Shown one piece after another: positions 1 to 64,000 of a stretch of 64,000 nucleotides of DNA. Both the position numbers and the translations under genes were made by a program. The notes below the pieces were generated by a model. It was not told where the DNA came from. It saw only the letters and a list, made by a program, of their open reading frames with translations, and searched no databases. Source of the stretch: an uncultured Pelagibacteraceae bacterium. GTDB taxonomy: Bacteria; Pseudomonadota; Alphaproteobacteria; Pelagibacterales; AG-422-B15. Numbering within the stretch: position 1 is the stretch's first letter; the number at the start of each line of letters is the position of its first letter. Location of the stretch: NCBI GenBank assembly GCA_902524795.1, contig CABZEU010000004.1, forward strand, positions 1 through 64,000, given 5' to 3'.

Positions 1-1
1 C

Positions 2-1624
2 TTATCAAAAGAGGCCATAGATTCATATAGAAAATTTATAAAAGATAACTTTGATCCAGCGTACCTTCCAAAAGAAATTAGGAGTTTTAAAAGTAAAAAA
101 GCAAAAAATGCTCAGGAAGCCCATGAAGGCATTAGGCCAACTGACGTGTTAAGAAAACCAGAAGAAATGAAGATGTATCTAGATGCAGATAGCTTTAAGC
201 TTTATGACTTAATTTGGAAAAGATCACTGGCTAGTCAAATGAATTCAGCCACATTTGAAAGGACAGCAATATCGATTTCAAGTGAAGATGAATCATTAAA
301 ACTTAGAGCGAATGGCTCAATCCAGACATTTGATGGTTTCTTAAACATATATAATGAATTTAATAAAAAATCAGATGACGCTGTTTTAGATGAGAATGAG
401 GAAGATAAGGACCTTCCCAACATTAATCTGGAAGACAAAATTGAAAATGTTGATCCTTTAAGCACTCAACACTTTACTCTGCCTCCTCCTAGATATTCAG
501 AGGCAACATTGGTTAAAAAACTTGAGGAACTTGGAATTGGAAGACCGTCAACCTATGCAAGTATAATATCAGTATTAAAAATGAGAAATTATGTTGAGGT
601 AGAGAAAAATCGTTTCATACCTGAAGACAGAGCTATTCTCATTACAGGTTTTCTTAAGGGCTTTTTCTCAAAATACGTTGACTATGAATTCACAGCTGAA
701 ATGGAAGAATCACTTGATGAAATTACGTCTGGTCAAATAGATTGGAGAGAATTTCTAGAAAAATTTTGGAAGAATTTCTCGTCAAATATAGGAGAGGTAA
801 CTGATTTAAGAATTACAAATGTTCTGGATCATCTAAATGATAGCCTTAAAAATCATATTTTTGTTGAACCAGAGGGAAAAAATGTTACACGCTGTTGCCC
901 ATCTTGTGAAGGCGAACTGAGCTTAAAAGTTAGTAGGTTTGGTGCATTCGTTGGCTGTTCAAATTATCCTGAATGTAAATTTACAAGACCTATTTCTCCA
1001 AGAAAAATAAAAGAAGTGGTTGAAGATACAATTCTTGGAGTAGACACGGAAACAAACAAAGAAATTAAACTTTTAAGTGGCAGATTCGGACCCTACATAC
1101 AACTTGGTGACAATGATCAAAAAGAAAAACCAAAAAGAGCAAGTATTCCAAAAGGAATACCAGCTTCAGAAATTGATCTTGATAAAGCCAATTATCTTTT
1201 AAGCCTTCCTCGAGAAATTGGCACTCATCCTGAAAATGGTGAAATGATAAGCGTAAATTATGGTCGCTATGGTGGATACATTACTTGCAGTGACAAAAAT
1301 GCAAGCCTTGAGGATAATTCAGAGATATTTGAAATTGGAATTAATAGAGCAGTAACACTCTTAGCCAACGCTAAGCCAGGACGGCTAAAAAGTTCATCTG
1401 AAATCAAAACTCTTGGTGAACATCCTGAGGATAAAAAGCCAATAAAAGTTATGAAAGGTAAGTTTGGTCCCTATATAAAATATAAGACAGTAAATGCCAC
1501 AATTCCTGACAACATTGATCCAGAAGAAATTGAAATTGAAGTTGCCATTGATCTAATTGAGAAAAAGATGGAAAAAATGGGAAAAAAAAAGAAGATACCG
1601 AAGAAAAAATCTTCAAAAAAATAA
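2..1624 (+). CDS. topA: DNA topoisomerase I, C-terminal part (5' end lies outside window)
   Basis: Frame is open from base 2 (LSKEAIDSYRKFIKDNF...AQEAHEGIRPTDV); type IA topoisomerase motifs, LEELGIGRPSTYASII, Cys4 zinc finger CCPSCEGELSLKVSRFGAFVGCSNYPECKF. Confidence 0.97.
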   Translation, partial: LSKEAIDSYRKFIKDNFDPAYLPKEIRSFKSKKAKNAQEAHEGIRPTDVLRKPEEMKMYLDADSFKLYDLIWKRSLASQMNSATFERTAISISSEDESLKLRANGSIQTFDGFLNIYNEFNKKSDDAVLDENEEDKDLPNINLEDKIENVDPLSTQHFTLPPPRYSEATLVKKLEELGIGRPSTYASIISVLKMRNYVEVEKNRFIPEDRAILITGFLKGFFSKYVDYEFTAEMEESLDEITSGQIDWREFLEKFWKNFSSNIGEVTDLRITNVLDHLNDSLKNHIFVEPEGKNVTRCCPSCEGELSLKVSRFGAFVGCSNYPECKFTRPISPRKIKEVVEDTILGVDTETNKEIKLLSGRFGPYIQLGDNDQKEKPKRASIPKGIPASEIDLDKANYLLSLPREIGTHPENGEMISVNYGRYGGYITCSDKNASLEDNSEIFEIGINRAVTLLANAKPGRLKSSSEIKTLGEHPEDKKPIKVMKGKFGPYIKYKTVNATIPDNIDPEEIEIEVAIDLIEKKMEKMGKKKKIPKKKSSKK

Positions 1625-1687
1625 AAATATCTGTATCTTACATTAACTTTATAAACAATATTTAAAGAAGTTTCTGAAAGGTACCCT

Positions 1688-3178
1688 ATGGCTCTCGCTC
1701 TAAATGATGTAATCGAAAAAAAATCATCAATTGATTTTAAAACACAAGCATTCATCAATGGTAATTATACTAATTCTGTTACAGGTAAAACATTTGAGAG
1801 TATAAGTCCAGTAGACGGCTCATTAATTGCAAATGTGTCCGAGTGTGATGTTGAAGATATCAATAATGCTGTAAAAGCAGCAAGAGCAGTTTTTGAAAAA
1901 GGCTCATGGTCAAGAATGGCTCCCTCGAAAAGAAAAAAAATACTTTTTAATTTCGCTGACCTAATGAAAAAAAACATTTTAGAACTTGGACTACTAGAAA
2001 CTTTAAATATGGGCAAGCCAATAACAAGAGCAACAGGAGATATTGTGGCATGTATAAATTGTACCAAATGGTATGCAGAGGCTATTGACAAATTGTACGA
2101 TGATGTTGCTCCTACAAGCGATAATATTATAGCAACCATTACTAAAGAACCGCTGGGAGTTGTTGGCGCGGTTACTCCATGGAATTTCCCATTACTTATG
2201 GCCTGCTGGAAATTTGCGCCAGCACTTGCAACTGGAAATAGTTTTATTCTTAAACCAGCTGAACAATCACCACTATCAGCATTAAGGGTTGCTGAATTAG
2301 CAATGGAAGCTGGAATACCAGAAGGAGTATTTAATGTCATTCCAGGTTTTGGCCCTACCGCTGGAAAAGCTCTTGGTACGCATATGGATGTTGACAAATT
2401 AGGTTTTACTGGCTCTACAGAAGTTGGCAGATATTTTTTATCTTATGCAGGTGAATCAAACATGAAAAGAGTTTCACTTGAATGTGGAGGAAAATCTCCA
2501 AATATTATTTTTGCTGACGCGCCTGATCTAGATCATGCTGCTAAAATGGCTGCTGACGGAATGTTTGGAAATAGTGGTCAAGTATGTGATGCGCCATCAA
2601 GACTGCTTGTAGAGAATTCTATTAAAGATGAATTTTTAGAAAAAGTTATAAAGTACTCGGAGCCATGGGCACCCGGCGATCCCTTTGATCCAAGTACTCT
2701 GATGGGCTCTATTGTTGATCATACTCAAACTAAAAGAATTATGGATTACATTGACACTGGCAAAAATGAAGGAGCAAATGTTATTACTGGAGGTGAACAA
2801 GTTTTACAGGAAACAGGTGGTTGTTATGTTAACCCTACAGTTTTTAAAGATGTTAAGAATTCAATGAAAGTTGCTAAGGAAGAAATATTTGGTCCAGTTT
2901 TGTGTACTATAGACTTTGAAAATGAAGATGAAGCTTTAGAAATTGCTAATGATACAAACTATGGACTAAATGCAATGATTTGGTCCAATGATCTTAATAA
3001 AGTTCATAAGCTTGCAAAGAGAATTAAAAGTGGCAAAGTATTAATAAATAGTGTTAGTGATGGAGATATGTCATTACCTCACGGGGGTTATAAACAATCA
3101 GGTTTTGGAAGAGATAAATCACTTGAAGCATTGGGCCAATATACTCAAACTAAGCTTACACTGATAGAAGTTAAATAG
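1688..3178 (+). CDS. NAD(P)-dependent aldehyde dehydrogenase family protein
   Basis: TPWNFPLLMACWKFAPALATGNSFILKPAEQSP, GFTGSTEVGR, SLECGGKSPNIIF, NSGQVCDAPSR, EEIFGPV motifs. Confidence 0.96.
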   Translation: MALALNDVIEKKSSIDFKTQAFINGNYTNSVTGKTFESISPVDGSLIANVSECDVEDINNAVKAARAVFEKGSWSRMAPSKRKKILFNFADLMKKNILELGLLETLNMGKPITRATGDIVACINCTKWYAEAIDKLYDDVAPTSDNIIATITKEPLGVVGAVTPWNFPLLMACWKFAPALATGNSFILKPAEQSPLSALRVAELAMEAGIPEGVFNVIPGFGPTAGKALGTHMDVDKLGFTGSTEVGRYFLSYAGESNMKRVSLECGGKSPNIIFADAPDLDHAAKMAADGMFGNSGQVCDAPSRLLVENSIKDEFLEKVIKYSEPWAPGDPFDPSTLMGSIVDHTQTKRIMDYIDTGKNEGANVITGGEQVLQETGGCYVNPTVFKDVKNSMKVAKEEIFGPVLCTIDFENEDEALEIANDTNYGLNAMIWSNDLNKVHKLAKRIKSGKVLINSVSDGDMSLPHGGYKQSGFGRDKSLEALGQYTQTKLTLIEVK

Positions 3179-3184
3179 TTAGCA

Positions 3185-3853
3185 ATGAAAGCTAAACTAT
3201 CTGAAGGTCTGTTAGACCAGATCCGTAAAACTGTAATTGTTCAAGATAAGCATTTGCTAATCTCAGATGCAGATGAAGTTCTTTTAAACTTTTTACCTTG
3301 TTTTGAGAATTATTTGCAAAATAATTCAATGTGGTACGATTTAAAATCATATGCACTCTTTGGCAATATTAAAAATAAGGTTTCAAATGAGTCAATCTCC
3401 AATGAAGATGTTTTGTTTCACCTAGAAAACTTTTTTAAAAATAGATCAAGACAAATTGATTTTGTCAAAGACTCAATTAATTCGTTAAATAATCTCGTCA
3501 ATATACTAAATTTTCAAATAATTATTTTAACAAATATACCATACAAGTATCTAGAGGATAGAAAGGCATGTTTTAGAGATAATGGTCTTGAGTTGCCTAT
3601 TATTGCAGGTAATGGCCCTAAAGGACTTGTTATAAAAGAGTTAGTGAAAAGCTATAACGGTAAGATCTTTTTTATTGATGACCTAGCTCCTCATATTATT
3701 TCTTCAAAACTTGAAGTGAAACGTGCGAAAACTATTCATTATATTTCAGATGAGAGACTCTCCAAACTTGCAAAAACACCGAGAGAAGCAGATTTTCGTG
3801 CAAACAGCTGGAAAGAAATATATAATTTTATTAAAGATGAAATTAAAAGATAA
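3185..3853 (+). CDS. HAD-superfamily hydrolase-like protein
   Basis: N-terminal SDADEVLL (DxD), IILTNIP, C-terminal FIDDL motif. Confidence 0.7.
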   Translation: MKAKLSEGLLDQIRKTVIVQDKHLLISDADEVLLNFLPCFENYLQNNSMWYDLKSYALFGNIKNKVSNESISNEDVLFHLENFFKNRSRQIDFVKDSINSLNNLVNILNFQIIILTNIPYKYLEDRKACFRDNGLELPIIAGNGPKGLVIKELVKSYNGKIFFIDDLAPHIISSKLEVKRAKTIHYISDERLSKLAKTPREADFRANSWKEIYNFIKDEIKR

Positions 3854-4304
3854 GATTTTAGAAATAGATAAAAATTATGAAGACTTTGAGGTTGCAACTC
3901 TTGGTAATTATATTCCAGCAAAAAAAATAGGTAATTTAATCTATATTTCTGGACAGTTGCCTCTCATCAAAAATCAACTCATAACAGGTAAAGTACCTAC
4001 AGAAAATTCAATTGAGACGGCAAAGAGAGCAGCAAAAATATGTATGCTAAATACTCTATCTATTTTAGATCAAATATACTCATCGTATTCCAGAGAAAGT
4101 TTTAGTTGTGTACATATTGCAGGTTATGTCAATTCAGAAAGTGATTTTGAAGATCATCCAATGATAATCAATGGAGCTTCAGATGTGGTTTGTGAAATAC
4201 TCTCAGATAATGGAAAACATTCACGTATAGCAGTTGGATGTATCTCACTGCCAAAAAATGCGTGTGTGGAGATTTCATCAATTTTCTCAATTATTGAAAA
4301 ATGA
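3837..4304 (+). CDS. RidA/YjgF family protein
   Basis: NLIYISGQLPL...G..P.N...A......NTLSIL and SRIAVGCISLPKNACVEI; the ATG at 3837 is a better start than the ORF-track start at 3723. Confidence 0.88.
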   Translation: MKLKDKILEIDKNYEDFEVATLGNYIPAKKIGNLIYISGQLPLIKNQLITGKVPTENSIETAKRAAKICMLNTLSILDQIYSSYSRESFSCVHIAGYVNSESDFEDHPMIINGASDVVCEILSDNGKHSRIAVGCISLPKNACVEISSIFSIIEK

Positions 4305-4978
4305 AGGAGTTCCTGAAGCGGCCAATAGCTCATCGAGGACTGCATAAGAAAAATTATATAATTGAAAATTCTTTAGAAGCTTTTGAAAATGCTATTAAAA
4401 ATAATTTTGCTATAGAATGTGACGTTGTTTTATCTAAAGATCATGAAGTAATCGTATTTCATGATTACAGCTTAAAAAGATTATGCAATTTAGAAAAAAA
4501 TGTTGCTGAAATGCATAGCAATGATTTGAGGCAAATTAACCTACTAGACGCAAAGTCAAAAATACCAACATTAGAAGAAATGTTTTATCAAGTTAATTCT
4601 CGTGTACCTATTTTAATAGAGATAAAGTCTGGCTTTAATCCAATTATTGAAGAAAGATTAGTTGAATTGACAAGAACATATCAAGGAGAAGTTGCATTTC
4701 AATCATTTGACCTAAAGGCGTGTGAATGGTTTCGTGATAACGCTCCCTATTACAACACAGGTCTTATTATAAGTAGCAACGAGATAAAGAAAAATACGGT
4801 AAAAGAATTAAATATAGATTTTATAGCAGTTGATATAAATAATATAGAAAGTATGGATGTTCAGGAGCTTCGAAAGAATAAATTTCCAACTTTAACGTGG
4901 ACAATTAATAATGACGAGAAGCTTAAATTATCACAAAAGTTTGCAGATAATTGTATTTTTGAAAATTTACTAATTTAA
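4301..4978 (+). CDS. Glycerophosphodiester phosphodiesterase family protein
   Basis: IAHRGLHKKNYIIENSLEAFENAI...ECDVVLSKDHEVIVFHD, LIEIKS. Confidence 0.93.
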   Translation: MKEFLKRPIAHRGLHKKNYIIENSLEAFENAIKNNFAIECDVVLSKDHEVIVFHDYSLKRLCNLEKNVAEMHSNDLRQINLLDAKSKIPTLEEMFYQVNSRVPILIEIKSGFNPIIEERLVELTRTYQGEVAFQSFDLKACEWFRDNAPYYNTGLIISSNEIKKNTVKELNIDFIAVDINNIESMDVQELRKNKFPTLTWTINNDEKLKLSQKFADNCIFENLLI

Positions 4979-4982
4979 AAAA

Positions 4983-5816
4983 ATGAAAATTATTAAAAGC
5001 ATTGAATATTTAAAAAGAATAATTAGAGAGTCAAAAAGAAATGGTTTAATTATTAATTTTATACCGACTATGGGCGCTCTTCATTTGGGGCACATGAAGT
5101 TGATACAAAAGGCAAAGAAAAAAAATTCAATTAGAATTGTAAGCATTTTCATTAACCCGTCTCAATTTGGTCCAAATGAAGATTATAAAAATTATCCAAG
5201 GACCACTCATAATGATTTAAATCTTCTAAGAAATGAAAATGTTGATATAGTATTTCTTCCAATTGAAAATGAAATTCTTAAATATAAAACGTATTATAAA
5301 TGTCCTAACTTTAAAATAGAAAAAATTTTATGTGGAAAAAGTAGACCTAATTATTTTCCGGGTGTAAAGAGTATTGTCATTAAATTGTTTGATATCGTTC
5401 AAGCTGATAATTCTTTCTTTGGAGAAAAAGATTATCAACAATTAGTTGTTATAAAAAAAATGAGGGATGAACTGAACTTTGCTACTAACATTATTCCTAT
5501 TAAAACTGTAAGAAATAAAAATGGATTACCACTTTCATCTAGAAACAAATATTTAGAAATTAATGAAATTGAAATAGCCAATAAAATCAATAAGATATGC
5601 AAATATTTAATCCCTAAAGTTAAAAATAAACTTAATACGACAAAGATTTTAGCTCATGCTAAGCGCGAACTTCGTATGAACGGGATAGATAAAATTGATT
5701 ACCTAACAATTCTTACTGATACTTTAGAAAAAAGAAAATCTTTAAAATCAAAATCAAGAATTTTTATTGCTGCAAATGTTGGAAGTACTCGATTAATTGA
5801 TAATTTTCGAATTTAG
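4983..5816 (+). CDS. panC: Pantothenate synthetase
   Basis: FIPTMGALHLGHMKLIQKAK, IFINPSQFGPNEDYKNYPRT, FFGEKDYQQLVVIKKM, LPLSSRNKYL. Confidence 0.96.
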   Translation: MKIIKSIEYLKRIIRESKRNGLIINFIPTMGALHLGHMKLIQKAKKKNSIRIVSIFINPSQFGPNEDYKNYPRTTHNDLNLLRNENVDIVFLPIENEILKYKTYYKCPNFKIEKILCGKSRPNYFPGVKSIVIKLFDIVQADNSFFGEKDYQQLVVIKKMRDELNFATNIIPIKTVRNKNGLPLSSRNKYLEINEIEIANKINKICKYLIPKVKNKLNTTKILAHAKRELRMNGIDKIDYLTILTDTLEKRKSLKSKSRIFIAANVGSTRLIDNFRI

Positions 5817-7189
5817 AATAAATATATTGAAGCTAATCCTAAGAAAGACAGAAATCCAAACACATCTGTAATTGTTGTTACAAATACACTTGAAGCAAGG
5901 GCAGGATCAATTTTAATTCTATTGAAAACATATGGAATAAGGAAACCAAAAAAACCAGCTGATAAAATATTAATAATCATTGCTGCGCCTACAATAATTG
6001 AAAGGGACAAGTCTTCAAACCAAATCAATGCAGCTACGCCGGTAAGAATAGCAAATATAAATCCGTTTAAAATGGAAATTCCAATCTCCTTTATAAATAC
6101 TTTCCTTCTGTTATTTTCAACAAGTTCTTTTGTCGCCAGAGAACGCACTGTTAAGGTAAGTGTCTGAGTTCCTGCGTTGCCACCCATAGAAGCAACTATT
6201 GGCATTAAAACAGCAAGTGCTACCATTTTTTCGATGCTAGCGTCAAAAAGGCTAATTACATATGAAGCTAATATTGCAGTTAATAAATTTATAAATAGCC
6301 AGATAAACCTTCTTTTTGTTGATCTTCCAATAGATTGGTTCATCTCACTTTCAGCAACGCCTCCTAATCTAAGAATATCTTCTTCAGCTTCCTCTTGAAG
6401 AACCCATACGATATCATCTGCCGTAATTCTTCCAATTAATCGATTTTGATCGTCAACTACACCAGCTGAAACTAATGAATATTGCTCAAAGAATAATGCT
6501 ACTTCTTCTTGATCCATAGAGGCCTTGACGAACTTTGGGCTGTCTTCCAGTATATCGCTTAGCTTTGTATCTCTCTGTGAGCGAAGTACTTTAGATACTG
6601 ATGCACTACCCAATGGTTTATTTGATGGATCAACAATAAATAATTCAAAAAAATCATCTGGTAAATCTATTTCTTTTCTCAAATAGTCAATTGCTTGACC
6701 CACAGACCAGAAACCAGGCATTGATACAAATTCTTTTTGCATTCGTCTTCCCGCCGTATCTTCAGGGTAATTAAGGCTCTCCTCAAAAATGACACGATCT
6801 AATGGATTTACTTGATCTAGTATTTTTTTCTTTGATTTGGGCTCCAGGGACTCAATCAAATTGATTGCATCATCAGTTTCCATTTCACTGATTGATCTTG
6901 CGACTTTTTTTTCCTCTAAATTTTGAACAGTTTCGTCAATAATAGTGTCATCTAATTCCGCTAATACCTCTGTATATCGATCTTCCTTGAGAGTTCCAAG
7001 AATGTATGATCGTTGATCTGTATTCAGAAAAGTAAGTAAATCTGCTAAATCTGCAGGATGCAGAGGCTTAATAAGATCTTCGAGGTTTGCCCTATTTTCT
7101 TCATTACAATTAGCAATGACCGCATTGATCAGCTTATTGTTAAATGTAATATTTTCATTTTGAGAAAGATCACTACTGATTTCATTCAT
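5813..7189 (-). CDS. mgtE: Magnesium transporter MgtE
   Basis: MgtE N-domain, CBS domains, membrane domain with MPIVASMGGNAGTQTLTLTVRSLA. Confidence 0.96.
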   Translation of the reverse strand: MNEISSDLSQNENITFNNKLINAVIANCNEENRANLEDLIKPLHPADLADLLTFLNTDQRSYILGTLKEDRYTEVLAELDDTIIDETVQNLEEKKVARSISEMETDDAINLIESLEPKSKKKILDQVNPLDRVIFEESLNYPEDTAGRRMQKEFVSMPGFWSVGQAIDYLRKEIDLPDDFFELFIVDPSNKPLGSASVSKVLRSQRDTKLSDILEDSPKFVKASMDQEEVALFFEQYSLVSAGVVDDQNRLIGRITADDIVWVLQEEAEEDILRLGGVAESEMNQSIGRSTKRRFIWLFINLLTAILASYVISLFDASIEKMVALAVLMPIVASMGGNAGTQTLTLTVRSLATKELVENNRRKVFIKEIGISILNGFIFAILTGVAALIWFEDLSLSIIVGAAMIINILSAGFFGFLIPYVFNRIKIDPALASSVFVTTITDVFGFLSFLGLASIYLF

Positions 7190-7233
7190 AATTTCCTTTA
7201 TTTATATTAAAATAGTTTATTATCCAGGAAAAC

Positions 7234-7866
7234 ATGGAATTAAAAATAAGTACTAACCCACAAGATTACCTTGAATGTCTTAAAAACATGGAAAATAGGG
7301 TGAATCAAATAATTGAAAATAAGTCAGATGAATTAGTCTGGATGCTAAATCATCCAACTATATATACCTCTGGTTCTAAAGATAATACTGATGATCTAAT
7401 TGATTCACAAAGTTTCCCAGTTATTCAAACTAATAGAGGAGGCAAGTATACCTACCACGGTCCTGGTCAGAGAATTGTATACTTGATGCTTAATTTAAAT
7501 AATAGAACAAAGGATATAAAAAAGTTTGTATCTTCAATTGAAAGTATCATTATAAATACTTTAAAGACTTTCAATATTGATGGAATTAGCTTAACTAAAC
7601 ATCACGGCGTGTTTGTAAAAAAAATAGATAATAAATATTATAAAATTGCGAGCATAGGGCTTAAATTTAAAAAGTGGGTAACCTATCACGGTTTTTCTAT
7701 AAATATTAATCCTAACCTGAGTCACTATAAAGGGATAAGACCTTGTGGCCTTGATAGTGAATACGTTACCAGTTTCTATGACCTAGGATTCGATATTGAT
7801 ATTGAAGACTTTGATGATATCCTGGTTAAAAATATTTTTGAAACTTTTAATGAATTACACACTTAA
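7234..7866 (+). CDS. lipB: Lipoyl(octanoyl) transferase
   Basis: RGGKYTYHGPGQRIVYLMLNL, KIASIGLKFKKWVTYHGFSINI, PCGL. Confidence 0.95.
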   Translation: MELKISTNPQDYLECLKNMENRVNQIIENKSDELVWMLNHPTIYTSGSKDNTDDLIDSQSFPVIQTNRGGKYTYHGPGQRIVYLMLNLNNRTKDIKKFVSSIESIIINTLKTFNIDGISLTKHHGVFVKKIDNKYYKIASIGLKFKKWVTYHGFSININPNLSHYKGIRPCGLDSEYVTSFYDLGFDIDIEDFDDILVKNIFETFNELHT

Positions 7867-8944
7867 CATTAAAAAAAACAATAAAAATTCACTTTGCATT
7901 TTATTAAATGGCAAAAAATATGAAGTCAATTCTCAATGGCTTTATGAGCATAGTGACAATGCAGAAATAAGGGACCCCTATACTAAACAGTTATTAATTG
8001 AAGCAGCTGAAATAAGCCCATCATTAAAAATCATTGATGCTCAAATAGAAAAGGAAACATTGGCAATTACTTTTTCCGATAATTCTCAGCATAATTATAA
8101 AATAAACTATATATATTCACAACTTAAAAAAGCGCCCGTGAGTGAAGATAAGTACCTTTGGAATAAAAAAAATCTTAAGGTTCCAAAGTATAATTTTAAG
8201 AACATAAATAATAAAATGCTATATGATATAATGTCTAGCGTTGATAAATTAGGATTTTGTTTAGTGAGGAATATACCTAAAAAGAAAAACGGATTAAATG
8301 AATTAATGAAACTCATTGGTCCAGTAAAAAGGACAAATTGGGGTGGGATTGCAGATGTTAAAAATATAAATAAGGCTTACGATCTAACTATGACAACCAG
8401 AGGTCTTGAGAATCATACAGACAACCCCTATCGATTTCCAACTCAAGGCTATATTTTTCTACATTGTATTGAAAATGCAAATAATGGTGGTGAGAATACT
8501 ATAACTGATGGTTTTAATATTGCTAATATTCTCAGAAAGAGGCATAAAAAATACTTTGATACCCTTACATCATTTAATACTTTTTTTAGATATGCTGATA
8601 AAAATGCTCATCTTGAAAATAAATGTAAACTTATTGAATTGGACGATGATAATAATATTTGTCAAATACGATATAACAATAGAACTGAAGTTATGCCTTA
8701 TGAAAATAATAAAAGATTAAATGAATATATAAAAGCGAGAAGAAAATTTTGGGACTTGATTAAAGACTCCAAAAATAATATCGAAATAAAGCAAATGTCA
8801 GGTGATATGTTAATTCTTGATAACTATAGAGTTTTGCATGGAAGAAAAAGTTATAAAGATCGAGAAAATAAAAGATACTTTAGGCAAGGTTATATGGACA
8901 GAGATATATTTCAAAGCAAATTAAAAACGGCAACTAGTTCTTAA
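7850..8944 (+). CDS. Gamma-butyrobetaine hydroxylase-like / TauD family 2-oxoglutarate dioxygenase
   Basis: N-terminal DUF971-like region plus HTDNPYRFPTQGYIFLHC...GGENTITDGF and NYRVLHGRKSY; the ATG at 7850 fits better than 7796. Confidence 0.85.
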   Translation: MNYTLNIKKNNKNSLCILLNGKKYEVNSQWLYEHSDNAEIRDPYTKQLLIEAAEISPSLKIIDAQIEKETLAITFSDNSQHNYKINYIYSQLKKAPVSEDKYLWNKKNLKVPKYNFKNINNKMLYDIMSSVDKLGFCLVRNIPKKKNGLNELMKLIGPVKRTNWGGIADVKNINKAYDLTMTTRGLENHTDNPYRFPTQGYIFLHCIENANNGGENTITDGFNIANILRKRHKKYFDTLTSFNTFFRYADKNAHLENKCKLIELDDDNNICQIRYNNRTEVMPYENNKRLNEYIKARRKFWDLIKDSKNNIEIKQMSGDMLILDNYRVLHGRKSYKDRENKRYFRQGYMDRDIFQSKLKTATSS

Positions 8945-10928
8945 ATAAGATCAGTTCCTCTTCAGCACTAACACTGTCACCGGCCTTAACTAGTATCTTT
9001 TCAATCACGCAATCTTTTTCACTTTTTAGAATATTTTCCATTTTCATAGCTTCTATTATTAGTAATTGATCGGCGTTTTTCACCTTCTGACCCTCAATAA
9101 CATCAACTGATTTAATCAATCCAGGCATGGGTGACATTAATTTCTTAGATAAGTCTTCTTTTGCGTCTTTTGGCATTAACTTAAGAAGGTCTTTTTGTGT
9201 ACTTTGAACTACAACTGTTTTTGTCCTACAATCTAAAAAACTTACATCCGAAGTATGCATATTAATAAGATCATTTATTTTAAAATAAAATATTTCTTCA
9301 TTTACTTTAAATGAACACAGTTTTTGATTTAAATTGAATGAAGATTCTACTTTAATTTTTTTCTTGTTAATCTCAATTAACAAAGACAACGAATTATTAA
9401 CAATAGCTGCCTCATTCACGAAAGTATCTAAATAGTCTTCATAAATTTTAACACTGAATTTTTTGCTTATGACATTACTTAAATTAAAAGATTGTTTTGC
9501 ATAAATAAGCATTGCAATAATTCCGAATTTTAGACGCTTATCATCCGTCATTGTCAAATTTGATGAATAGCCATTCTTAAATTTTTCTTTAATGAAATTA
9601 GTACTTATTTCCCCTTTTTGAAATTTTTTGTCTTCTAAAATAGCTATTAAGAAATCGATATTATTTTCTAAGCCTGAAAGATAGTAGTTTTGAAGTGAAT
9701 TGATCATTAGATTGATAGCACTTATTCTGTCTTTGCTATGAATAGCTAATTTCGAAATCATGGGGTCATAGTACAATGAAACCTCAGATCCTGGATTAAT
9801 GCCTGTGTCATTTCTTATCACTTCATAATCTTTTTCAATTTTTTTAGGTTCGATATATCTAGTGACTCTTCCAATTGAGGGAAGAAAGTCCTTCGTAGGA
9901 TCCTCTGCATAAATTCTGGACTCAATTGACCAACCATTTAGCTTTACATCTTCTTGTCGGATAGCTAATTTCTTATTATCTGCGCTCAAGATCATTTGCT
10001 CAACCAAATCAATACCTGTAACTAGTTCTGTTACAGGATGTTCAACTTGTAATCTTGTATTCATCTCTAAGAAATAGAAGTTCTTTTTTGAGTCTACAAC
10101 GAATTCGACAGTACCAGCTGAGTCATACTTGACCTCTTTAGCGAGTATTAGGGCCTGACTTGCCATTTCACTTCTCATATCTTCATCAACAAATGGTGAC
10201 GGACATTCCTCAATAACTTTCTGATATCTTCGTTGAATCGAACATTCTCTTTCACCTAAATGAATCTGATTTCCATGCTTATCACAAAGTATTTGAATTT
10301 CTATGTGTCTTGGTTGCTCAATATATTTCTCAATAAATACTCGATCATCTCCAAAACTTTTCTTTGACTCGCTCTTTGCAGCAATGAAGTTCTCCTCTAG
10401 TTCTCTATCTTTTCTTACAATCCTCATTCCCTTTCCACCACCTCCTGCTGAGGCTTTTAATAGAACTGGAAATCCAATTTTTTTTGAAATCTTGAGAGCT
10501 TCTGAAGCATTTTTTACTGGCGCAGTGTGGCCAGGAATTACATTGAGTTTTAATTTTATGGCAAGATTCTTCGATTCAATTTTGTCACCCATTTTTTTTA
10601 TTGCCATTTGATTTGGTCCAATGAACTTAATGTTTTCTTTTTTTAGCCTGTTAACGAACGGTGCATTCTCAGATAGGAAACCGTAGCCTGGATGAATAGC
10701 TTCTGATTTTGATTTTTTAGCTATTGATATAATTTTATCTGCATTAAGATATGAGTCACTTGGTTGCGAACCTCCAAGATAATAAGATTCATCTGCTTGT
10801 TTGACAAATAGGGCATCTTTATCTGCATCAGAATATACCGCGACTGTTTTTATTTTTAGTTTCTTAGCAGTTTTTATCACTCTGCAGGCTATTTCGCCTC
10901 TATTGGCTATCAAAATTTTTCTTATCAT
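8934..10928 (-). CDS. pccA: Acetyl/propionyl-CoA carboxylase alpha subunit (biotin carboxylase + BCCP)
   Basis: IRKILIANRGEIACRVI, KASAGGGGKGMRIV, EMNTRLQVEHPVTE, C-terminal biotinylation motif EAMKMENIL. Confidence 0.95.
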   Translation of the reverse strand: MIRKILIANRGEIACRVIKTAKKLKIKTVAVYSDADKDALFVKQADESYYLGGSQPSDSYLNADKIISIAKKSKSEAIHPGYGFLSENAPFVNRLKKENIKFIGPNQMAIKKMGDKIESKNLAIKLKLNVIPGHTAPVKNASEALKISKKIGFPVLLKASAGGGGKGMRIVRKDRELEENFIAAKSESKKSFGDDRVFIEKYIEQPRHIEIQILCDKHGNQIHLGERECSIQRRYQKVIEECPSPFVDEDMRSEMASQALILAKEVKYDSAGTVEFVVDSKKNFYFLEMNTRLQVEHPVTELVTGIDLVEQMILSADNKKLAIRQEDVKLNGWSIESRIYAEDPTKDFLPSIGRVTRYIEPKKIEKDYEVIRNDTGINPGSEVSLYYDPMISKLAIHSKDRISAINLMINSLQNYYLSGLENNIDFLIAILEDKKFQKGEISTNFIKEKFKNGYSSNLTMTDDKRLKFGIIAMLIYAKQSFNLSNVISKKFSVKIYEDYLDTFVNEAAIVNNSLSLLIEINKKKIKVESSFNLNQKLCSFKVNEEIFYFKINDLINMHTSDVSFLDCRTKTVVVQSTQKDLLKLMPKDAKEDLSKKLMSPMPGLIKSVDVIEGQKVKNADQLLIIEAMKMENILKSEKDCVIEKILVKAGDSVSAEEELILFKN

Positions 10929-10930
10929 TT

Positions 10931-12463
10931 TTACAGTGGAATATTGTCGTGTTTTTTTAATGGCAAAGAAAGTTCTTTGTCTTTTAGATTCTCTAGGGCT
11001 GTTGCTATTCTCTTTCTTGTAGAGTGTGGTCTAATTACATCGTCAATAAATCCCCTTTTTGATGCAATAAATGGATTTGCAAATTGTTCTGTATAATCTT
11101 GTGTTCTTTTTTTTATTTTTTCCTTATCCTTAATTTCATTTCTATATAAAATTTCTGTCGCTCCTTTTGCTCCCATTACTGCAATTTCAGCACTAGGCCA
11201 TGCATAATTTAGATCTCCCCTGAGATGTTTTGATGACATCACAACATAGGCTCCTCCATATGCTTTTCTTGTAATAATCGTTATCTTGGGAACGGTAGCT
11301 TCGGCATATGCAAATAATAACTTTGCGCCATTTTTTATAATTCCATTGTGTTCTTGAGATACACCTGGCAAGAAACCTGGAACATCAACAAAGGTTACAA
11401 TAGGAATATTAAAGCAATCACAAAATCTAACAAATCTTCCACCTTTTTTACCTGAGTCGATATCTAGACATCCGGCTAATACGAGCGGTTGGTTGGCAAC
11501 AAATCCAACAGTTCTGCCTTCAACTGTTCCAAATCCTGTAATAATATTTTTTGCATAATCTTTTTGAATTTCAAAGAAATAATTATTATCAACCACTTTT
11601 GTGATCAACTCCTTCATATCATATGGTTTATTTGGATTGTCAGGTACTAGAGTATCAAGAGAATAATCAGGACTTAAGTCCTGAAAATCTTTTTTATTAT
11701 TATTTGATTTCTCTCTATTGCTAGACGGTAGTAAATCAATAAGGTTCTTAACCTCGTGAAGAGTTTCAATATCATTATTAAAAGCTCCATCAGCAACCGA
11801 TGATTTTGATGTATGAGTTTTAGCTCCTCCAAGCTCTTCTTGACTTACATTTTCCTGTGTGACCGTTTTAACTACATCAGGTCCTGTAACGAACATAAAA
11901 GAAGTATTCTTAACCATAAAGATGAAATCTGTCATCGCGGGAGAGTAAACCGCACCACCCGCACATGGCCCCATAATAACAGATATTTGAGGAACAACAC
12001 CTGAAGCAAGAACATTTCTTTTAAAAACTTCTGCGTAGCCAGCAAGTGATGCAACGCCTTCTTGTATTCTTGCGCCACCTGAATCATTTATTCCTATAAT
12101 TGGTGCGCCCACTTTCATTGCCATATCCATAACTTTACAAATTTTTTCTGCATGAGCTTCTGATAGAGAGCCTCCAAAAACAGTAAAATCTTGACTAAAT
12201 ATATAAACGAGTTTCCCGTTTATTCTTCCACTACCTGTAACAACACCATCACCAGCATATTTCTGTTTTTCCATTCCAAAATCATTTGTTCGATGTTCTA
12301 CATACATGTCATATTCTTCAAAAGAGTCGTCATCTATAATGATATCTATTCTCTCTCTAGCAGTTAACTTTCCTCTAGCATGCTGAGCGTCTACGCGCTT
12401 CTTACCACCACCAAGTTTAGCTTGTTCTCTCTTTTTTTCTAATTCTTTGATTATGTCTGTCAT
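10931..12463 (-). CDS. pccB: Propionyl-CoA carboxylase beta subunit
   Basis: Carboxyltransferase: [82 protein letters not shown]. Confidence 0.96.
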
Positions 12464-12499
12464 GAACTCTATAATATATCATATATCTTAATTATCAAT

Positions 12500-13369
12500 T
12501 TATAAGTATTCTTCAAAGTGAGAAGGTAATTTTGCATTGATATTTACTTTTCGGTTATCTTGATCAACAAAGTTTAATTGACCTGCATGTAAAAATAAAT
12601 TCTTTTGAGTAGCATCTTTATTATATTGATAATATTTTTTATCCCCCAGTATTGGAGATTGATTTAAATAGCAATGCAGGCGAATTTGATGCTTTCTTCC
12701 TGAGGATGGTTGTAGCTTAATAAAATAAAGCTTATTTTTAAGTTCTTTTATTACTTCATACTTAGTACTCGCATCCAAAATTTTTCCCATCTTACTCAAT
12801 CTATCATTAAATATACCTTTATTCTTTTTTGGTTTATTTTTTACGATAGCAAAATATGTTTTTGTAATCTTTTTAGTTGATAGTAGCTTATGGAAAAATC
12901 TTGCTGCATTGAGATTTAAAGCAACAATTAACAATCCAGAAGTATCCTTGTCTAATCTGTGTACTAATTTTGGCGTATCGTTTTCAGTTGCAAGAAATTT
13001 GATTAAATCATCAATCGAAATATTAATTTTTGAACCTCTTTGACAGGCTATGCCGCTCCATTTATTTATTACGACAAAATTTTTATTTCTAAAAACAACA
13101 GATTTCTTAATTTTAGATTTTAAACTTTCTGGAACTGTAATATCTATATTCTTATCAACATTAGTTGTATATTCTTTAAATACTATAATTTGGTCAGCCT
13201 CTAGTAGCCTGTAATTACTACTTGATTTTTTTTTGTTTACTTTAATATTTTTTTTTCTGATTTCTCTTTGTATCAATGAAAAAGGGATTGCTAGTTGTTC
13301 CTTCAAAAATTTATCTAACCTTATTCCAGCTGAGTCTCTATCAACTATGATTAATTTTTTCGAGCTCAC
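12500..13369 (-). CDS. RluC/RluD-family 23S rRNA pseudouridine synthase
   Basis: S4-like N-terminus; LVHRLDKDTSGLLIVA; GRKHQIRLH. Confidence 0.93.
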   Translation of the reverse strand: MSSKKLIIVDRDSAGIRLDKFLKEQLAIPFSLIQREIRKKNIKVNKKKSSSNYRLLEADQIIVFKEYTTNVDKNIDITVPESLKSKIKKSVVFRNKNFVVINKWSGIACQRGSKINISIDDLIKFLATENDTPKLVHRLDKDTSGLLIVALNLNAARFFHKLLSTKKITKTYFAIVKNKPKKNKGIFNDRLSKMGKILDASTKYEVIKELKNKLYFIKLQPSSGRKHQIRLHCYLNQSPILGDKKYYQYNKDATQKNLFLHAGQLNFVDQDNRKVNINAKLPSHFEEYL

Positions 13370-13410
13370 AAAATTTTATGAATGAAAAAGAAATGAATGT
13401 AATATATAAA

Positions 13411-13773
13411 TTATTTACCTTGTTCCAAAATTTGGATAAATGCCATGGGTGCATTGTCTCCAGTTCTGTAACCAGCTTTTATAATCCTACAATATCCGCC
13501 ATTTCTCTCCTTGAATCTTTCTGAGAGATCACCAAACACCTTAGTTACGGCCTCTTTATCTCTGAGAGAAGCAAATGCATTTGTTCTTGATGATTGCTTA
13601 TTTTTCTTTCCAAGTGTGATAATTTTTTCAACAAATGGCCTTAATTCTTTTGCTTTTGGTAACGTGGTTTTGATTGTTTCATGTTTTATTAGTGAAACAG
13701 CCATATTCTCTAACATAGCTAATCTATGAGTAGATGTTTTATTAAGTTTTCGTTTTGCTATGCCGTGTCTCAT
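13411..13773 (-). CDS. rplQ: 50S ribosomal protein L17
   Basis: [32 protein letters not shown]. Confidence 0.98.
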
Positions 13774-13775
13774 GG

Positions 13776-14798
13776 TTAGTTATATGGATCCTCAATCTTT
13801 CTTGCAAGTTCCTCAATATTTTCGGGTGGCCAATTTGGTACTTCCATGCCAAGGTAAAGAGACATAGTTCCTAAAACTTCTTTAATTTCGTTAAGTGACT
13901 TTCTACCAAAATTTGGTGTTCTTAACATTTCAATTTCACTTTTTTGGACAAGATCGCCTATGTAGATTATATTATCGTTGCGAAGACAATTCATTGACCT
14001 CACAGAAAGTTCGAGTTCTTCAACCTTTCTTAATAAGTTTTTATTAAATTGGGGCTCTAAAGTATCAGGCTCCTCTTGTATTTCTTCAGGCTCTTCAAAA
14101 TTAATAAAAGACTGAAGTTGGTCCTGAATGATCCTTGCTGCAAAAGCAATAGCGTCATCAGGTGTTACTGATCCATTGGTTTCAATGGTAAGAATTAATT
14201 TGTCATAATCTAAAACTTTTCCTTCTCTTGTATTTTCAATACTGTATGACACTTGTTTTACTGGACTAAAGATTGAGTCAATAGGTATTAATCCTATGGC
14301 AGAGTCTTCAGGTTTATTATGCTCAGCAGCAACATAACCTTTTCCTTTAGCTACAGTTAATTCCATATTGAATTCTGTATTATCATCTAGGTTACATATT
14401 ACTAATTCAGGGTTTATAATATCTATCTCTGAAGGCGTATTAATCATACCCGCTGTAATTTCACCTGGACCTGTTACATTCAAGTTCATCTTTCTGACCC
14501 CCTCTGAATGCATATTTAAAGATAAAGATTTAATATTCAAAACAATATCAGTAACGTCTTCACGAACACCATCTATAGAAGAAAATTCATGAAGGACATT
14601 GTCTATTTTAATAGCCGTAACTGCGGTGCCTTGCAACGAAGATAAAAGAACCCTTCTTAAAGCATTGCCTAAAGTTAATCCAAAACCTCTTTCTAAAGGT
14701 TCTGCTACTAAGGTAGCTTTATACTGCGAGTTTTCATCGTTCGTTAATTTCAATTTAGATGGCTTAATTAATGTTTGCCAATTATTTATTATACTCAT
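13776..14798 (-). CDS. rpoA: RNA polymerase alpha subunit
   Basis: [34 protein letters not shown]; alpha-CTD present. Confidence 0.99.
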
Positions 14799-14819
14799 GG
14801 TTATTCCTCTTATAAAAAA

Positions 14820-15209
14820 CTAAACTCTTCTCTTCTTTGGCGGTCTGCAGCCATTATGTGGAATGGGCGTGGTATCTTTTATTGAAGTTATATAAAATCC
14901 TATAGTCTGCAGGGCACGAAGAGCGGACTCACGACCACCACCTGGACCTTTAACGAATACCTGTAAATTCTTTAACCCAAATTCTTTAGCTTTTGTCCCA
15001 GCGTCTTCCGCAGCTATTTGAGCTGCGTAAGGAGTTGATTTTCTAGATCCTTTAAAGCCTTTAACTCCTGCAGAAGACCAGGCAATGCTATTGCCTTGCT
15101 CGTCCGTAATAGTAATCATTGTATTATTAAAGGTCGCATTTATATAGGCGAGCCCAGAAATAATACTTTTTCTTTGCTTCTTTTTTTTTGTTGACTTTAT
15201 TTCAGCCAT
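14820..15209 (-). CDS. rpsK: 30S ribosomal protein S11
   Basis: [28 protein letters not shown]...[12 protein letters not shown]. Confidence 0.99.
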
Positions 15210-15211
15210 AA

Positions 15212-15589
15212 TTATTTAGTAACTTTCTTCTTACCCGCAATTGCTATTGCTTTACCTTTTTTTGTTCGAGCGTTAGTGTGAGTTCTTTGACCTCTACAAG
15301 GTAAATTTCTTCTATGCCTGACACCTCTATAAGTTCCTAAATCTTTTAATCTTTTTATGTTACCTGAAACTTCTCTTCTTAAGTCACCTTCAACTAAAAA
15401 TGAGGAAGATATGACATCTGATATATTTTTAATTTCTGACTCTGATAAATCTTGAACTCTTGCATTTGAATCTACGTTTGCTTTTAAACAAATATCGTTA
15501 GAAACCTTGTTGCCAATACCGTATACATATGTGAGTGCTATTTTTAGCTTCTTTTGTGTTGGAATGTTTATACCAGCGATCCTTGCCAT
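15212..15589 (-). CDS. rpsM: 30S ribosomal protein S13
   Basis: [26 protein letters not shown]...[14 protein letters not shown]. Confidence 0.99.
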
Positions 15590-15628
15590 GATTAGAACCT
15601 AAAAAAAGAATTATTGAGAGAATGCGGG

Positions 15629-15656
15629 ATTATATGATTATTGATCAATTGGTCAA
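15629..15656 (-). promoter_or_regulatory. Predicted sigma70-type promoter of rpsM-rpsK-rpoA-rplQ
   Basis: On the minus strand TTGACC - 16 bp - TATAAT (-35 at 15651-15656, -10 at 15629-15634), 40 nt upstream of rpsM; -35 overlaps the adk stop codon. Confidence 0.7.
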
Positions 15657-16231
15657 GCATTTAAAGAGGCCTCTATATGAGAGCTAATACCTTGATTTAT
15701 ATCACTTATTGCTCCTGTTCCGAGCACTTTTCTGACAAGATTCTGAGAAGAATAGTATTCGATTAAAGGCTCTGTTTCAGAAGAATAAGTATGCAGTCTC
15801 TTAGACAATGTTTCCAAATTATCATCAGATCGACCTTCTGTTGTACTTCTATTCATAATTCTTTCCTTTAATACATTTTCGTTGACATTAAGCAAAATTA
15901 CACAAAGTATTTTTTCATTAATGCTTACCATTAAATGGTCAAGTAACTCAGCCTGTTTTTTATTTCTTGGAAAGCCATCAAACAAGAAGCCCTTCTTATT
16001 ATTTTTATTCTCATCTATGAATTGCTTTATCAATTCAATCGTCGTTTCATTCGATACTAATTTACCATCATTTATTGTATTTTTTATTTGAATACCTAAA
16101 TTTGTTTCTTTGCTGCTTTCTTTTCTTAATAAATCACCTGTAGAAAGATGATTAAGGAAATATTTTTCACATATCAACTTTGCTTGAGTTCCTTTGCCGG
16201 CACCTGGGGGTCCAAACAAAACTATATTCAT
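15653..16231 (-). CDS. adk: Adenylate kinase
   Basis: NIVLFGPPGAGKGTQAKLI, LSTGDLLR, LFDGFPRNKKQAE. Confidence 0.98.
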   Translation of the reverse strand: MNIVLFGPPGAGKGTQAKLICEKYFLNHLSTGDLLRKESSKETNLGIQIKNTINDGKLVSNETTIELIKQFIDENKNNKKGFLFDGFPRNKKQAELLDHLMVSINEKILCVILLNVNENVLKERIMNRSTTEGRSDDNLETLSKRLHTYSSETEPLIEYYSSQNLVRKVLGTGAISDINQGISSHIEASLNA

Positions 16232-17559
16232 CGCCTTGATCCTCTCAATCGCGATTTTTTGATAAGAGATTCATACTGATAGGCAAACAAGTGACTTTGT
16301 ATTTGTCCAACAGTATCCATGCCCACTACTACAACAATAAGTAAGGATGTACCTCCTAGATAAAAAGGAATTGAATATTGAGATATTAATATTTCTGGCA
16401 AAATACAAACGAAAGCTAAATACATTGCGCCTATGGTTGTGATCCTAGAAAGGACAAAATCAATATACTCAGCTGTTTTTTCTCCAGGGCGTATTCCGGG
16501 GATAAATCCACCTTGCCTTTTAAGATTATCTGCAGTTTCAGTCGGATTAAAAACAATTGAAGTATAGAAAAAAGCAAAAAAGATTATTGCAGAAGCATAA
16601 AGTAGCATATAGGCAGGTTGTCCTCTGCCTAAAAGAGCCGCAATATCATTTAAAAGTCCAGACTCAGCTGATACATTAAAATTTGCAATGGTTATTGGAA
16701 GCAATAGTATTGAAGATGCAAAAATTGCAGGAATTACTCCAGCAGTATTAAGTTTTAAGGGTAAATGAGAACTATCACCAGCAAACATTTTATTACCCAT
16801 TTGTCTTTTTGGGTATTGAACTATCAACCTTCTTTGAGCTCTTTCCATAAAAACAATGAAAACTACGATTGCAATAATCATTATTAATAAGAGTAATAGT
16901 GTGATTGTGGATATAGTTCCCTGCCTTCCCAAGGTCATAGTATTAATAAGAGCGCTTGGAATTTCAGCTACAATTCCTGAAAATATTATTAAGGAAATAC
17001 CATTTCCTATACCACGACTTGTAATTTGCTCACCAAGCCACATTAAAAATACCGTTCCACCTGTTAAGGTAATCGTAGTCGATAATCTAAAGAATAGACC
17101 GGGATCTGTTACAACTTTACCCGCTGATTCAAGGCCTACTGAGATACCATATCCCTGAAGCAACGCTAATATTACTGTTCCATATCTTGTATATTGAGTA
17201 ATTTTACGTCTTCCAGGCTCGCCCTCTTTTTTAAGGTTGGCTAAGTGCGGCGACACACTCGTCATCAGCTGCATTATGATTGAAGAAGATATATATGGCA
17301 TGATTCCTAACGCAAATATGGCCATACGGCTTATCGCACCACCTGCAAAAACGTCAAACATTCCAAGTATTCCACTTTGGTTTGTTTCCACAAGTAATTT
17401 CAATTGCTCTATATCAATTCCAGGCAATGGAATGTAGGTGCCGAATCTATAAATAATTAAAGCCCCTAAAGTAAACCAAATTCTTCGTTTCAGTTCTGTA
17501 GCTTTCGAAAATACGCTAAAATTAAAGTTAGATGCTAATTTTTCAGCAGCTGATGCCAT
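16228..17559 (-). CDS. secY: Preprotein translocase subunit SecY
   Basis: SecY motifs: PLPGID, FALGIMPYISSSIIMQL, GGFIPGIRPGEKTAEYID. Confidence 0.98.
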   Translation of the reverse strand: MASAAEKLASNFNFSVFSKATELKRRIWFTLGALIIYRFGTYIPLPGIDIEQLKLLVETNQSGILGMFDVFAGGAISRMAIFALGIMPYISSSIIMQLMTSVSPHLANLKKEGEPGRRKITQYTRYGTVILALLQGYGISVGLESAGKVVTDPGLFFRLSTTITLTGGTVFLMWLGEQITSRGIGNGISLIIFSGIVAEIPSALINTMTLGRQGTISTITLLLLLIMIIAIVVFIVFMERAQRRLIVQYPKRQMGNKMFAGDSSHLPLKLNTAGVIPAIFASSILLLPITIANFNVSAESGLLNDIAALLGRGQPAYMLLYASAIIFFAFFYTSIVFNPTETADNLKRQGGFIPGIRPGEKTAEYIDFVLSRITTIGAMYLAFVCILPEILISQYSIPFYLGGTSLLIVVVVGMDTVGQIQSHLFAYQYESLIKKSRLRGSRR

Positions 17560-17564
17560 TATAA

Positions 17565-18029
17565 CTATTTCCCTTGATTGATCTTTAGTTCTATACCAAG
17601 CTTTTTTATCTTATCCTCAGCTGATTTTGTAACTTTCACGCACTCAATAGGATTTTTTGCACTTAGCTCACCTGTACCAAGAATTTTAAGAAATCTTTTA
17701 TCTTTATTTTTTAATATTCCTAACTTTTTTAAAAGATGAATATTAATCGACTGATCTTCTTTTATAGAATTCTTATCTATTAGTTTTTGAATTGAATCTA
17801 AATTTAATTCATAATAATTTTTCTTTGCAAAGTTTTTGAAGCCAAATTTAGGAAGTCTTCTATGAAGTGGCATTTGGCCACCTTCAAAACCATTTATTGC
17901 TGCCCCTGACCTAGCTTTTTGTCCTTTATGTCCGCTTCCTGACGTCTTACCTTTTCCTGATCCAATACCTCTTCCTACTCTTTTCTTTGATCTATAAGAA
18001 CTATGTTTTACTACTTCATTTAATTTCAT
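17565..18029 (-). CDS. rplO: 50S ribosomal protein L15
   Basis: KKRVGRGIGSGKGKTSGSGHKGQKARSG. Confidence 0.98.
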   Translation of the reverse strand: MKLNEVVKHSSYRSKKRVGRGIGSGKGKTSGSGHKGQKARSGAAINGFEGGQMPLHRRLPKFGFKNFAKKNYYELNLDSIQKLIDKNSIKEDQSINIHLLKKLGILKNKDKRFLKILGTGELSAKNPIECVKVTKSAEDKIKKLGIELKINQGK

Positions 18030-18030
18030 T

Positions 18031-18213
18031 TTATTGCTCTTCCGTTTTAATTAAATGCTCAACTTTTTTTACCATTCCGCTAATTGCAGGAGTAGAATTA
18101 AGTATCACGTGGCTATTTAATTTTCTTAAACCTAAACCTCTTACAGTTGCAATCTGATCCTTTTGAGAACCAATTGTACTTTTTGTTAGAGTAATTTTTA
18201 TTTTCTTACTCAT
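18031..18213 (-). CDS. rpmD: 50S ribosomal protein L30
   Basis: [35 protein letters not shown]. Confidence 0.97.
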
Positions 18214-18746
18214 GATGATTCTCTCGCTGAGGTGATATTTCCAACTTTTTTACTTCTTCTTGCAGCTATTATTTTAGGTGATTTTTGATTTTTTAAGCCT
18301 TCAACAGCAGCTCTTATAATGTTGTATGGATTAGTACTTCCGACAGATTTTGCAACTATATCTTGAACTCCAAGAAGTTCAAATACTGCTCTCACAGAAC
18401 CACCAGCAATTATTCCTGTACCGGATGGAGCAGATCTCATAACTACTTTGGATGAACCATGTACACCAACTATATCATGATGCAGTGTTCTACCCTCTCT
18501 AAGGGGCACTTTAATAAGTGTCTTTTTTGCTGAGTCAGTGGCCTTCTTTATTGCTTCTGGAACCTCTTTAGCTTTTCCATGGCCAAAGCCGACTTTTCCT
18601 GACTCATCTCCTGCAACTACTAATGCTGCGAAACCAAAGCGTCTTCCACCTTTGACAACCTTAGTTACTCTATTAATTGCAACTAGCTTATCTTTTATTT
18701 CAACACCGTTTTGATCTTTTTCTCTATTTTTATTTTCTTTATTCAT
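18210..18746 (-). CDS. rpsE: 30S ribosomal protein S5
   Basis: [26 protein letters not shown]. Confidence 0.98.
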
Positions 18747-18756
18747 AGTTTTTTCC

Positions 18757-19104
18757 TTAAAAACTTAAGCCGTTTGATCTTGCTTCATCTGCAATATTTT
18801 TGATAATTCCATGATAAATATTTGGTCCACGATCAAGATAAATGTTTGTAATTCCCTTCTCTTTGGCGGCCTTGGCAATTTCTGCTCCAAGTATTTTTGC
18901 ATTTTCAATATTACATGCGTTTTTCTGTTTAGCTGACTTTACTGATGATGCACTGCAAATAGTTTTGCCTTGATTATCATCAATTATTTGCACATAGAGA
19001 CATTTTGAAGATTTAAATACAGAAAGTCTTGGAAGACCTTTATTGTTCTTCTTAAGTTTGTATCTAATTCTATTGGATCTTTTTTGTTTACTTGAAATAG
19101 ACAT
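18757..19104 (-). CDS. rplR: 50S ribosomal protein L18
   Basis: [28 protein letters not shown]. Confidence 0.97.
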
Positions 19105-19637
19105 TATTTTTTCTTACCTTCTTTTCGATTAATATACTCGTCTACATACTTAATTCCCTTACCTTTATAAGGCTCAGGTCCTCTAAATGATCTGATTTCT
19201 GCAGCTGTTTGTCCTACTAATTGTTTATTAGGACCCTTTATTTCAATATTGTTCTGCTTATCAACAGATACCGAGATATACTCTGGAATGTCATAATTAA
19301 TTGGATGACTAAAACCGAGCATTAATTCGAGTACTTTGCCTTTAAGAGTAGCTCTATACCCAACACCATTCATTTCTAATTTTTTTGAAAATCCTTCACT
19401 TACGCCAATTATAATGTTGTTTACAATATTTCTCTGCAACCCCCAGAATGGCAAAAGAGATTTGTTTTCACTCTTGGGCTTCATTTTGATAATATTTTCC
19501 TCAATATTAATTTCAATATCTTCATTTAGAGGAGATACAAGTTTCCCCATTGGACCCTCAGCCATGAAAATACCATCCTGCACATTTACTTTAACAGTAT
19601 CGGGTATCGTTATTTCTTTTGAACCAACTCTTGACAT
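19104..19637 (-). CDS. rplF: 50S ribosomal protein L6
   Basis: MSRVGSKEITIPDTVKVNV...EPYKGKGIKYVDEYINRKEGKKK. Confidence 0.98.
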   Translation of the reverse strand: MSRVGSKEITIPDTVKVNVQDGIFMAEGPMGKLVSPLNEDIEINIEENIIKMKPKSENKSLLPFWGLQRNIVNNIIIGVSEGFSKKLEMNGVGYRATLKGKVLELMLGFSHPINYDIPEYISVSVDKQNNIEIKGPNKQLVGQTAAEIRSFRGPEPYKGKGIKYVDEYINRKEGKKK

Positions 19638-19639
19638 AA

Positions 19640-20038
19640 TTAAAAGACCTTACAGATTATTTCACCACCAACTTTTTGCGCTCGCGCATCAGTATCGGTC
19701 ATGACACCTTTTGATGTAGAGATGATAGATATACCCAGACCATTATGAACATAAGGTATTCTCTCAGCCCCGGAATAAACCCTTCTTCCCGGCTTAGAAA
19801 TTCTTGTAATATCTGATATTACAGGACCTCTATCATCATACTTCAATTCTATATCTAATTCTTCTTTTCCTGATGTATGTTTAGTGCGAGCATAACCTCT
19901 TATGTACCCCTCATTTTTCAAAACTTCTAATATACTTTCTCTCATCTTAGAAACAGGAGAAGAAACAATTGGCTTATTGCGCATTTGTGCATTTCTTATT
20001 CTGCTAAATAAATCTGATAATGGATCTTGTAATGACAT
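19640..20038 (-). CDS. rpsH: 30S ribosomal protein S8
   Basis: [18 protein letters not shown]...[16 protein letters not shown]. Confidence 0.98.
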
Positions 20039-20050
20039 ATATTTTCCTTT

Positions 20051-20356
20051 CTACCAACTTGATTTATTCATTCCTGGTATTTGACCCTTTGAAGCTAATT
20101 CTCTGAGAGCTATACGAGATAGTCTTACTCTTTTATGATAACCTCTAGGCCTTCCAGTCAATTCACATCTATTTCTAACCCTTGTTCTCGCTCCATTCCT
20201 TCGAAGTTTGGACAACTTTAATTGGGCCTGAAATCTTTCATCAATCGGAGTAGATTTATTCATAATAAGTTCTTTTAATTGAGATCTCTTATTTAAATCC
20301 TTTTCCGACATTTGAATTCTGCGTTTATTTTTTTCTATAGAGCTTTTTTTTGCCAT
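20051..20356 (-). CDS. rpsN: 30S ribosomal protein S14
   Basis: RNRCELTGRPRGYHKRVRLSRIALRELASKGQIPG. Confidence 0.98.
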   Translation of the reverse strand: MAKKSSIEKNKRRIQMSEKDLNKRSQLKELIMNKSTPIDERFQAQLKLSKLRRNGARTRVRNRCELTGRPRGYHKRVRLSRIALRELASKGQIPGMNKSSW

Positions 20357-20364
20357 ATCTTTAC

Positions 20365-20916
20365 CTAATCTATTATTGGAAAATTTAAAAATTTCAAAAG
20401 AAGTAATGCCTCATCATCATTCTTTGCCGTTGTACAAATTGCAATATCCAAGCCACGAGTTTTGTCAATTTTATCTATATTAATTTCAGGGAATATTGTG
20501 CATTCCTTAATGCCAAAAGAATAATTGCCTTGACCATCAAAGCTATTTTTATTTAAGCCTCTAAAATCTCTGATTCTTGGCAAAGCAATAGTCACAAGTC
20601 TGTCAATAAATTCGTACATTCTATGACCTCTGAGAGTAACCTTTACTCCCAGCGGCATTCCATCTCTAATTTTAAATGTAGCAATGGATTTTCTTGCTTT
20701 TGTAACCAATGGCAACTGTCCAGAAATAACTGCAAGTTGGTCAGATGCTGATTGTATTACTTTATTATCATTCACAGCATCCCCTAATCCCATATTCAAA
20801 GATACTTTAGACAATTTTGGCAATGAAAGAGTGTTTTGCCTAGATAGCTTTTCTTTTAACTTTGGTACTATTGTTTCGGTATAGAGCTCTTTAAGTCTTG
20901 GAGTATAATTATCCAT
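20365..20916 (-). CDS. rplE: 50S ribosomal protein L5
   Basis: [22 protein letters not shown]; internal start MDNYTPRL preferred. Confidence 0.97.
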
Positions 20917-21220
20917 CAATTTGCTCTCCTGTTTTAACATTTATTCTTACCTTTTTATTATCTTTCAAAAAAGAATAGCCCACCCGTGTTCCTTTTTTTG
21001 TTTTCTTATCAAGCAGCATTATGTTTGACAGAGTTATTGGCATTTCTTTATTGATAATGCCTCCTTCATTTTTTTGGTCTTGCTTCTGGTGTTTTTTTGA
21101 CATGTTTACACCCTTTACGACAGCTTTGTCGCCTAATATCATAATGACTTCACCTTCTTTTCCTTTATCTTTTCCTGTATTTACAGTTACTTGGTCCCCT
21201 TTTTTTATTCTCATAGACAT
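20909..21220 (-). CDS. rplX: 50S ribosomal protein L24
   Basis: [25 protein letters not shown]; internal start preferred over the ORF-track start at 21283. Confidence 0.96.
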
Positions 21221-21588
21221 TATAAAACCTCCGGAGCAAGTGAAATAATTTTCATTTGTTTCTTCATTCTTAGTTCTCTGCAAACTGGGCCAAATATTCT
21301 TGTACCCACTGGTTCGCCCTGAGTATTAATAAGAACCGCTGCATTTGAGTCAAATTTTATTGTACTGCCATCAACTCTCTTTAATTCTTTTCTTGTCCTT
21401 ACTATCACAGCTTTATGGACTGTACCTTTTTTTACTTTTCCTTTGGGAATAGCATCTTTTACTGTTACCACTATTATATCACCAACTGATGCAAATCTTC
21501 TTTTAGATCCACCTAATACTTTTATACAAAGAACTTCTTTTGCCCCTGAATTATCTGCTACACTTAGTCTTGATTCAACCTGTATCAT
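21220..21588 (-). CDS. rplN: 50S ribosomal protein L14
   Basis: [31 protein letters not shown]. Confidence 0.99.
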
Positions 21589-21816
21589 CTAACTTACAGC
21601 TACCCATCTTTTAAGTTTTGAAATTGGTTTTGACTCCATTATCTTTACCTTATCACCAGTATTAAATTGATTTTCAGGATCGTGTGCACTGTACTTTTTT
21701 GAGCGCCTAATAACTTTCTTTAAAAAAGGATGCTTAAACTTTCTTTCAACTAGCACTGTGATTGTCTTATCTTGTTTATTGCTGATTACTGTACCCTGAA
21801 GTATTTTTTTTGGCAT
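21589..21816 (-). CDS. rpsQ: 30S ribosomal protein S17
   Basis: [25 protein letters not shown]. Confidence 0.98.
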
Positions 21817-21817
21817 A

Positions 21818-22009
21818 TTAATTTCCTAATTTTTCATTCATTATTGTTTTTATTCTTGCTATTAGCTTTCTAACTTTATATATACGAGAGGTATTTTCCA
21901 ACTGACCAGAGCTTTTTTGGAATCTTAAGTTAAAGGACTCCTTATATAGGTTGCTCAACTCTGTTTTAAGCTGATCATTTGTTTTTTTTCTTATTTCTTC
22001 TATTTTCAT
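21818..22009 (-). CDS. rpmC: 50S ribosomal protein L29
   Basis: Size, position, L29-like helical pattern ([35 protein letters not shown]). Confidence 0.97.
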
Positions 22010-22018
22010 CTTTTTCCT

Positions 22019-22432
22019 TTATTTTATCAGTTGTCCAACTACTTTGGTCTTAATCGGTAGCTTTGAGGAAGCTCTTCCAAAAGCTTCTTTTGCTATCGAT
22101 TGTGATACACCGTCAACTTCAAATAAAATCTTTCCTGGCTTCACCCGACATGCCCAAAATTCTGGCGAACCTTTTCCTTTACCCATTCTTACTTCTGTTG
22201 GCTTTTTTGATACCGGAACATCTGGAAATATTCGAACCCAAACACGTCCCGCTCTTTTCATAAACCTTGTCATTGCAACCCTTGCTGCTTCTATTTGTCT
22301 GGCTGTAATCCTCTCAGCTTCTAAGGCCTTTAGCCCATAAGTTCCGTAGTTCAGACTTGTAGCAGATGTTGCAACGCCTTTAATCCTACCTTTGTGAGCT
22401 TTTCTGAATTTTGTTTTTTTTGGCTGTAACAT
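22019..22432 (-). CDS. rplP: 50S ribosomal protein L16
   Basis: [19 protein letters not shown]...[19 protein letters not shown]. Confidence 0.99.
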
Positions 22433-22435
22433 AAT

Positions 22436-23107
22436 TTATCCTAATTTATTTGGATTATTTTCCATTTCGTGAGGAGCATTATCGTCTATGTCTCCTTTAT
22501 AAATCCATACTTTGATGCCGCATGCGCCATATGTAGTTTGCGCAGTTGCTATTGCATAATCAACATTTGCTCTAAATGTGTGCAGTGGAACTCTTCCCTC
22601 CCTATACCACTCTGTTCTAGCGATTTCAGTTCCGCCAAGACGACCTCCACAATTTACTCTTATACCATCAGCTCCTAGTCTCATTGCAGATTGAACAGAT
22701 CTTTTCATTGCTCTTCTAAATGAAACCCTTCTCTCAAGTTGTTCTGCAATTGCATCAGCTATTAGTTGAGCTTCAACCTCTGGCTTTCTGATCTCAACCA
22801 AATTTATTGAAACATCGTCAGATGTAAATTCTGAAATTTTCTTTTTTAGCTTTTCTATATCGCTACCCTTTTTACCAATAATTAATCCTGGTCGAGCTGA
22901 ATAAATAGTTACTTGAGCCTTCTTTGCTGGTCTTTCAATCTGTATTTTAGCTACGGCACATTTTTTCAGTTTTTTTTCAAGATAAGATCTGATTTTAAGA
23001 TCTTCCTGCAAAAATGAACCAAATTCTTTCTTGTTGGCATACCATTTGGATTGCCATTTTTTATTAAGAATTAATCTAAGTCCAATAGGATTTACTTTCT
23101 GTCCCAT
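22436..23107 (-). CDS. rpsC: 30S ribosomal protein S3
   Basis: [12 protein letters not shown]...[23 protein letters not shown]. Confidence 0.99.
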
Positions 23108-23110
23108 ATT

Positions 23111-23494
23111 CTATGCTTCTTTCTCCAATTTCTTATTTTGCACTTCTGCAACTTTAATCGTAACATTAGTTAGATGCTTATTTATTCTTCCTGGCCTACC
23201 TTTTGCTCTTGGTCTCCATCGCTTCATGACCATACTCTTTCCACAATAAGCTTCTGTTACCTGTAAAATGTCTATATCTAGTTGATGATTGTTTTCAGCA
23301 TTCGCTATCGCACTATTTAGTATCTTACTAATATCTTTAGCAATACCTCTTGAAGAAAATTTTAGAAGGTTAATTGCCTCAGAAGCCTTCTTTCCTCTAA
23401 TCATTTCAAGAACAATATTAGCTTTTGAGGGACTAACCCTCAAATTTCTTAAAATAGCATAAGCTTCATTATCTTTTCTTATTAAGTGTTTCAT
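23111..23494 (-). CDS. rplV: 50S ribosomal protein L22
   Basis: LRVSPSKANIVLEMIRGKKASEAINLL...RWRPRAKGRPGRI. Confidence 0.98.
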   Translation of the reverse strand: MKHLIRKDNEAYAILRNLRVSPSKANIVLEMIRGKKASEAINLLKFSSRGIAKDISKILNSAIANAENNHQLDIDILQVTEAYCGKSMVMKRWRPRAKGRPGRINKHLTNVTIKVAEVQNKKLEKEA

Positions 23495-23496
23495 AA

Positions 23497-23769
23497 TTAT
23501 TTAGTTTTTTTATCTCCAGTATGACTATTAAAAGTTCTTGTTGGTGAAAACTCTCCTAGTTTATGGCCTACCATATCCTCAGTAACGTTGACTGGAATAA
23601 ACCTTTTACCATTATGCACAGCAAAGTTAACTCCTACAAACTCAGGCAATATAGTAGATCTTCTTGACCATGTTTTAATAACACCTCCTTTGCCACCATC
23701 TCCTGCTGCCTTAACTTTCTTTAATAGATGACTATCAACAAATGGTCCTTTCCAAACAGATCTCGTCAT
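23497..23769 (-). CDS. rpsS: 30S ribosomal protein S19
   Basis: [18 protein letters not shown]...[14 protein letters not shown]. Confidence 0.99.
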
Positions 23770-24612
23770 TTAAACCTCTATCCTTGCTTTTTTGTCAGTT
23801 TTTCTCTTGATAATATATTTATCTGTTCTTTTATTATTTCTTGTCTTTTTTCCCTTAGTAGGTTTTCCCCATGGAGTGACAGGATCTCGACCACCTGATG
23901 TTTTGCCTTCTCCCCCACCATGAGGGTGATCAATTGGATTCATAGCTACACCTCTTACAGATGGTCTAACACCTAGCCATCTTTTTCTTCCAGCTTTCCC
24001 TAATTTTTGGTTTTTCTTATCAATATTTGACAGAATACCGATTGTAGCTCTGCATTCTTCTCTTACTTTTCTTTGCTCGCCAGAGGGCAACTTAATAGCT
24101 ACGTATCCATCAGACTTACCAACAATCTGAGTTGAGGAACCGGCAGATCTGGCTAATTGTGCGCCGCTTCCAATTTTTAACTCAATGTTATGTATATCTA
24201 TTCCAACCGGGATATCAGACATGGGCATACAATTGCCAATTCTAATTTCTTTTTTTTCACCTGATATTACTTGGTCACCAGCTTTTAAGTCCTTTGGCGC
24301 AAGGATATAACTTTTAGTTCCGTCAGTATATGTAATTAATGCAATGTAAGAAGATCTATTTGGATCATATTCAATTCTATCAACAGTTGCACTTTCAGTA
24401 TTATTTCTTTTAAAATCAATAATCCTATATTTTGCTTTATGACCACCGCCTTTTCGTCTCATTGTAATTCTGCCTGTATTATTTCTTCCACCTTTTTTTG
24501 AAAGTCCAGCTGTTAGAGACTTCACTGGTTTACCAGTCCATAAACCTTTTTTATCAACAAGTGTTAGTCCACGTGTTCCGGGAGTATTTGGTCTGAATTT
24601 TCTTAAAGGCAT
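23770..24612 (-). CDS. rplB: 50S ribosomal protein L2
   Basis: [42 protein letters not shown]. Confidence 0.99.
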
Positions 24613-24618
24613 TTTTTA

Positions 24619-24912
24619 TTATACTCCCACGTTAATATCAATTGTTTGGCCTTCTTCTAGAGTTACAAAAGCTTTTTTGTAATCAGATCTTTTTCCAAGT
24701 GAGCCCCTAAATGCTTTTAACTTACCTTTTACAATTGAAGTATTCACTTTTTTAACTTTTACTTTGAATATATTTTCTATTGCAGTTTTTATTTCTTTCT
24801 TATTACTAGTTTTATTAACCTGAAACGTAACTTGATTAAATTCTGCACCTAAAGAAGACTTCTCAGTGATAATAGGCTTAATAATGGTTTTAAAATCTTT
24901 AATGCTAGGCAT
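24619..24912 (-). CDS. rplW: 50S ribosomal protein L23
   Basis: IIKPIITEKSSLGAEFNQVTFQVNKTSNKKEIKTAIENIF. Confidence 0.98.
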   Translation of the reverse strand: MPSIKDFKTIIKPIITEKSSLGAEFNQVTFQVNKTSNKKEIKTAIENIFKVKVKKVNTSIVKGKLKAFRGSLGKRSDYKKAFVTLEEGQTIDINVGV

Positions 24913-24913
24913 T

Positions 24914-25534
24914 TTATTTATAATTCTTTTCTAGTTGAGCTAATGCATCTTTACTTATAATCAATTTCTGATGCCTCAAAAGGTCAAGAGCATTCACTGA
25001 TTTAACACTTAAATACTTAATGTCTTTTAAATTTCTCGCTGCAAGAGATAAATTTTGGTTAGGTGTTTCACCTTCTAAAAACAATGCAGAGTTAATTTTT
25101 TGTTTGTCTAAATAACTCTTTAAGATCTTAGTTTTTGGCTCAGCGATCTTAAGTTTGTCTATTAATATTAGATCATTACATTTTACTTTTTCAGATAATA
25201 TATGTTTAACGGCCAAGTTTCTTAAGCGTTTTGGTAGTTTTTTTAACGACCTTACTCCTCTAAGGTTGTGAGCCATACCACCACTTCTGAAAATATTTGC
25301 TTTCTTAGAGCCATGTCTTGCACCACCACTACCTTTTTGCCTACCTAATTTCTGTGTTGTACCTGCAACCTCTGAACGATTTTTGGTTCTCGCTCGTTGG
25401 GGTTTTTTATTAGACTCATTCCATCTTACAAGAGAACTTATAACTGAAAAATCAGGCTTTAAATTAAAGATAGTATCATTGAGCTCCATGGACTCTGTGC
25501 TCTTACCATTCATTTTATTTAGTTCTACATGCAT
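24914..25534 (-). CDS. rplD: 50S ribosomal protein L4
   Basis: RARTKNRSEVAGTTQKLGRQKGSGGARHGSKKANIFRSGG. Confidence 0.98.
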   Translation of the reverse strand: MHVELNKMNGKSTESMELNDTIFNLKPDFSVISSLVRWNESNKKPQRARTKNRSEVAGTTQKLGRQKGSGGARHGSKKANIFRSGGMAHNLRGVRSLKKLPKRLRNLAVKHILSEKVKCNDLILIDKLKIAEPKTKILKSYLDKQKINSALFLEGETPNQNLSLAARNLKDIKYLSVKSVNALDLLRHQKLIISKDALAQLEKNYK

Positions 25535-25536
25535 TC

Positions 25537-26226
25537 CTATTTATCCTTTTTAGTCGATTTTTCTGCTTGTACAGAAGTACCTTCAACTTCTTTAATGTCA
25601 TTTCTCTTAATAGAGTCTTCAACCACTAGCCAGGTACCTCGAGCACCAGGTGTCGCTCCCTTTATGCAAATAATATTTTTTGCTGCATCAATTTTTACTA
25701 CTTGTAAGTTTTGAAGTGTTTTATGAACATCACCATACTGACCTGCCATTTTTTTTCCTTTAAAGACCTTACCTGGATCCTGGCACTGTCCTGTTGATCC
25801 AGCACTTCTATGAGATACAGAAACTCCATGAGATGCTCTCAAGCCTGAAAAATTATGCCTTTTCATCACTCCAGCAAATCCTTTACCCTTTGTTAAACCA
25901 GACACATCGATAAATTGGCCTTCCTGGAAATGACTCGCATTCAATTGGTCGCCAGACTTTAATTCAGTGTCTTTATCTATTGAAAATTCTCTGAGGTACT
26001 TAAAGGCGTCACTCTTTTTCTTTTCAAAAAATCCCTTCTGAGCCTTATTTGCCTTTTTTAATTTACATGCTCCTACTAAAACTTTGTCAGCATTTGTATC
26101 CGTAGACTCAACTCTTTCAACTATCTGACATTGATCAATATGCAAGACAGTCACTGGAATATTCGTACCACTTTGTGTATACAAGTTACTCATTCCTATT
26201 TTTTTTGCGATAATTCCTGTTCTCAT
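25537..26226 (-). CDS. rplC: 50S ribosomal protein L3
   Basis: GIIAKKIGMSNLY, GLTKGKGFAGVMKRHNF, HRSAGSTGQCQDPGKVFKGKKMAGQYG. Confidence 0.98.
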   Translation of the reverse strand: MRTGIIAKKIGMSNLYTQSGTNIPVTVLHIDQCQIVERVESTDTNADKVLVGACKLKKANKAQKGFFEKKKSDAFKYLREFSIDKDTELKSGDQLNASHFQEGQFIDVSGLTKGKGFAGVMKRHNFSGLRASHGVSVSHRSAGSTGQCQDPGKVFKGKKMAGQYGDVHKTLQNLQVVKIDAAKNIICIKGATPGARGTWLVVEDSIKRNDIKEVEGTSVQAEKSTKKDK

Positions 26227-26228
26227 AT

Positions 26229-26537
26229 CTATAACTTAATTTCTACATCAACTCCCGATGCTAGATCTAATTTCATAAGTGCATCTACTGTTTGAGGGGT
26301 TGGATCTACGATCTCAATTAAACGCTTATGCGTTCTTATCTCAAATTGTTCTCTGCTCTTTTTATTTACGTGAGGTGACCTTAAAACAGTAAATTTTTCA
26401 TTATTGGTAGGAAGTGGAATTGGACCCTTAACCATTGCACCAGTGCGTTTTGCTGTATCCACTATTTCAACAGATGACTTATCCAGAACCCCATGGTCAA
26501 AAGCTTTAAGTCTAATTTTAATATTTTGATTTTCCAT
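26229..26537 (-). CDS. rpsJ: 30S ribosomal protein S10
   Basis: [16 protein letters not shown]...[35 protein letters not shown]. Confidence 0.99.
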
Positions 26538-26545
26538 TACTCTGA

Positions 26546-29468
<2,923 letters not shown>

Positions 29469-29520
29469 ACAGTATCTCCAATTAGAAACTAATAAAAAGT
29501 TAACTATTAAAAAAAAGTCT

Positions 29521-29555
29521 AAAAAAAGTAGCGTTTAGATTTCTCTACCGCCTAC
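29521..29555 (-). terminator. Terminator-like hairpin between rpoC and rpsL, downstream of the predicted rpsL promoter
   Basis: Minus strand GTAG(G)CG(G)TAGA-GAAA-TCTA(AA)CGCTAC followed by TTTTTTT, then AGAC and a second T8 run. Confidence 0.7.
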
Positions 29556-29571
29556 TATTTAAGAATGCCGA

Positions 29572-29599
29572 ATAATACTTAATAGTCTGTTTTGGTCAA
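29572..29599 (-). promoter_or_regulatory. Predicted sigma70-type promoter of the rpsL (str/S10) transcript
   Basis: Minus strand TTGACC - 16 bp - TATTAT (-35 29594-29599, -10 29572-29577), in the rpoC-rpsL intergenic region. Confidence 0.68.
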
Positions 29600-29608
29600 C
29601 ATATATTA

Positions 29609-32600
29609 TCAAGAATTTTCCTGAATTTCTGCTGTTTCCTGCTCTTTGGCGGCTTGCATTGCATCGATTTCAATTTTAGCCTCTTTATCAAGATTTTTTG
29701 CCTGATTTTCTATCTGATTAAATATTCTTCCTGTCCCAGCAGGTATTAACCTACCTACGATAACATTCTCTTTAAGACCCTCTAATCTATCCACTTTTCC
29801 TTTGATTGATGCGTCTGTCAGTATTCGCGTCGTCTCCTGGAATGAGGCGGCAGAAATAAATGACCTAGTTTGGAGAGAAGCCTTTGTTATACCTAAAAGA
29901 ACTGGTTTACCTGTGGCTGGTTTCTTATTTTCCGCGGTAAGCTGTTCATTTGTAATTAAGAATTCGTATCTATCTATTTCTTCACCTTTAATAAATGAAC
30001 TATCACCAGTATCAGTAATGCTAATTTTTTGAAGCATCTGTCTACATAAAACTTCAATATGCTTATCATTAATTAAAACACCTTGAAGTCTGTAAACTTC
30101 TTGAACCTCATTAATTAAATAATCTGCTAAAGCTTCTATACCCAAGATCTCCAAAATATCATGCGGGTCAGGGTTTCCATCGAGTAAGTAATCACCTTTC
30201 TCAATAATTTCTCCCTCTTGATAAGCTACATGCTTACCTTTTGGAATTAGCACTTCGACAGGATCATCTTCAGTGTTCTCTGGAGTAATAATTACTTTTT
30301 GCTTTCCTCTTATATCTTTTCCAAAAGATATAATACCTGATATTTCAGATATAATTGCATGATCTTTTGGTTTTCTGGCTTCAAACAATTCAGCTACTCT
30401 AGGTAATCCGCCAGTAATATCTTTTGTTTTAGATGCGGCCTTAGGTGTTCTTGCTAAAACATCACCTGCATGGACTTCAGAACCATCAGAAACTGATAAA
30501 ATAGAATCAGGTGGTAGGAAATATCTTGCTTCATTTCCATTTGCCAGAAGTATTACTTCACCTTTTTTATCTCTCAGAGTAATTCTTGGCTTAAGATCAG
30601 CGCCTTTTGAGTCTAACTTCCAGTCCTTAACTTTGGTATACGTTAATCCTGTTTTTTCTTCTGTTTCTTCTATTAGAGAAATACCTTCCTCCATATCCAC
30701 ATAGTTGGCGGTACCTGATTTTTCAGAAATAACAGGATTTGTAAATGGATCCCATTCGCAAATTTTAGTTCCAGAAGAGACCTTTGAGTCTTCTTCCACA
30801 AGTATTTTTGTTCCATAAGGGACTTTATAGTTTGCAAGCTCTCTGTTATTTTCGTCATGAATAGCTAATTGACAGTTTCTTCCCATAACAATTAAATTCT
30901 TGTTACTATCTTCAACGGTATTTTTGTTTAGGATTTTGAAAATACCATTAGTATTAATCTCAATAAAAGATTGATCATTGATTTGGGCTGCCCCTCCAAT
31001 ATGGAATGTCCTCATGGTTAGTTGTGTTCCAGGTTCACCAATAGACTGAGCTGCAATCATTCCTACAGCCTCTCCCTCATTAACCATAAACCCTCTAGCA
31101 AGATCTCGCCCATAGCACTTCACACATATACCTTTTTTGCTATCGCAAGTTAATGGAGAGCGAATATAAGCATTTTGTATTCCAGCTGTTTCAATTTTCT
31201 CAGCAAGTATCTCATCAATATAATCATCTTTTTTTGCAACAATTTCATTAGTCACTGGATGAATAGTGTCCTTTTGCAAAAATCTTCCAAGTAATCTATC
31301 TGCAATTGATATTATTACTTCTCCTCCTTCAACAACATCAGATATCCATACACCACTATTAGTCCCACAGTCGTGATCTGATATGGTACAATCTTGTGCA
31401 ACGTCGCATAACCTTCTAGTCAAGTATCCAGAATTAGCTGTCTTCAATGCAGTGTCAGCTAGTCCTTTCCTTGCTCCATGAGTAGAATTAAAATATTCGA
31501 GTACATTTAACCCCTCTTTAAAATTAGATATAATAGGAGTTTCTATAATATCCCCAGATGGTTTGGCCATAAGGCCACGCATTCCAGACAACTGCTTCAT
31601 TTGAGCTGCTGAACCTCTGGCCCCTGAATTTGCCATCATATATATAGAGTTAATAGGAAGTTCTCTTTTAGTTGCTTCATCCACTTTGACTGAGGAAATT
31701 TCATTCATCATTTCTTGGGCGACTCTATCAGTGCACTTAGCCCAGGCATCAATTACTTTGTTATATTTTTCTCTATTAGTAATAAGACCATCATTATATT
31801 GCTTTTCATATTTTTCGATTTGTACTGATGTTTCTGAAACCATTTTTTCTTTTGTCTCAGGTATTATCATATCATCCTTACCAAAAGAGATGCCGGCCTT
31901 GTACGCGTAATGAAAACCAAGTGCCATTAATTGATCAGCAAATATAACTGTATCTTTTTGTCCACAGTATCTGTAGACGGTATCAATTAAGCTCGAAACT
32001 TCTTTCTTGCCAAGAAGACGATTTACAAGCTTTGGATCAAGATCTTTATGTTGAGGTATTAAGTTCCATAAAAGCATTCTACCAGGTGTTGTACTAATTC
32101 TTTTGGCATCAATATTCCCATTAGAATTAATGTAATTAATTCTTGCTTCAATTTTCGCATGAACTGTTGTTACGCCATTTTCGATAGCTTGTTGAACTTC
32201 AAAAATATCCTTGTACACAGCTCCCTGACCAGGTTCATTTTCTTTTTCCTGAGAAAGAAAATAAATTCCTAAGACAATGTCCTGACTTGGAACAATTACT
32301 GGCTTCCCATTTGCTGGGTTTAATATATTATTTGTAGACATCATTAAAACCCTTGCTTCTAACTGTGCCTCTAAGCTAAGCGGTACATGGACAGCCATTT
32401 GATCACCATCAAAATCTGCATTAAATGCTGTACAAACTAAAGGGTGCAATTGGATTGCTTTACCCTCAATTAAGGTGGGTTCAAATGCCTGAACACCCAA
32501 CCTATGAAGTGTTGGCGCTCTATTTAAAATAATTGGGTGCTCTCTTATGACTCTATCAAGCACATCCCAGACCTCTGGTCTTTCTTTTTCTACCATTTTC

Positions 32601-33799
32601 TTTGCCTGTTTTAATGTAGTTGCCAGACCTAAGGACTCCAAACGTGCATATATAAATGGTTTAAATAATTCTATTGCCATTTTTTTAGGTAGGCCGCACT
32701 GGTGCAGTTTAAGTTCTGGTCCAACAACGATTACTGACCTGCCAGAGTAGTCAACTCTTTTTCCTAGAAGATTTTGCCTGAATCGACCTTGTTTACCTTT
32801 AAGCATTTCTGCAAGTGATTTTAGAGGCCGTTTATTGGTTCCAGTAATTACTCTGCCTCTGCGTCCATTATCAAATAGCGCGTCTACCGACTCCTGAAGC
32901 ATTCTCTTTTCATTTCTAATAATGATATCTGGCGCTCTTAATTCTATGAGTCTCGATAATCTATTATTTCTATTGATAACTCGTCTATATAGGTCGTTTA
33001 AATCAGATGAAGCAAACCTTCCTCCATCTAAAGGAACAAGTGGTCTAAGTTCTGGTGGAATTACTGGTACGGATGTTAAAATCATCCATTCAGGTCTATT
33101 TCCTGAAGATATAAAAGCTTCAAATATTTTAATTCTTTTAATAAGCTTTTCAGAAAGTGCGACTGCTTTGGTTTCAGCAAGTTTTGATTTTAGTAGTTCA
33201 AGATCAGACTCAAGTTCAACTCTTTCAAGAACTTTTCTTACAGCTTCTGCTCCAATTCCTGCAGAAAAGGAGTCTACGCCATATTCCTCTTTTGCATTTT
33301 CTAGTTCCTCTTCATCCAAAAGCTGATTTTGGATCAATGGTGTTAACCCAGGCTCAGTAACCATAAATTTTTCAAAATAAAGTACTTTTTCTAAGTCTTT
33401 TAACTTCATATCCATCATGAGCGCAATGCGGCTTGGTAATGATTTTAAAAACCAAATATGAGCTACAGGAGCTGCAAGTTGAATATGGCCCATGCGTTCT
33501 CTTCTTACGTCTTTTTTTGTTACTTCAACTCCACATTTTTCACATATTATACCTTTGAATTTCATTCTCTTATATTTGCCACATAAGCACTCATAATCTT
33601 TTATTGGACCAAATATTCTTGCACAAAAGAGGCCATCTCTTTCAGGTTTAAATGTTCGATAGTTGATCGTTTCAGGTTTTTTTATTTCACCGTATGACCA
33701 GGATAAAATTCTCTCGGGACTTGCTATAGAGATTTTAACTTGATTAAAGTCATCTCTTGATGCGGCAGGATTAAAAATGTTCATTAAAGACTGGCTCAT
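29609..33799 (-). CDS. rpoC: RNA polymerase beta' subunit
   Basis: Zinc site [22 protein letters not shown]; active site [16 protein letters not shown]. Confidence 0.99.
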
Positions 33800-33809
33800 A
33801 TATAATTTC

Positions 33810-36800
33810 CTAATTTAAGTTCGATAATTCTATGTTAAGGCCAAGAGATCGTATCTCTTTAATTAAAACATTAAATGATTCAGGTGTTCCTGATTGGAAT
33901 ACATCCTCACCTCGTATTATGGTTTCATACACTTTAGTTCTTCCAGCTACGTCATCAGATTTGACGGTTAAAATTTCTTGTAAAGTATATGCGGCCCCAT
34001 AAGCTTCAAGAGCCCATACTTCCATCTCACCAAATCTCTGGCCACCAAACTGAGCTTTACCTCCCAATGGTTGCTGAGTTACAAGACTGTAAGGGCCAAT
34101 TGACCTTGCATGAATTTTATCATCAACTAAGTGATGAAGCTTTAACATATATATGTATCCTACTGTGACTTTTCTCTCAAACTGCTCTCCAGTTAAGCCA
34201 TCCCATAATAAAGTTTGTCCACTTTTATCAAAGCCTGCAACTTCTAACATCTCAGAGATTTCATGCTCAGACGCTCCATCAAAAACTGGTGTTTTAATAG
34301 GAACTCCAGAAGAAATATTCATGGCAAGTTCTTTTTGCTCTGACTTATTTAGAGGAGCTATTTCATTTTTATACTGTTCGGACCCATAAACTTTCTCCAA
34401 AGAATTACCAATATATGAATGATCATTTGTAGCATTGTACTGTGCAATTGATTTATTAATAATTTCTCCAATACCAGCGCATGCCCATCCTAAATGAGTT
34501 TCTAATATTTGGCCGACATTCATTCTACTTGGCACACCTAAAGGGTTTAATACTATATCGACAGTCCTTCCATCCTCCAGATAAGGCATGTCTTCAACAG
34601 GTGCGATTTTACTTATGACGCCTTTATTTCCGTGTCGTCCAGCCATCTTGTCACCGGGTTGCAATTTTCTTTTCACAGCTACAAAAACCTTAACCATTTT
34701 CATCACGCCAGGTAACAATTCGTCTCCTCTTTGAACTTTATCAACTTTGTTATCAAAACGCGATTGAATTGCTGATCTTGCAACATCATACTGTTTTTTT
34801 AAATTGTTTATATCCTCTTGGTCTTTTGCATTTTGAAGCTTTACTTTCCATAATGAGTCTAGATTTACAGAGCTTATATCATTTTCATCTAACAATTTTT
34901 GATCCATTATTCCCTCAGGGAGCTCTGATATACTTTTACCTTTGATTATGTTTCCTAATCTTTCTTTTATATTTCTATTAAGAATTCCTAATTCAGCCTC
35001 ACGGTCATTCGCAAGCTTTTCAATTTCGTCTCTTTCAATTGAGAGGGCTCTGTCATCTTTTTCTATTCCATACCTATTGAAAACCTTTACATCTACAACA
35101 ATACCACTTGACCCTGGTGGTAGTTTCAGGGATGTATCCTTTACGTCTGTTGCTTTTTCTCCAAATATTGCTCTTAGTAGTTTTTCCTCAGGAGTTACCG
35201 GACTCTCTCCTTTAGGAGTTACTTTTCCTACAAGAATATCTCCAGGATTTACATCCGCACCAACATAGACAATGCCTGCTTCATCAAGATTACGTAACAT
35301 TTCGTCGCCAGCATTAGGTATATCTCGCGTAATCTCTTCTGAGCCTAATTTTGTATCTCGAGACATTACCTCAAATTCTTCAATATGAATTGAAGTGAAC
35401 TTGTCTTCCTGAACAATCTTTTCTGAAATCAGAATAGAATCCTCAAAGTTGTAACCTCTCCACGGCATGAATGCGACTACCACATTTCTACCTAAACCTA
35501 ATTCACCTAAGTGCGTTGAAGGACCATCGGCAATAATATCTCCTCTAGACACTTTATCACCCACTTTAACTAATGGTCTTTGATTAATGCATGTACTTTG
35601 GTTTGATCTTTGGAACTTTAAAAGCGTATAAATATCAACCCCAGACTCATTTGTTTGTATTTTTTCTGTAACCCTAACAACAATTCGCTTACCGTCTATT
35701 TTATCAACAATACCATCCCTATTGGCGATAATGGTTACGCCTGAGTCTATTGCAACTACTTTCTCAACCCCTGTTCCAACAAGTGGGGACTCTGCTTGTA
35801 TAAGAGGTACAGCTTGCCTCATCATATTAGAACCCATTAAAGCTCTGTTCGCATCATCATTTTCAAGAAATGGTATTAGTGATGCTGCACAAGAAACAAC
35901 CTGTTTTGGTGATACGTCCATGTAGTTAATTTCATCAGGAATAGTCATTACAAAGTCTCCATTACGCCTACACGAAACTAGTTTTGTAGTGAAGCTTCCT
36001 TTTTCATCAATCTCACTATTTGCCTGCGCGATTGTATAGTCAGCCTCTTCCATTGCAGGCAAATATTCAACATCTTTTGTAACTTTACCATTTACAACTT
36101 TTCTGTAAGGGCTTTCAATAAACCCATACTGATTCACCCTTGCATGAGATGCTAAGCTGTTTATCAGCCCTATATTTGGGCCTTCTGGTGTTTCAATTGG
36201 ACAAATTCTTCCATAGTGAGTTGGGTGAACATCTCTTACCTCAAATCCCGCTCTTTCTCTGCTTAAGCCACCAGGCCCTAAAGCCGAAAGTCTTCTTTTA
36301 TGAGTTATTTCTGCCAGTGGGTTTGTTTGGTCCATAAACTGAGAAAGTTGAGATGTTCCAAAAAATTCTTTTAAAGATGCAACCAATGGTTTTGCATTAA
36401 TTATATCTTGTGGTGTGACAGCATCAACTTCAAGTGAATTCATTCTCTCTTTAATTGATCTTTCCATTCTTATAAGACCCATTCTGAACTGATTTTCAAC
36501 AAGCTCGCCCACAGATCTTACTCTTCTGTTTCCAAGATGATCAATATCATCAACCTCACCTTTGCCAGTTCTTAAATCCATTACAGTCTTTACTACTTCA
36601 ATAATATCTTCAGTCCTTAAAACTGTGATTGAGTCTGGACAGTCAAGATTTAACCTATAGTTTATTTTTACTCGACCAACATCGGATAAATCATATTTTT
36701 CTGATTTAAAAAATAATGAATTAAATACTTCAAACGCTGTTTCTAAATTGGGTGGTTCGCCTGGCCTCAATACTTTATATATTTCTACAACAGCCTCTTC

Positions 36801-37931
36801 TGGACTTAAATTCTTGTCGACTCTTAGAGTATCCCTAATGAATGAGCCAACGTTAATGCCATCAATTTCAAGTATGGGTAATTTGCTAATTTTTAGTTCT
36901 TTTATTTTTTCTATAGACTCTCTAGTAATTTCATCCGAAGCCTCTAGATAAATTTCACCAGTTTTTTCGTTGATAATATCATCTGCAATAAACTTACCAA
37001 TTAGTTCATCGTCATCTATAAGTAAATTTTTGAGACCATCATTATATAATTTTTTTGCAATAACTGGATTTATTTTTGTTCCTTGTTTGACAGCAACTTT
37101 TCCATTGACTGCATTAACTAAACTCTTTTGAAGCTTTCCAGTCTTAATATTTTTAGGGTTAAAGTTAAACTTCCATTTGCCGTCTTTAACGTTCAGATTA
37201 TAAATTTCTGTGCTGTAGAATAAATTTAATATCTCATCTCTTTTTACTCCCATTGACATTAAAAATGTCGTAATTGGTATTTTTTTCTTTCTGTCAATCC
37301 TGCAATGCAAAATATCTTTATGATCAAATTCAATATCCAACCATGAACCCCTATAAGGGATTACTCTTGCGCCAAAAAGTAGTTTTCCACTTGAATGAGT
37401 TTTGCCATTATCATGGTCAAAAAATACTCCAGGACTGCGGTGCATTTGGCTTACAACCACTCTCTCAGTGCCATTTGTAATAAATGTTCCTTTTTGCGTC
37501 ATTAACGGTAAGTCGCAAAGATATATTTCTTGCTCTTTGATATCTTTTACTGTCCTTGACTCAGTTTCTTCATCAATATCAAAAACTATAAGTCGTAACT
37601 TCACATTTAATGGAGCAGCGTAAGTTTTATCTCTTTGTCGACACTCATCAACATCAAACTTTGGCTCTTGAAGACTATATTCAATATATTCTATTCTGGC
37701 AGAGCCAGAAAAATCTTCTAGAGGAAAAACACTTTTGAACACTTTTTGCAGTCCGCGATCTGGTCTTTTTGATGGATGAATTTCTTCCAAAAGAAACTCC
37801 TCATACGATTTTTTTTGTATTTCAATAAGATTGGGGAACTTAGAAACTTCTTTGAGTTTTCCAAAGTTCTTGCGAACTCTTTTTCTTTCAGTAAATGATA
37901 ATGTATTAACCACTAATGTGTATTCGCCCAT
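33810..37931 (-). CDS. rpoB: RNA polymerase beta subunit
   Basis: [68 protein letters not shown]. Confidence 0.99.
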
Positions 37932-37935
37932 TTAT

Positions 37936-37958
37936 AATAGTTTGCTTAGCAAACTATT
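37936..37958 (-). promoter_or_regulatory. Perfect 10-bp stem hairpin immediately upstream of rpoB start (rplL-rpoB intergenic)
   Basis: AATAGTTTGC-TAA-GCAAACTATT on the minus strand, ending 4 nt before the rpoB ATG; no U-tract follows. Confidence 0.7.
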
Positions 37959-37978
37959 AAGTAAAATATTAATTTAAT

Positions 37979-38356
37979 TTATTTAAGTTCTACAGTTGCG
38001 CCTGCAGCTTCAAGTTTTTCCTTAAAACCATTTGCTTCGTCTTTCGATACCCCTGTCTTCAATTCCTTTGGAGCACCCTCTACCATATCTTTAGCTTCTT
38101 TGAGACCTAAACCAGTAATTGTTCTAACTTCTTTAATTACATTAATTTTTTTATCACCAGCAGCGGCCAAGACTATTGTGAATTCATCTTTTTCTTCTTC
38201 TGCAGCATCTCCCGCAGGTGCAGCTCCAGCAGCGGCAACAGCCACAGGTGCGGCAGCAGAAACCCCCCACTTTTCTTCTAATAACTTTGAAAGCTCTGCA
38301 GCTTCTATAACTGTTAGATCAGATAATTGATCAACTATTTGTTGGAGGTCAGCCAT
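37979..38356 (-). CDS. rplL: 50S ribosomal protein L7/L12
   Basis: Ala-rich hinge; [40 protein letters not shown]. Confidence 0.99.
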
Positions 38357-38386
38357 TTTTATTCCCTTTCTTACTTAATTAAAATA

Positions 38387-38893
38387 TTATTTTGAACTAT
38401 ACGCGTTAAATACTCTTGCTAAGTCGCCTGATGGTGCAGTCAATATTGAAGCTATCTTCTGCGCAGGTGAACTAATCAAACCTATTAATTGTGCCCTTAT
38501 TTCCTCGAGAGTTGGCAATTTAGATAAAATTTCAATTTTTTCAACACTTAAAATTTCATTATCCATTATTCCACCCAAGACAACTAAGTCGTTGTTATTC
38601 TTTGCAAAATCTACAAGTAACTTCGTTAACGAAGCTGGATCATTGGAGTAAGCTATAGCTGTAGGTCCGTTAAATAAGTCAGATAATTCAACTTTGTTGG
38701 TTTCCTTAAGTGCTAATTTTACAAGTCTATTATTTGTAACTTTTATATTACAGCCGGCATTGAATGATTGAACTCTCAAATCTGTCATTTCATTCATCGA
38801 CATTCCTCTATAATGAAAAACAAGTATTAAACTATTCTCACCTATAATACTTTTTAAATTCTTAATAAAATTTTCTTTTTGCTCTCTCTTCAT
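38387..38893 (-). CDS. rplJ: 50S ribosomal protein L10
   Basis: HYRGMSMNEMTDLR...VTNNRLVKLAL; position before rplL. Confidence 0.97.
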   Translation of the reverse strand: MKREQKENFIKNLKSIIGENSLILVFHYRGMSMNEMTDLRVQSFNAGCNIKVTNNRLVKLALKETNKVELSDLFNGPTAIAYSNDPASLTKLLVDFAKNNNDLVVLGGIMDNEILSVEKIEILSKLPTLEEIRAQLIGLISSPAQKIASILTAPSGDLARVFNAYSSK

Positions 38894-38896
38894 AAT

Positions 38897-39580
38897 TTAT
38901 CCATCTATAGTGTTTATGTCGACATTAACTCCTGGTCCCATTGTCGGACTCAAATATATATTTTTTAAAAAATCGCCTTTAACACCAGGAGGTCGATCTT
39001 TTGAAATCTTCTCGACAAAAAATTTTATATTCTTTTTTATATCTTCCTTTGCAAAACTTGATTTTGCTATACCTGCCTGTATTAGTGTCTCACTACTTTT
39101 ATACTCAATTTCTCCTGCCTTCGCATCATCAATTGCTTGCTTTATATCATTTGTAACAGTGCCTAGTTTGGGATTCGGCATCAAATTTCTTGGTCCCAGA
39201 ACCTTCCCTAACTTACCAACTTTTGACATCATATCTGGCGAAGCTATACACCTGTCGAAGTCTGTAAAACCTGCTTCAACCTTTTGGACAAGTTCGTCAG
39301 CACCTACTATATCAGCTCCAGCATCCTTAGCTTCTTGCTGTTTATCTTCAGGAACAATGACGCACACTTTTACTTTCTTACCTAAACTCTTTGGTAATTT
39401 TAATTTACCCCGAACATTTTGTTCTCCATTTTTGGGATCAATATTTAAATTCATGCATATATCAATTGTTTCATCAAATTTGGTGGTTGAAGATTTTATT
39501 ACTAGCTCAATTGCATCACCTAAATTGTATGATTTCGAAAAATCATTTTGACTCAAGATATCTTTCATTCTTTTATTCAC
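38897..39580 (-). CDS. rplA: 50S ribosomal protein L1
   Basis: GKVGKLGKVLGPRNLMPNPKLGTVT-type motif. Confidence 0.98.
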   Translation of the reverse strand: MNKRMKDILSQNDFSKSYNLGDAIELVIKSSTTKFDETIDICMNLNIDPKNGEQNVRGKLKLPKSLGKKVKVCVIVPEDKQQEAKDAGADIVGADELVQKVEAGFTDFDRCIASPDMMSKVGKLGKVLGPRNLMPNPKLGTVTNDIKQAIDDAKAGEIEYKSSETLIQAGIAKSSFAKEDIKKNIKFFVEKISKDRPPGVKGDFLKNIYLSPTMGPGVNVDINTIDG

Positions 39581-40008
39581 TAGCTTGTTACCTCAATACC
39601 CATCGATTTTGCAGAGCCAATAATGATTTTTGTACCTTGTTCAATAGTATTTGCATTTAGATCTTTTAATTTCTTTTCTGCAATGTCCCTACATTGTGAT
39701 GTAGAAATAGTTGAAATCATATCTCTACCAGGTTCTTTAGATCCTTTCTTTATCTTTAATGCTTCTTTGATAAAAAATGATGCAGGTGGTAGCTTAATTT
39801 CAATACTAAAACTTTTGTCAGTGTTATATGTAACCACAACAGGCAGCATCACTCCAGGCTGCTCCCCTTTACTTTTCTCATTAAATACTTTGCAGAAGTC
39901 CATAATATTAATACCCCTTTGACCAAGGGCTGGTCCTACTGGTGGAGACGGATTTGCTTGTCCGGCTGGGACTTGTAACTTTAACTTTCCTTCAATTTCT
40001 TTTGCCAT
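39580..40008 (-). CDS. rplK: 50S ribosomal protein L11
   Basis: [34 protein letters not shown]. Confidence 0.99.
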
Positions 40009-40009
40009 T

Positions 40010-40543
40010 TTATGCCTTTTCTACCTGTGTATATTCAAGTTCTACTGGTGTAGATCGCCCAAATATTGAAACAGAAACTTTAACCCTAGATCTTTCTTCA
40101 TCAATTTCCTCAACTAATCCATTAAATGAGGCAAAAGGTCCATCACTTACTCTGACTTGCTCGCCTACTTCAAATGTAATAGAAGGTTTTGGACTAGTTA
40201 CACCTTCTTCTATGTCTTGTAAAATCTTATTTATTTCACTTTCAGGAACTGCTGAGGGTTTTCCTTGTGTATGTCCTAAAAAACCACTGACCTTTGGTAG
40301 TGCCTTGACCATATGATATGTTTCGTCAGTCATTTCCATCTTGGTTAATACATAACCAGGAAAAAACTTTCTTTCAGCATTTCTCTTTTTGCCTTTTTTG
40401 ACTTCTACAACTTCTTCAGTGGGAACAATAATCTCACTAAATGAAGCTTCTATGTTTTTAGTTTTAGCTTTATCTAAAATAGCTGCTGCGACTTTTTTTT
40501 CAAAACCTGAATAAGCGTGCACAATATACCATCTATGTGTCAT
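40010..40543 (-). CDS. nusG: Transcription termination/antitermination protein NusG
   Basis: [45 protein letters not shown]. Confidence 0.98.
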
Positions 40544-40732
40544 TTAAACAGCTAGTCCTATCAGTCTATCGAGCCCGAAGCTAAAAATTTGATCTATTAT
40601 CAAGAAAAATACTGCTGCGAAAGCGGTGATAATGACGACCATCACTGATCCTGTAAGTGTTTCTCTTGAAGAAGGCCATGTTACTTTACCTCCTTCTCTC
40701 CTCACTTCTTGTATAAACTTAAAAGGTTTCAT
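40544..40732 (-). CDS. secE: Preprotein translocase subunit SecE
   Basis: FIQEVRREGGKVTWPSSRETLTGSVMVVIITAF. Confidence 0.97.
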   Translation of the reverse strand: MKPFKFIQEVRREGGKVTWPSSRETLTGSVMVVIITAFAAVFFLIIDQIFSFGLDRLIGLAV

Positions 40733-40746
40733 AATTTTTTCTTAAT

Positions 40747-40822
40747 TGGCAGGAGCGAAGGGACTCGAACCCCCAACCCCCGGTTTTGGAGACCGGTGCT
40801 CTACCAGTTGAGCTACACTCCT
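40747..40822 (-). tRNA. tRNA-Trp (CCA)
   Basis: AGGAGTGTAGCTCAACTGGTAGAGCACCGGTCTCCAAAACCGGGGGTTGGGGGTTCGAGTCCCTTCGCTCCTGCCA; anticodon CCA; encoded 3' CCA. Confidence 0.96.
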
Positions 40823-40826
40823 CCAG

Positions 40827-42017
40827 TTATGAAATAATTTCCGTTACAACACCGGAGCCAACAGTACGACCACCTTCTCTTATAGCAAAGCGCACTCCTT
40901 TATCCATTGCAATTGGAGCTATCATTTCAACTTCCATTGAAATATTATCTCCCGGCATAACCATTTCAGTACCTTCAGGAAGCTGACAAACACCAGTTAC
41001 ATCAGTTGTTCTGAAATAAAACTGAGGTCTGTAGTTTGTGAAGAAAGGTGTATGTCTTCCACCTTCTTCTTTTTTAAGAACATAAGCTTCACATTTGAAC
41101 TTTGTATGCGGAGTAATAGTTCCAGGATGAGCAAGCACTTGACCTCTCTCAACTTGGTCTCTCTCAACACCTCTTAAAAGAGCACCGATATTATCTCCAG
41201 CCTCTCCAGTATCTAGAAGCTTTCTGAACATCTCTACTCCAGTACAAGTAGTTTTTTGAGTGTCTTTAATGCCAACGATCTCTAGTTCTTCTCCAACCTT
41301 AACTATTCCACTTTCTACTCTACCCGTGCAAACTGTTCCTCTTCCAGAGATTGAAAATACATCCTCAATTGGCATAAGGAATGGCTTATCCTTATCTCTT
41401 TCTGGTTGTGGAATAAATTCATCAACAGCTTTCATTAATTCTGCAATAGAATTCTTACCAATCTCATCATCTCGGCTCTCAACTGCAGCTAATGCAGATC
41501 CTTTAACAATCGGAGTTGTATCACCAGGAAAATCATACTCATTTAGAATATCTCTTATTTCAACTTCAACAAGTTCAAGCAATTCAGCATCGTCAACCTG
41601 ATCAACTTTATTTAAGTATACAACAATTGCTGGAACACCAACTTGACGTGCTAATAAAATGTGTTCACGTGTTTGTGGCATAGGTCCGTCAGCTGCATTA
41701 ACAACTAAGATAGCTCCGTCCATTTGAGCTGCTCCTGTTATCATGTTCTTAACGTAGTCAGCGTGACCTGGACAATCTACGTGAGCATAGTGTCTTGCAT
41801 CAGTTGTATATTCAACGTGTGCTGTAGAAATTGTAATTCCACGCTCTTTTTCTTCTGGTGCTTTATCAATTGCATCGTATGCAGTGAATTCTGCACCACC
41901 AGACTCAGATAATACTTTTGTAATTGCTGCGGTCAAAGTAGTTTTACCATGATCCACGTGACCAATAGTTCCAACATTACAGTGCGGTTTACTACGATCG
42001 AATTTTTCTTTAGCCAT
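40827..42017 (-). CDS. tuf: Elongation factor Tu
   Basis: [33 protein letters not shown]...[25 protein letters not shown]. Confidence 0.99.
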
Positions 42018-42054
42018 TTTTTATGTCCTCTCAGTTTTTAAACAACTTTAGTCT

Positions 42055-42128
42055 TGGAGCGGGTGAAGGGAATCGAACCCTCGTAATCAGCTTGGAAGGC
42101 TGGAGCTTTACCACTAAGCTACACCCGC
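42055..42128 (-). tRNA. tRNA-Gly (TCC)
   Basis: GCGGGTGTAGCTTAGTGGTAAAGCTCCAGCCTTCCAAGCTGATTACGAGGGTTCGATTCCCTTCACCCGCTCCA. Confidence 0.96.
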
Positions 42129-42162
42129 TTGTTCCTTCAAGCTACCCTAAGGTACCTTTTCG

Positions 42163-42247
42163 TGGTGGAGGGGGTTGGATTCGAACCAACGTAAGCATAG
42201 CTAACGGGTTTACAGCCCGTCCCCTTTAACCACTCGGGCACCCCTCC
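42163..42247 (-). tRNA. tRNA-Tyr (GTA)
   Basis: Class II tRNA; GGAGGGGTGCCCGAGTGG...GGGCTGTAAACCC...GGTTCGAATCCAACCCCCTCCACCA. Confidence 0.96.
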
Positions 42248-42399
42248 CGAGATAGTTTTATCAACATCTCAAGATAAGTTTCCCTAGACATAGTCTATTG
42301 AACCTTAAGGGGTGACTTATATGTAAAAAAGGAGGGTAAATCAATAAATATTAATATTTTTAAACCTAAATAAATTAAAAATGTTAAATTCTTAAATAC

Positions 42400-43173
42400 A
42401 TGAGGAATAGATTTAAAAAACTCCCTAAAAAAAGGCAAAATTCAGACTACTGGATTTATGGCCATCATGCTGTTGTTGGCGCTATAAATAATAATAATAG
42501 AATAAAATATGAAATAAACTTCACAATTGAAGCAGAAAAAAAGCTCTTTCAAGAAGTAGACATAAAAGAACTCAAATTTGCCAGGAGACATAGATCGAGA
42601 GAAGAAATTGAAAATCTACTAGGAGGCATTTCAAATCATCAAGGGATTTGCCTCAAAGTAGAAAAGCTTAAAGTGCCCGAGCTTAATGAAATTTTGGATA
42701 ATTGTAATAAGGAACACTCAATCATTGTCTTATTAGATCAGCTTGAAGACTCACAAAATGTAGGAGCAATTTTTCGTTCCGCCCTAGCATTTAAACTAGA
42801 CGGAATAATACTGACTCAAGATAACTCTGTAAGTGAAAATTCATTTTTAACGAAAGCTGCATCTAGTGGAGTTGATAAAGTTCCTTTTACAAAAATTAAA
42901 AATATAAGTTCTTGTATAAAAAAATTAAAACAATCTGGATATTGGATTTATGGCTTAGAAATGAATGCTGGTAAATCTTTAAAAGAAACAAAATTTCCTA
43001 AGAAGGTAGTAATTATTCTAGGTTCAGAAAATAAGGGCCTTAGGAAAATTACTACTTCACTATGCGATGAAATAATCAAAATTGATATAAGTGGTGAATT
43101 GGAAAGTTTAAATGTATCCAATACTGCTGCGATTGCATTTTATGATATTTCTAACTCAATTCTAAAGAGCTAG
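42400..43173 (+). CDS. TrmH/RlmB-family RNA 2'-O-methyltransferase
   Basis: SPOUT motifs: LLDQLEDSQNVGAIFRSALAF, ILGSENKGLRK, LNVSNTAAIAFY; N-terminal substrate-binding region YGHHAVVGAI. Confidence 0.94.
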   Translation: MRNRFKKLPKKRQNSDYWIYGHHAVVGAINNNNRIKYEINFTIEAEKKLFQEVDIKELKFARRHRSREEIENLLGGISNHQGICLKVEKLKVPELNEILDNCNKEHSIIVLLDQLEDSQNVGAIFRSALAFKLDGIILTQDNSVSENSFLTKAASSGVDKVPFTKIKNISSCIKKLKQSGYWIYGLEMNAGKSLKETKFPKKVVIILGSENKGLRKITTSLCDEIIKIDISGELESLNVSNTAAIAFYDISNSILKS

Positions 43174-43260
43174 TGATATCATCGCTAATACAAGAATAAA
43201 AAATACCACAAGGTAAGCAAGGGCTATTTGTCCACCAATGAATTCTAAAAATTTTTTCAT
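43162..43260 (-). CDS. Candidate 32-aa single-TM small membrane protein (not in supplied ORF track)
   Basis: Translation MKKFLEFIGGQIALAYLVVFFILVLAMISLAL*; hydrophobic helix; no clear Shine-Dalgarno; overlaps the 3' end of the TrmH-family gene by 12 nt. Confidence 0.5.
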   Translation of the reverse strand: MKKFLEFIGGQIALAYLVVFFILVLAMISLAL

Positions 43261-43331
43261 ATGTACTGCATAATATAAATAAATATAGACAAATAAAACT
43301 TATAATTTTAAAAAGATTTATAAATTACTAT

Positions 43332-43407
43332 GCCCCTATAGCTCAATTGGTAGAGCAATTGATTTGTAATCAATAGGTTCGCGGTTCAAGTCCGTGTGGG
43401 GGCACCA
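43332..43407 (+). tRNA. tRNA-Thr (TGT)
   Basis: GCCCCTATAGCTCAATTGGTAGAGCAATTGATTTGTAATCAATAGGTTCGCGGTTCAAGTCCGTGTGGGGGCACCA; encoded CCA. Confidence 0.96.
43355..43407 (+). repeat. Direct repeat copy 1 (anticodon arm to 3' CCA within tRNA-Thr)
   Basis: 52/53 identical to 44137-44189. Confidence 0.93.
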
Positions 43408-43422
43408 CTTAAATTAAAAAAT

Positions 43423-44022
43423 CTATTTCTCATCAATTACCCAGGCATAAACCTCTCCCTTTTTATGATGAGGGTGAATTAAATTATTAAACTTATGTTG
43501 GTATTTTTCTGAAAATTTACAAAAATGCCTTTCAGCAAGAACTTCAAAGCAATCAATTGCAATGTCTAAAGGCCACTCATCATAGTCATATCCATAAATC
43601 ATTATGACCTTTTTGCCTTGGAACCCTGAGTTAAGTAATTTTTTTATATCACCTAAAACACTTCCATCTCCTTCATACGGGGATAATAAATCAACCATTA
43701 TAAATTCCTCAGGAGTGCCATTATTTCGAAGTCTTCTCATTGCTTTAGCTTCAATAAAATAATTATTTTCATCAGACTGCCAGTAAATATCCAGCTTCTT
43801 TCTGCTTAAGTTTGGATATTTTTCTTCAGTTACAATCGAATCAAATATTTGATTTTGATTTTTCATTTCATCTGTAACCATTTTAATTAATTTTTTCTCC
43901 TGAAATGGTCCGATGCCGGGTGAATACTTTATATCTGGTTTTCTTGCATTGGAAGCTTGGGGCGCTTTAGCGTCAACTATCTCTATACATTTTGCAAAAT
44001 GGCTAATGAATTCCGAAATCAT
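43423..44022 (-). CDS. Putative PD-(D/E)XK-fold nuclease-like protein, otherwise uncharacterised
   Basis: LDIYWQSDENNYFIEAKAMRR matches the D-x(n)-E-x-K core pattern of PD-(D/E)XK enzymes; assignment by motif only. Confidence 0.55.
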   Translation of the reverse strand: MISEFISHFAKCIEIVDAKAPQASNARKPDIKYSPGIGPFQEKKLIKMVTDEMKNQNQIFDSIVTEEKYPNLSRKKLDIYWQSDENNYFIEAKAMRRLRNNGTPEEFIMVDLLSPYEGDGSVLGDIKKLLNSGFQGKKVIMIYGYDYDEWPLDIAIDCFEVLAERHFCKFSEKYQHKFNNLIHPHHKKGEVYAWVIDEK

Positions 44023-44136
44023 ACTAAGTAAATATTACTCCGAAAAAATACAAAACAAAAGTTGTGATAAAATTTAACCCAAAAATACTTATTCTATCAT
44101 TTTATGCTTTACAATCCCAACACCGCTAGACTGCGT

Positions 44137-44189
44137 GCAATTGATTTGTAATCAATAGATTCGCGGTTCAAGTCCGTGTGGGGGCACCA
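44137..44189 (+). repeat. Direct repeat copy 2: truncated tRNA-Thr 3' fragment (tRNA remnant)
   Basis: GCAATTGATTTGTAATCAATAGATTCGCGGTTCAAGTCCGTGTGGGGGCACCA; one mismatch to tRNA-Thr; 5' tRNA half absent. Confidence 0.93.
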
Positions 44190-44201
44190 TTTAAAATTTA
44201 T

Positions 44202-44828
44202 CTAGTCTGTATAACCGTTAATTGACTTAGTCGTAGGACTTTTTGTAATAGATTTATTATCTTTTAGGGTTTTAAAAAAATAATCACCAATCATGTTGGT
44301 TATGCCCCAATTATAATTTTCATTATGAAAGTGGTGGCTCATATGTGCATCACGAAGACTTTTGCCGACTTTAGTTATAGGTTTATAGTTTTTTGAATGG
44401 TGTGCTAAGTGGATCCACTCGTACCAAAGATGGTAAATCAGATGTCCGGTAAATGGGACGATAGCTGCACCAAAGCTCCAAAAAATTAATGAGTAAAACA
44501 AATAAACCTGACCATATGTATAGATTAAATATCTCCAAGGTGCGAACTGGAGTTTTATATTATCAGGATCTCGATGATGTCCATGATGAAGAACTATTTG
44601 GTATCTTCTATACCAACCATCTTTCTTTGTAAGCTCAACGTGTAACTGATATTTGTGAACATACCATTCATAAAATGGAGCAAGAAGTATTGGAATAAAT
44701 ATCCAGATTAAATAGTCATTTATAAGACCTGTATTAAATATATAAAATACGCCTAATACAGCCATCAGTATAAAGCCTACTACGGTTGAGTGAGAAAAAT
44801 AATTTTTGAATACAGTACTCATATTCAT
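44202..44828 (-). CDS. Fatty acid hydroxylase / sterol desaturase superfamily membrane protein
   Basis: Histidine clusters HHGHH, HLAHH, HMSHHFH with several TM segments. Confidence 0.85.
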   Translation of the reverse strand: MNMSTVFKNYFSHSTVVGFILMAVLGVFYIFNTGLINDYLIWIFIPILLAPFYEWYVHKYQLHVELTKKDGWYRRYQIVLHHGHHRDPDNIKLQFAPWRYLIYTYGQVYLFYSLIFWSFGAAIVPFTGHLIYHLWYEWIHLAHHSKNYKPITKVGKSLRDAHMSHHFHNENYNWGITNMIGDYFFKTLKDNKSITKSPTTKSINGYTD

Positions 44829-44870
44829 ATTATATAGGACGGAATTTCTTCCGTCCTATAGAAAAAGTAA

Positions 44871-46070
44871 TTATTTTTTTTGGTACTTCGCCGCTTCTTC
44901 AGAGCCGCCTGTTGCAGTACCTTTACTGTAGGAGTGAGCCCCCATGCCAGCTAGTTCGCCATTTTGAACAATAAGATACGGATCTCTTATAGGTGATCCG
45001 TCAAAGAAACACTCAAGGATTTCTCTTACACCTGCAGCATATCTTGCTTGTGCAGATAGCGACGTTCCTGAGGTATGTGGAGTCATCCCATGATGAGGCA
45101 TCGTTCTCCATACATGATCATTTGGTGCTGGTTGAGGAAACCATACATCTCCTGCATAACCACTGAGCTGACCAGACTCAAGTGCACGAGCAATTGCATC
45201 TTTATCGCAAATTTTACCTCTAGCAGTGTTTACAATGTATGCACCTCTTTTCATTTTACCTATTAATTCATCGTTAAACATATGCTCAGTTTCTGGGTGA
45301 AGTGGACAGTTAATTGTTACTACATCACATACCTTTACCATAGACTCAACTGACTCATGAAAAGTAAGGTTTAATTCTTTTTCAACTTCATCAGGGAGTT
45401 TATGTCGATCAAAGTAATGCATATGAACATCAAAATGTTTTAATTTTCTTAAAGCATCTAAACCAATACGTCCAGCTGCAACGGTGCCAACGTGCATACC
45501 TTCGAGATCGTAAGAACGTTGAACAGCGTCGGCAATATTCCATCCACCTTCATTAATAATTCTATGTTGATTGTGGTAATCTCTGACTAAAGATAAAATC
45601 TGCATAACAATGTGCTCTGCAACCGATCTTGAGTTACAAAATGTTACCTCTACAACATCAACTTTACGATCCATTGCTGCTTGTAAATCAACATGATCTG
45701 ATCCGATTCCTGCTGTAATGGCCATTTTAAGATTTGGAGCTGTCTCCATCTTTTCCCTTGTTAGATAGTAGGGAAAAAAGGGTTGAGATATAACTACATC
45801 TGCATCAACTAATTCTTTATCGGCTTGACAGCCATCGCCATCTTTATCAGATGTAACAACGAGTGTGTGTCCGGCATCTTCAAGAAACTTCCTAAGACCA
45901 AGCTCACCTGATACACAACCTAATAATTCTCCAGGTGTAAAATCTATTGCTTTAGGTGATGGGAGAGTCATACCATCGGGATATTTATCTAATTTTGGGA
46001 TGTCGTCTAACGCATACTTTGATGGCATCCCACCTTTTGGGTCATCATATAAAACGCATAAAATTTTCAT
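44871..46070 (-). CDS. fdh: NAD-dependent formate dehydrogenase
   Basis: MKILCVLYDDPKGG...LPSPKAIDFTPGELLGCVSGELGLRKFLEDAGHTLVVTSDKDGDG; GYAGDVWFPQPAPNDHVWRTMPHHGMTPHTSGTSL; closely resembles the Pseudomonas sp. 101 type. Confidence 0.96.
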   Translation of the reverse strand: MKILCVLYDDPKGGMPSKYALDDIPKLDKYPDGMTLPSPKAIDFTPGELLGCVSGELGLRKFLEDAGHTLVVTSDKDGDGCQADKELVDADVVISQPFFPYYLTREKMETAPNLKMAITAGIGSDHVDLQAAMDRKVDVVEVTFCNSRSVAEHIVMQILSLVRDYHNQHRIINEGGWNIADAVQRSYDLEGMHVGTVAAGRIGLDALRKLKHFDVHMHYFDRHKLPDEVEKELNLTFHESVESMVKVCDVVTINCPLHPETEHMFNDELIGKMKRGAYIVNTARGKICDKDAIARALESGQLSGYAGDVWFPQPAPNDHVWRTMPHHGMTPHTSGTSLSAQARYAAGVREILECFFDGSPIRDPYLIVQNGELAGMGAHSYSKGTATGGSEEAAKYQKK

Positions 46071-46092
46071 TACTTTCTCCTATTTAATAATC

Positions 46093-46104
46093 TTGAATAT
46101 TCAA
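46093..46104. promoter_or_regulatory. 12-bp perfect palindrome TTGAATATTCAA (candidate operator)
   Basis: Self-complementary; 23-34 nt upstream of fdh start. Confidence 0.45.
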
Positions 46105-46116
46105 TTTTTCGAAAAA
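46105..46116. promoter_or_regulatory. 12-bp perfect palindrome TTTTTCGAAAAA abutting the previous one (candidate operator)
   Basis: Self-complementary; overlaps the predicted transcription start of the fdh promoter. Confidence 0.45.
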
Positions 46117-46117
46117 G

Positions 46118-46146
46118 ACTATGTCTCTAATTAATGATGACGTCAA
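46118..46146 (-). promoter_or_regulatory. Predicted promoter of formate dehydrogenase
   Basis: Minus strand TTGACG - 17 bp - CATAGT (-35 46141-46146, -10 46118-46123). Confidence 0.5.
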
Positions 46147-46159
46147 TTATAATTCGTTT

Positions 46160-46909
46160 CTAATTCATAAAAGACGGATCTAATTTTTCCATCTTTCTTC
46201 TGACTGCGGGCCATAAAAGTGCCCCTGCCATGCCTTGAGTAGCTTCACCTTGCTGTCTAGTAGTTTCAATTGCCTCAGGTGATGGATTATTTAACTCTAA
46301 TTTACCAGCCATTGCACGAACTTGGTAAGTACATGCTCTTTCTAAAAAGTAGATATAAGTAAAAGCATCGGCAACATTTTTACCTGCAGCTAAAGTTCCG
46401 TGATTACGTAAAATCATTAAATTTTTGTCACCTAAATCTGCAACAAGTCTTTTTTTCTCATCCTCAAGTAGCGCAACTCCCTCATAATCATGATAAGCAA
46501 TTTGGTTGCGCACAAGCATTCCAGTTTGTGCCAAGGGTAAAAGACCATCTTTCAAAGAGGCAACCGCGACACCATCATCTGAATGCAAATGAACAATACA
46601 ATGAGCATCACTTCTTGCTTCATGAATTGCACTATGAATAATAAATCCTGCTGGATTAATAGGATTGTTAGTCTCACTTATAATCTTACCATTAATGTCA
46701 ACTTTTACGAGGTTTGAAGCTGTTATTTCGTCAAACAAAAATCCGTATGGGTTTATTAAAAAGTGATCTTCAGTACCTGGTACTCTTGCAGATATATGTG
46801 TAAATATTAAATCATCCCAACCAAAGTAAGGTATTGTTCTATAAAAGGCAGCAAGATCAACTCTTACATCCCATTCTTCTTTGGAAACTGAATTTTTTAC
46901 GTCAACCAT
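46160..46909 (-). CDS. Class II aldolase/adducin family protein
   Basis: HISARVPGTEDHFLINPYG, HLHSDDGVAVA, NHGTLAAGKNVADAF. Confidence 0.93.
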   Translation of the reverse strand: MVDVKNSVSKEEWDVRVDLAAFYRTIPYFGWDDLIFTHISARVPGTEDHFLINPYGFLFDEITASNLVKVDINGKIISETNNPINPAGFIIHSAIHEARSDAHCIVHLHSDDGVAVASLKDGLLPLAQTGMLVRNQIAYHDYEGVALLEDEKKRLVADLGDKNLMILRNHGTLAAGKNVADAFTYIYFLERACTYQVRAMAGKLELNNPSPEAIETTRQQGEATQGMAGALLWPAVRRKMEKLDPSFMN

Positions 46910-48395
46910 TGGTTATTAGTCTTTCTATTGTTTTCTTCCAGCCGTCGTAAAATTGTTCGGCATGATCAATTGAAATTTTCGGCTCAAATATTTGATTAGT
47001 TTTCCATAATTTTTCAACGTCTGCAACATCTTTGTAAATGCCAGCAAACATTCCTGCCAAATATGCAGCTCCAATCGCAGTAGATTCTTGGTTCGCTGGT
47101 CTCTCTATTTTAACCTGTAAAATATCAGACAAAAACTGCATCATCATGTTATTTCTTGTCATTCCTCCATCAACACGTATTACAAATTTTTCTCTTTTAA
47201 AATTTGTGTCATTTAGAAGACATTCAAATAAATCTCTGGTTTGAAAACAAATAGATTTGAGAGCTGCCATCGCTATATCAGCTTTTGAGGTGTCTCTTGT
47301 AATACCTGAAATTTGACCTCTAATATCTGCTCTCCAATATGGTGCCCCTAGGCCAGTAAATGCTGGGACGAAATAAACATCATTAGAACTTTTACTAGCT
47401 AAGTTCTCAACTTCAGATGCTTTATCAAAAAATTTAAGTTCATCACGCATCCATTGCACAACTGTTCCAGCATTAAATATACTTCCTTCAATAGCGTAAC
47501 TCTTATTTCCATTTATGTTATAAGCAATTGTGGAAAGAAGGTTTGATTGTGATTTTATAATATCAATTCCTGTATTCATAAGTAAAAAGCAACCGGTACC
47601 ATAAGTTGATTTCACCATACCTTCTCTGAAGCAAGACTGACCAACTGAAGCTGCTTGCTGATCGCCAGCTACTCCACCAATTTGAATTTCATTGCCAAAA
47701 AAGTTAGAAGTAATTTTACCAAAATCATCAACTGAGCTTTTAACGCATGGAAGAATATTCTTTGGCAATGCAAATATATCTAATAACTCTTCATCCCATT
47801 TATCTTCTACAATATTGTAGAGCATGGTTCTTGATGCGTTAGTTACATCGGTTGAGTGCTCTGATCCTTTTGTAAAATTCCAGATCAACCAAGTATCGAT
47901 TGTACCAACTAATAGATTACCTTTACTGAGACTTTCCTTTGCTTCCTTAATATTTTCTATAATCCATTTTATTTTTGTAGCAGAAAAATATGGATCAATA
48001 ACTAATCCTGTTTTCGATTGGATGGTGTTTATAAGATTTTTTTCTTTGAGTTCGTTACAATAATTTTCTGTACGTCTATCCTGCCAGACAATAGCATTGT
48101 AAACTGGTTTACCAGTCAATTTATCCCAAGCAACGATTGTTTCTCTTTGATTAGTAATGCCTGCTACGGTTATATCTTGCGCATTAATTTTAAGATCTTC
48201 TAACACTTTCTTAATTGCATCAGTTGTTGAATTTATAATTTCAAGTGGATTATGTTCAACCCATCCATTTTCTGGATAATATTGTTTAAATTCAATATTT
48301 TTTTGAGCAAGTATTTCCCCAATTTCGTTCAAAATTAAAGCTCTTGAACTAGTTGTCCCTTGATCTATTGAGAGAATATAACCACTTAATGACAT
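46902..48395 (-). CDS. glpK: Glycerol kinase
   Basis: ILSIDQGTTSSRALIL, GITNQRETIVAWDKLTGKPVYNAIVWQDRRT, AFTGLGAPYWRADIRG. Confidence 0.97.
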   Translation of the reverse strand: MSLSGYILSIDQGTTSSRALILNEIGEILAQKNIEFKQYYPENGWVEHNPLEIINSTTDAIKKVLEDLKINAQDITVAGITNQRETIVAWDKLTGKPVYNAIVWQDRRTENYCNELKEKNLINTIQSKTGLVIDPYFSATKIKWIIENIKEAKESLSKGNLLVGTIDTWLIWNFTKGSEHSTDVTNASRTMLYNIVEDKWDEELLDIFALPKNILPCVKSSVDDFGKITSNFFGNEIQIGGVAGDQQAASVGQSCFREGMVKSTYGTGCFLLMNTGIDIIKSQSNLLSTIAYNINGNKSYAIEGSIFNAGTVVQWMRDELKFFDKASEVENLASKSSNDVYFVPAFTGLGAPYWRADIRGQISGITRDTSKADIAMAALKSICFQTRDLFECLLNDTNFKREKFVIRVDGGMTRNNMMMQFLSDILQVKIERPANQESTAIGAAYLAGMFAGIYKDVADVEKLWKTNQIFEPKISIDHAEQFYDGWKKTIERLITNG

Positions 48396-48474
48396 ATGTC
48401 CTTATTAATAAATTTTGATGTTCAATTAATGAGTATTTTAAGATAAAGAATTACTTTTTAGTAGGCAAATTAAT

Positions 48475-49242
48475 ATGAAGTTGAATAAACCAGTCTTTTT
48501 AGCGTCTAGCAATAATGAAGCTATCGAACAGAAAAAGATTTTAGAAGAGCAGTACGGTAAAAACTCATTAAATAATGCAAATGTTATTGTAGTATTAGGT
48601 GGTGATGGATTTATGCTTGAAGCTATAAAAAGTCATATGTCGCAAAATTTACCTCTCTTTGGTCTAAATTATGGTAGCGTTGGCTTTCTAATGAACTCTT
48701 CAAATCAAAGCGATTTGTTAGACAGAGTCAATCAATCTCAATCTATTAAAATATCTCCACTTATAATGAAAGCAATTGGCGTTAATGATTCAATTCATGA
48801 AGCAATTGCTATTAATGAAGTTTCATTGCTTAGAGAAACTCACCAAGCTTCCAAAATAAAAATTTCAGTTGATGGTAAAGTAAGGTTAGATGAACTAATA
48901 TGTGACGGTGTGTTAATATCTACTCCATCTGGAAGCACTGCTTATAATTTATCTGCACATGGGCCAATACTTCCAATTAATGCGGATGTTCTCGCATTAA
49001 CCCCTATCAGCGCTTTTCGCCCTAGAAGATGGAAAGGTGCAATATTAAACGATGGATCAAATATAAAATTTGATATTATAGAAAGTAAAAAAAGACCAGT
49101 TAGTGCTGTTGCAGATAGTACTGAATTTCGAGATATCAAATCTGTCGATGTTCATCAAAGTAAAAATAAAGTTGTCGAGTTACTTTTTGATCAAGATCAT
49201 TCATTTGATGAAAGAATTCTAAATGAACAATTTAAGTTCTAA
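48475..49242 (+). CDS. nadK: NAD kinase
   Basis: VVLGGDGFMLEAI, FGLNYGSVGFLMN, DGVLISTPSGSTAYNLSAHGPIL. Confidence 0.95.
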   Translation: MKLNKPVFLASSNNEAIEQKKILEEQYGKNSLNNANVIVVLGGDGFMLEAIKSHMSQNLPLFGLNYGSVGFLMNSSNQSDLLDRVNQSQSIKISPLIMKAIGVNDSIHEAIAINEVSLLRETHQASKIKISVDGKVRLDELICDGVLISTPSGSTAYNLSAHGPILPINADVLALTPISAFRPRRWKGAILNDGSNIKFDIIESKKRPVSAVADSTEFRDIKSVDVHQSKNKVVELLFDQDHSFDERILNEQFKF

Positions 49243-49244
49243 AA

Positions 49245-50105
49245 CTAATCTGTAGAAATTATTGCCTGAAACGGGCCGCTTCCAAAAGTTAATTGGTTTG
49301 AGCCATCATTATATAAAGACATGCCCTCACCAACATTAAAAGACATCGTTAAAGTAGTTGTAGATTCTGTAAAATTAACAGGGGTTGAGAAAGATAAGGA
49401 ACCCGTTAGCTTATCTACATCCGCGTCATTTTCAGCTAAATGACCATTTGTATCAACTAAGAAACCGGTTATTGAAGCTGAGCTTCCATTTAAATTAGTA
49501 GCAGTAACATTTGCATTGAAGGTATCACCGAAACTAGTCAGAGTTTCTACAAATTTTCCTGGAGTGATTGCTGATGATCCACATGTAGAGCTGGCAGAAG
49601 GTCTAGTATTTGATGAACCATAATTTCCACTACCGGCAACAGAGGCGCAATAAATACCTGATGTACCATCTTGTCCAGTTACAGCCTCATCGAACTGCAT
49701 TGCCATTGTAATACCGAAAGTATTATCAATAAGCATTACACCATGAGTATATGTTCCATTTGGTGGTCTCGACATAATACCTGGAACATCTATTGTCTCA
49801 TTTTGTTCAACAGCTAATCTAGCACCTGATGGGGACTCCCAATTTTTGTAACAATTACCTAGTCCCATGGCAGATGAAGTTGTAGGGGCTGTAGGCTCTG
49901 CCGTACAAAGGTACATCTCATAAGCAATAACTTCATAAGTATTTGGCGCGCTCGCACAATATCCATTATCAATTGGCTGCGTTTTATCAAAAACTCCACC
50001 AGTTATAGTGCATTCTGTAACATGACTATCTGCAGCTGAAAGTATAATAGATGCAAAGAAAGATAGAATTGATAATAAAAAGATTTTTTTAAAACGATAA
50101 TTCAT
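49245..50105 (-). CDS. Secreted hypothetical protein with signal peptide and multiple Cys
   Basis: N-terminal signal MNYRFKKIFLLSILSFFASIILSAADS; Ser/Thr/Gly-rich; no family recognised. Confidence 0.8.
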   Translation of the reverse strand: MNYRFKKIFLLSILSFFASIILSAADSHVTECTITGGVFDKTQPIDNGYCASAPNTYEVIAYEMYLCTAEPTAPTTSSAMGLGNCYKNWESPSGARLAVEQNETIDVPGIMSRPPNGTYTHGVMLIDNTFGITMAMQFDEAVTGQDGTSGIYCASVAGSGNYGSSNTRPSASSTCGSSAITPGKFVETLTSFGDTFNANVTATNLNGSSASITGFLVDTNGHLAENDADVDKLTGSLSFSTPVNFTESTTTLTMSFNVGEGMSLYNDGSNQLTFGSGPFQAIISTD

Positions 50106-50108
50106 AAT

Positions 50109-50996
50109 CTAGAAACCACTTGCCTTAACATTTAATGTTGTTGTTACAACTTTTATCTTATTTTCTCTTTTAACAGGTTCATACATTCTATCGGCAACAG
50201 ATACGTACTCAATATAATTAGAAGAGTTATTTGAAAAAGAACCATTACTACCAAGAGGTATTACAAAACTTAGATTTGCAAATGAACCATCACCTGTTTG
50301 GTTATCATCGATATATCCAACTTCTAAATCAAGATTATTACTAATTATATTAAGACCATATTTTTCCCCTTCTACTTCAAATGAACCTGCGGCATTTTCA
50401 AAATCAAATAATCCTGCAAATAGTCTTGCATTTGCTGTAATTGGTAAATGATAATCAAGACGTGCGTCCCATCCGTCCATCGCCTCTTCATCTTTTCCTG
50501 TCGAAACTGTTTCGATGCCAGATGTAGCGTCATAAATATTAGATCTCAAGTCAAACACACTACTTATAACCTCAAGACCCGCCCCATTTCTCTGATGTGA
50601 GTCATCAAATGCATAATCAAAAAATATATTTAATCCAAATATAACTTTATCGTCATTTAGAAGAGTTCTGTGTCCTATACCTAGATTAATTGTTTGATCA
50701 TTATTATGTAGATTGAGGGAGTTTTGGTTAAAAATAGCACTATTGCCATACTCTGATATCATATTTACATTCGTAAGAGATATAGTTGGCTTTAGATGCT
50801 CTTGCAAACCTAAGTTTATATCGAGGTACTTCACCCTACTATTTTCACTCAATAATGATGAAACACTTGTGCCTAGGCTATTAGCTAATCCATTAAAATA
50901 TGAAGTTACTCTATTTTCCAAATTAGAGGCATTTGAAATCCCAATTAACAAAAAAATACCAAAGATTGAGTAAATATAAGCCTTAAAATTTCTCAT
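50109..50996 (-). CDS. Inverse autotransporter (intimin/invasin-type) beta-barrel domain protein, without passenger
   Basis: Signal peptide; LNLGIGHRTLLNDDKVIFGLNIFFDYAFDDSHQRNGAGLEV and GWDARLDYHLP resemble the IAT_beta family; ends after linker-like MYEPVKRENKIKVV. Confidence 0.75.
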   Translation of the reverse strand: MRNFKAYIYSIFGIFLLIGISNASNLENRVTSYFNGLANSLGTSVSSLLSENSRVKYLDINLGLQEHLKPTISLTNVNMISEYGNSAIFNQNSLNLHNNDQTINLGIGHRTLLNDDKVIFGLNIFFDYAFDDSHQRNGAGLEVISSVFDLRSNIYDATSGIETVSTGKDEEAMDGWDARLDYHLPITANARLFAGLFDFENAAGSFEVEGEKYGLNIISNNLDLEVGYIDDNQTGDGSFANLSFVIPLGSNGSFSNNSSNYIEYVSVADRMYEPVKRENKIKVVTTTLNVKASGF

Positions 50997-51052
50997 AACT
51001 TGTTTATAACAAATTACGCGAAAATTTCACTTATAAATATTATCTGATTTTT

Positions 51053-51140
51053 TGGTGGCCTCACCCGGACTCGAACCGGGACGGGAATAAATCCCAAAGG
51101 ATTTTAAGTCCTTTGCGTCTACCAATTCCGCCATGAGGCC
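51053..51140 (-). tRNA. tRNA-Leu (TAA)
   Basis: GGCCTCATGGCGGAATTGGTAGACGC...GGACTTAAAATCC...CCCGGTTCGAGTCCGGGTGAGGCCACCA. Confidence 0.96.
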
Positions 51141-51199
51141 AATTGTTTTATTTTATAACTATTTATTTACTGAACTACTAGTTCTTTAGTGTTTTGAAT

Positions 51200-51228
51200 A
51201 AAAAAAAAGGGGCCCGAAGGCCCCTTTT
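51200..51228 (-). terminator. Rho-independent terminator downstream of proteorhodopsin
   Basis: Minus strand AAAAGGGGCC-TTCG-GGCCCCTTTTTTTTT; GC stem with UUCG loop and U-tract. Confidence 0.9.
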
Positions 51229-51248
51229 ATTATCTGCTTTACAGAAAC

Positions 51249-51941
51249 TTAATTGCTGTCTGATACTGCAGCTACATAAATAGCCATACCAAATGCAATT
51301 TTGTTAACAAAGTCAGCAAGGTTATAGATTAAGTTCAGTGAACCAGCGTCTACGCCACCACCAAAGTAACCTACTGCATAACCTATTGGATAAATCGCCC
51401 AACCTACTGTAACGATCAATCTCAACGCGTTGAACGCAGCTTGACCAGCAGCGTTTCCACTACCAGCACTTGCTTTGCTTGCTTCGCCTGCAAAAACTTC
51501 ATAGATGATGTATATCCATCCAGCCATTCCTATAGCGAAGGCTAGACCTACATTCATTGCTCCAATTTCACCTAAATAACCACCAACCAACATTACTATT
51601 GATGCGATTAACAGTCTCCAGAATAAACCTGAAGCAACAGCAGTGATTGCTGCAAGAATTACATAGAACTCTACAATTTGCAGAGGCACCGTAATCAACC
51701 AGTCAACGTATCGAAGAACTGTTGGTGAGTCACCAGTCGCAACCCATACTTCTCTCATGTAGAAATAGTGCCACGCTGCAACACCAGTAACCAAACCAGC
51801 TACTGTGAGGGACGTCTTCCATTTAGCTGCTACTCTGTCTCTCTCAAGAAAAAAGAAAGCTGTAGCGGCAACCATGGCCATAGAGATTAACCAAAACGAT
51901 ATGGCAACTTGATCTCCGGGATTTAGCATTAATACTTTCAT
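51249..51941 (-). CDS. Proteorhodopsin (predicted blue-absorbing, Gln at the 105-equivalent)
   Basis: RYVDWLITVPLQIVEFYVIL (proton acceptor D, tuning residue Q, donor E); retinal lysine in DFVNKIAFG; WHYFYMR histidine. Confidence 0.97.
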   Translation of the reverse strand: MKVLMLNPGDQVAISFWLISMAMVAATAFFFLERDRVAAKWKTSLTVAGLVTGVAAWHYFYMREVWVATGDSPTVLRYVDWLITVPLQIVEFYVILAAITAVASGLFWRLLIASIVMLVGGYLGEIGAMNVGLAFAIGMAGWIYIIYEVFAGEASKASAGSGNAAGQAAFNALRLIVTVGWAIYPIGYAVGYFGGGVDAGSLNLIYNLADFVNKIAFGMAIYVAAVSDSN

Positions 51942-52065
51942 TATTATATTCCCCTTAATTTTATAAAATTAGGCAATTATTATTGAGAAACTGGGTTAAG
52001 TAAAGTAGAAAAAACTAATAATATATAATTAAATCAATATTTTAGATGATTGTGGATAAAAATTA

Positions 52066-52788
52066 TTAATACTTAGTATCATAATTTTTCATTAATTCCT
52101 TCAATTCTGACTCGCAATTTTTAAGTTTTGTCTCATCAGAAGAACGCATAACAACAGAAGTTCCAAAGCGATTGTCCTTATTAAAAGGGTAGCTTCCTAT
52201 TTCAACTTCAGAATATTTATTTTGCAGATCGGTTAAGGCGTCAGCAACATTGCTTTCGGGAGTAAAAACGTCAATTGATTTAGACTTCACCACCTCACCA
52301 ACAGTTAGGTGCTTTCTCGCCCCTTCTAACATGCCCTGCATAATGCTTGGGATTCCAGCTAATACAAATACATTGTCCATTTTAAAACCAGGCGCTCTAC
52401 TCACTGGATTCTCAATAAGCTCAGAACCTACTGGCATCTTGGTCATTTTCATTCTTGCATCAGTCAATTCGCCGTCTTTATAGTATTCCTTTAAAATGCC
52501 TAAAGCTCCTGAATTGATCTCTAATTCAACTCCAAAAGCTTTTGCTATACACAAAGAAGTAATATCGTCATGTGTTGGCCCTATGCCGCCTGTCGTAAAT
52601 ACATAATCATAAGTTGATCTGAGGTAGTTTACCGTCTCTACAACTATTTCTTCCTCATCTCTAATTACCCTTACTTCTGCTAGTTGAATTCCTATTTCAT
52701 TCAACCAATTTGCGAGATATGATAGATTCTTATCTTGCGTACGACCGGATAAAATTTCGTTACCAATAATTATAAGTGATGCTTTCAT
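52066..52788 (-). CDS. Molybdopterin-binding / CinA N-terminal-like protein
   Basis: IIGNEILSGRTQDKN, VFTTGGIGPTHDDIT, SRAPGFKMDNVFVLAGIPSIM. Confidence 0.92.
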   Translation of the reverse strand: MKASLIIIGNEILSGRTQDKNLSYLANWLNEIGIQLAEVRVIRDEEEIVVETVNYLRSTYDYVFTTGGIGPTHDDITSLCIAKAFGVELEINSGALGILKEYYKDGELTDARMKMTKMPVGSELIENPVSRAPGFKMDNVFVLAGIPSIMQGMLEGARKHLTVGEVVKSKSIDVFTPESNVADALTDLQNKYSEVEIGSYPFNKDNRFGTSVVMRSSDETKLKNCESELKELMKNYDTKY

Positions 52789-52794
52789 AAAACC

Positions 52795-53502
52795 ATGTCA
52801 AAAATTGCTAATCAATATATCTCAGGGAGATTGATTAAAAGGTATAAGAGATTTTTTGCAGATATTCAACTCGATAATAATAAAGAAGCCATAACTGCAC
52901 ATTGTCCCAATACAGGTTCCATGCAAGGTCTTCTCGATGAAGGCAATCCTGTTTTCGTAACGAAAGCAGACGATCCAAAACGTAAATTAAAATATACTCT
53001 TGAGATTATAAAATCTGGCAATGCAAACGTTGGTGTCAATACGCACAAAGCCAACAGAATTGTGGAGGATGCAATCGAATTGTATCTAATTCCTGAATTA
53101 GGTAAATACGATTCATATAAAAGAGAAGTTAAATACGGAACTAATTCCCGCATTGATTTTCTACTAAGTGATGGTGATAAACAAACTTATGTAGAAGTAA
53201 AAAATGTAACGTTATCAAGAAAAAAAGAAACGGCTGAATTTCCAGATGCAATTACAGATAGAGGCTCCAAGCATTTGATCGAACTTTCAAAGCTGCCCAG
53301 CAAAAATACAAGAGCAGTTATGTTATTTCTCATTCAAAGAGATGATTGTAAAAAATTTCAAATCGCAAGTGATATTGATAAGACATACCATGACAACTTT
53401 AAAAAAGTCATAAAAAGGGGAGTAGAAATAATATGTTATAACTGTTCTTTTGAAAGTGACAAAATTCGTGTAAATAAAAAAATAAAACTCATTAATGAAT
53501 AA
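52795..53502 (+). CDS. sfsA: Sugar fermentation stimulation protein homolog SfsA
   Basis: RYKRFFADIQLDN, AHCPNTGSM, RIDFLL, YVEVKNVTL, FPDAITDRGSKHLIEL. Confidence 0.96.
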   Translation: MSKIANQYISGRLIKRYKRFFADIQLDNNKEAITAHCPNTGSMQGLLDEGNPVFVTKADDPKRKLKYTLEIIKSGNANVGVNTHKANRIVEDAIELYLIPELGKYDSYKREVKYGTNSRIDFLLSDGDKQTYVEVKNVTLSRKKETAEFPDAITDRGSKHLIELSKLPSKNTRAVMLFLIQRDDCKKFQIASDIDKTYHDNFKKVIKRGVEIICYNCSFESDKIRVNKKIKLINE

Positions 53503-54265
53503 TAAATTGCACAATAGTAAAGATTTTGAAGGCATGCGAAAAGCTGGTAATTTAGCTGCATCCACTCTTGATCTTTTGGTTGATTATGTAAAACCTGGTG
53601 TATCGACTGATGAGCTTGATTACTTTGCATTTAAGTTCATTACAAAAAATGGTGGCTTAATCGCTCCCTTATTTTATAAAGGCTTTCCAAAGTCTATTTG
53701 CACATCTATTAACCATGTCATTTGTCATGGAATTCCATCTTCCAGAATATTAGAAGAAGGAGATATTGTTAACATAGATGTAACTGTTATCGTTGATGGC
53801 TGGCATGGAGATACCAGTCGGATGTTTCCTGTAGGCAAAATTAGTGCAAAGGCACAGAAATTAATTGATTGCACTTTTGAATCAATGCATGAAGGAATTA
53901 AAGTTGCGGGTCCGAAGTCTCGTCTCGGTGACATTGGTCATGCAATTCAGAGTTATGCTGAAAAACAGAATTATAGTGTGGTAAGAGATTTTTGTGGGCA
54001 TGGACTCGGTAAAGTCTTTCATGAATTTCCAAATATATTGCATTACGGCAAAGAAAATACAGGCGATCAAATTGAAGAAGGTATGTTCTTTACTGTGGAA
54101 CCCATGATTAATTTTGGAAATTATGATGTAAGAATGCTGAAGGATGGATGGACAGCTGTAACAAAAGATAAGAGTTTATCTGCTCAATTTGAGCATAGTA
54201 TAGGTATTACCAAAGATGGATTTGAAATTTTTACTAAATCTCCTGCAGGACTTGATAAACCCTAA
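53495..54265 (+). CDS. map: Methionine aminopeptidase type I
   Basis: KSICTSINHVICHGIP, GDIVNIDVTVIVDGWHGDTSRMF, GHGLGKVFHEFPNILHYG, FTVEPMI. Confidence 0.97.
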   Translation: MNNKLHNSKDFEGMRKAGNLAASTLDLLVDYVKPGVSTDELDYFAFKFITKNGGLIAPLFYKGFPKSICTSINHVICHGIPSSRILEEGDIVNIDVTVIVDGWHGDTSRMFPVGKISAKAQKLIDCTFESMHEGIKVAGPKSRLGDIGHAIQSYAEKQNYSVVRDFCGHGLGKVFHEFPNILHYGKENTGDQIEEGMFFTVEPMINFGNYDVRMLKDGWTAVTKDKSLSAQFEHSIGITKDGFEIFTKSPAGLDKP

Positions 54266-54289
54266 ATTAAAGATTAAAAAAGTATTTAT

Positions 54290-55582
54290 ATGATCCCTCG
54301 ATATTCAAGAGCTACCATGACTGATATCTGGAGTTCTAAATCAAGATTTAAAATTTGGCTCGACATTGAACTGTATGCTTGTGAAGCTATGGAAAAATTG
54401 GGGACTGTTCCAAAGGGTACAAGTAAAAAAGTTAAGTCAAAAGCTAAAATAAATGAGAAGAGAATTGATATTATTGAAAAGAAAGTCAAACACGATGTGA
54501 TAGCATTTCTTACATCTATATCAGAATACGCTGGACCCCCTGCACGTTTTCTTCATCAAGGCTTAACCTCATCAGATATTTTAGATACAGCATTCAATAT
54601 ACAGCTCATGCGATCATCTAAAATTATTGAAAAAGAAATGGCTCAGCTTCTTAAATCGCTAAAAAAAATAGCTCTCAAATATAAAAATACGCCTTGTATC
54701 GGAAGAAGCCATGGTATTCATGCAGAACCAACAACCTTTGGTGTAAAAATAGCAAACTTCTACGCAGAGTTTGAGCGAAATCAAGTGCGTTTAAAAAAGG
54801 CAACAAAAGAAATATCTGTGTGCGCAATTTCAGGTGCTGTAGGCAATTATGCCAATATAGATCCTCGTGTTGAACAGTTTGTTGCAAAAAATTTAGGCAT
54901 GAAAGCTGAAACTATATCTACTCAAGTTATCCCACGTGACCGACACGCTGTTTATTTCAGTACTCTTGGAATTATTGCCAGCTCAATTGAGCGCCTAGCT
55001 ACAGAAATCAGACATTTGCAAAGAACAGAAGTTCTTGAAGTTGAAGAATTTTTTTCAAAAGGTCAAAAAGGATCATCTGCCATGCCACATAAAAGAAATC
55101 CTGTACTAACTGAAAACTTAACTGGCCTTTCAAGATTGATTCGAGGCTACACAATACCTGCCCTAGAAAATGTCTCCTTATGGCATGAAAGAGATATCTC
55201 GCACTCGAGTGTGGAAAGAATTATGGCTCCTGATGCTAACATCATCATTGATTTTGCACTAGCACGTTTGAATAATGTAATCGCAAACCTTGTTGTTTAT
55301 CCTAAAAATATGAAAGCTAATTTAGATAAGTTAAGAAAACTACCTATGTCAGAAGGCTTAATGCTCGCCATGACTCAAAAAGGTTTATCTCGAGAAAAGG
55401 CCTATAAAATTGTTCAGCGAAATGCCATGAAAGTATGGAAATCTGGTCTAGACTTTGAAACAGTACTGGATACGGATAATGAATTAAAAAAATATTTAAA
55501 TAAAAAAGAAATATCTAAGATATTAGACCTTAAACACGCAACGAGAAGAACCAATTATATTTTTAAAAAAGTATTTAAATAA
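54290..55582 (+). CDS. purB: Adenylosuccinate lyase
   Basis: MIPRYSRATMTDIWS, GLTSSDILDTAFNIQL, GRSHGIHAEPTTFG, KGSSAMPHKRNP. Confidence 0.97.
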   Translation: MIPRYSRATMTDIWSSKSRFKIWLDIELYACEAMEKLGTVPKGTSKKVKSKAKINEKRIDIIEKKVKHDVIAFLTSISEYAGPPARFLHQGLTSSDILDTAFNIQLMRSSKIIEKEMAQLLKSLKKIALKYKNTPCIGRSHGIHAEPTTFGVKIANFYAEFERNQVRLKKATKEISVCAISGAVGNYANIDPRVEQFVAKNLGMKAETISTQVIPRDRHAVYFSTLGIIASSIERLATEIRHLQRTEVLEVEEFFSKGQKGSSAMPHKRNPVLTENLTGLSRLIRGYTIPALENVSLWHERDISHSSVERIMAPDANIIIDFALARLNNVIANLVVYPKNMKANLDKLRKLPMSEGLMLAMTQKGLSREKAYKIVQRNAMKVWKSGLDFETVLDTDNELKKYLNKKEISKILDLKHATRRTNYIFKKVFK

Positions 55583-55583
55583 T

Positions 55584-55829
55584 TTATTGTGAGAAATAAA
55601 TAGCTACTGCAAAAACTCCAAATATAAGTGCATAACCTCCAAAATAATAAAACTGATTTAAACTAGCATCCTGAATTACGTTACCGTAATTCTTTTTGGG
55701 CCTGGGGTTAGAAGCTCTCTTCTTTTTTTTAATTACAGATTTCTTTTTCTTTGTAATTCTTGAAGCCGTTTTCTTCTTAACCACTTTCTTTTTTTTAGCC
55801 TTTTTTGCGATTGCATATTTAATGTGCAT
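55584..55829 (-). CDS. Hypothetical Lys-rich protein with C-terminal TM segment
   Basis: N-terminal ~45 residues dominated by Lys (KKAKKKKVVKKKTASRITKKKKSVIKKKKR), C-terminal FYYFGGYALIFGVFAVAIYF. Confidence 0.65.
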   Translation of the reverse strand: MHIKYAIAKKAKKKKVVKKKTASRITKKKKSVIKKKKRASNPRPKKNYGNVIQDASLNQFYYFGGYALIFGVFAVAIYFSQ

Positions 55830-55843
55830 GTGGAGTGCAATAA

Positions 55844-56173
55844 TTAGATATTATCTTTACCAATGATCTCTTCTTTTGCCTGAAGTAAAAATTGGTCCAT
55901 ACTTTGTCTAAGTTCATCATCAGTTATGGATATTCCTTTTTCATCAAAATCTTTTCTGACTTTTCTAAAAACATCCATATCTCCATCCTCTTCAAGATCA
56001 GATTTGATAACTTCTGCAAAATATTCCTCAACTGCTGGCCCGGATATGCGAAGTTTTTCCGCAGCCCAGACACCAAGATACTTATTTCTTCGAGCCAAAA
56101 TCTTAAATTCTAACTCTTGATCTCGAGCAAATTTACCCTCAAAACCTTTTTTTCGTTCATCTAGTTTTTTCAT
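55844..56173 (-). CDS. DUF1476 family protein (alphaproteobacterial F1-ATPase inhibitor zeta-like)
   Basis: FEGKFARDQELEFKILARRNKYLGVWAAEKL...YFAEVIKSDLEEDGD; conserved position next to purB/purC. Confidence 0.88.
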   Translation of the reverse strand: MKKLDERKKGFEGKFARDQELEFKILARRNKYLGVWAAEKLRISGPAVEEYFAEVIKSDLEEDGDMDVFRKVRKDFDEKGISITDDELRQSMDQFLLQAKEEIIGKDNI

Positions 56174-56246
56174 TGTTTCTTTATACTTTTATTTAGATTT
56201 GAATTGAATTACATTTCTATCATAACAAATTTTTATACCACCTGCA

Positions 56247-56966
56247 ATGACATCATCGAAGACTTTATATGAAGGTAAGGCCAAAAAAATAATTAAAGGC
56301 CCAAAAAAGAATACTCTCATTCAGATTTTTAAAGACGATGCAACTGCCTATAACAAAAAAAAACATAAGATATTTAAAGGTAAAGGTGTCATTAATAATA
56401 AAATTTCTGAGCACATTATGGAATTTCTTAAAAGTAAAAAGATTCCAACTCATTTTGAAAAAAGATTAAATGATCGAGAACAATTGATAAAAAAATGTCA
56501 GATCATTCCTATAGAGTTTGTTGTTCGAAATATTGTTGCTGGTTCTATTGCTAAAAAATTAGGGCTTAAGGAAGGAATGAAGTTAAAAAAACCTTTATTA
56601 GAGTATTATTATAAAGAAGACAGTTTAGATGATCCAATGATTTCAAGAGATCACGTTGAAACATTTGGATGGGCTAATAGATCAGAGCTAAAAAGAATAG
56701 ATGGCATGTCTCTTAAAATTAATTCTTTACTCACTAAATTATTTAAAAAGAAAAATATCATTCTAGTAGATTTTAAAATTGAATTTGGGAGGCTAGCCTC
56801 AAATCCAAAAAAAATTGTACTCGCTGATGAGATTAGTCCTGACTCATGCAGATTGTGGGACATAAAATCAAAACAGAAATTAGATAAAGACGTTTTCAGA
56901 AGAAACCTAGGCAGCCTCATGGGCGCCTATGAAGAGGTTGCTTCACGATTAGGAATCGTGCATTAA
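56247..56966 (+). CDS. purC: Phosphoribosylaminoimidazole-succinocarboxamide synthase
   Basis: LYEGKAKKI, FKDDATAYNKKK, VVRNIVAGSIAKKLGL, LADEISPDSCRLWD. Confidence 0.97.
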   Translation: MTSSKTLYEGKAKKIIKGPKKNTLIQIFKDDATAYNKKKHKIFKGKGVINNKISEHIMEFLKSKKIPTHFEKRLNDREQLIKKCQIIPIEFVVRNIVAGSIAKKLGLKEGMKLKKPLLEYYYKEDSLDDPMISRDHVETFGWANRSELKRIDGMSLKINSLLTKLFKKKNIILVDFKIEFGRLASNPKKIVLADEISPDSCRLWDIKSKQKLDKDVFRRNLGSLMGAYEEVASRLGIVH

Positions 56967-56973
56967 AGGTTAA

Positions 56974-57213
56974 ATGCTAGCCAAAATCTATATCACACTT
57001 AAAAAAGACGTTCTCGACCCCCAAGGCTCGGTCATCGCCAATTCACTCAGGTCATTAGGTTTCAATCACATAGAAGATGTCAGGCAAGGCAAATTTATTG
57101 AAGTTAAACTAAATACTGAAAATAAAGAAACGGCCAATAAACAACTTAATGAAATGTGTGAGAAGCTTTTGGCAAACTTAGTTATTGAAGATTATAAAGT
57201 AGAGATAGATTAA
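56974..57213 (+). CDS. purS: Phosphoribosylformylglycinamidine synthase subunit PurS
   Basis: ITLKKDVLDPQGSVIANSLRSLGFNHIEDVRQGKFIEV; between purC and purQ. Confidence 0.95.
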   Translation: MLAKIYITLKKDVLDPQGSVIANSLRSLGFNHIEDVRQGKFIEVKLNTENKETANKQLNEMCEKLLANLVIEDYKVEID

Positions 57214-57217
57214 ATAA

Positions 57218-57889
57218 ATGAAATCACACGTTATCGTTTTTCCAGGATCAAACTGTGATCGTGATGTAGCGGTAGCAATCAAAAATATTTCTGGTTATCA
57301 ACCGCAAATGGTATGGCACAAAGAAACGTCAATTGATCAATCTGATCTTATAGTTGTGCCAGGCGGGTTTTCTTATGGCGATTATTTAAGATGTGGCGCC
57401 ATGGCATCAACATCCCCTATTATGCAAGATGTTGTGAAAAAGGCAAAAGAAGGTGTTCCTGTATTGGGTATATGTAATGGATTCCAAATTCTGATCGAAA
57501 GTGGATTATTAGATGGTGCGTTGATGAGAAATAATAGTCTGAGCTTTATATGTAAAGACATATTAATTAAGCCCAGAAATCAAAGTTCAGTATTCACAAA
57601 AAATGCTCAGGTGGCAAAAATGCCAATAGCACATAATGAAGGTAATTTTTTTGTAACCTCTGAACAATTAAAAAAAATTCAAGACAACGACCAAATAGCC
57701 TTCCAGTATTGTGACGAAAGTGGAAATGTAAGTGAACATTCAAATCCGAATGGCTCACTTGAGAATATTGCTGGCATTCTTAATGAAAATAAAAATGTAT
57801 TAGGCATGATGCCCCACCCAGAAAGAGCTGCAGAATTGGCACACGGATGTGAAGACGGTAAGACTATTTTTGAAAGTATCTTTAATTAA
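57218..57889 (+). CDS. purQ: Phosphoribosylformylglycinamidine synthase subunit PurQ
   Basis: [48 protein letters not shown]. Confidence 0.97.
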
Positions 57890-60093
57890 TGACAAACCGC
57901 AATTGGCAATTTCAAACGGAGCAGTCTCTTGTAGAAAATCATGGTCTCAAACTTGATGAGTTTGAAAAAATAGTAGAAGGCTTAGGCAGAGAACCCAATC
58001 TTACTGAATTGGGCATCTTTAGTGCTATGTGGAATGAACATTGTTCTTATAAATCCTCAAAATTTTGGCTCAAAAAACTACCAACATCGGGTAAACGCGT
58101 TGTGCAAGGACCAGGAGAAAATGCTGGAGTTGTTGATATTGATGACGGAGATGTCGCCGTCTTCAAGATGGAAAGTCATAATCATCCTTCTTTCCTTGAG
58201 CCATATCAAGGTGCGGCTACCGGAGTTGGTGGCATACTTCGTGATGTCTTTACAATGGGTGCTCGCCCCGTAGCTAATTTAAATGCCTTGAGATTTGGAG
58301 AACCCAACCATCCTAAAACAAAACATTTATTATCAGGCGTTGTCAGCGGTATAGGTGGATATGGCAATTGTATTGGTGTGCCAACCGTCGGTGGTGAAGT
58401 CAATTTTCATCCTTCATATAACGGTAATATTTTAGTAAATGCCATGACAGTTGGAATAGCAAAGAAAGATAAAATCTTTTACTCCGCAGCAGCAGGAATT
58501 GGAAACCCCGTTGTTTATGTAGGATCAAAGACTGGACGAGATGGAATCCACGGTGCAACCATGGCATCCGCTGAATTCGATGAAGATTCAGAAGATAAAA
58601 AGCCGACTGTTCAGGTTGGCGATCCATTTACTGAGAAGTTATTGTTGGAAGCTTGTCTCGAATTGATGAAAGAAGAAGCAATTATTGCAATTCAAGATAT
58701 GGGCGCTGCTGGATTAACATCATCCTCAATTGAAATGGCATCCAAAGGTGATGTGGGTTTAGAAATTGATCTTTCAAAAGTGCCAATGCGTGCACAAAAT
58801 ATGTCAGCATACGAATTAATGTTGTCAGAAAGTCAGGAACGCATGCTTATGGTACTCGATCCATCAAAAGAAGAAATGGCTAGAGATATTTTTAAGAAAT
58901 GGGATCTCGAATTTGAGGTGATTGGCAAAGTAACAGATACAAAAAGACTTATTCTCATAAAGAACGGCAAAGAAGAAGCCAGCATACCTATTAATATATT
59001 AGTTGAAGATGCTCCTGAATATCAAAGAGATTACATTGTTGAAGAACCATCTCCAATTAAAGAATACAAATCAGAAGACTTCGATCAGAATAATATTTTA
59101 AAGGACTTAAACACCATGATTATGCATCCCGATCTTAGTAGCCGAAAATGGATCTGGGAACAATATGATCATATGGTCATGGCAGATACTGTGGTAAGAC
59201 CAGGGTCTGATGCGGCAGTAGTGCGTATTCACGGAACAAATAAAGGACTAGCCATGAGCACAGACTGTTCTCCAGTATATTGCAAACACAACCCTTATGA
59301 AGGTGGTAAACATGCAGTTGTTGAAACATGGAGAAACATAATAGCTTCAGGCGCCCTACCAATCGCTATTACTGATTGTATGAACTTTGGTAACCCTGAA
59401 AAACCTGAAATCATGGGACAATTTGTAGAGTGTATTCGAGGTATGGGCGATGCTTGTTCAAAATTAAACTATCCTGTCGTTTCAGGAAACGTCTCACTCT
59501 ACAACGAAACTAATGGTGAAGGCATATATCCAACGCCAGCTATAGGAGGTGTTGGGTTAATCAAAGATTTATCAAATGTAAAAACGCTTTCTTTAAAAGA
59601 AGATGGTAACTTTCTATGCGTGGTAGGGGAAACAGCTAATCACTTAGGCAGTTCAAAGTATATATCTATTATTCAATCTAAAGAGGAAGGTGGAACACCT
59701 AAGATTAACTTAGACACTGAATTAAGAAATGGAAATTTTGTAATGGATGCAATACATCAAAAATTAATTGCTTCAGCACATGACGTCGGAGAAGGAGGTA
59801 TTTTAGTGGCTATATCGGAGATGTGTATGTTAGGAAATCTTGGAATAACAATAGAAATTGAAACAAATTTTCCACATGGCTACTTCTTTGCAGAAGATCA
59901 GTCTCGTTATCTATTAGAAGTAAATCCTACTAGTTATGATGAATGCCAAAAATTAGCAAATAAGAATGGTGTTCATCTTGAAAAAATAGGCATAGTTGGT
60001 GGAGATAAAATCAGTATTAGAAATATAGGTGATCAACACGTTTCTGCTTTGAAACGCAGTTTCGAAACGGGCATTAAACAGATATTTCAATAG
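57889..60093 (+). CDS. purL: Phosphoribosylformylglycinamidine synthase subunit PurL
   Basis: [48 protein letters not shown]. Confidence 0.98.
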
Positions 60094-60125
60094 TAAATAA
60101 TCAAAAATAAAGGAATTTTTTATAG

Positions 60126-60149
60126 AATATTTATTATTGAATAAATATT
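60126..60149 (+). repeat. Perfect AT-only inverted repeat (10-bp arms, ATTG loop) between purL and grxD
   Basis: AATATTTATT-ATTG-AATAAATATT. Confidence 0.8.
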
Positions 60150-60171
60150 AAAAGCAGTTAATTGTAATGTT

Positions 60172-60501
60172 ATGAACGAAACAGTACAAAATAATATCAA
60201 AGACATAGTTGATCAAAATGATGTTGTTCTTTTTATGAAAGGCACCAAAGTTCAACCTGAATGTGGATTTTCTAATGCTGTCGTAAATGCCCTATCATTT
60301 ATGAATATTGAATATAAAGACGTTAATGTTTTAGAAAGTGACGAATTAAGACAAGGAATAAAAGATTTTACAAATTGGCCAACAATTCCTCAGCTTTATG
60401 TAAAGGGAGAATTTATTGGTGGTTGTGACATTATATTAGATATGCATAAAACTGGTGAATTATCAGAGGTATTAAAAGAAAAAAATATCGCCCACGACTA
60501 A
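60172..60501 (+). CDS. grxD: Monothiol glutaredoxin (Grx4 family)
   Basis: VVLFMKGTKVQPECGFSNAVVNAL, WPTIPQLYVKGEFIGGCDI. Confidence 0.96.
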   Translation: MNETVQNNIKDIVDQNDVVLFMKGTKVQPECGFSNAVVNALSFMNIEYKDVNVLESDELRQGIKDFTNWPTIPQLYVKGEFIGGCDIILDMHKTGELSEVLKEKNIAHD

Positions 60502-61604
60502 CCGTGCTTTGATAAATATTCTTGAACAGACTTAAAGACAATATTTCCCCTGCTGATTAGATCTTTCTGCCAACGCTTGTTGTTTTGATTGAATGTATTC
60601 AACAGATTTTTTCTACTCCAATGATTCATTATATCTTTTTCATTATTCAATTGATTGTTTTGTGTCCATCTATTCTCGGCTCTTAAATTTTTGAAAACAG
60701 TTGTAGGACCAAATGTTCCAAACTCTTGGGTGATTGTTAACCATTCAATCGATGAAAATTCTTTTACTATACCTGAGTGAATATCTCCTGTTATTCGGTA
60801 ACCCACTCCTTGAGTTGGATCAAGTGGAGATACATGATCACCAAAAAGTGAAACTAGTATATTATATTTATCTTCTTTGATATCATCAGGCACAAGTATG
60901 GTGTCATATCCTGATTTGCCTAATCCAGTATGTAAATCTATACCAAAAACCTTTTTTGTATTATTAAGATTTCTTTTTAACCAATCTAAAATCATCTTAG
61001 GTCCCTGTTGAAGTGTATCACCGCCATATTGTAAACTCTGTGGTCTCGTATATTGCCCCTGTGCAAACCATTGCTTCACATTGGTGAACCCATACTTCAA
61101 CAGTAAACTAATACCTCGAGGTAAAAACATAAGATCTAATTTGGGTGGGACACTTTTGGGATTTAAAAAATCATCAATTTTCGCATATCCTTCAGGTTCG
61201 CCTTGATGATTCTTTATAAAGTTTCTGTTCATATCAACATTATTTTCATTCACCCTTCTGTGCCATGCCATACCGTATGGATTAATGATATGAATAAAAA
61301 CGATGCAATAGTCAGTGATGGGGCTCGCATTTTTGAGTTGCTCTAAAACTGATAATTGAATAGCTGAACCTGCAAATCCCTCAACGCCATGAATGCCCGA
61401 ACTATATAACAATAGGTTATCGCTATCGATTGACCCAATGGTTGCAATATCAATACAAAGATTTTCTTGATTAGGTCCTTTGCAATCTAAAGTAAGTGTA
61501 TCATGACTAACTTGGTGGCCTTGATCCTTCAGTTCATTAATGGACTTAATGAATCTATCTCGTGCTTGAAAGTAATCTTTTGAAAAGAAGTGCGATGCAC
61601 TCAT
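60498..61604 (-). CDS. DUF2817 / M14-like zinc carboxypeptidase family protein
   Basis: LLLYSSGIHGVEGFAGSAIQL, IHIINPYGMAWHRRVNENNVDMNRNF, GIDLHTGLG, TQEFGT. Confidence 0.88.
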   Translation of the reverse strand: MSASHFFSKDYFQARDRFIKSINELKDQGHQVSHDTLTLDCKGPNQENLCIDIATIGSIDSDNLLLYSSGIHGVEGFAGSAIQLSVLEQLKNASPITDYCIVFIHIINPYGMAWHRRVNENNVDMNRNFIKNHQGEPEGYAKIDDFLNPKSVPPKLDLMFLPRGISLLLKYGFTNVKQWFAQGQYTRPQSLQYGGDTLQQGPKMILDWLKRNLNNTKKVFGIDLHTGLGKSGYDTILVPDDIKEDKYNILVSLFGDHVSPLDPTQGVGYRITGDIHSGIVKEFSSIEWLTITQEFGTFGPTTVFKNLRAENRWTQNNQLNNEKDIMNHWSRKNLLNTFNQNNKRWQKDLISRGNIVFKSVQEYLSKHG

Positions 61605-61611
61605 TTGGGAT

Positions 61612-62229
61612 TTATCGAGAATAATACTCGATGACTAGTTTTGGATCCATCTGTGTTGCATATGGAACTTCAGCAAACTGTGGCGTACGAATAAATGTTG
61701 AAGAACATTTCTTTTCATCGACAGTAATATAACCTGGAATATCACGCTCTTGACTTTTCATTGCTTCAATAACAATCTCCATTTCTTTAGACTTATCTTT
61801 AACTTCAATGACATCGCCTTCAGTAACACGGTAGCTTGAGATATTTACTCTTTTACCATTTACTTTGACATGACCATGATTGATGAATTGTCGTGCCGCA
61901 AAAACAGTTGGGACAAACTTTGAACGATAAACGATCGTATCCAATCTTCTTTCTAGAAGAGCAATTAAATTTTCTCCTGAGTCACCCTTTTGTCTGATGG
62001 CCTCTTTATAACAATTACGGAATTGTCTCTCGTTTAGGTTTCCATAATAGCCCTTTAATTTTTGCTTAGCATGCAACTGAACACCATAGTCAGATAGTTT
62101 TCCAGTATGCTTCTGTCCATGTTGACCAGGTCTGTATTTTCTTAAATTAAACGGGCTTTTGGGTCTTCCCCATAGGTTAACACTGAGACGTCTATCGATT
62201 TTGTGTTTTTGTGCTATTCGTTTTGTCAT
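61612..62229 (-). CDS. rpsD: 30S ribosomal protein S4
   Basis: [65 protein letters not shown]. Confidence 0.98.
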
Positions 62230-62282
62230 ATATTGTGATCCGTGGTTTATACTGTTTTCCTCAATATTGTCAAACCAGAATA

Positions 62283-63020
62283 CTAAATTTCCTCAGTTTT
62301 CCTATAATCTGACAGAACTGTGACTACTCCTCTCAGTGTTGCAATTTCTCTATCGCTGAGATCAGCCCGGTGAAAGATATTCCTAAGATTTTGCTTCATT
62401 TTTGGCATTTTTTCTTCGGGTTGAAAGAAACCTCTGTTTTCCAACTCTTTTTCAATATGATCAAAAAAATGCATCAGTTCATTTTGATTGCCACGCGTTA
62501 GTGAATTCTCATCAACTACTTTTTCATCATCATGCATTAATGAAAATATCGAATAACAAAATACATTAACAGCATGTGAAAGATTCAAAGATGAAAAGTT
62601 TTCGTGCGTATCAATCGTCACGCATCGTGTCACTAAAGAAAGATGGTCATTAGTCAAGCCTGATGCTTCACCGCCAAACACAACCGCTAACTTATCATTA
62701 CTGTGTTCATTGTGTATTTCCCTAATGATAGATTTATTGTCAGTGAACTGTTTACTCATATCACGCTTTCGAGCTGTATAGGCAATGGAGAGTGTGGAAT
62801 CGCTGAGTGCCTCTCTTAAGGTAGAGTAAACTTTTGCGCTCTCTATAATTGATTTGGCATCGACTGATACTGCATATGCCTTTTCTGATGGCCAATCTAA
62901 TTTAGGATTAACTAGCCTCAGGTCAGAAAAACCAAAATTATACATGGAACGTGCAACCAGACCTATATTTTCAGGAAGTTGAGTATCAACCAAGATAATT
63001 GAAATATTATTTGAAGACAT
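62283..63020 (-). CDS. TrmJ-like tRNA/rRNA 2'-O-methyltransferase (SpoU family)
   Basis: [59 protein letters not shown]. Confidence 0.93.
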
Positions 63021-63023
63021 GTA

Positions 63024-64000
63024 CTAACTAAGGACCGCAGCCTTTTCTTTCATCAATTTGTACTCAACACTATCAATCAGTGCTCTAAAGGAGGCTTCAA
63101 TAATATTTTCTGAAACACCAATTGTGTACCAACTCTTTTTATCTTTATCAGAACTTTCAATTGATACTCTGGTAATCGCATCAGTTCCTGTGTTTAAAAT
63201 TCTTACTTTATAGTCGATAAGTGATAAATCCTTGATCAATTCAGCATAACCACTTGATTGAAAATTATTCCTTAAAGCATTGTCTAATGCATTAACTGGT
63301 CCTACACCTTGTCCAGTACCTATAAGTTCTTCTTTACCAAATTTTAATTTTACCTCGGCATCTGATATTGTTTTACCTTCACCACCTGAATTTTTTACGT
63401 TCACATTAAAATTGACAACTTCAAAATAAGTTGGCATTTCAGCAATGACCTTTTTCACTAAAATTTCAAATGAAGCATCAGCACCATCGTATGAATATCC
63501 AATAAATTCACGTTCTTTCACTCGATCGAGAATTTTTTGTATGGTTTGATCATCGTTATTAATCTGAATCCCAGTGGATTTTAATCGTGCAAGAATATTT
63601 GATTTTCCTGATTGTTCTGAAATGATGATTTGGCGATGATTGCCCACTAACTCAGGATCGATATGTTCATAAGTTTTAGGGTCTTTGTTTACTGCTGAGA
63701 CGTGCAATCCTCCCTTATGCGCAAATGCTGCTGAGCCTACATAAGGTGCTGTTCTATTGGGTACACGATTTAATATTTCATCTAAAAGTCTTGAAAGTTC
63801 GGTTAACTGACCAAGATTTTTAGTATCAATGGATAGATTAAATTTATCGATATATTCATCCTTCAAAGCAAAAGTAGGGAGAAGAGTGATTAAATTAGCA
63901 TTTCCGCATCGTTCACCAAGTCCATTAATCGTACCTTGTACTTGTCTGACCCCAGCATGAACTGCGGCTAATGAATTTGCTACAGCATTTCCGGTATCAT
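63024..64000 (-). CDS. cimA: Citramalate synthase-like (CimA / LeuA-HMGL family), 5' end outside window
   Basis: Frame stays open to the window edge (DTGNAVANSLAAVHAGVRQVQGTINGLGERCGNANL...); AHKGGLHVSAVNKDPKTYEHIDPELVGN; LeuA-type C-terminal regulatory domain. Confidence 0.9.
   Translation of the reverse strand, partial: DTGNAVANSLAAVHAGVRQVQGTINGLGERCGNANLITLLPTFALKDEYIDKFNLSIDTKNLGQLTELSRLLDEILNRVPNRTAPYVGSAAFAHKGGLHVSAVNKDPKTYEHIDPELVGNHRQIIISEQSGKSNILARLKSTGIQINNDDQTIQKILDRVKEREFIGYSYDGADASFEILVKKVIAEMPTYFEVVNFNVNVKNSGGEGKTISDAEVKLKFGKEELIGTGQGVGPVNALDNALRNNFQSSGYAELIKDLSLIDYKVRILNTGTDAITRVSIESSDKDKKSWYTIGVSENIIEASFRALIDSVEYKLMKEKAAVLS

Follow-up and report, generated by a model that had tools for sequence, protein, structure and literature searches.

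SAR11 bacteria are among the most abundant cells on Earth, and their tiny genomes hold few recognisable mobile elements. What, then, is to be made of a SAR11 tRNA gene that is followed by a second copy of its own 3′ end, with a single gene lodged in between? The stretch of DNA analysed here (the window, 64,000 nucleotides, from a genome designated G000 that comprises 1.11 Mb in 35 contigs and is 80% complete) contains such an arrangement. Gene content and the pelagiphage links described below place this genome in the SAR11 order. Its intact, functional tRNA-Thr(TGT) gene (43332..43407, plus strand), a 76-mer found unchanged in same-genus relatives, is the target. From nt 24 in the anticodon arm through nt 76, this gene (43355..43407, plus strand) is repeated in the same orientation at 44137..44189, with 52 of 53 positions identical and a single mismatch, G43377 against A44159. 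Including the flanking TTAAA, 59 bp are matched at 96.6% (E 2.6e-23); the repeat with one mismatch and a similar TTAAA flank, as given in the preliminary description, was thus confirmed by alignment. Among the other tRNAs of the window, none has a comparable displaced copy. The inserted unit (43408..44189, plus strand) measures 782 bp and, again as first described, holds one long open reading frame (199 aa, minus strand) and no integrase of its own. Its att repeats start in the anticodon region of the tRNA, as they do in tyrosine-recombinase elements at tRNAs. After insertion, the tRNA-Thr gene is the attL of the unit, composed of a 5′ part from the host and a 3′ part borne by the element, while the displaced copy of nt 24–76 is the attR. 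To the left lies a SpoU-family rRNA methylase gene of the rlmB/trmH type (42400..43173, plus strand), a conserved neighbour of this hot spot in both SAR11 families; to the right lies a fatty acid hydroxylase-like gene (44202..44828, minus strand), which directly adjoins the tRNA in empty sites.

A repeat of this kind could by itself be produced by simple duplication of the tRNA 3′ half, with no mobile DNA involved. The same locus in relatives speaks to this. It was defined in same-genus genomes as SpoU methylase, tRNA-Thr, insert, and fatty acid hydroxylase-like gene, with the tRNA and the right flank required on one contig, which gave 26 loci including the window. Five of these are empty (G003, G018, G032, G013, and G022), the 782-bp unit being missing at the same site. 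In sixteen, a displaced copy of the tRNA 3′ end can still be discerned in the insert, and the cargo genes differ; in the inserts of the remaining five, the tRNA copy can no longer be made out. Two of the 26 (G023 and G025) additionally contain a long block of type II secretion-like genes. In the empty sites, the sequence following the tRNA matches the window sequence beyond the displaced copy, which is what an insert that supplied a new tRNA 3′ end should produce. Both the empty sites and the alternative cargos between the same repeats that the preliminary description had proposed to seek were therefore found, and the outcome it named as fatal to a mobile unit, namely that all relatives carry the same one, did not occur. 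The window unit is more than old decay. The empty sites and varied cargo, the phage arm beside the copy (described below), and the recurrence of the same layout in many genomes, including those of the other SAR11 family, argue against simple duplication, which is rejected here as extremely improbable.

Most units carry one long open reading frame each, and their cargo is varied. The clearest accretion is found in G016, where four tandem one-gene units of 515, 513, 488, and 399 bp each have one main open reading frame; three different proteins are among the cargo of this genome. Elsewhere the cargo includes a 91-aa protein (many genomes), a 72-aa protein ending in CC, small lipoprotein-like proteins, and, in G036, an HNH protein with a weak PADLOC match of the type IV restriction type. 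The same tRNA stands beside the same methylase in the second SAR11 family, where it is followed by units of 584 to 1916 bp and, in one case, by a 7.6-kb unit with a helicase-like protein. The latter (L066, genome G065) lies between tRNA-Thr copies, encodes other large proteins in addition, and looks like a defence system; a truncated 5′ piece of tRNA-Thr (nt 1–41) is situated about 5.7 kb upstream of it. Several cargo proteins from different units of this family (L063, L207, L208, and L209) start with a near-identical signal peptide, MKKLLGIVVLGLL..., which suggests a shared family of secreted cargo. Two or more exact copies of the motif are present in 24 of 148 sampled SAR11 genomes, a lower bound because displaced copies decay.

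The sole cargo gene of the window unit (43423..44022, minus strand) encodes a 199-aa protein originally labelled nuclease-like. The label can be kept tentatively for a PD-(D/E)XK-like pattern, D78...E91-x-K93, that is retained in one close relative of 42% identity; the best Pfam match, to the SfsA RE domain (E 0.016), falls below the cut-off. PHROGs, PADLOC, and the PDB gave no usable match, and an AlphaFold model built from a two-sequence alignment reached a pLDDT of 42, too poor to interpret. A search of 398 SAR11 genomes with the relative, from G073, returned only G073 itself, G000 (42%), and G316 (23%), and peptide patterns retrieved no relatives from viral contigs or genome contigs. The G073 homologue (L070:3-1873), the only close relative of the window gene, is located near groEL and not at a tRNA; it adjoins a 418-aa open reading frame with weak matches to a PADLOC defence candidate (PDC-S26). 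Upstream of the window gene, a weak extended −10 promoter-like site (44091..44120, minus strand) lies partly within the phage-type arm. The number of promoter-like sites there does not exceed shuffle expectation, and its assignment as the cargo-gene promoter is suggestive only.

Have these units moved, or were they each formed in place? The 91-aa cassette gene is identical (273/273 nt) in G016, G009, and G043. Between G016 and G043 a flanking gene is 74.1% identical while the unit of about 400 bp is near-identical; conversely, G043 and G031 have flanks of 98.9% identity and cassettes of 94.1%. The G016 and G043 units are near-identical all the way from tRNA repeat to tRNA repeat, and the match ends inside the repeats. 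When one flank clade was put to an AU test on the tree of the short 91-aa gene, the result was not significant (p 0.18), so the case for movement rests on the pairwise identities; judged by these, the unit shared by G016 and G043 spread by lateral movement, not vertical descent. The same cargo also occurs away from tRNA-Thr. A second variable locus, between genes named from sequence as DUF1674-like and DUF985-like, contains the same 91-aa and 72-aa genes (L123–L126 and L130–L154; G006, G021, G028, G041, G013, G014, G015, and others) and is empty in other genomes. Each cargo there ends in some 16–20 nt of the tRNA-Thr anticodon arm (CAATTGATTTGTAA). In G050, which belongs to another genus, the gene of G016 unit 1 is found at 86% nucleotide identity directly behind tRNA-Phe(GAA) (L206:1-520). 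From these two sites it follows that cargo passes from one attachment site to another, and not only from genome to genome.

These comparisons bear on a further explanation, in which incoming DNA recombines homologously through the 53–76 bp tRNA repeats and no site-specific recombinase acts after the first insertion. In every genome the repeats match exactly or almost exactly, the identity of units ends inside them, and the G009 unit looks recombinant within its cassette, from two cassette types; all three observations are in keeping with such exchange. Yet homologous recombination explains neither the first insertion nor the phage arms, and the same cargo is present at the DUF1674–DUF985 locus and at tRNA-Phe in G050, sites without those repeats. 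As the general account it is distinctly unlikely. Lateral movement bears equally on the idea that the units are prophage remnants: after integration, a large internal deletion would have left the att ends and one beneficial (moron) gene, each unit being a dead scar made once. SAR11 streamlining favours deletion, as this idea requires; however, identical units at flanks of 74% identity, together with the four-unit array in G016, call for movement as units.

If the units move by site-specific recombination, which enzyme acts on them? G000 and nearly all its same-genus relatives encode only two PF00589 tyrosine recombinases, both Xer-like; with G000 80% complete, an integrase could be missing from the assembly. 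Since G000 and most relatives yielded no other tyrosine recombinases, and since XerCD is known to move dif modules in Acinetobacter, the host XerC/XerD pair might be thought to mobilise the units in like manner. The repeat, however, is the 53-bp end of a tRNA held in common with a phage attP that lies beside a phage integrase, which makes the host pair a highly improbable agent. Integrases at other tRNAs in relatives (G050, tRNA-Lys; G056, tRNA-Met) were set aside, their target not being tRNA-Thr. None of the genomes examined yielded an intact prophage or helper at tRNA-Thr.

The preliminary description had asked for integrases that target this tRNA, and integrases with a matching tRNA-Thr attP turned up in phages. 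When 2.9 million viral contigs were scanned with the tRNA core, phage contigs came up that carry only the 3′ part of tRNA-Thr. Six of them (L106, L110, L161, L170, L175, and L186) have the order integrase, partial tRNA-Thr, T7-type RNA polymerase, and in two others (L108 and L109) the side from tRNA to RNA polymerase is visible. Pfam confirmed the integrase and the RNA polymerase in L110 and the integrase in L106, and integrases of HTVC019P-type pelagiphages share about 40% identity with that of L110. In L108, L109, and L110, the tRNA part of the attP starts at nt 24, the very boundary seen in the window. Where other viral contigs had a full-length tRNA-Thr gene, it was discarded as an ordinary tRNA, not attP. 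A separate contig has at L187:7329-7384 an attP that is 100% identical to nt 21–76 of the tRNA-Thr from the other SAR11 family; its integrase is more distant. Beyond these contigs, roseophage CRP-810 integrates into tRNA-Thr, and a SAR11 prophage of its type is also on record (PMC11288001). No phage contig was seen to contain a cassette between two att copies, nor was the DNA of the common 91-aa cassette found among them; a protein 54% identical to the 91-aa cassette protein is encoded beside terminase and portal genes in one viral contig (L112:4980-5273).

The kinship of units and phages extends past the tRNA core. Immediately to the left of the displaced copy, and abutting it, the window has a phage P-arm sequence, ATCCCAACACCGCTAGACTGCGT (44114..44136, plus strand), which matches ATCCCAACACCGCTAAACTGCGT of L108–L110 at 22 of 23 positions. 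The arm at the right end of the window unit scores 44, as against 27 for the best of 300 dinucleotide shuffles. The combined arm-plus-core motif occurs in seven of the 2.9 million viral contigs, all bearing attP and all from the same phage group; no viral contig yielded an exact match to the window P arm. A P arm is also present in G016 unit 1, likewise above 300 shuffles. On the other side of the core, P′ arms exceed 300 shuffles in G016 unit 1, G023 (score 170; shuffle maximum 41), and G033 (71; 36), the integrase being lost in all three. G016 unit 1 thereby fits both arms and one gene into 515 bp. The three P′ arms lose their homology where the second inverted-repeat half finishes or no more than about 11 bp from that point, which lies at the extreme 3′ end of the integrase gene. 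Since arm homology stops there, the units evidently keep the att sequence and lose the integrase. In the window unit no P′ arm was detected, though core and P arm are present, and most units are without a recognisable phage arm on either side.

Phage arms retained at the outer ends of some units speak for prophage remnants, as does the 54% relative of the 91-aa protein beside phage terminase and portal genes. Set against this, the endpoints of three different P′ arms almost coincide, and the units examined hold at most a few integrase codons and no RNA polymerase remnant. Independent scarring is accordingly an unlikely account of the family, although the units may have started out as prophages that a deletion reduced to one gene, and exchange by homologous recombination at the 53–76 bp repeats may move them too.

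The preliminary description had left two possibilities side by side, either a very small cargo unit that inserts site-specifically and is mobilised in trans, or what is left of a larger island after all but one selected gene was lost. That formulation holds up well, and of its two halves the trans-mobilised unit is the better supported because identical units recur across lineages and in arrays. We lean towards regarding these elements as nonautonomous, one-gene integrative att units at tRNA-Thr(TGT) that are probably mobilised in trans by phage integrases. The attachment site of a cassette would consist of the 3′ part of the tRNA, from anticodon arm to CCA, plus remnants of the phage attP arms. 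A phage of the T7-like pelagiphage type that uses the same tRNA probably supplies the tyrosine integrase, which would recombine the att site of the cassette with the tRNA of the host. Because the cassette brings a replacement 3′ end, the tRNA would be left intact, while the old 3′ end would be pushed downstream to decay there. Repeated insertion at the restored tRNA would then build tandem one-gene arrays. Phage particles or co-excised prophage DNA may carry the units, and cargos such as the nuclease-like protein may serve phage exclusion or defence.

How does this arrangement relate to known systems? Additive islands with direct repeats of tRNA fragments have been described in Ca. Actinomarinales (PMC7771536), and the fGI-2 of Ca. 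Methylopumilus at tRNA-Lys ranges from 330 bp to 42 kb and from 1 to 63 CDS (PMC10872708). The likeness is considerable: a tRNA hot spot, partial-tRNA repeats, variable cargo, and streamlined aquatic hosts. The window insertion likewise adjoins a tRNA and has a direct repeat of part of it, its cargo varies among close relatives, and empty sites and tandem accretion are both seen. Unlike those islands, the SAR11 units mostly hold one gene, and some have phage attP arms matching an integrase-bearing phage group; the excerpts of the two island descriptions (PMC7771536, PMC10872708) name no integrase source. Islands with tRNA-fragment repeats were thus already known, and the SAR11 one-gene units with phage arms are the new part. 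HTVC019P-type (T7-like) pelagiphages have a related integrase (about 40%) and a partial-tRNA attP beside integrase and RNA polymerase, and a 46-bp tRNA-Leu fragment was reported in one HTVC019P relative (PMC3861242). The units differ from such phages in lacking phage genes and keeping only arm sequence and one cargo gene. With integron cassettes, CALINs, and the dif modules of Acinetobacter they share a small cargo plus site per unit, tandem arrays, and a recombinase from elsewhere; their site, however, is a tRNA gene end rather than attC or dif (by inspection the repeat, a tRNA 3′ end, is unlike attC), and the presumed recombinase is a phage integrase. Tycheposons, of 4–200 kb and with a tyrosine recombinase as defined in PMC10872708, are likewise marine, cargo-carrying, and located at tRNAs, whereas the window unit has 782 bp and no recombinase. 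Phage satellites of the PICI and PICMI types are again marine and cargo-carrying; they are recognised by their own integration, regulation, or packaging-related genes and by induction and packaging through a helper, whereas the window unit has a single cargo gene. The control genes that phage satellites carry are absent from these units. A description of a SAR11 tRNA-Thr cassette system was not found in the open-licence papers searched.

A wider proposal, offered tentatively and with less confidence than the mobilisation of the units themselves, is that one cassette system is common to SAR11 and the phages that target its tRNAs. In it, tRNA 3′ ends would be the recombination sites and integrases would act in trans on single-gene units of about 400–900 bp, possibly devoted to phage exclusion, that are shuffled between lineages and tRNA sites, integron-like but with no resident integrase. 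The helper is open to test because phage contigs with a matching attP and integrase exist. Integrase-less one-gene units built on phage attachment sites and exchanged at full identity among diverged lineages would explain how single genes are gained without mobile-element baggage, and phages may be shuttling single genes between highly streamlined bacteria.

Follow-up and report, generated by a model that had tools for sequence, protein, structure and literature searches.

What is the single small gene wedged between a tRNA-Thr gene and a conserved downstream gene in an uncultured Pelagibacteraceae bacterium, and how did it come to be there? The question is raised by the window, the whole 64,000-nucleotide stretch of DNA analyzed here (from an assembly of 1.11 Mb in 35 contigs, 80% complete), in which a first-pass annotation had read the gene as a solitary PD-(D/E)XK-like protein carried as island cargo. 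The gene, here called PDX, is a 199-codon minus-strand ORF with an ATG start, and contains the peptide LDIYWQSDENNYFIEAKAMRR quoted in that annotation; its position and those of the surrounding features are collected in Table 1.

Table 1. Features of the window around the PDX gene.
Feature	Position	Strand	Basis or remark
Conserved flank, 257-aa RlmB-type rRNA methyltransferase (name by sequence reading)	42400..43173	plus	upstream of the tRNA, in relatives too
tRNA-Thr(TGT), integration target, attL side; repeated core is the 3' part, 43355-43407	43332..43407	plus	ARAGORN, direct repeat D1
782-bp cassette, from the tRNA 3' end through the end of the partial tRNA copy	43408..44189		empty site, repeat spacing 782
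PDX, sole cassette gene, 199-aa PD-(D/E)XK-like protein	43423..44022	minus	ORF list, alignment, AlphaFold2, SfsA profile
Promoter-like site TTGGGA-18-TAGAAT upstream of the PDX gene	44091..44120	minus	weak; no more than chance
Left arm ATCCCAACACCGCTAGACTGCGTG, agreeing at 23/24 positions with the attP arm in L102, a pelagiphage-like contig	44114..44137	plus	20,000 shuffles, best 16
Partial tRNA-Thr copy on the attR side (52 nt of the 3' end), with a single mismatch	44138..44189	plus	direct repeat
Conserved flank, FA_hydroxylase gene, 13 bp beyond the partial tRNA copy	44202..44828	minus	

PDX is a genuine gene rather than a chance ORF, with more than 20 relatives known and residues conserved across the 21 of them that were aligned (L022 and L025, which contain internal stops, were left out). 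Relatives were seen in two of 97 related genomes (G000, to which the window belongs, and G072); four haloarchaeal plasmids also have one, and a species-level genome collection gave 23 loci. The aligned set spans Alphaproteobacteria, Planctomycetota, Chloroflexi, Paenibacillus, Actinobacteria, Myxococcales, a Thermoplasmata archaeon and Halobacteria. Viral contigs and phage records yielded no relative, and thus PDX seems not to be a gene common among phages. Promoter-like sites numbered two, against a mean of 4.0 in shuffled sequence. The family has no matching model in Pfam, NCBIfam or PADLOC (no PADLOC match to PDX at E <= 0.1), and we regard it as a new, unnamed family of predicted nucleases.

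The nuclease assignment draws on conservation, a structural model and profile comparison. Invariant positions in the alignment include, among others, E42, D78, E91, K93, R96, D125, K128, H183 and P184, and four of these (E42, D78, E91 and K93, each 21/21) make up the PD-(D/E)XK active-site pattern. An AlphaFold2 model computed from the 21-sequence alignment (pLDDT 91.9) displays a helix (42-56), three strands (64-69, 72-82 and 87-95), a second helix (122-130) and a further strand (137-145). Read from secondary structure, this order matches the alpha-beta-beta-beta-alpha-beta core of the PD-(D/E)XK fold, with D78 on the second core strand and E91 and K93 on the third. Nothing in Pfam scored above its cut-off. 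The closest family was SfsA (PF03749; E 0.016), and membership of PDX in SfsA was rejected because its 15.4 bits fall under the gathering cut-off of 22.8. A profile comparison with SfsA drawn from 20 genomes gave an E of 8e-5, placing D78 on the SfsA D and E91-x-K93 on its ExK, whereas 11 unrelated families used as a control gave E >= 0.038. A profile search for solved relatives returned none of use (best E 0.55). Separately from PDX, the window contains a true SfsA domain at 53050-53460 (Pfam 3.3e-48).

The D...ExK nuclease core claimed by the first-pass annotation is supported by the invariant catalytic residues, the modeled topology and the in-register SfsA match. The same annotation had named a non-nuclease fold or unconserved catalytic residues as grounds for abandoning its claim, and here the outcome is mixed: the residues are conserved and the core topology is that of a nuclease, but Foldseek with the PDX model found nothing at E <= 0.001 in the PDB or in the viral BFVD (SfsA ranked 11th in the PDB, at E 0.08), which counts against the nuclease reading. 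On balance, the sequence and the model give good support to PDX as a divergent PD-(D/E)XK protein whose active-site pattern is intact, and hence as a predicted nuclease.

As to how the gene arrived, a 782-bp unit has been precisely inserted at tRNA-Thr(TGT). Its boundaries are the two copies, 782 bp apart, of a direct repeat (59 nt, 97% identity) that covers the 3' end of tRNA-Thr plus the bases following it. Removal of these 782 bp from the window leaves a sequence that is identical to the closest empty site examined (L069, from genome G039) at 558 of 600 positions, gap-free across the junction. The "island" of the earlier reading is accordingly this one cassette, which encodes PDX and no integrase. 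That reading had also called the protein solitary and without a methyltransferase partner: within the cassette both descriptions hold, but the SAR11 relatives of PDX are usually accompanied, and the genome has a separate C5 methyltransferase on another contig. The C5 gene (contig C1 of G000, L154:6827-8561) overlaps an ORF of 229 aa whose sequence suggests a PD-(D/E)XK endonuclease, and the two probably form a restriction-modification pair of this genome. Since it has an endonuclease-like ORF of its own beside it, the C5 gene need not be the partner of PDX, and on this sequence reading the idea that PDX serves as its endonuclease is weakened. C5 genes are present in 17 of the 97 related genomes and in both PDX genomes (P = 0.03, though two genomes are too small a basis to give this weight).

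We compared the tRNA-Thr region of the window with 33 stretches from 32 genomes of the same genus (G034 gave two). The 3' end of the tRNA was sought with a 49-nt pattern allowing up to 3 mismatches within the genus and with a 34-nt pattern in the order. The reversed pattern, run as a control, matched nowhere in 43 genus or 147 order genomes, and so the tRNA-end repeats are not a product of chance. One or more partial 3' ends were found in at least 13 of 33 genomes, the window included; the local repeat scan tolerated up to 5 mismatches in 30, so that cassettes that are older and decayed escape it and 13 is a minimum. Eight loci (L065, L066, L067, L069, L076, L089, L091 and L092) are empty, with the FA_hydroxylase gene ending 6-13 bp after the tRNA.

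The content of the site varies among relatives, which feature different cassettes as well as arrays. In genome G015 (L061), four cassettes (515, 513, 488 and 399 bp) follow one another within 2 kb. Other cargo in the genus includes a 90-aa protein, small membrane or lipoprotein-like proteins and an HNH endonuclease. The last of these is a 280-aa protein (Pfam HNH 1.4e-9) that is alone in a 909-bp cassette of G035 (L071) and resembles a PADLOC model for type IV methyl-directed restriction enzymes (3.6e-8). The gene for the 90-aa protein is placed, in both L061 and L068, toward the conserved downstream gene, a position that would fit entry of new units at the tRNA. In a sister family (f2), cassettes of 0.6 to 12 kb occupy the same tRNA, and none of their listed ORFs matched phage integrases or the two Xer-sized recombinases of the genome. 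Among 17 of these cassettes, pairs with non-homologous cargo (those linked by blastn at E 1e-3 being dropped) are 47% and 56% identical in the two 30-nt ends, compared to 29% (sd 8%) internally. Among Pelagibacteraceae tRNA-Thr cassettes (L107-L117), many that are otherwise unrelated have in common a 33-48-nt stretch that reads as coding for a signal-peptide start, MKKLLGIVVLGLL, as if different genes had been fused behind one leader.

PDX relatives are likewise found in cassettes at other RNA genes, so that RNA-gene cassettes hold the window copy and two of the three other SAR11-type copies (counting L010, whose record says Alphaproteobacteria only). One of these two, in the single-cell genome AG-349-F22 (L012), shares a cassette of 1,402 bp at tRNA-Ser(GGA) with a 184-aa homolog of methyl-directed restriction enzymes (PADLOC 1.1e-30), and a repeat of 75 nt at 99% marks the cassette boundaries. 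The other, in AG-404-D18 (L010), belongs to an array of six tandem units beside the tmRNA gene (6684-13205), in which a 24-nt tmRNA-end sequence recurs seven times at 75-100% identity; its unit also has one Exo_endo_phos and one HNH gene, arranged in overlapping order. Also encoded in this array is a 74-aa protein that resembles one from a tRNA-Thr cassette in the genus of the window. In AG-447-P22 (L008), where the contig starts at this point, the PDX relative follows a PDDEXK_4 gene.

Beyond these genomes, PDX relatives neighbor EcoRV-like endonucleases (L016 and L029), C5 methyltransferases (L017 and L029), Vsr (L017), a JetC2 and JetD-like pair (L013) and an HNH restriction homolog (L015). 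Three haloarchaeal plasmids (L003, L004 and L005) show a conserved pair in which a gene for a 455-456-aa GIY-YIG-like protein, scoring below the Pfam cut-off, and that of the PDX relative have overlapping ends. Of the four copies on haloarchaeal plasmids, three bear the annotation of transcriptional regulator, which is doubtful for the relatives in L003-L005 because their nuclease residues are conserved. The idea of a fixed partner gene was rejected, the neighbors being varied and some relatives lacking a close partner.

The attachment sites of phages bear on the mechanism of insertion. Eight IMG/VR contigs (L094, L096, L097, L098 and L100-L103) contain the 3' end of tRNA-Thr without its 5' half, as in an attP, and the core in these pelagiphage-like contigs is identical to the tRNA-Thr 3' end. 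On one side it is flanked by an ORF that reads as a T7-like RNA polymerase, and on the other, 58-78 bp away in the six contigs long enough to show it, by one that reads as a tyrosine integrase of 306-342 aa. Over the 24 nt of the left arm, the attP of L102 is matched at 23 positions by the window cassette, at all 24 by a 385-bp cassette of G044 (L118) and at 19 by cassette 1 of L061; the best of 20,000 shuffles each reached 16, 16 and 18, respectively, the arm length having been picked after the match was seen and the shuffles accounting for composition only. Both this comparison and the attP search were prompted by the first loci rather than preset. Whole-cassette blastn searches of the phage contigs found the same stretch independently, with E of 5e-7 to 2e-6 for the window and 6e-8 for L118. 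The similarity of the window cassette beside the core is confined to about 30 bp, and its right end does not resemble the phage right arm. The remaining cassettes of the genus agree with the phage arm at 6-13 of 24 positions, and most have no phage-like arm.

The left-arm match suggests that a phage-type integrase may act on the cassette in trans. As the arm-bearing sequences come from related genomes, the match offers support, not proof, for functional arms. The 80%-complete assembly contains two tyrosine recombinases, of 305 and 306 aa and on other contigs, which from their size and number we take for XerC and XerD; a further integrase may exist in the genome, given the incomplete assembly. 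In another genome (G022, L063), the first 95 bp after tRNA-Thr are 96% identical to the phage right arm and run into the 3' end of the integrase gene; this stretch is fused to a resident cassette that has lost its first bases, and is likely a trace of a deleted prophage. Viral contigs provided no attP for the tRNA-Ser site of L012. For the tRNA-Thr core of the sister family, 23 of 24 viral contigs carry a complete tRNA and L146 alone is attP-like, its arms resembling those of the sister-family cassettes in short stretches only.

The reading that we favor, and to which we give about an even chance, is that of a one-gene mobile cassette inserted in trans by a pelagiphage-type integrase and carrying a predicted defense endonuclease. 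The tyrosine integrase of such a phage would join the cassette core to the tRNA gene, with integration restoring an intact tRNA-Thr. PDX, as a metal-dependent DNA endonuclease, would cut incoming DNA, working alone in the window and alongside a second nuclease in SAR11 relatives. Since the cassette has no methyltransferase, PDX must spare self-DNA by other means; our guess is that PDX might, for example, depend on modified DNA. We infer an anti-phage or anti-plasmid role for it; its relatives adjoin restriction and defense genes at other loci. In favor of a mobile cassette are the repeat, the empty site, the tandem units, the fact that the two Xer-sized enzymes are the only tyrosine recombinases found in the assembly, the arm match, the integrase ORF close to attP in six viral contigs, the relatives at tRNA-Ser and tmRNA, and the common ends of sister-family cassettes with unrelated cargo. 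Against insertion in trans stand the lack of a phage-like right arm in the window, the armless state of most cassettes in the genus and the deleted-prophage look of L063.

The lone left arm of the window and the fusion in L063 are also what speaks for the main rival, a deleted prophage. On that account, which we consider possible if on the unlikely side, the cassette is the remnant of a larger prophage or island at tRNA-Thr, reduced by deletion in a shrinking genome that spared one gene and the outer ends, so that the arm match reflects ancestry and not current function. Yet the clean, unrelated small units seen elsewhere, such as the four in tandem within 2 kb and the six at tmRNA, would then need repeated deletions each sparing the repeats, and viral contigs and phage records yielded no relative of PDX.

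Two further alternatives concern the function of PDX rather than its mobility. Its frequent proximity to another nuclease (PDDEXK_4, the methyl-directed restriction enzyme homolog, Exo_endo_phos with HNH, the EcoRV-like enzymes, or the GIY-YIG-like proteins with overlapping ORFs) would suit a restriction-system accessory that normally helps or regulates a neighboring endonuclease, is an ineffective nuclease alone and has lost its partner here. The partners, however, are drawn from numerous unrelated families, and near some relatives there is none, while the catalytic residues of PDX itself are invariant; we judge such a role unlikely. More improbable still is a housekeeping or regulatory DNA-binding protein of the SfsA type with no part in defense. 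SfsA is the nearest known family by profile, and the regulator annotations of the haloarchaeal copies point the same way, but the genome already has a true SfsA, and PDX is confined to two of the 97 related genomes, with relatives adjoining restriction and defense genes elsewhere.

SAR11 is counted among the most abundant bacteria on Earth (PMC7029224), and prophages in SAR11 are reportedly rare (PMC7771536), which raises the matter of how these bacteria trade genes. A unit of less than 1 kb with a phage-attP-like arm and a defense-like nuclease as cargo offers a concrete, testable route of gene exchange in these bacteria, and points to a nuclease family that the libraries searched (Pfam, NCBIfam and PADLOC) do not cover. 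With related cassettes at tRNA and tmRNA genes across these ocean bacteria, defense-type genes seem to be shuffled singly or in small groups. A broader and rather doubtful extension is that the Pelagibacterales have an integron-like system that lacks its own integrase, in which small cassettes bearing phage-type attachment arms are built into arrays at tRNA and tmRNA genes by integrases from passing pelagiphages and some of the cargo consists of anti-phage nucleases. If true, the phage would provide the machinery that spreads its own countermeasure.

Several known systems resemble parts of this picture. The additive fGI-2 islands of Methylopumilus (PMC10872708) have tRNA 3'-end repeats, range from 330 bp to 42 kb with 1 to 63 CDS, and are mostly of unknown function; the Actinomarinales tRNA cassettes are likewise described as delimited by tRNA ends (PMC7771536). 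Both share with the window cassette the arrangement of one to many genes at a tRNA with a direct repeat of its 3' end; the window cassette differs in its SAR11-type genus, its tRNA-Thr target, its phage-attP-like arm and its nuclease cargo. A match between cassette and phage arms was not found described in those parts of the open-licence literature that were searched. Tycheposons, given as 4-200 kbp and, in Methylophilaceae, as characterized by a tyrosine recombinase (PMC10872708), are also tRNA-targeted cargo elements of streamlined marine bacteria, whereas the window cassette has 782 bp, one gene and no recombinase. Pelagiphages with an attP matching a host tRNA are reported (PMC3861242, PMC7029224), and CRP-810 is stated to integrate at tRNA-Thr (PMC11288001). 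Pelagiphages and the window cassette are alike in the core identical to the tRNA-Thr 3' end and in the nearly identical left arm; unlike a pelagiphage prophage, the cassette has a single ORF and no phage gene between attL and attR, and matches the phage over about 30 bp beside the core. Integron cassettes rely on attC and IntI; the repeat of the window cassette is a tRNA fragment.

On the side of the cargo, SfsA (PF03749) aligns with PDX in register at the D and ExK of the nuclease core, with PDX below the Pfam cut-off. Type II restriction-modification systems pair a methyltransferase with the nuclease gene, and the window cassette has none. In this it resembles the type IV or methyl-directed restriction enzymes, where a single nuclease gene likewise comes without a methyltransferase; PADLOC models of these enzymes match the L012 neighbor and the HNH cargo of L071, whereas PDX matches no PADLOC model. 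Gene cassettes delimited by tRNA ends and lone PD-(D/E)XK proteins are already known kinds, and what is new here is the unnamed family of predicted nucleases, the repeated capture of its members in cassettes and the match between cassette arm and phage arm.
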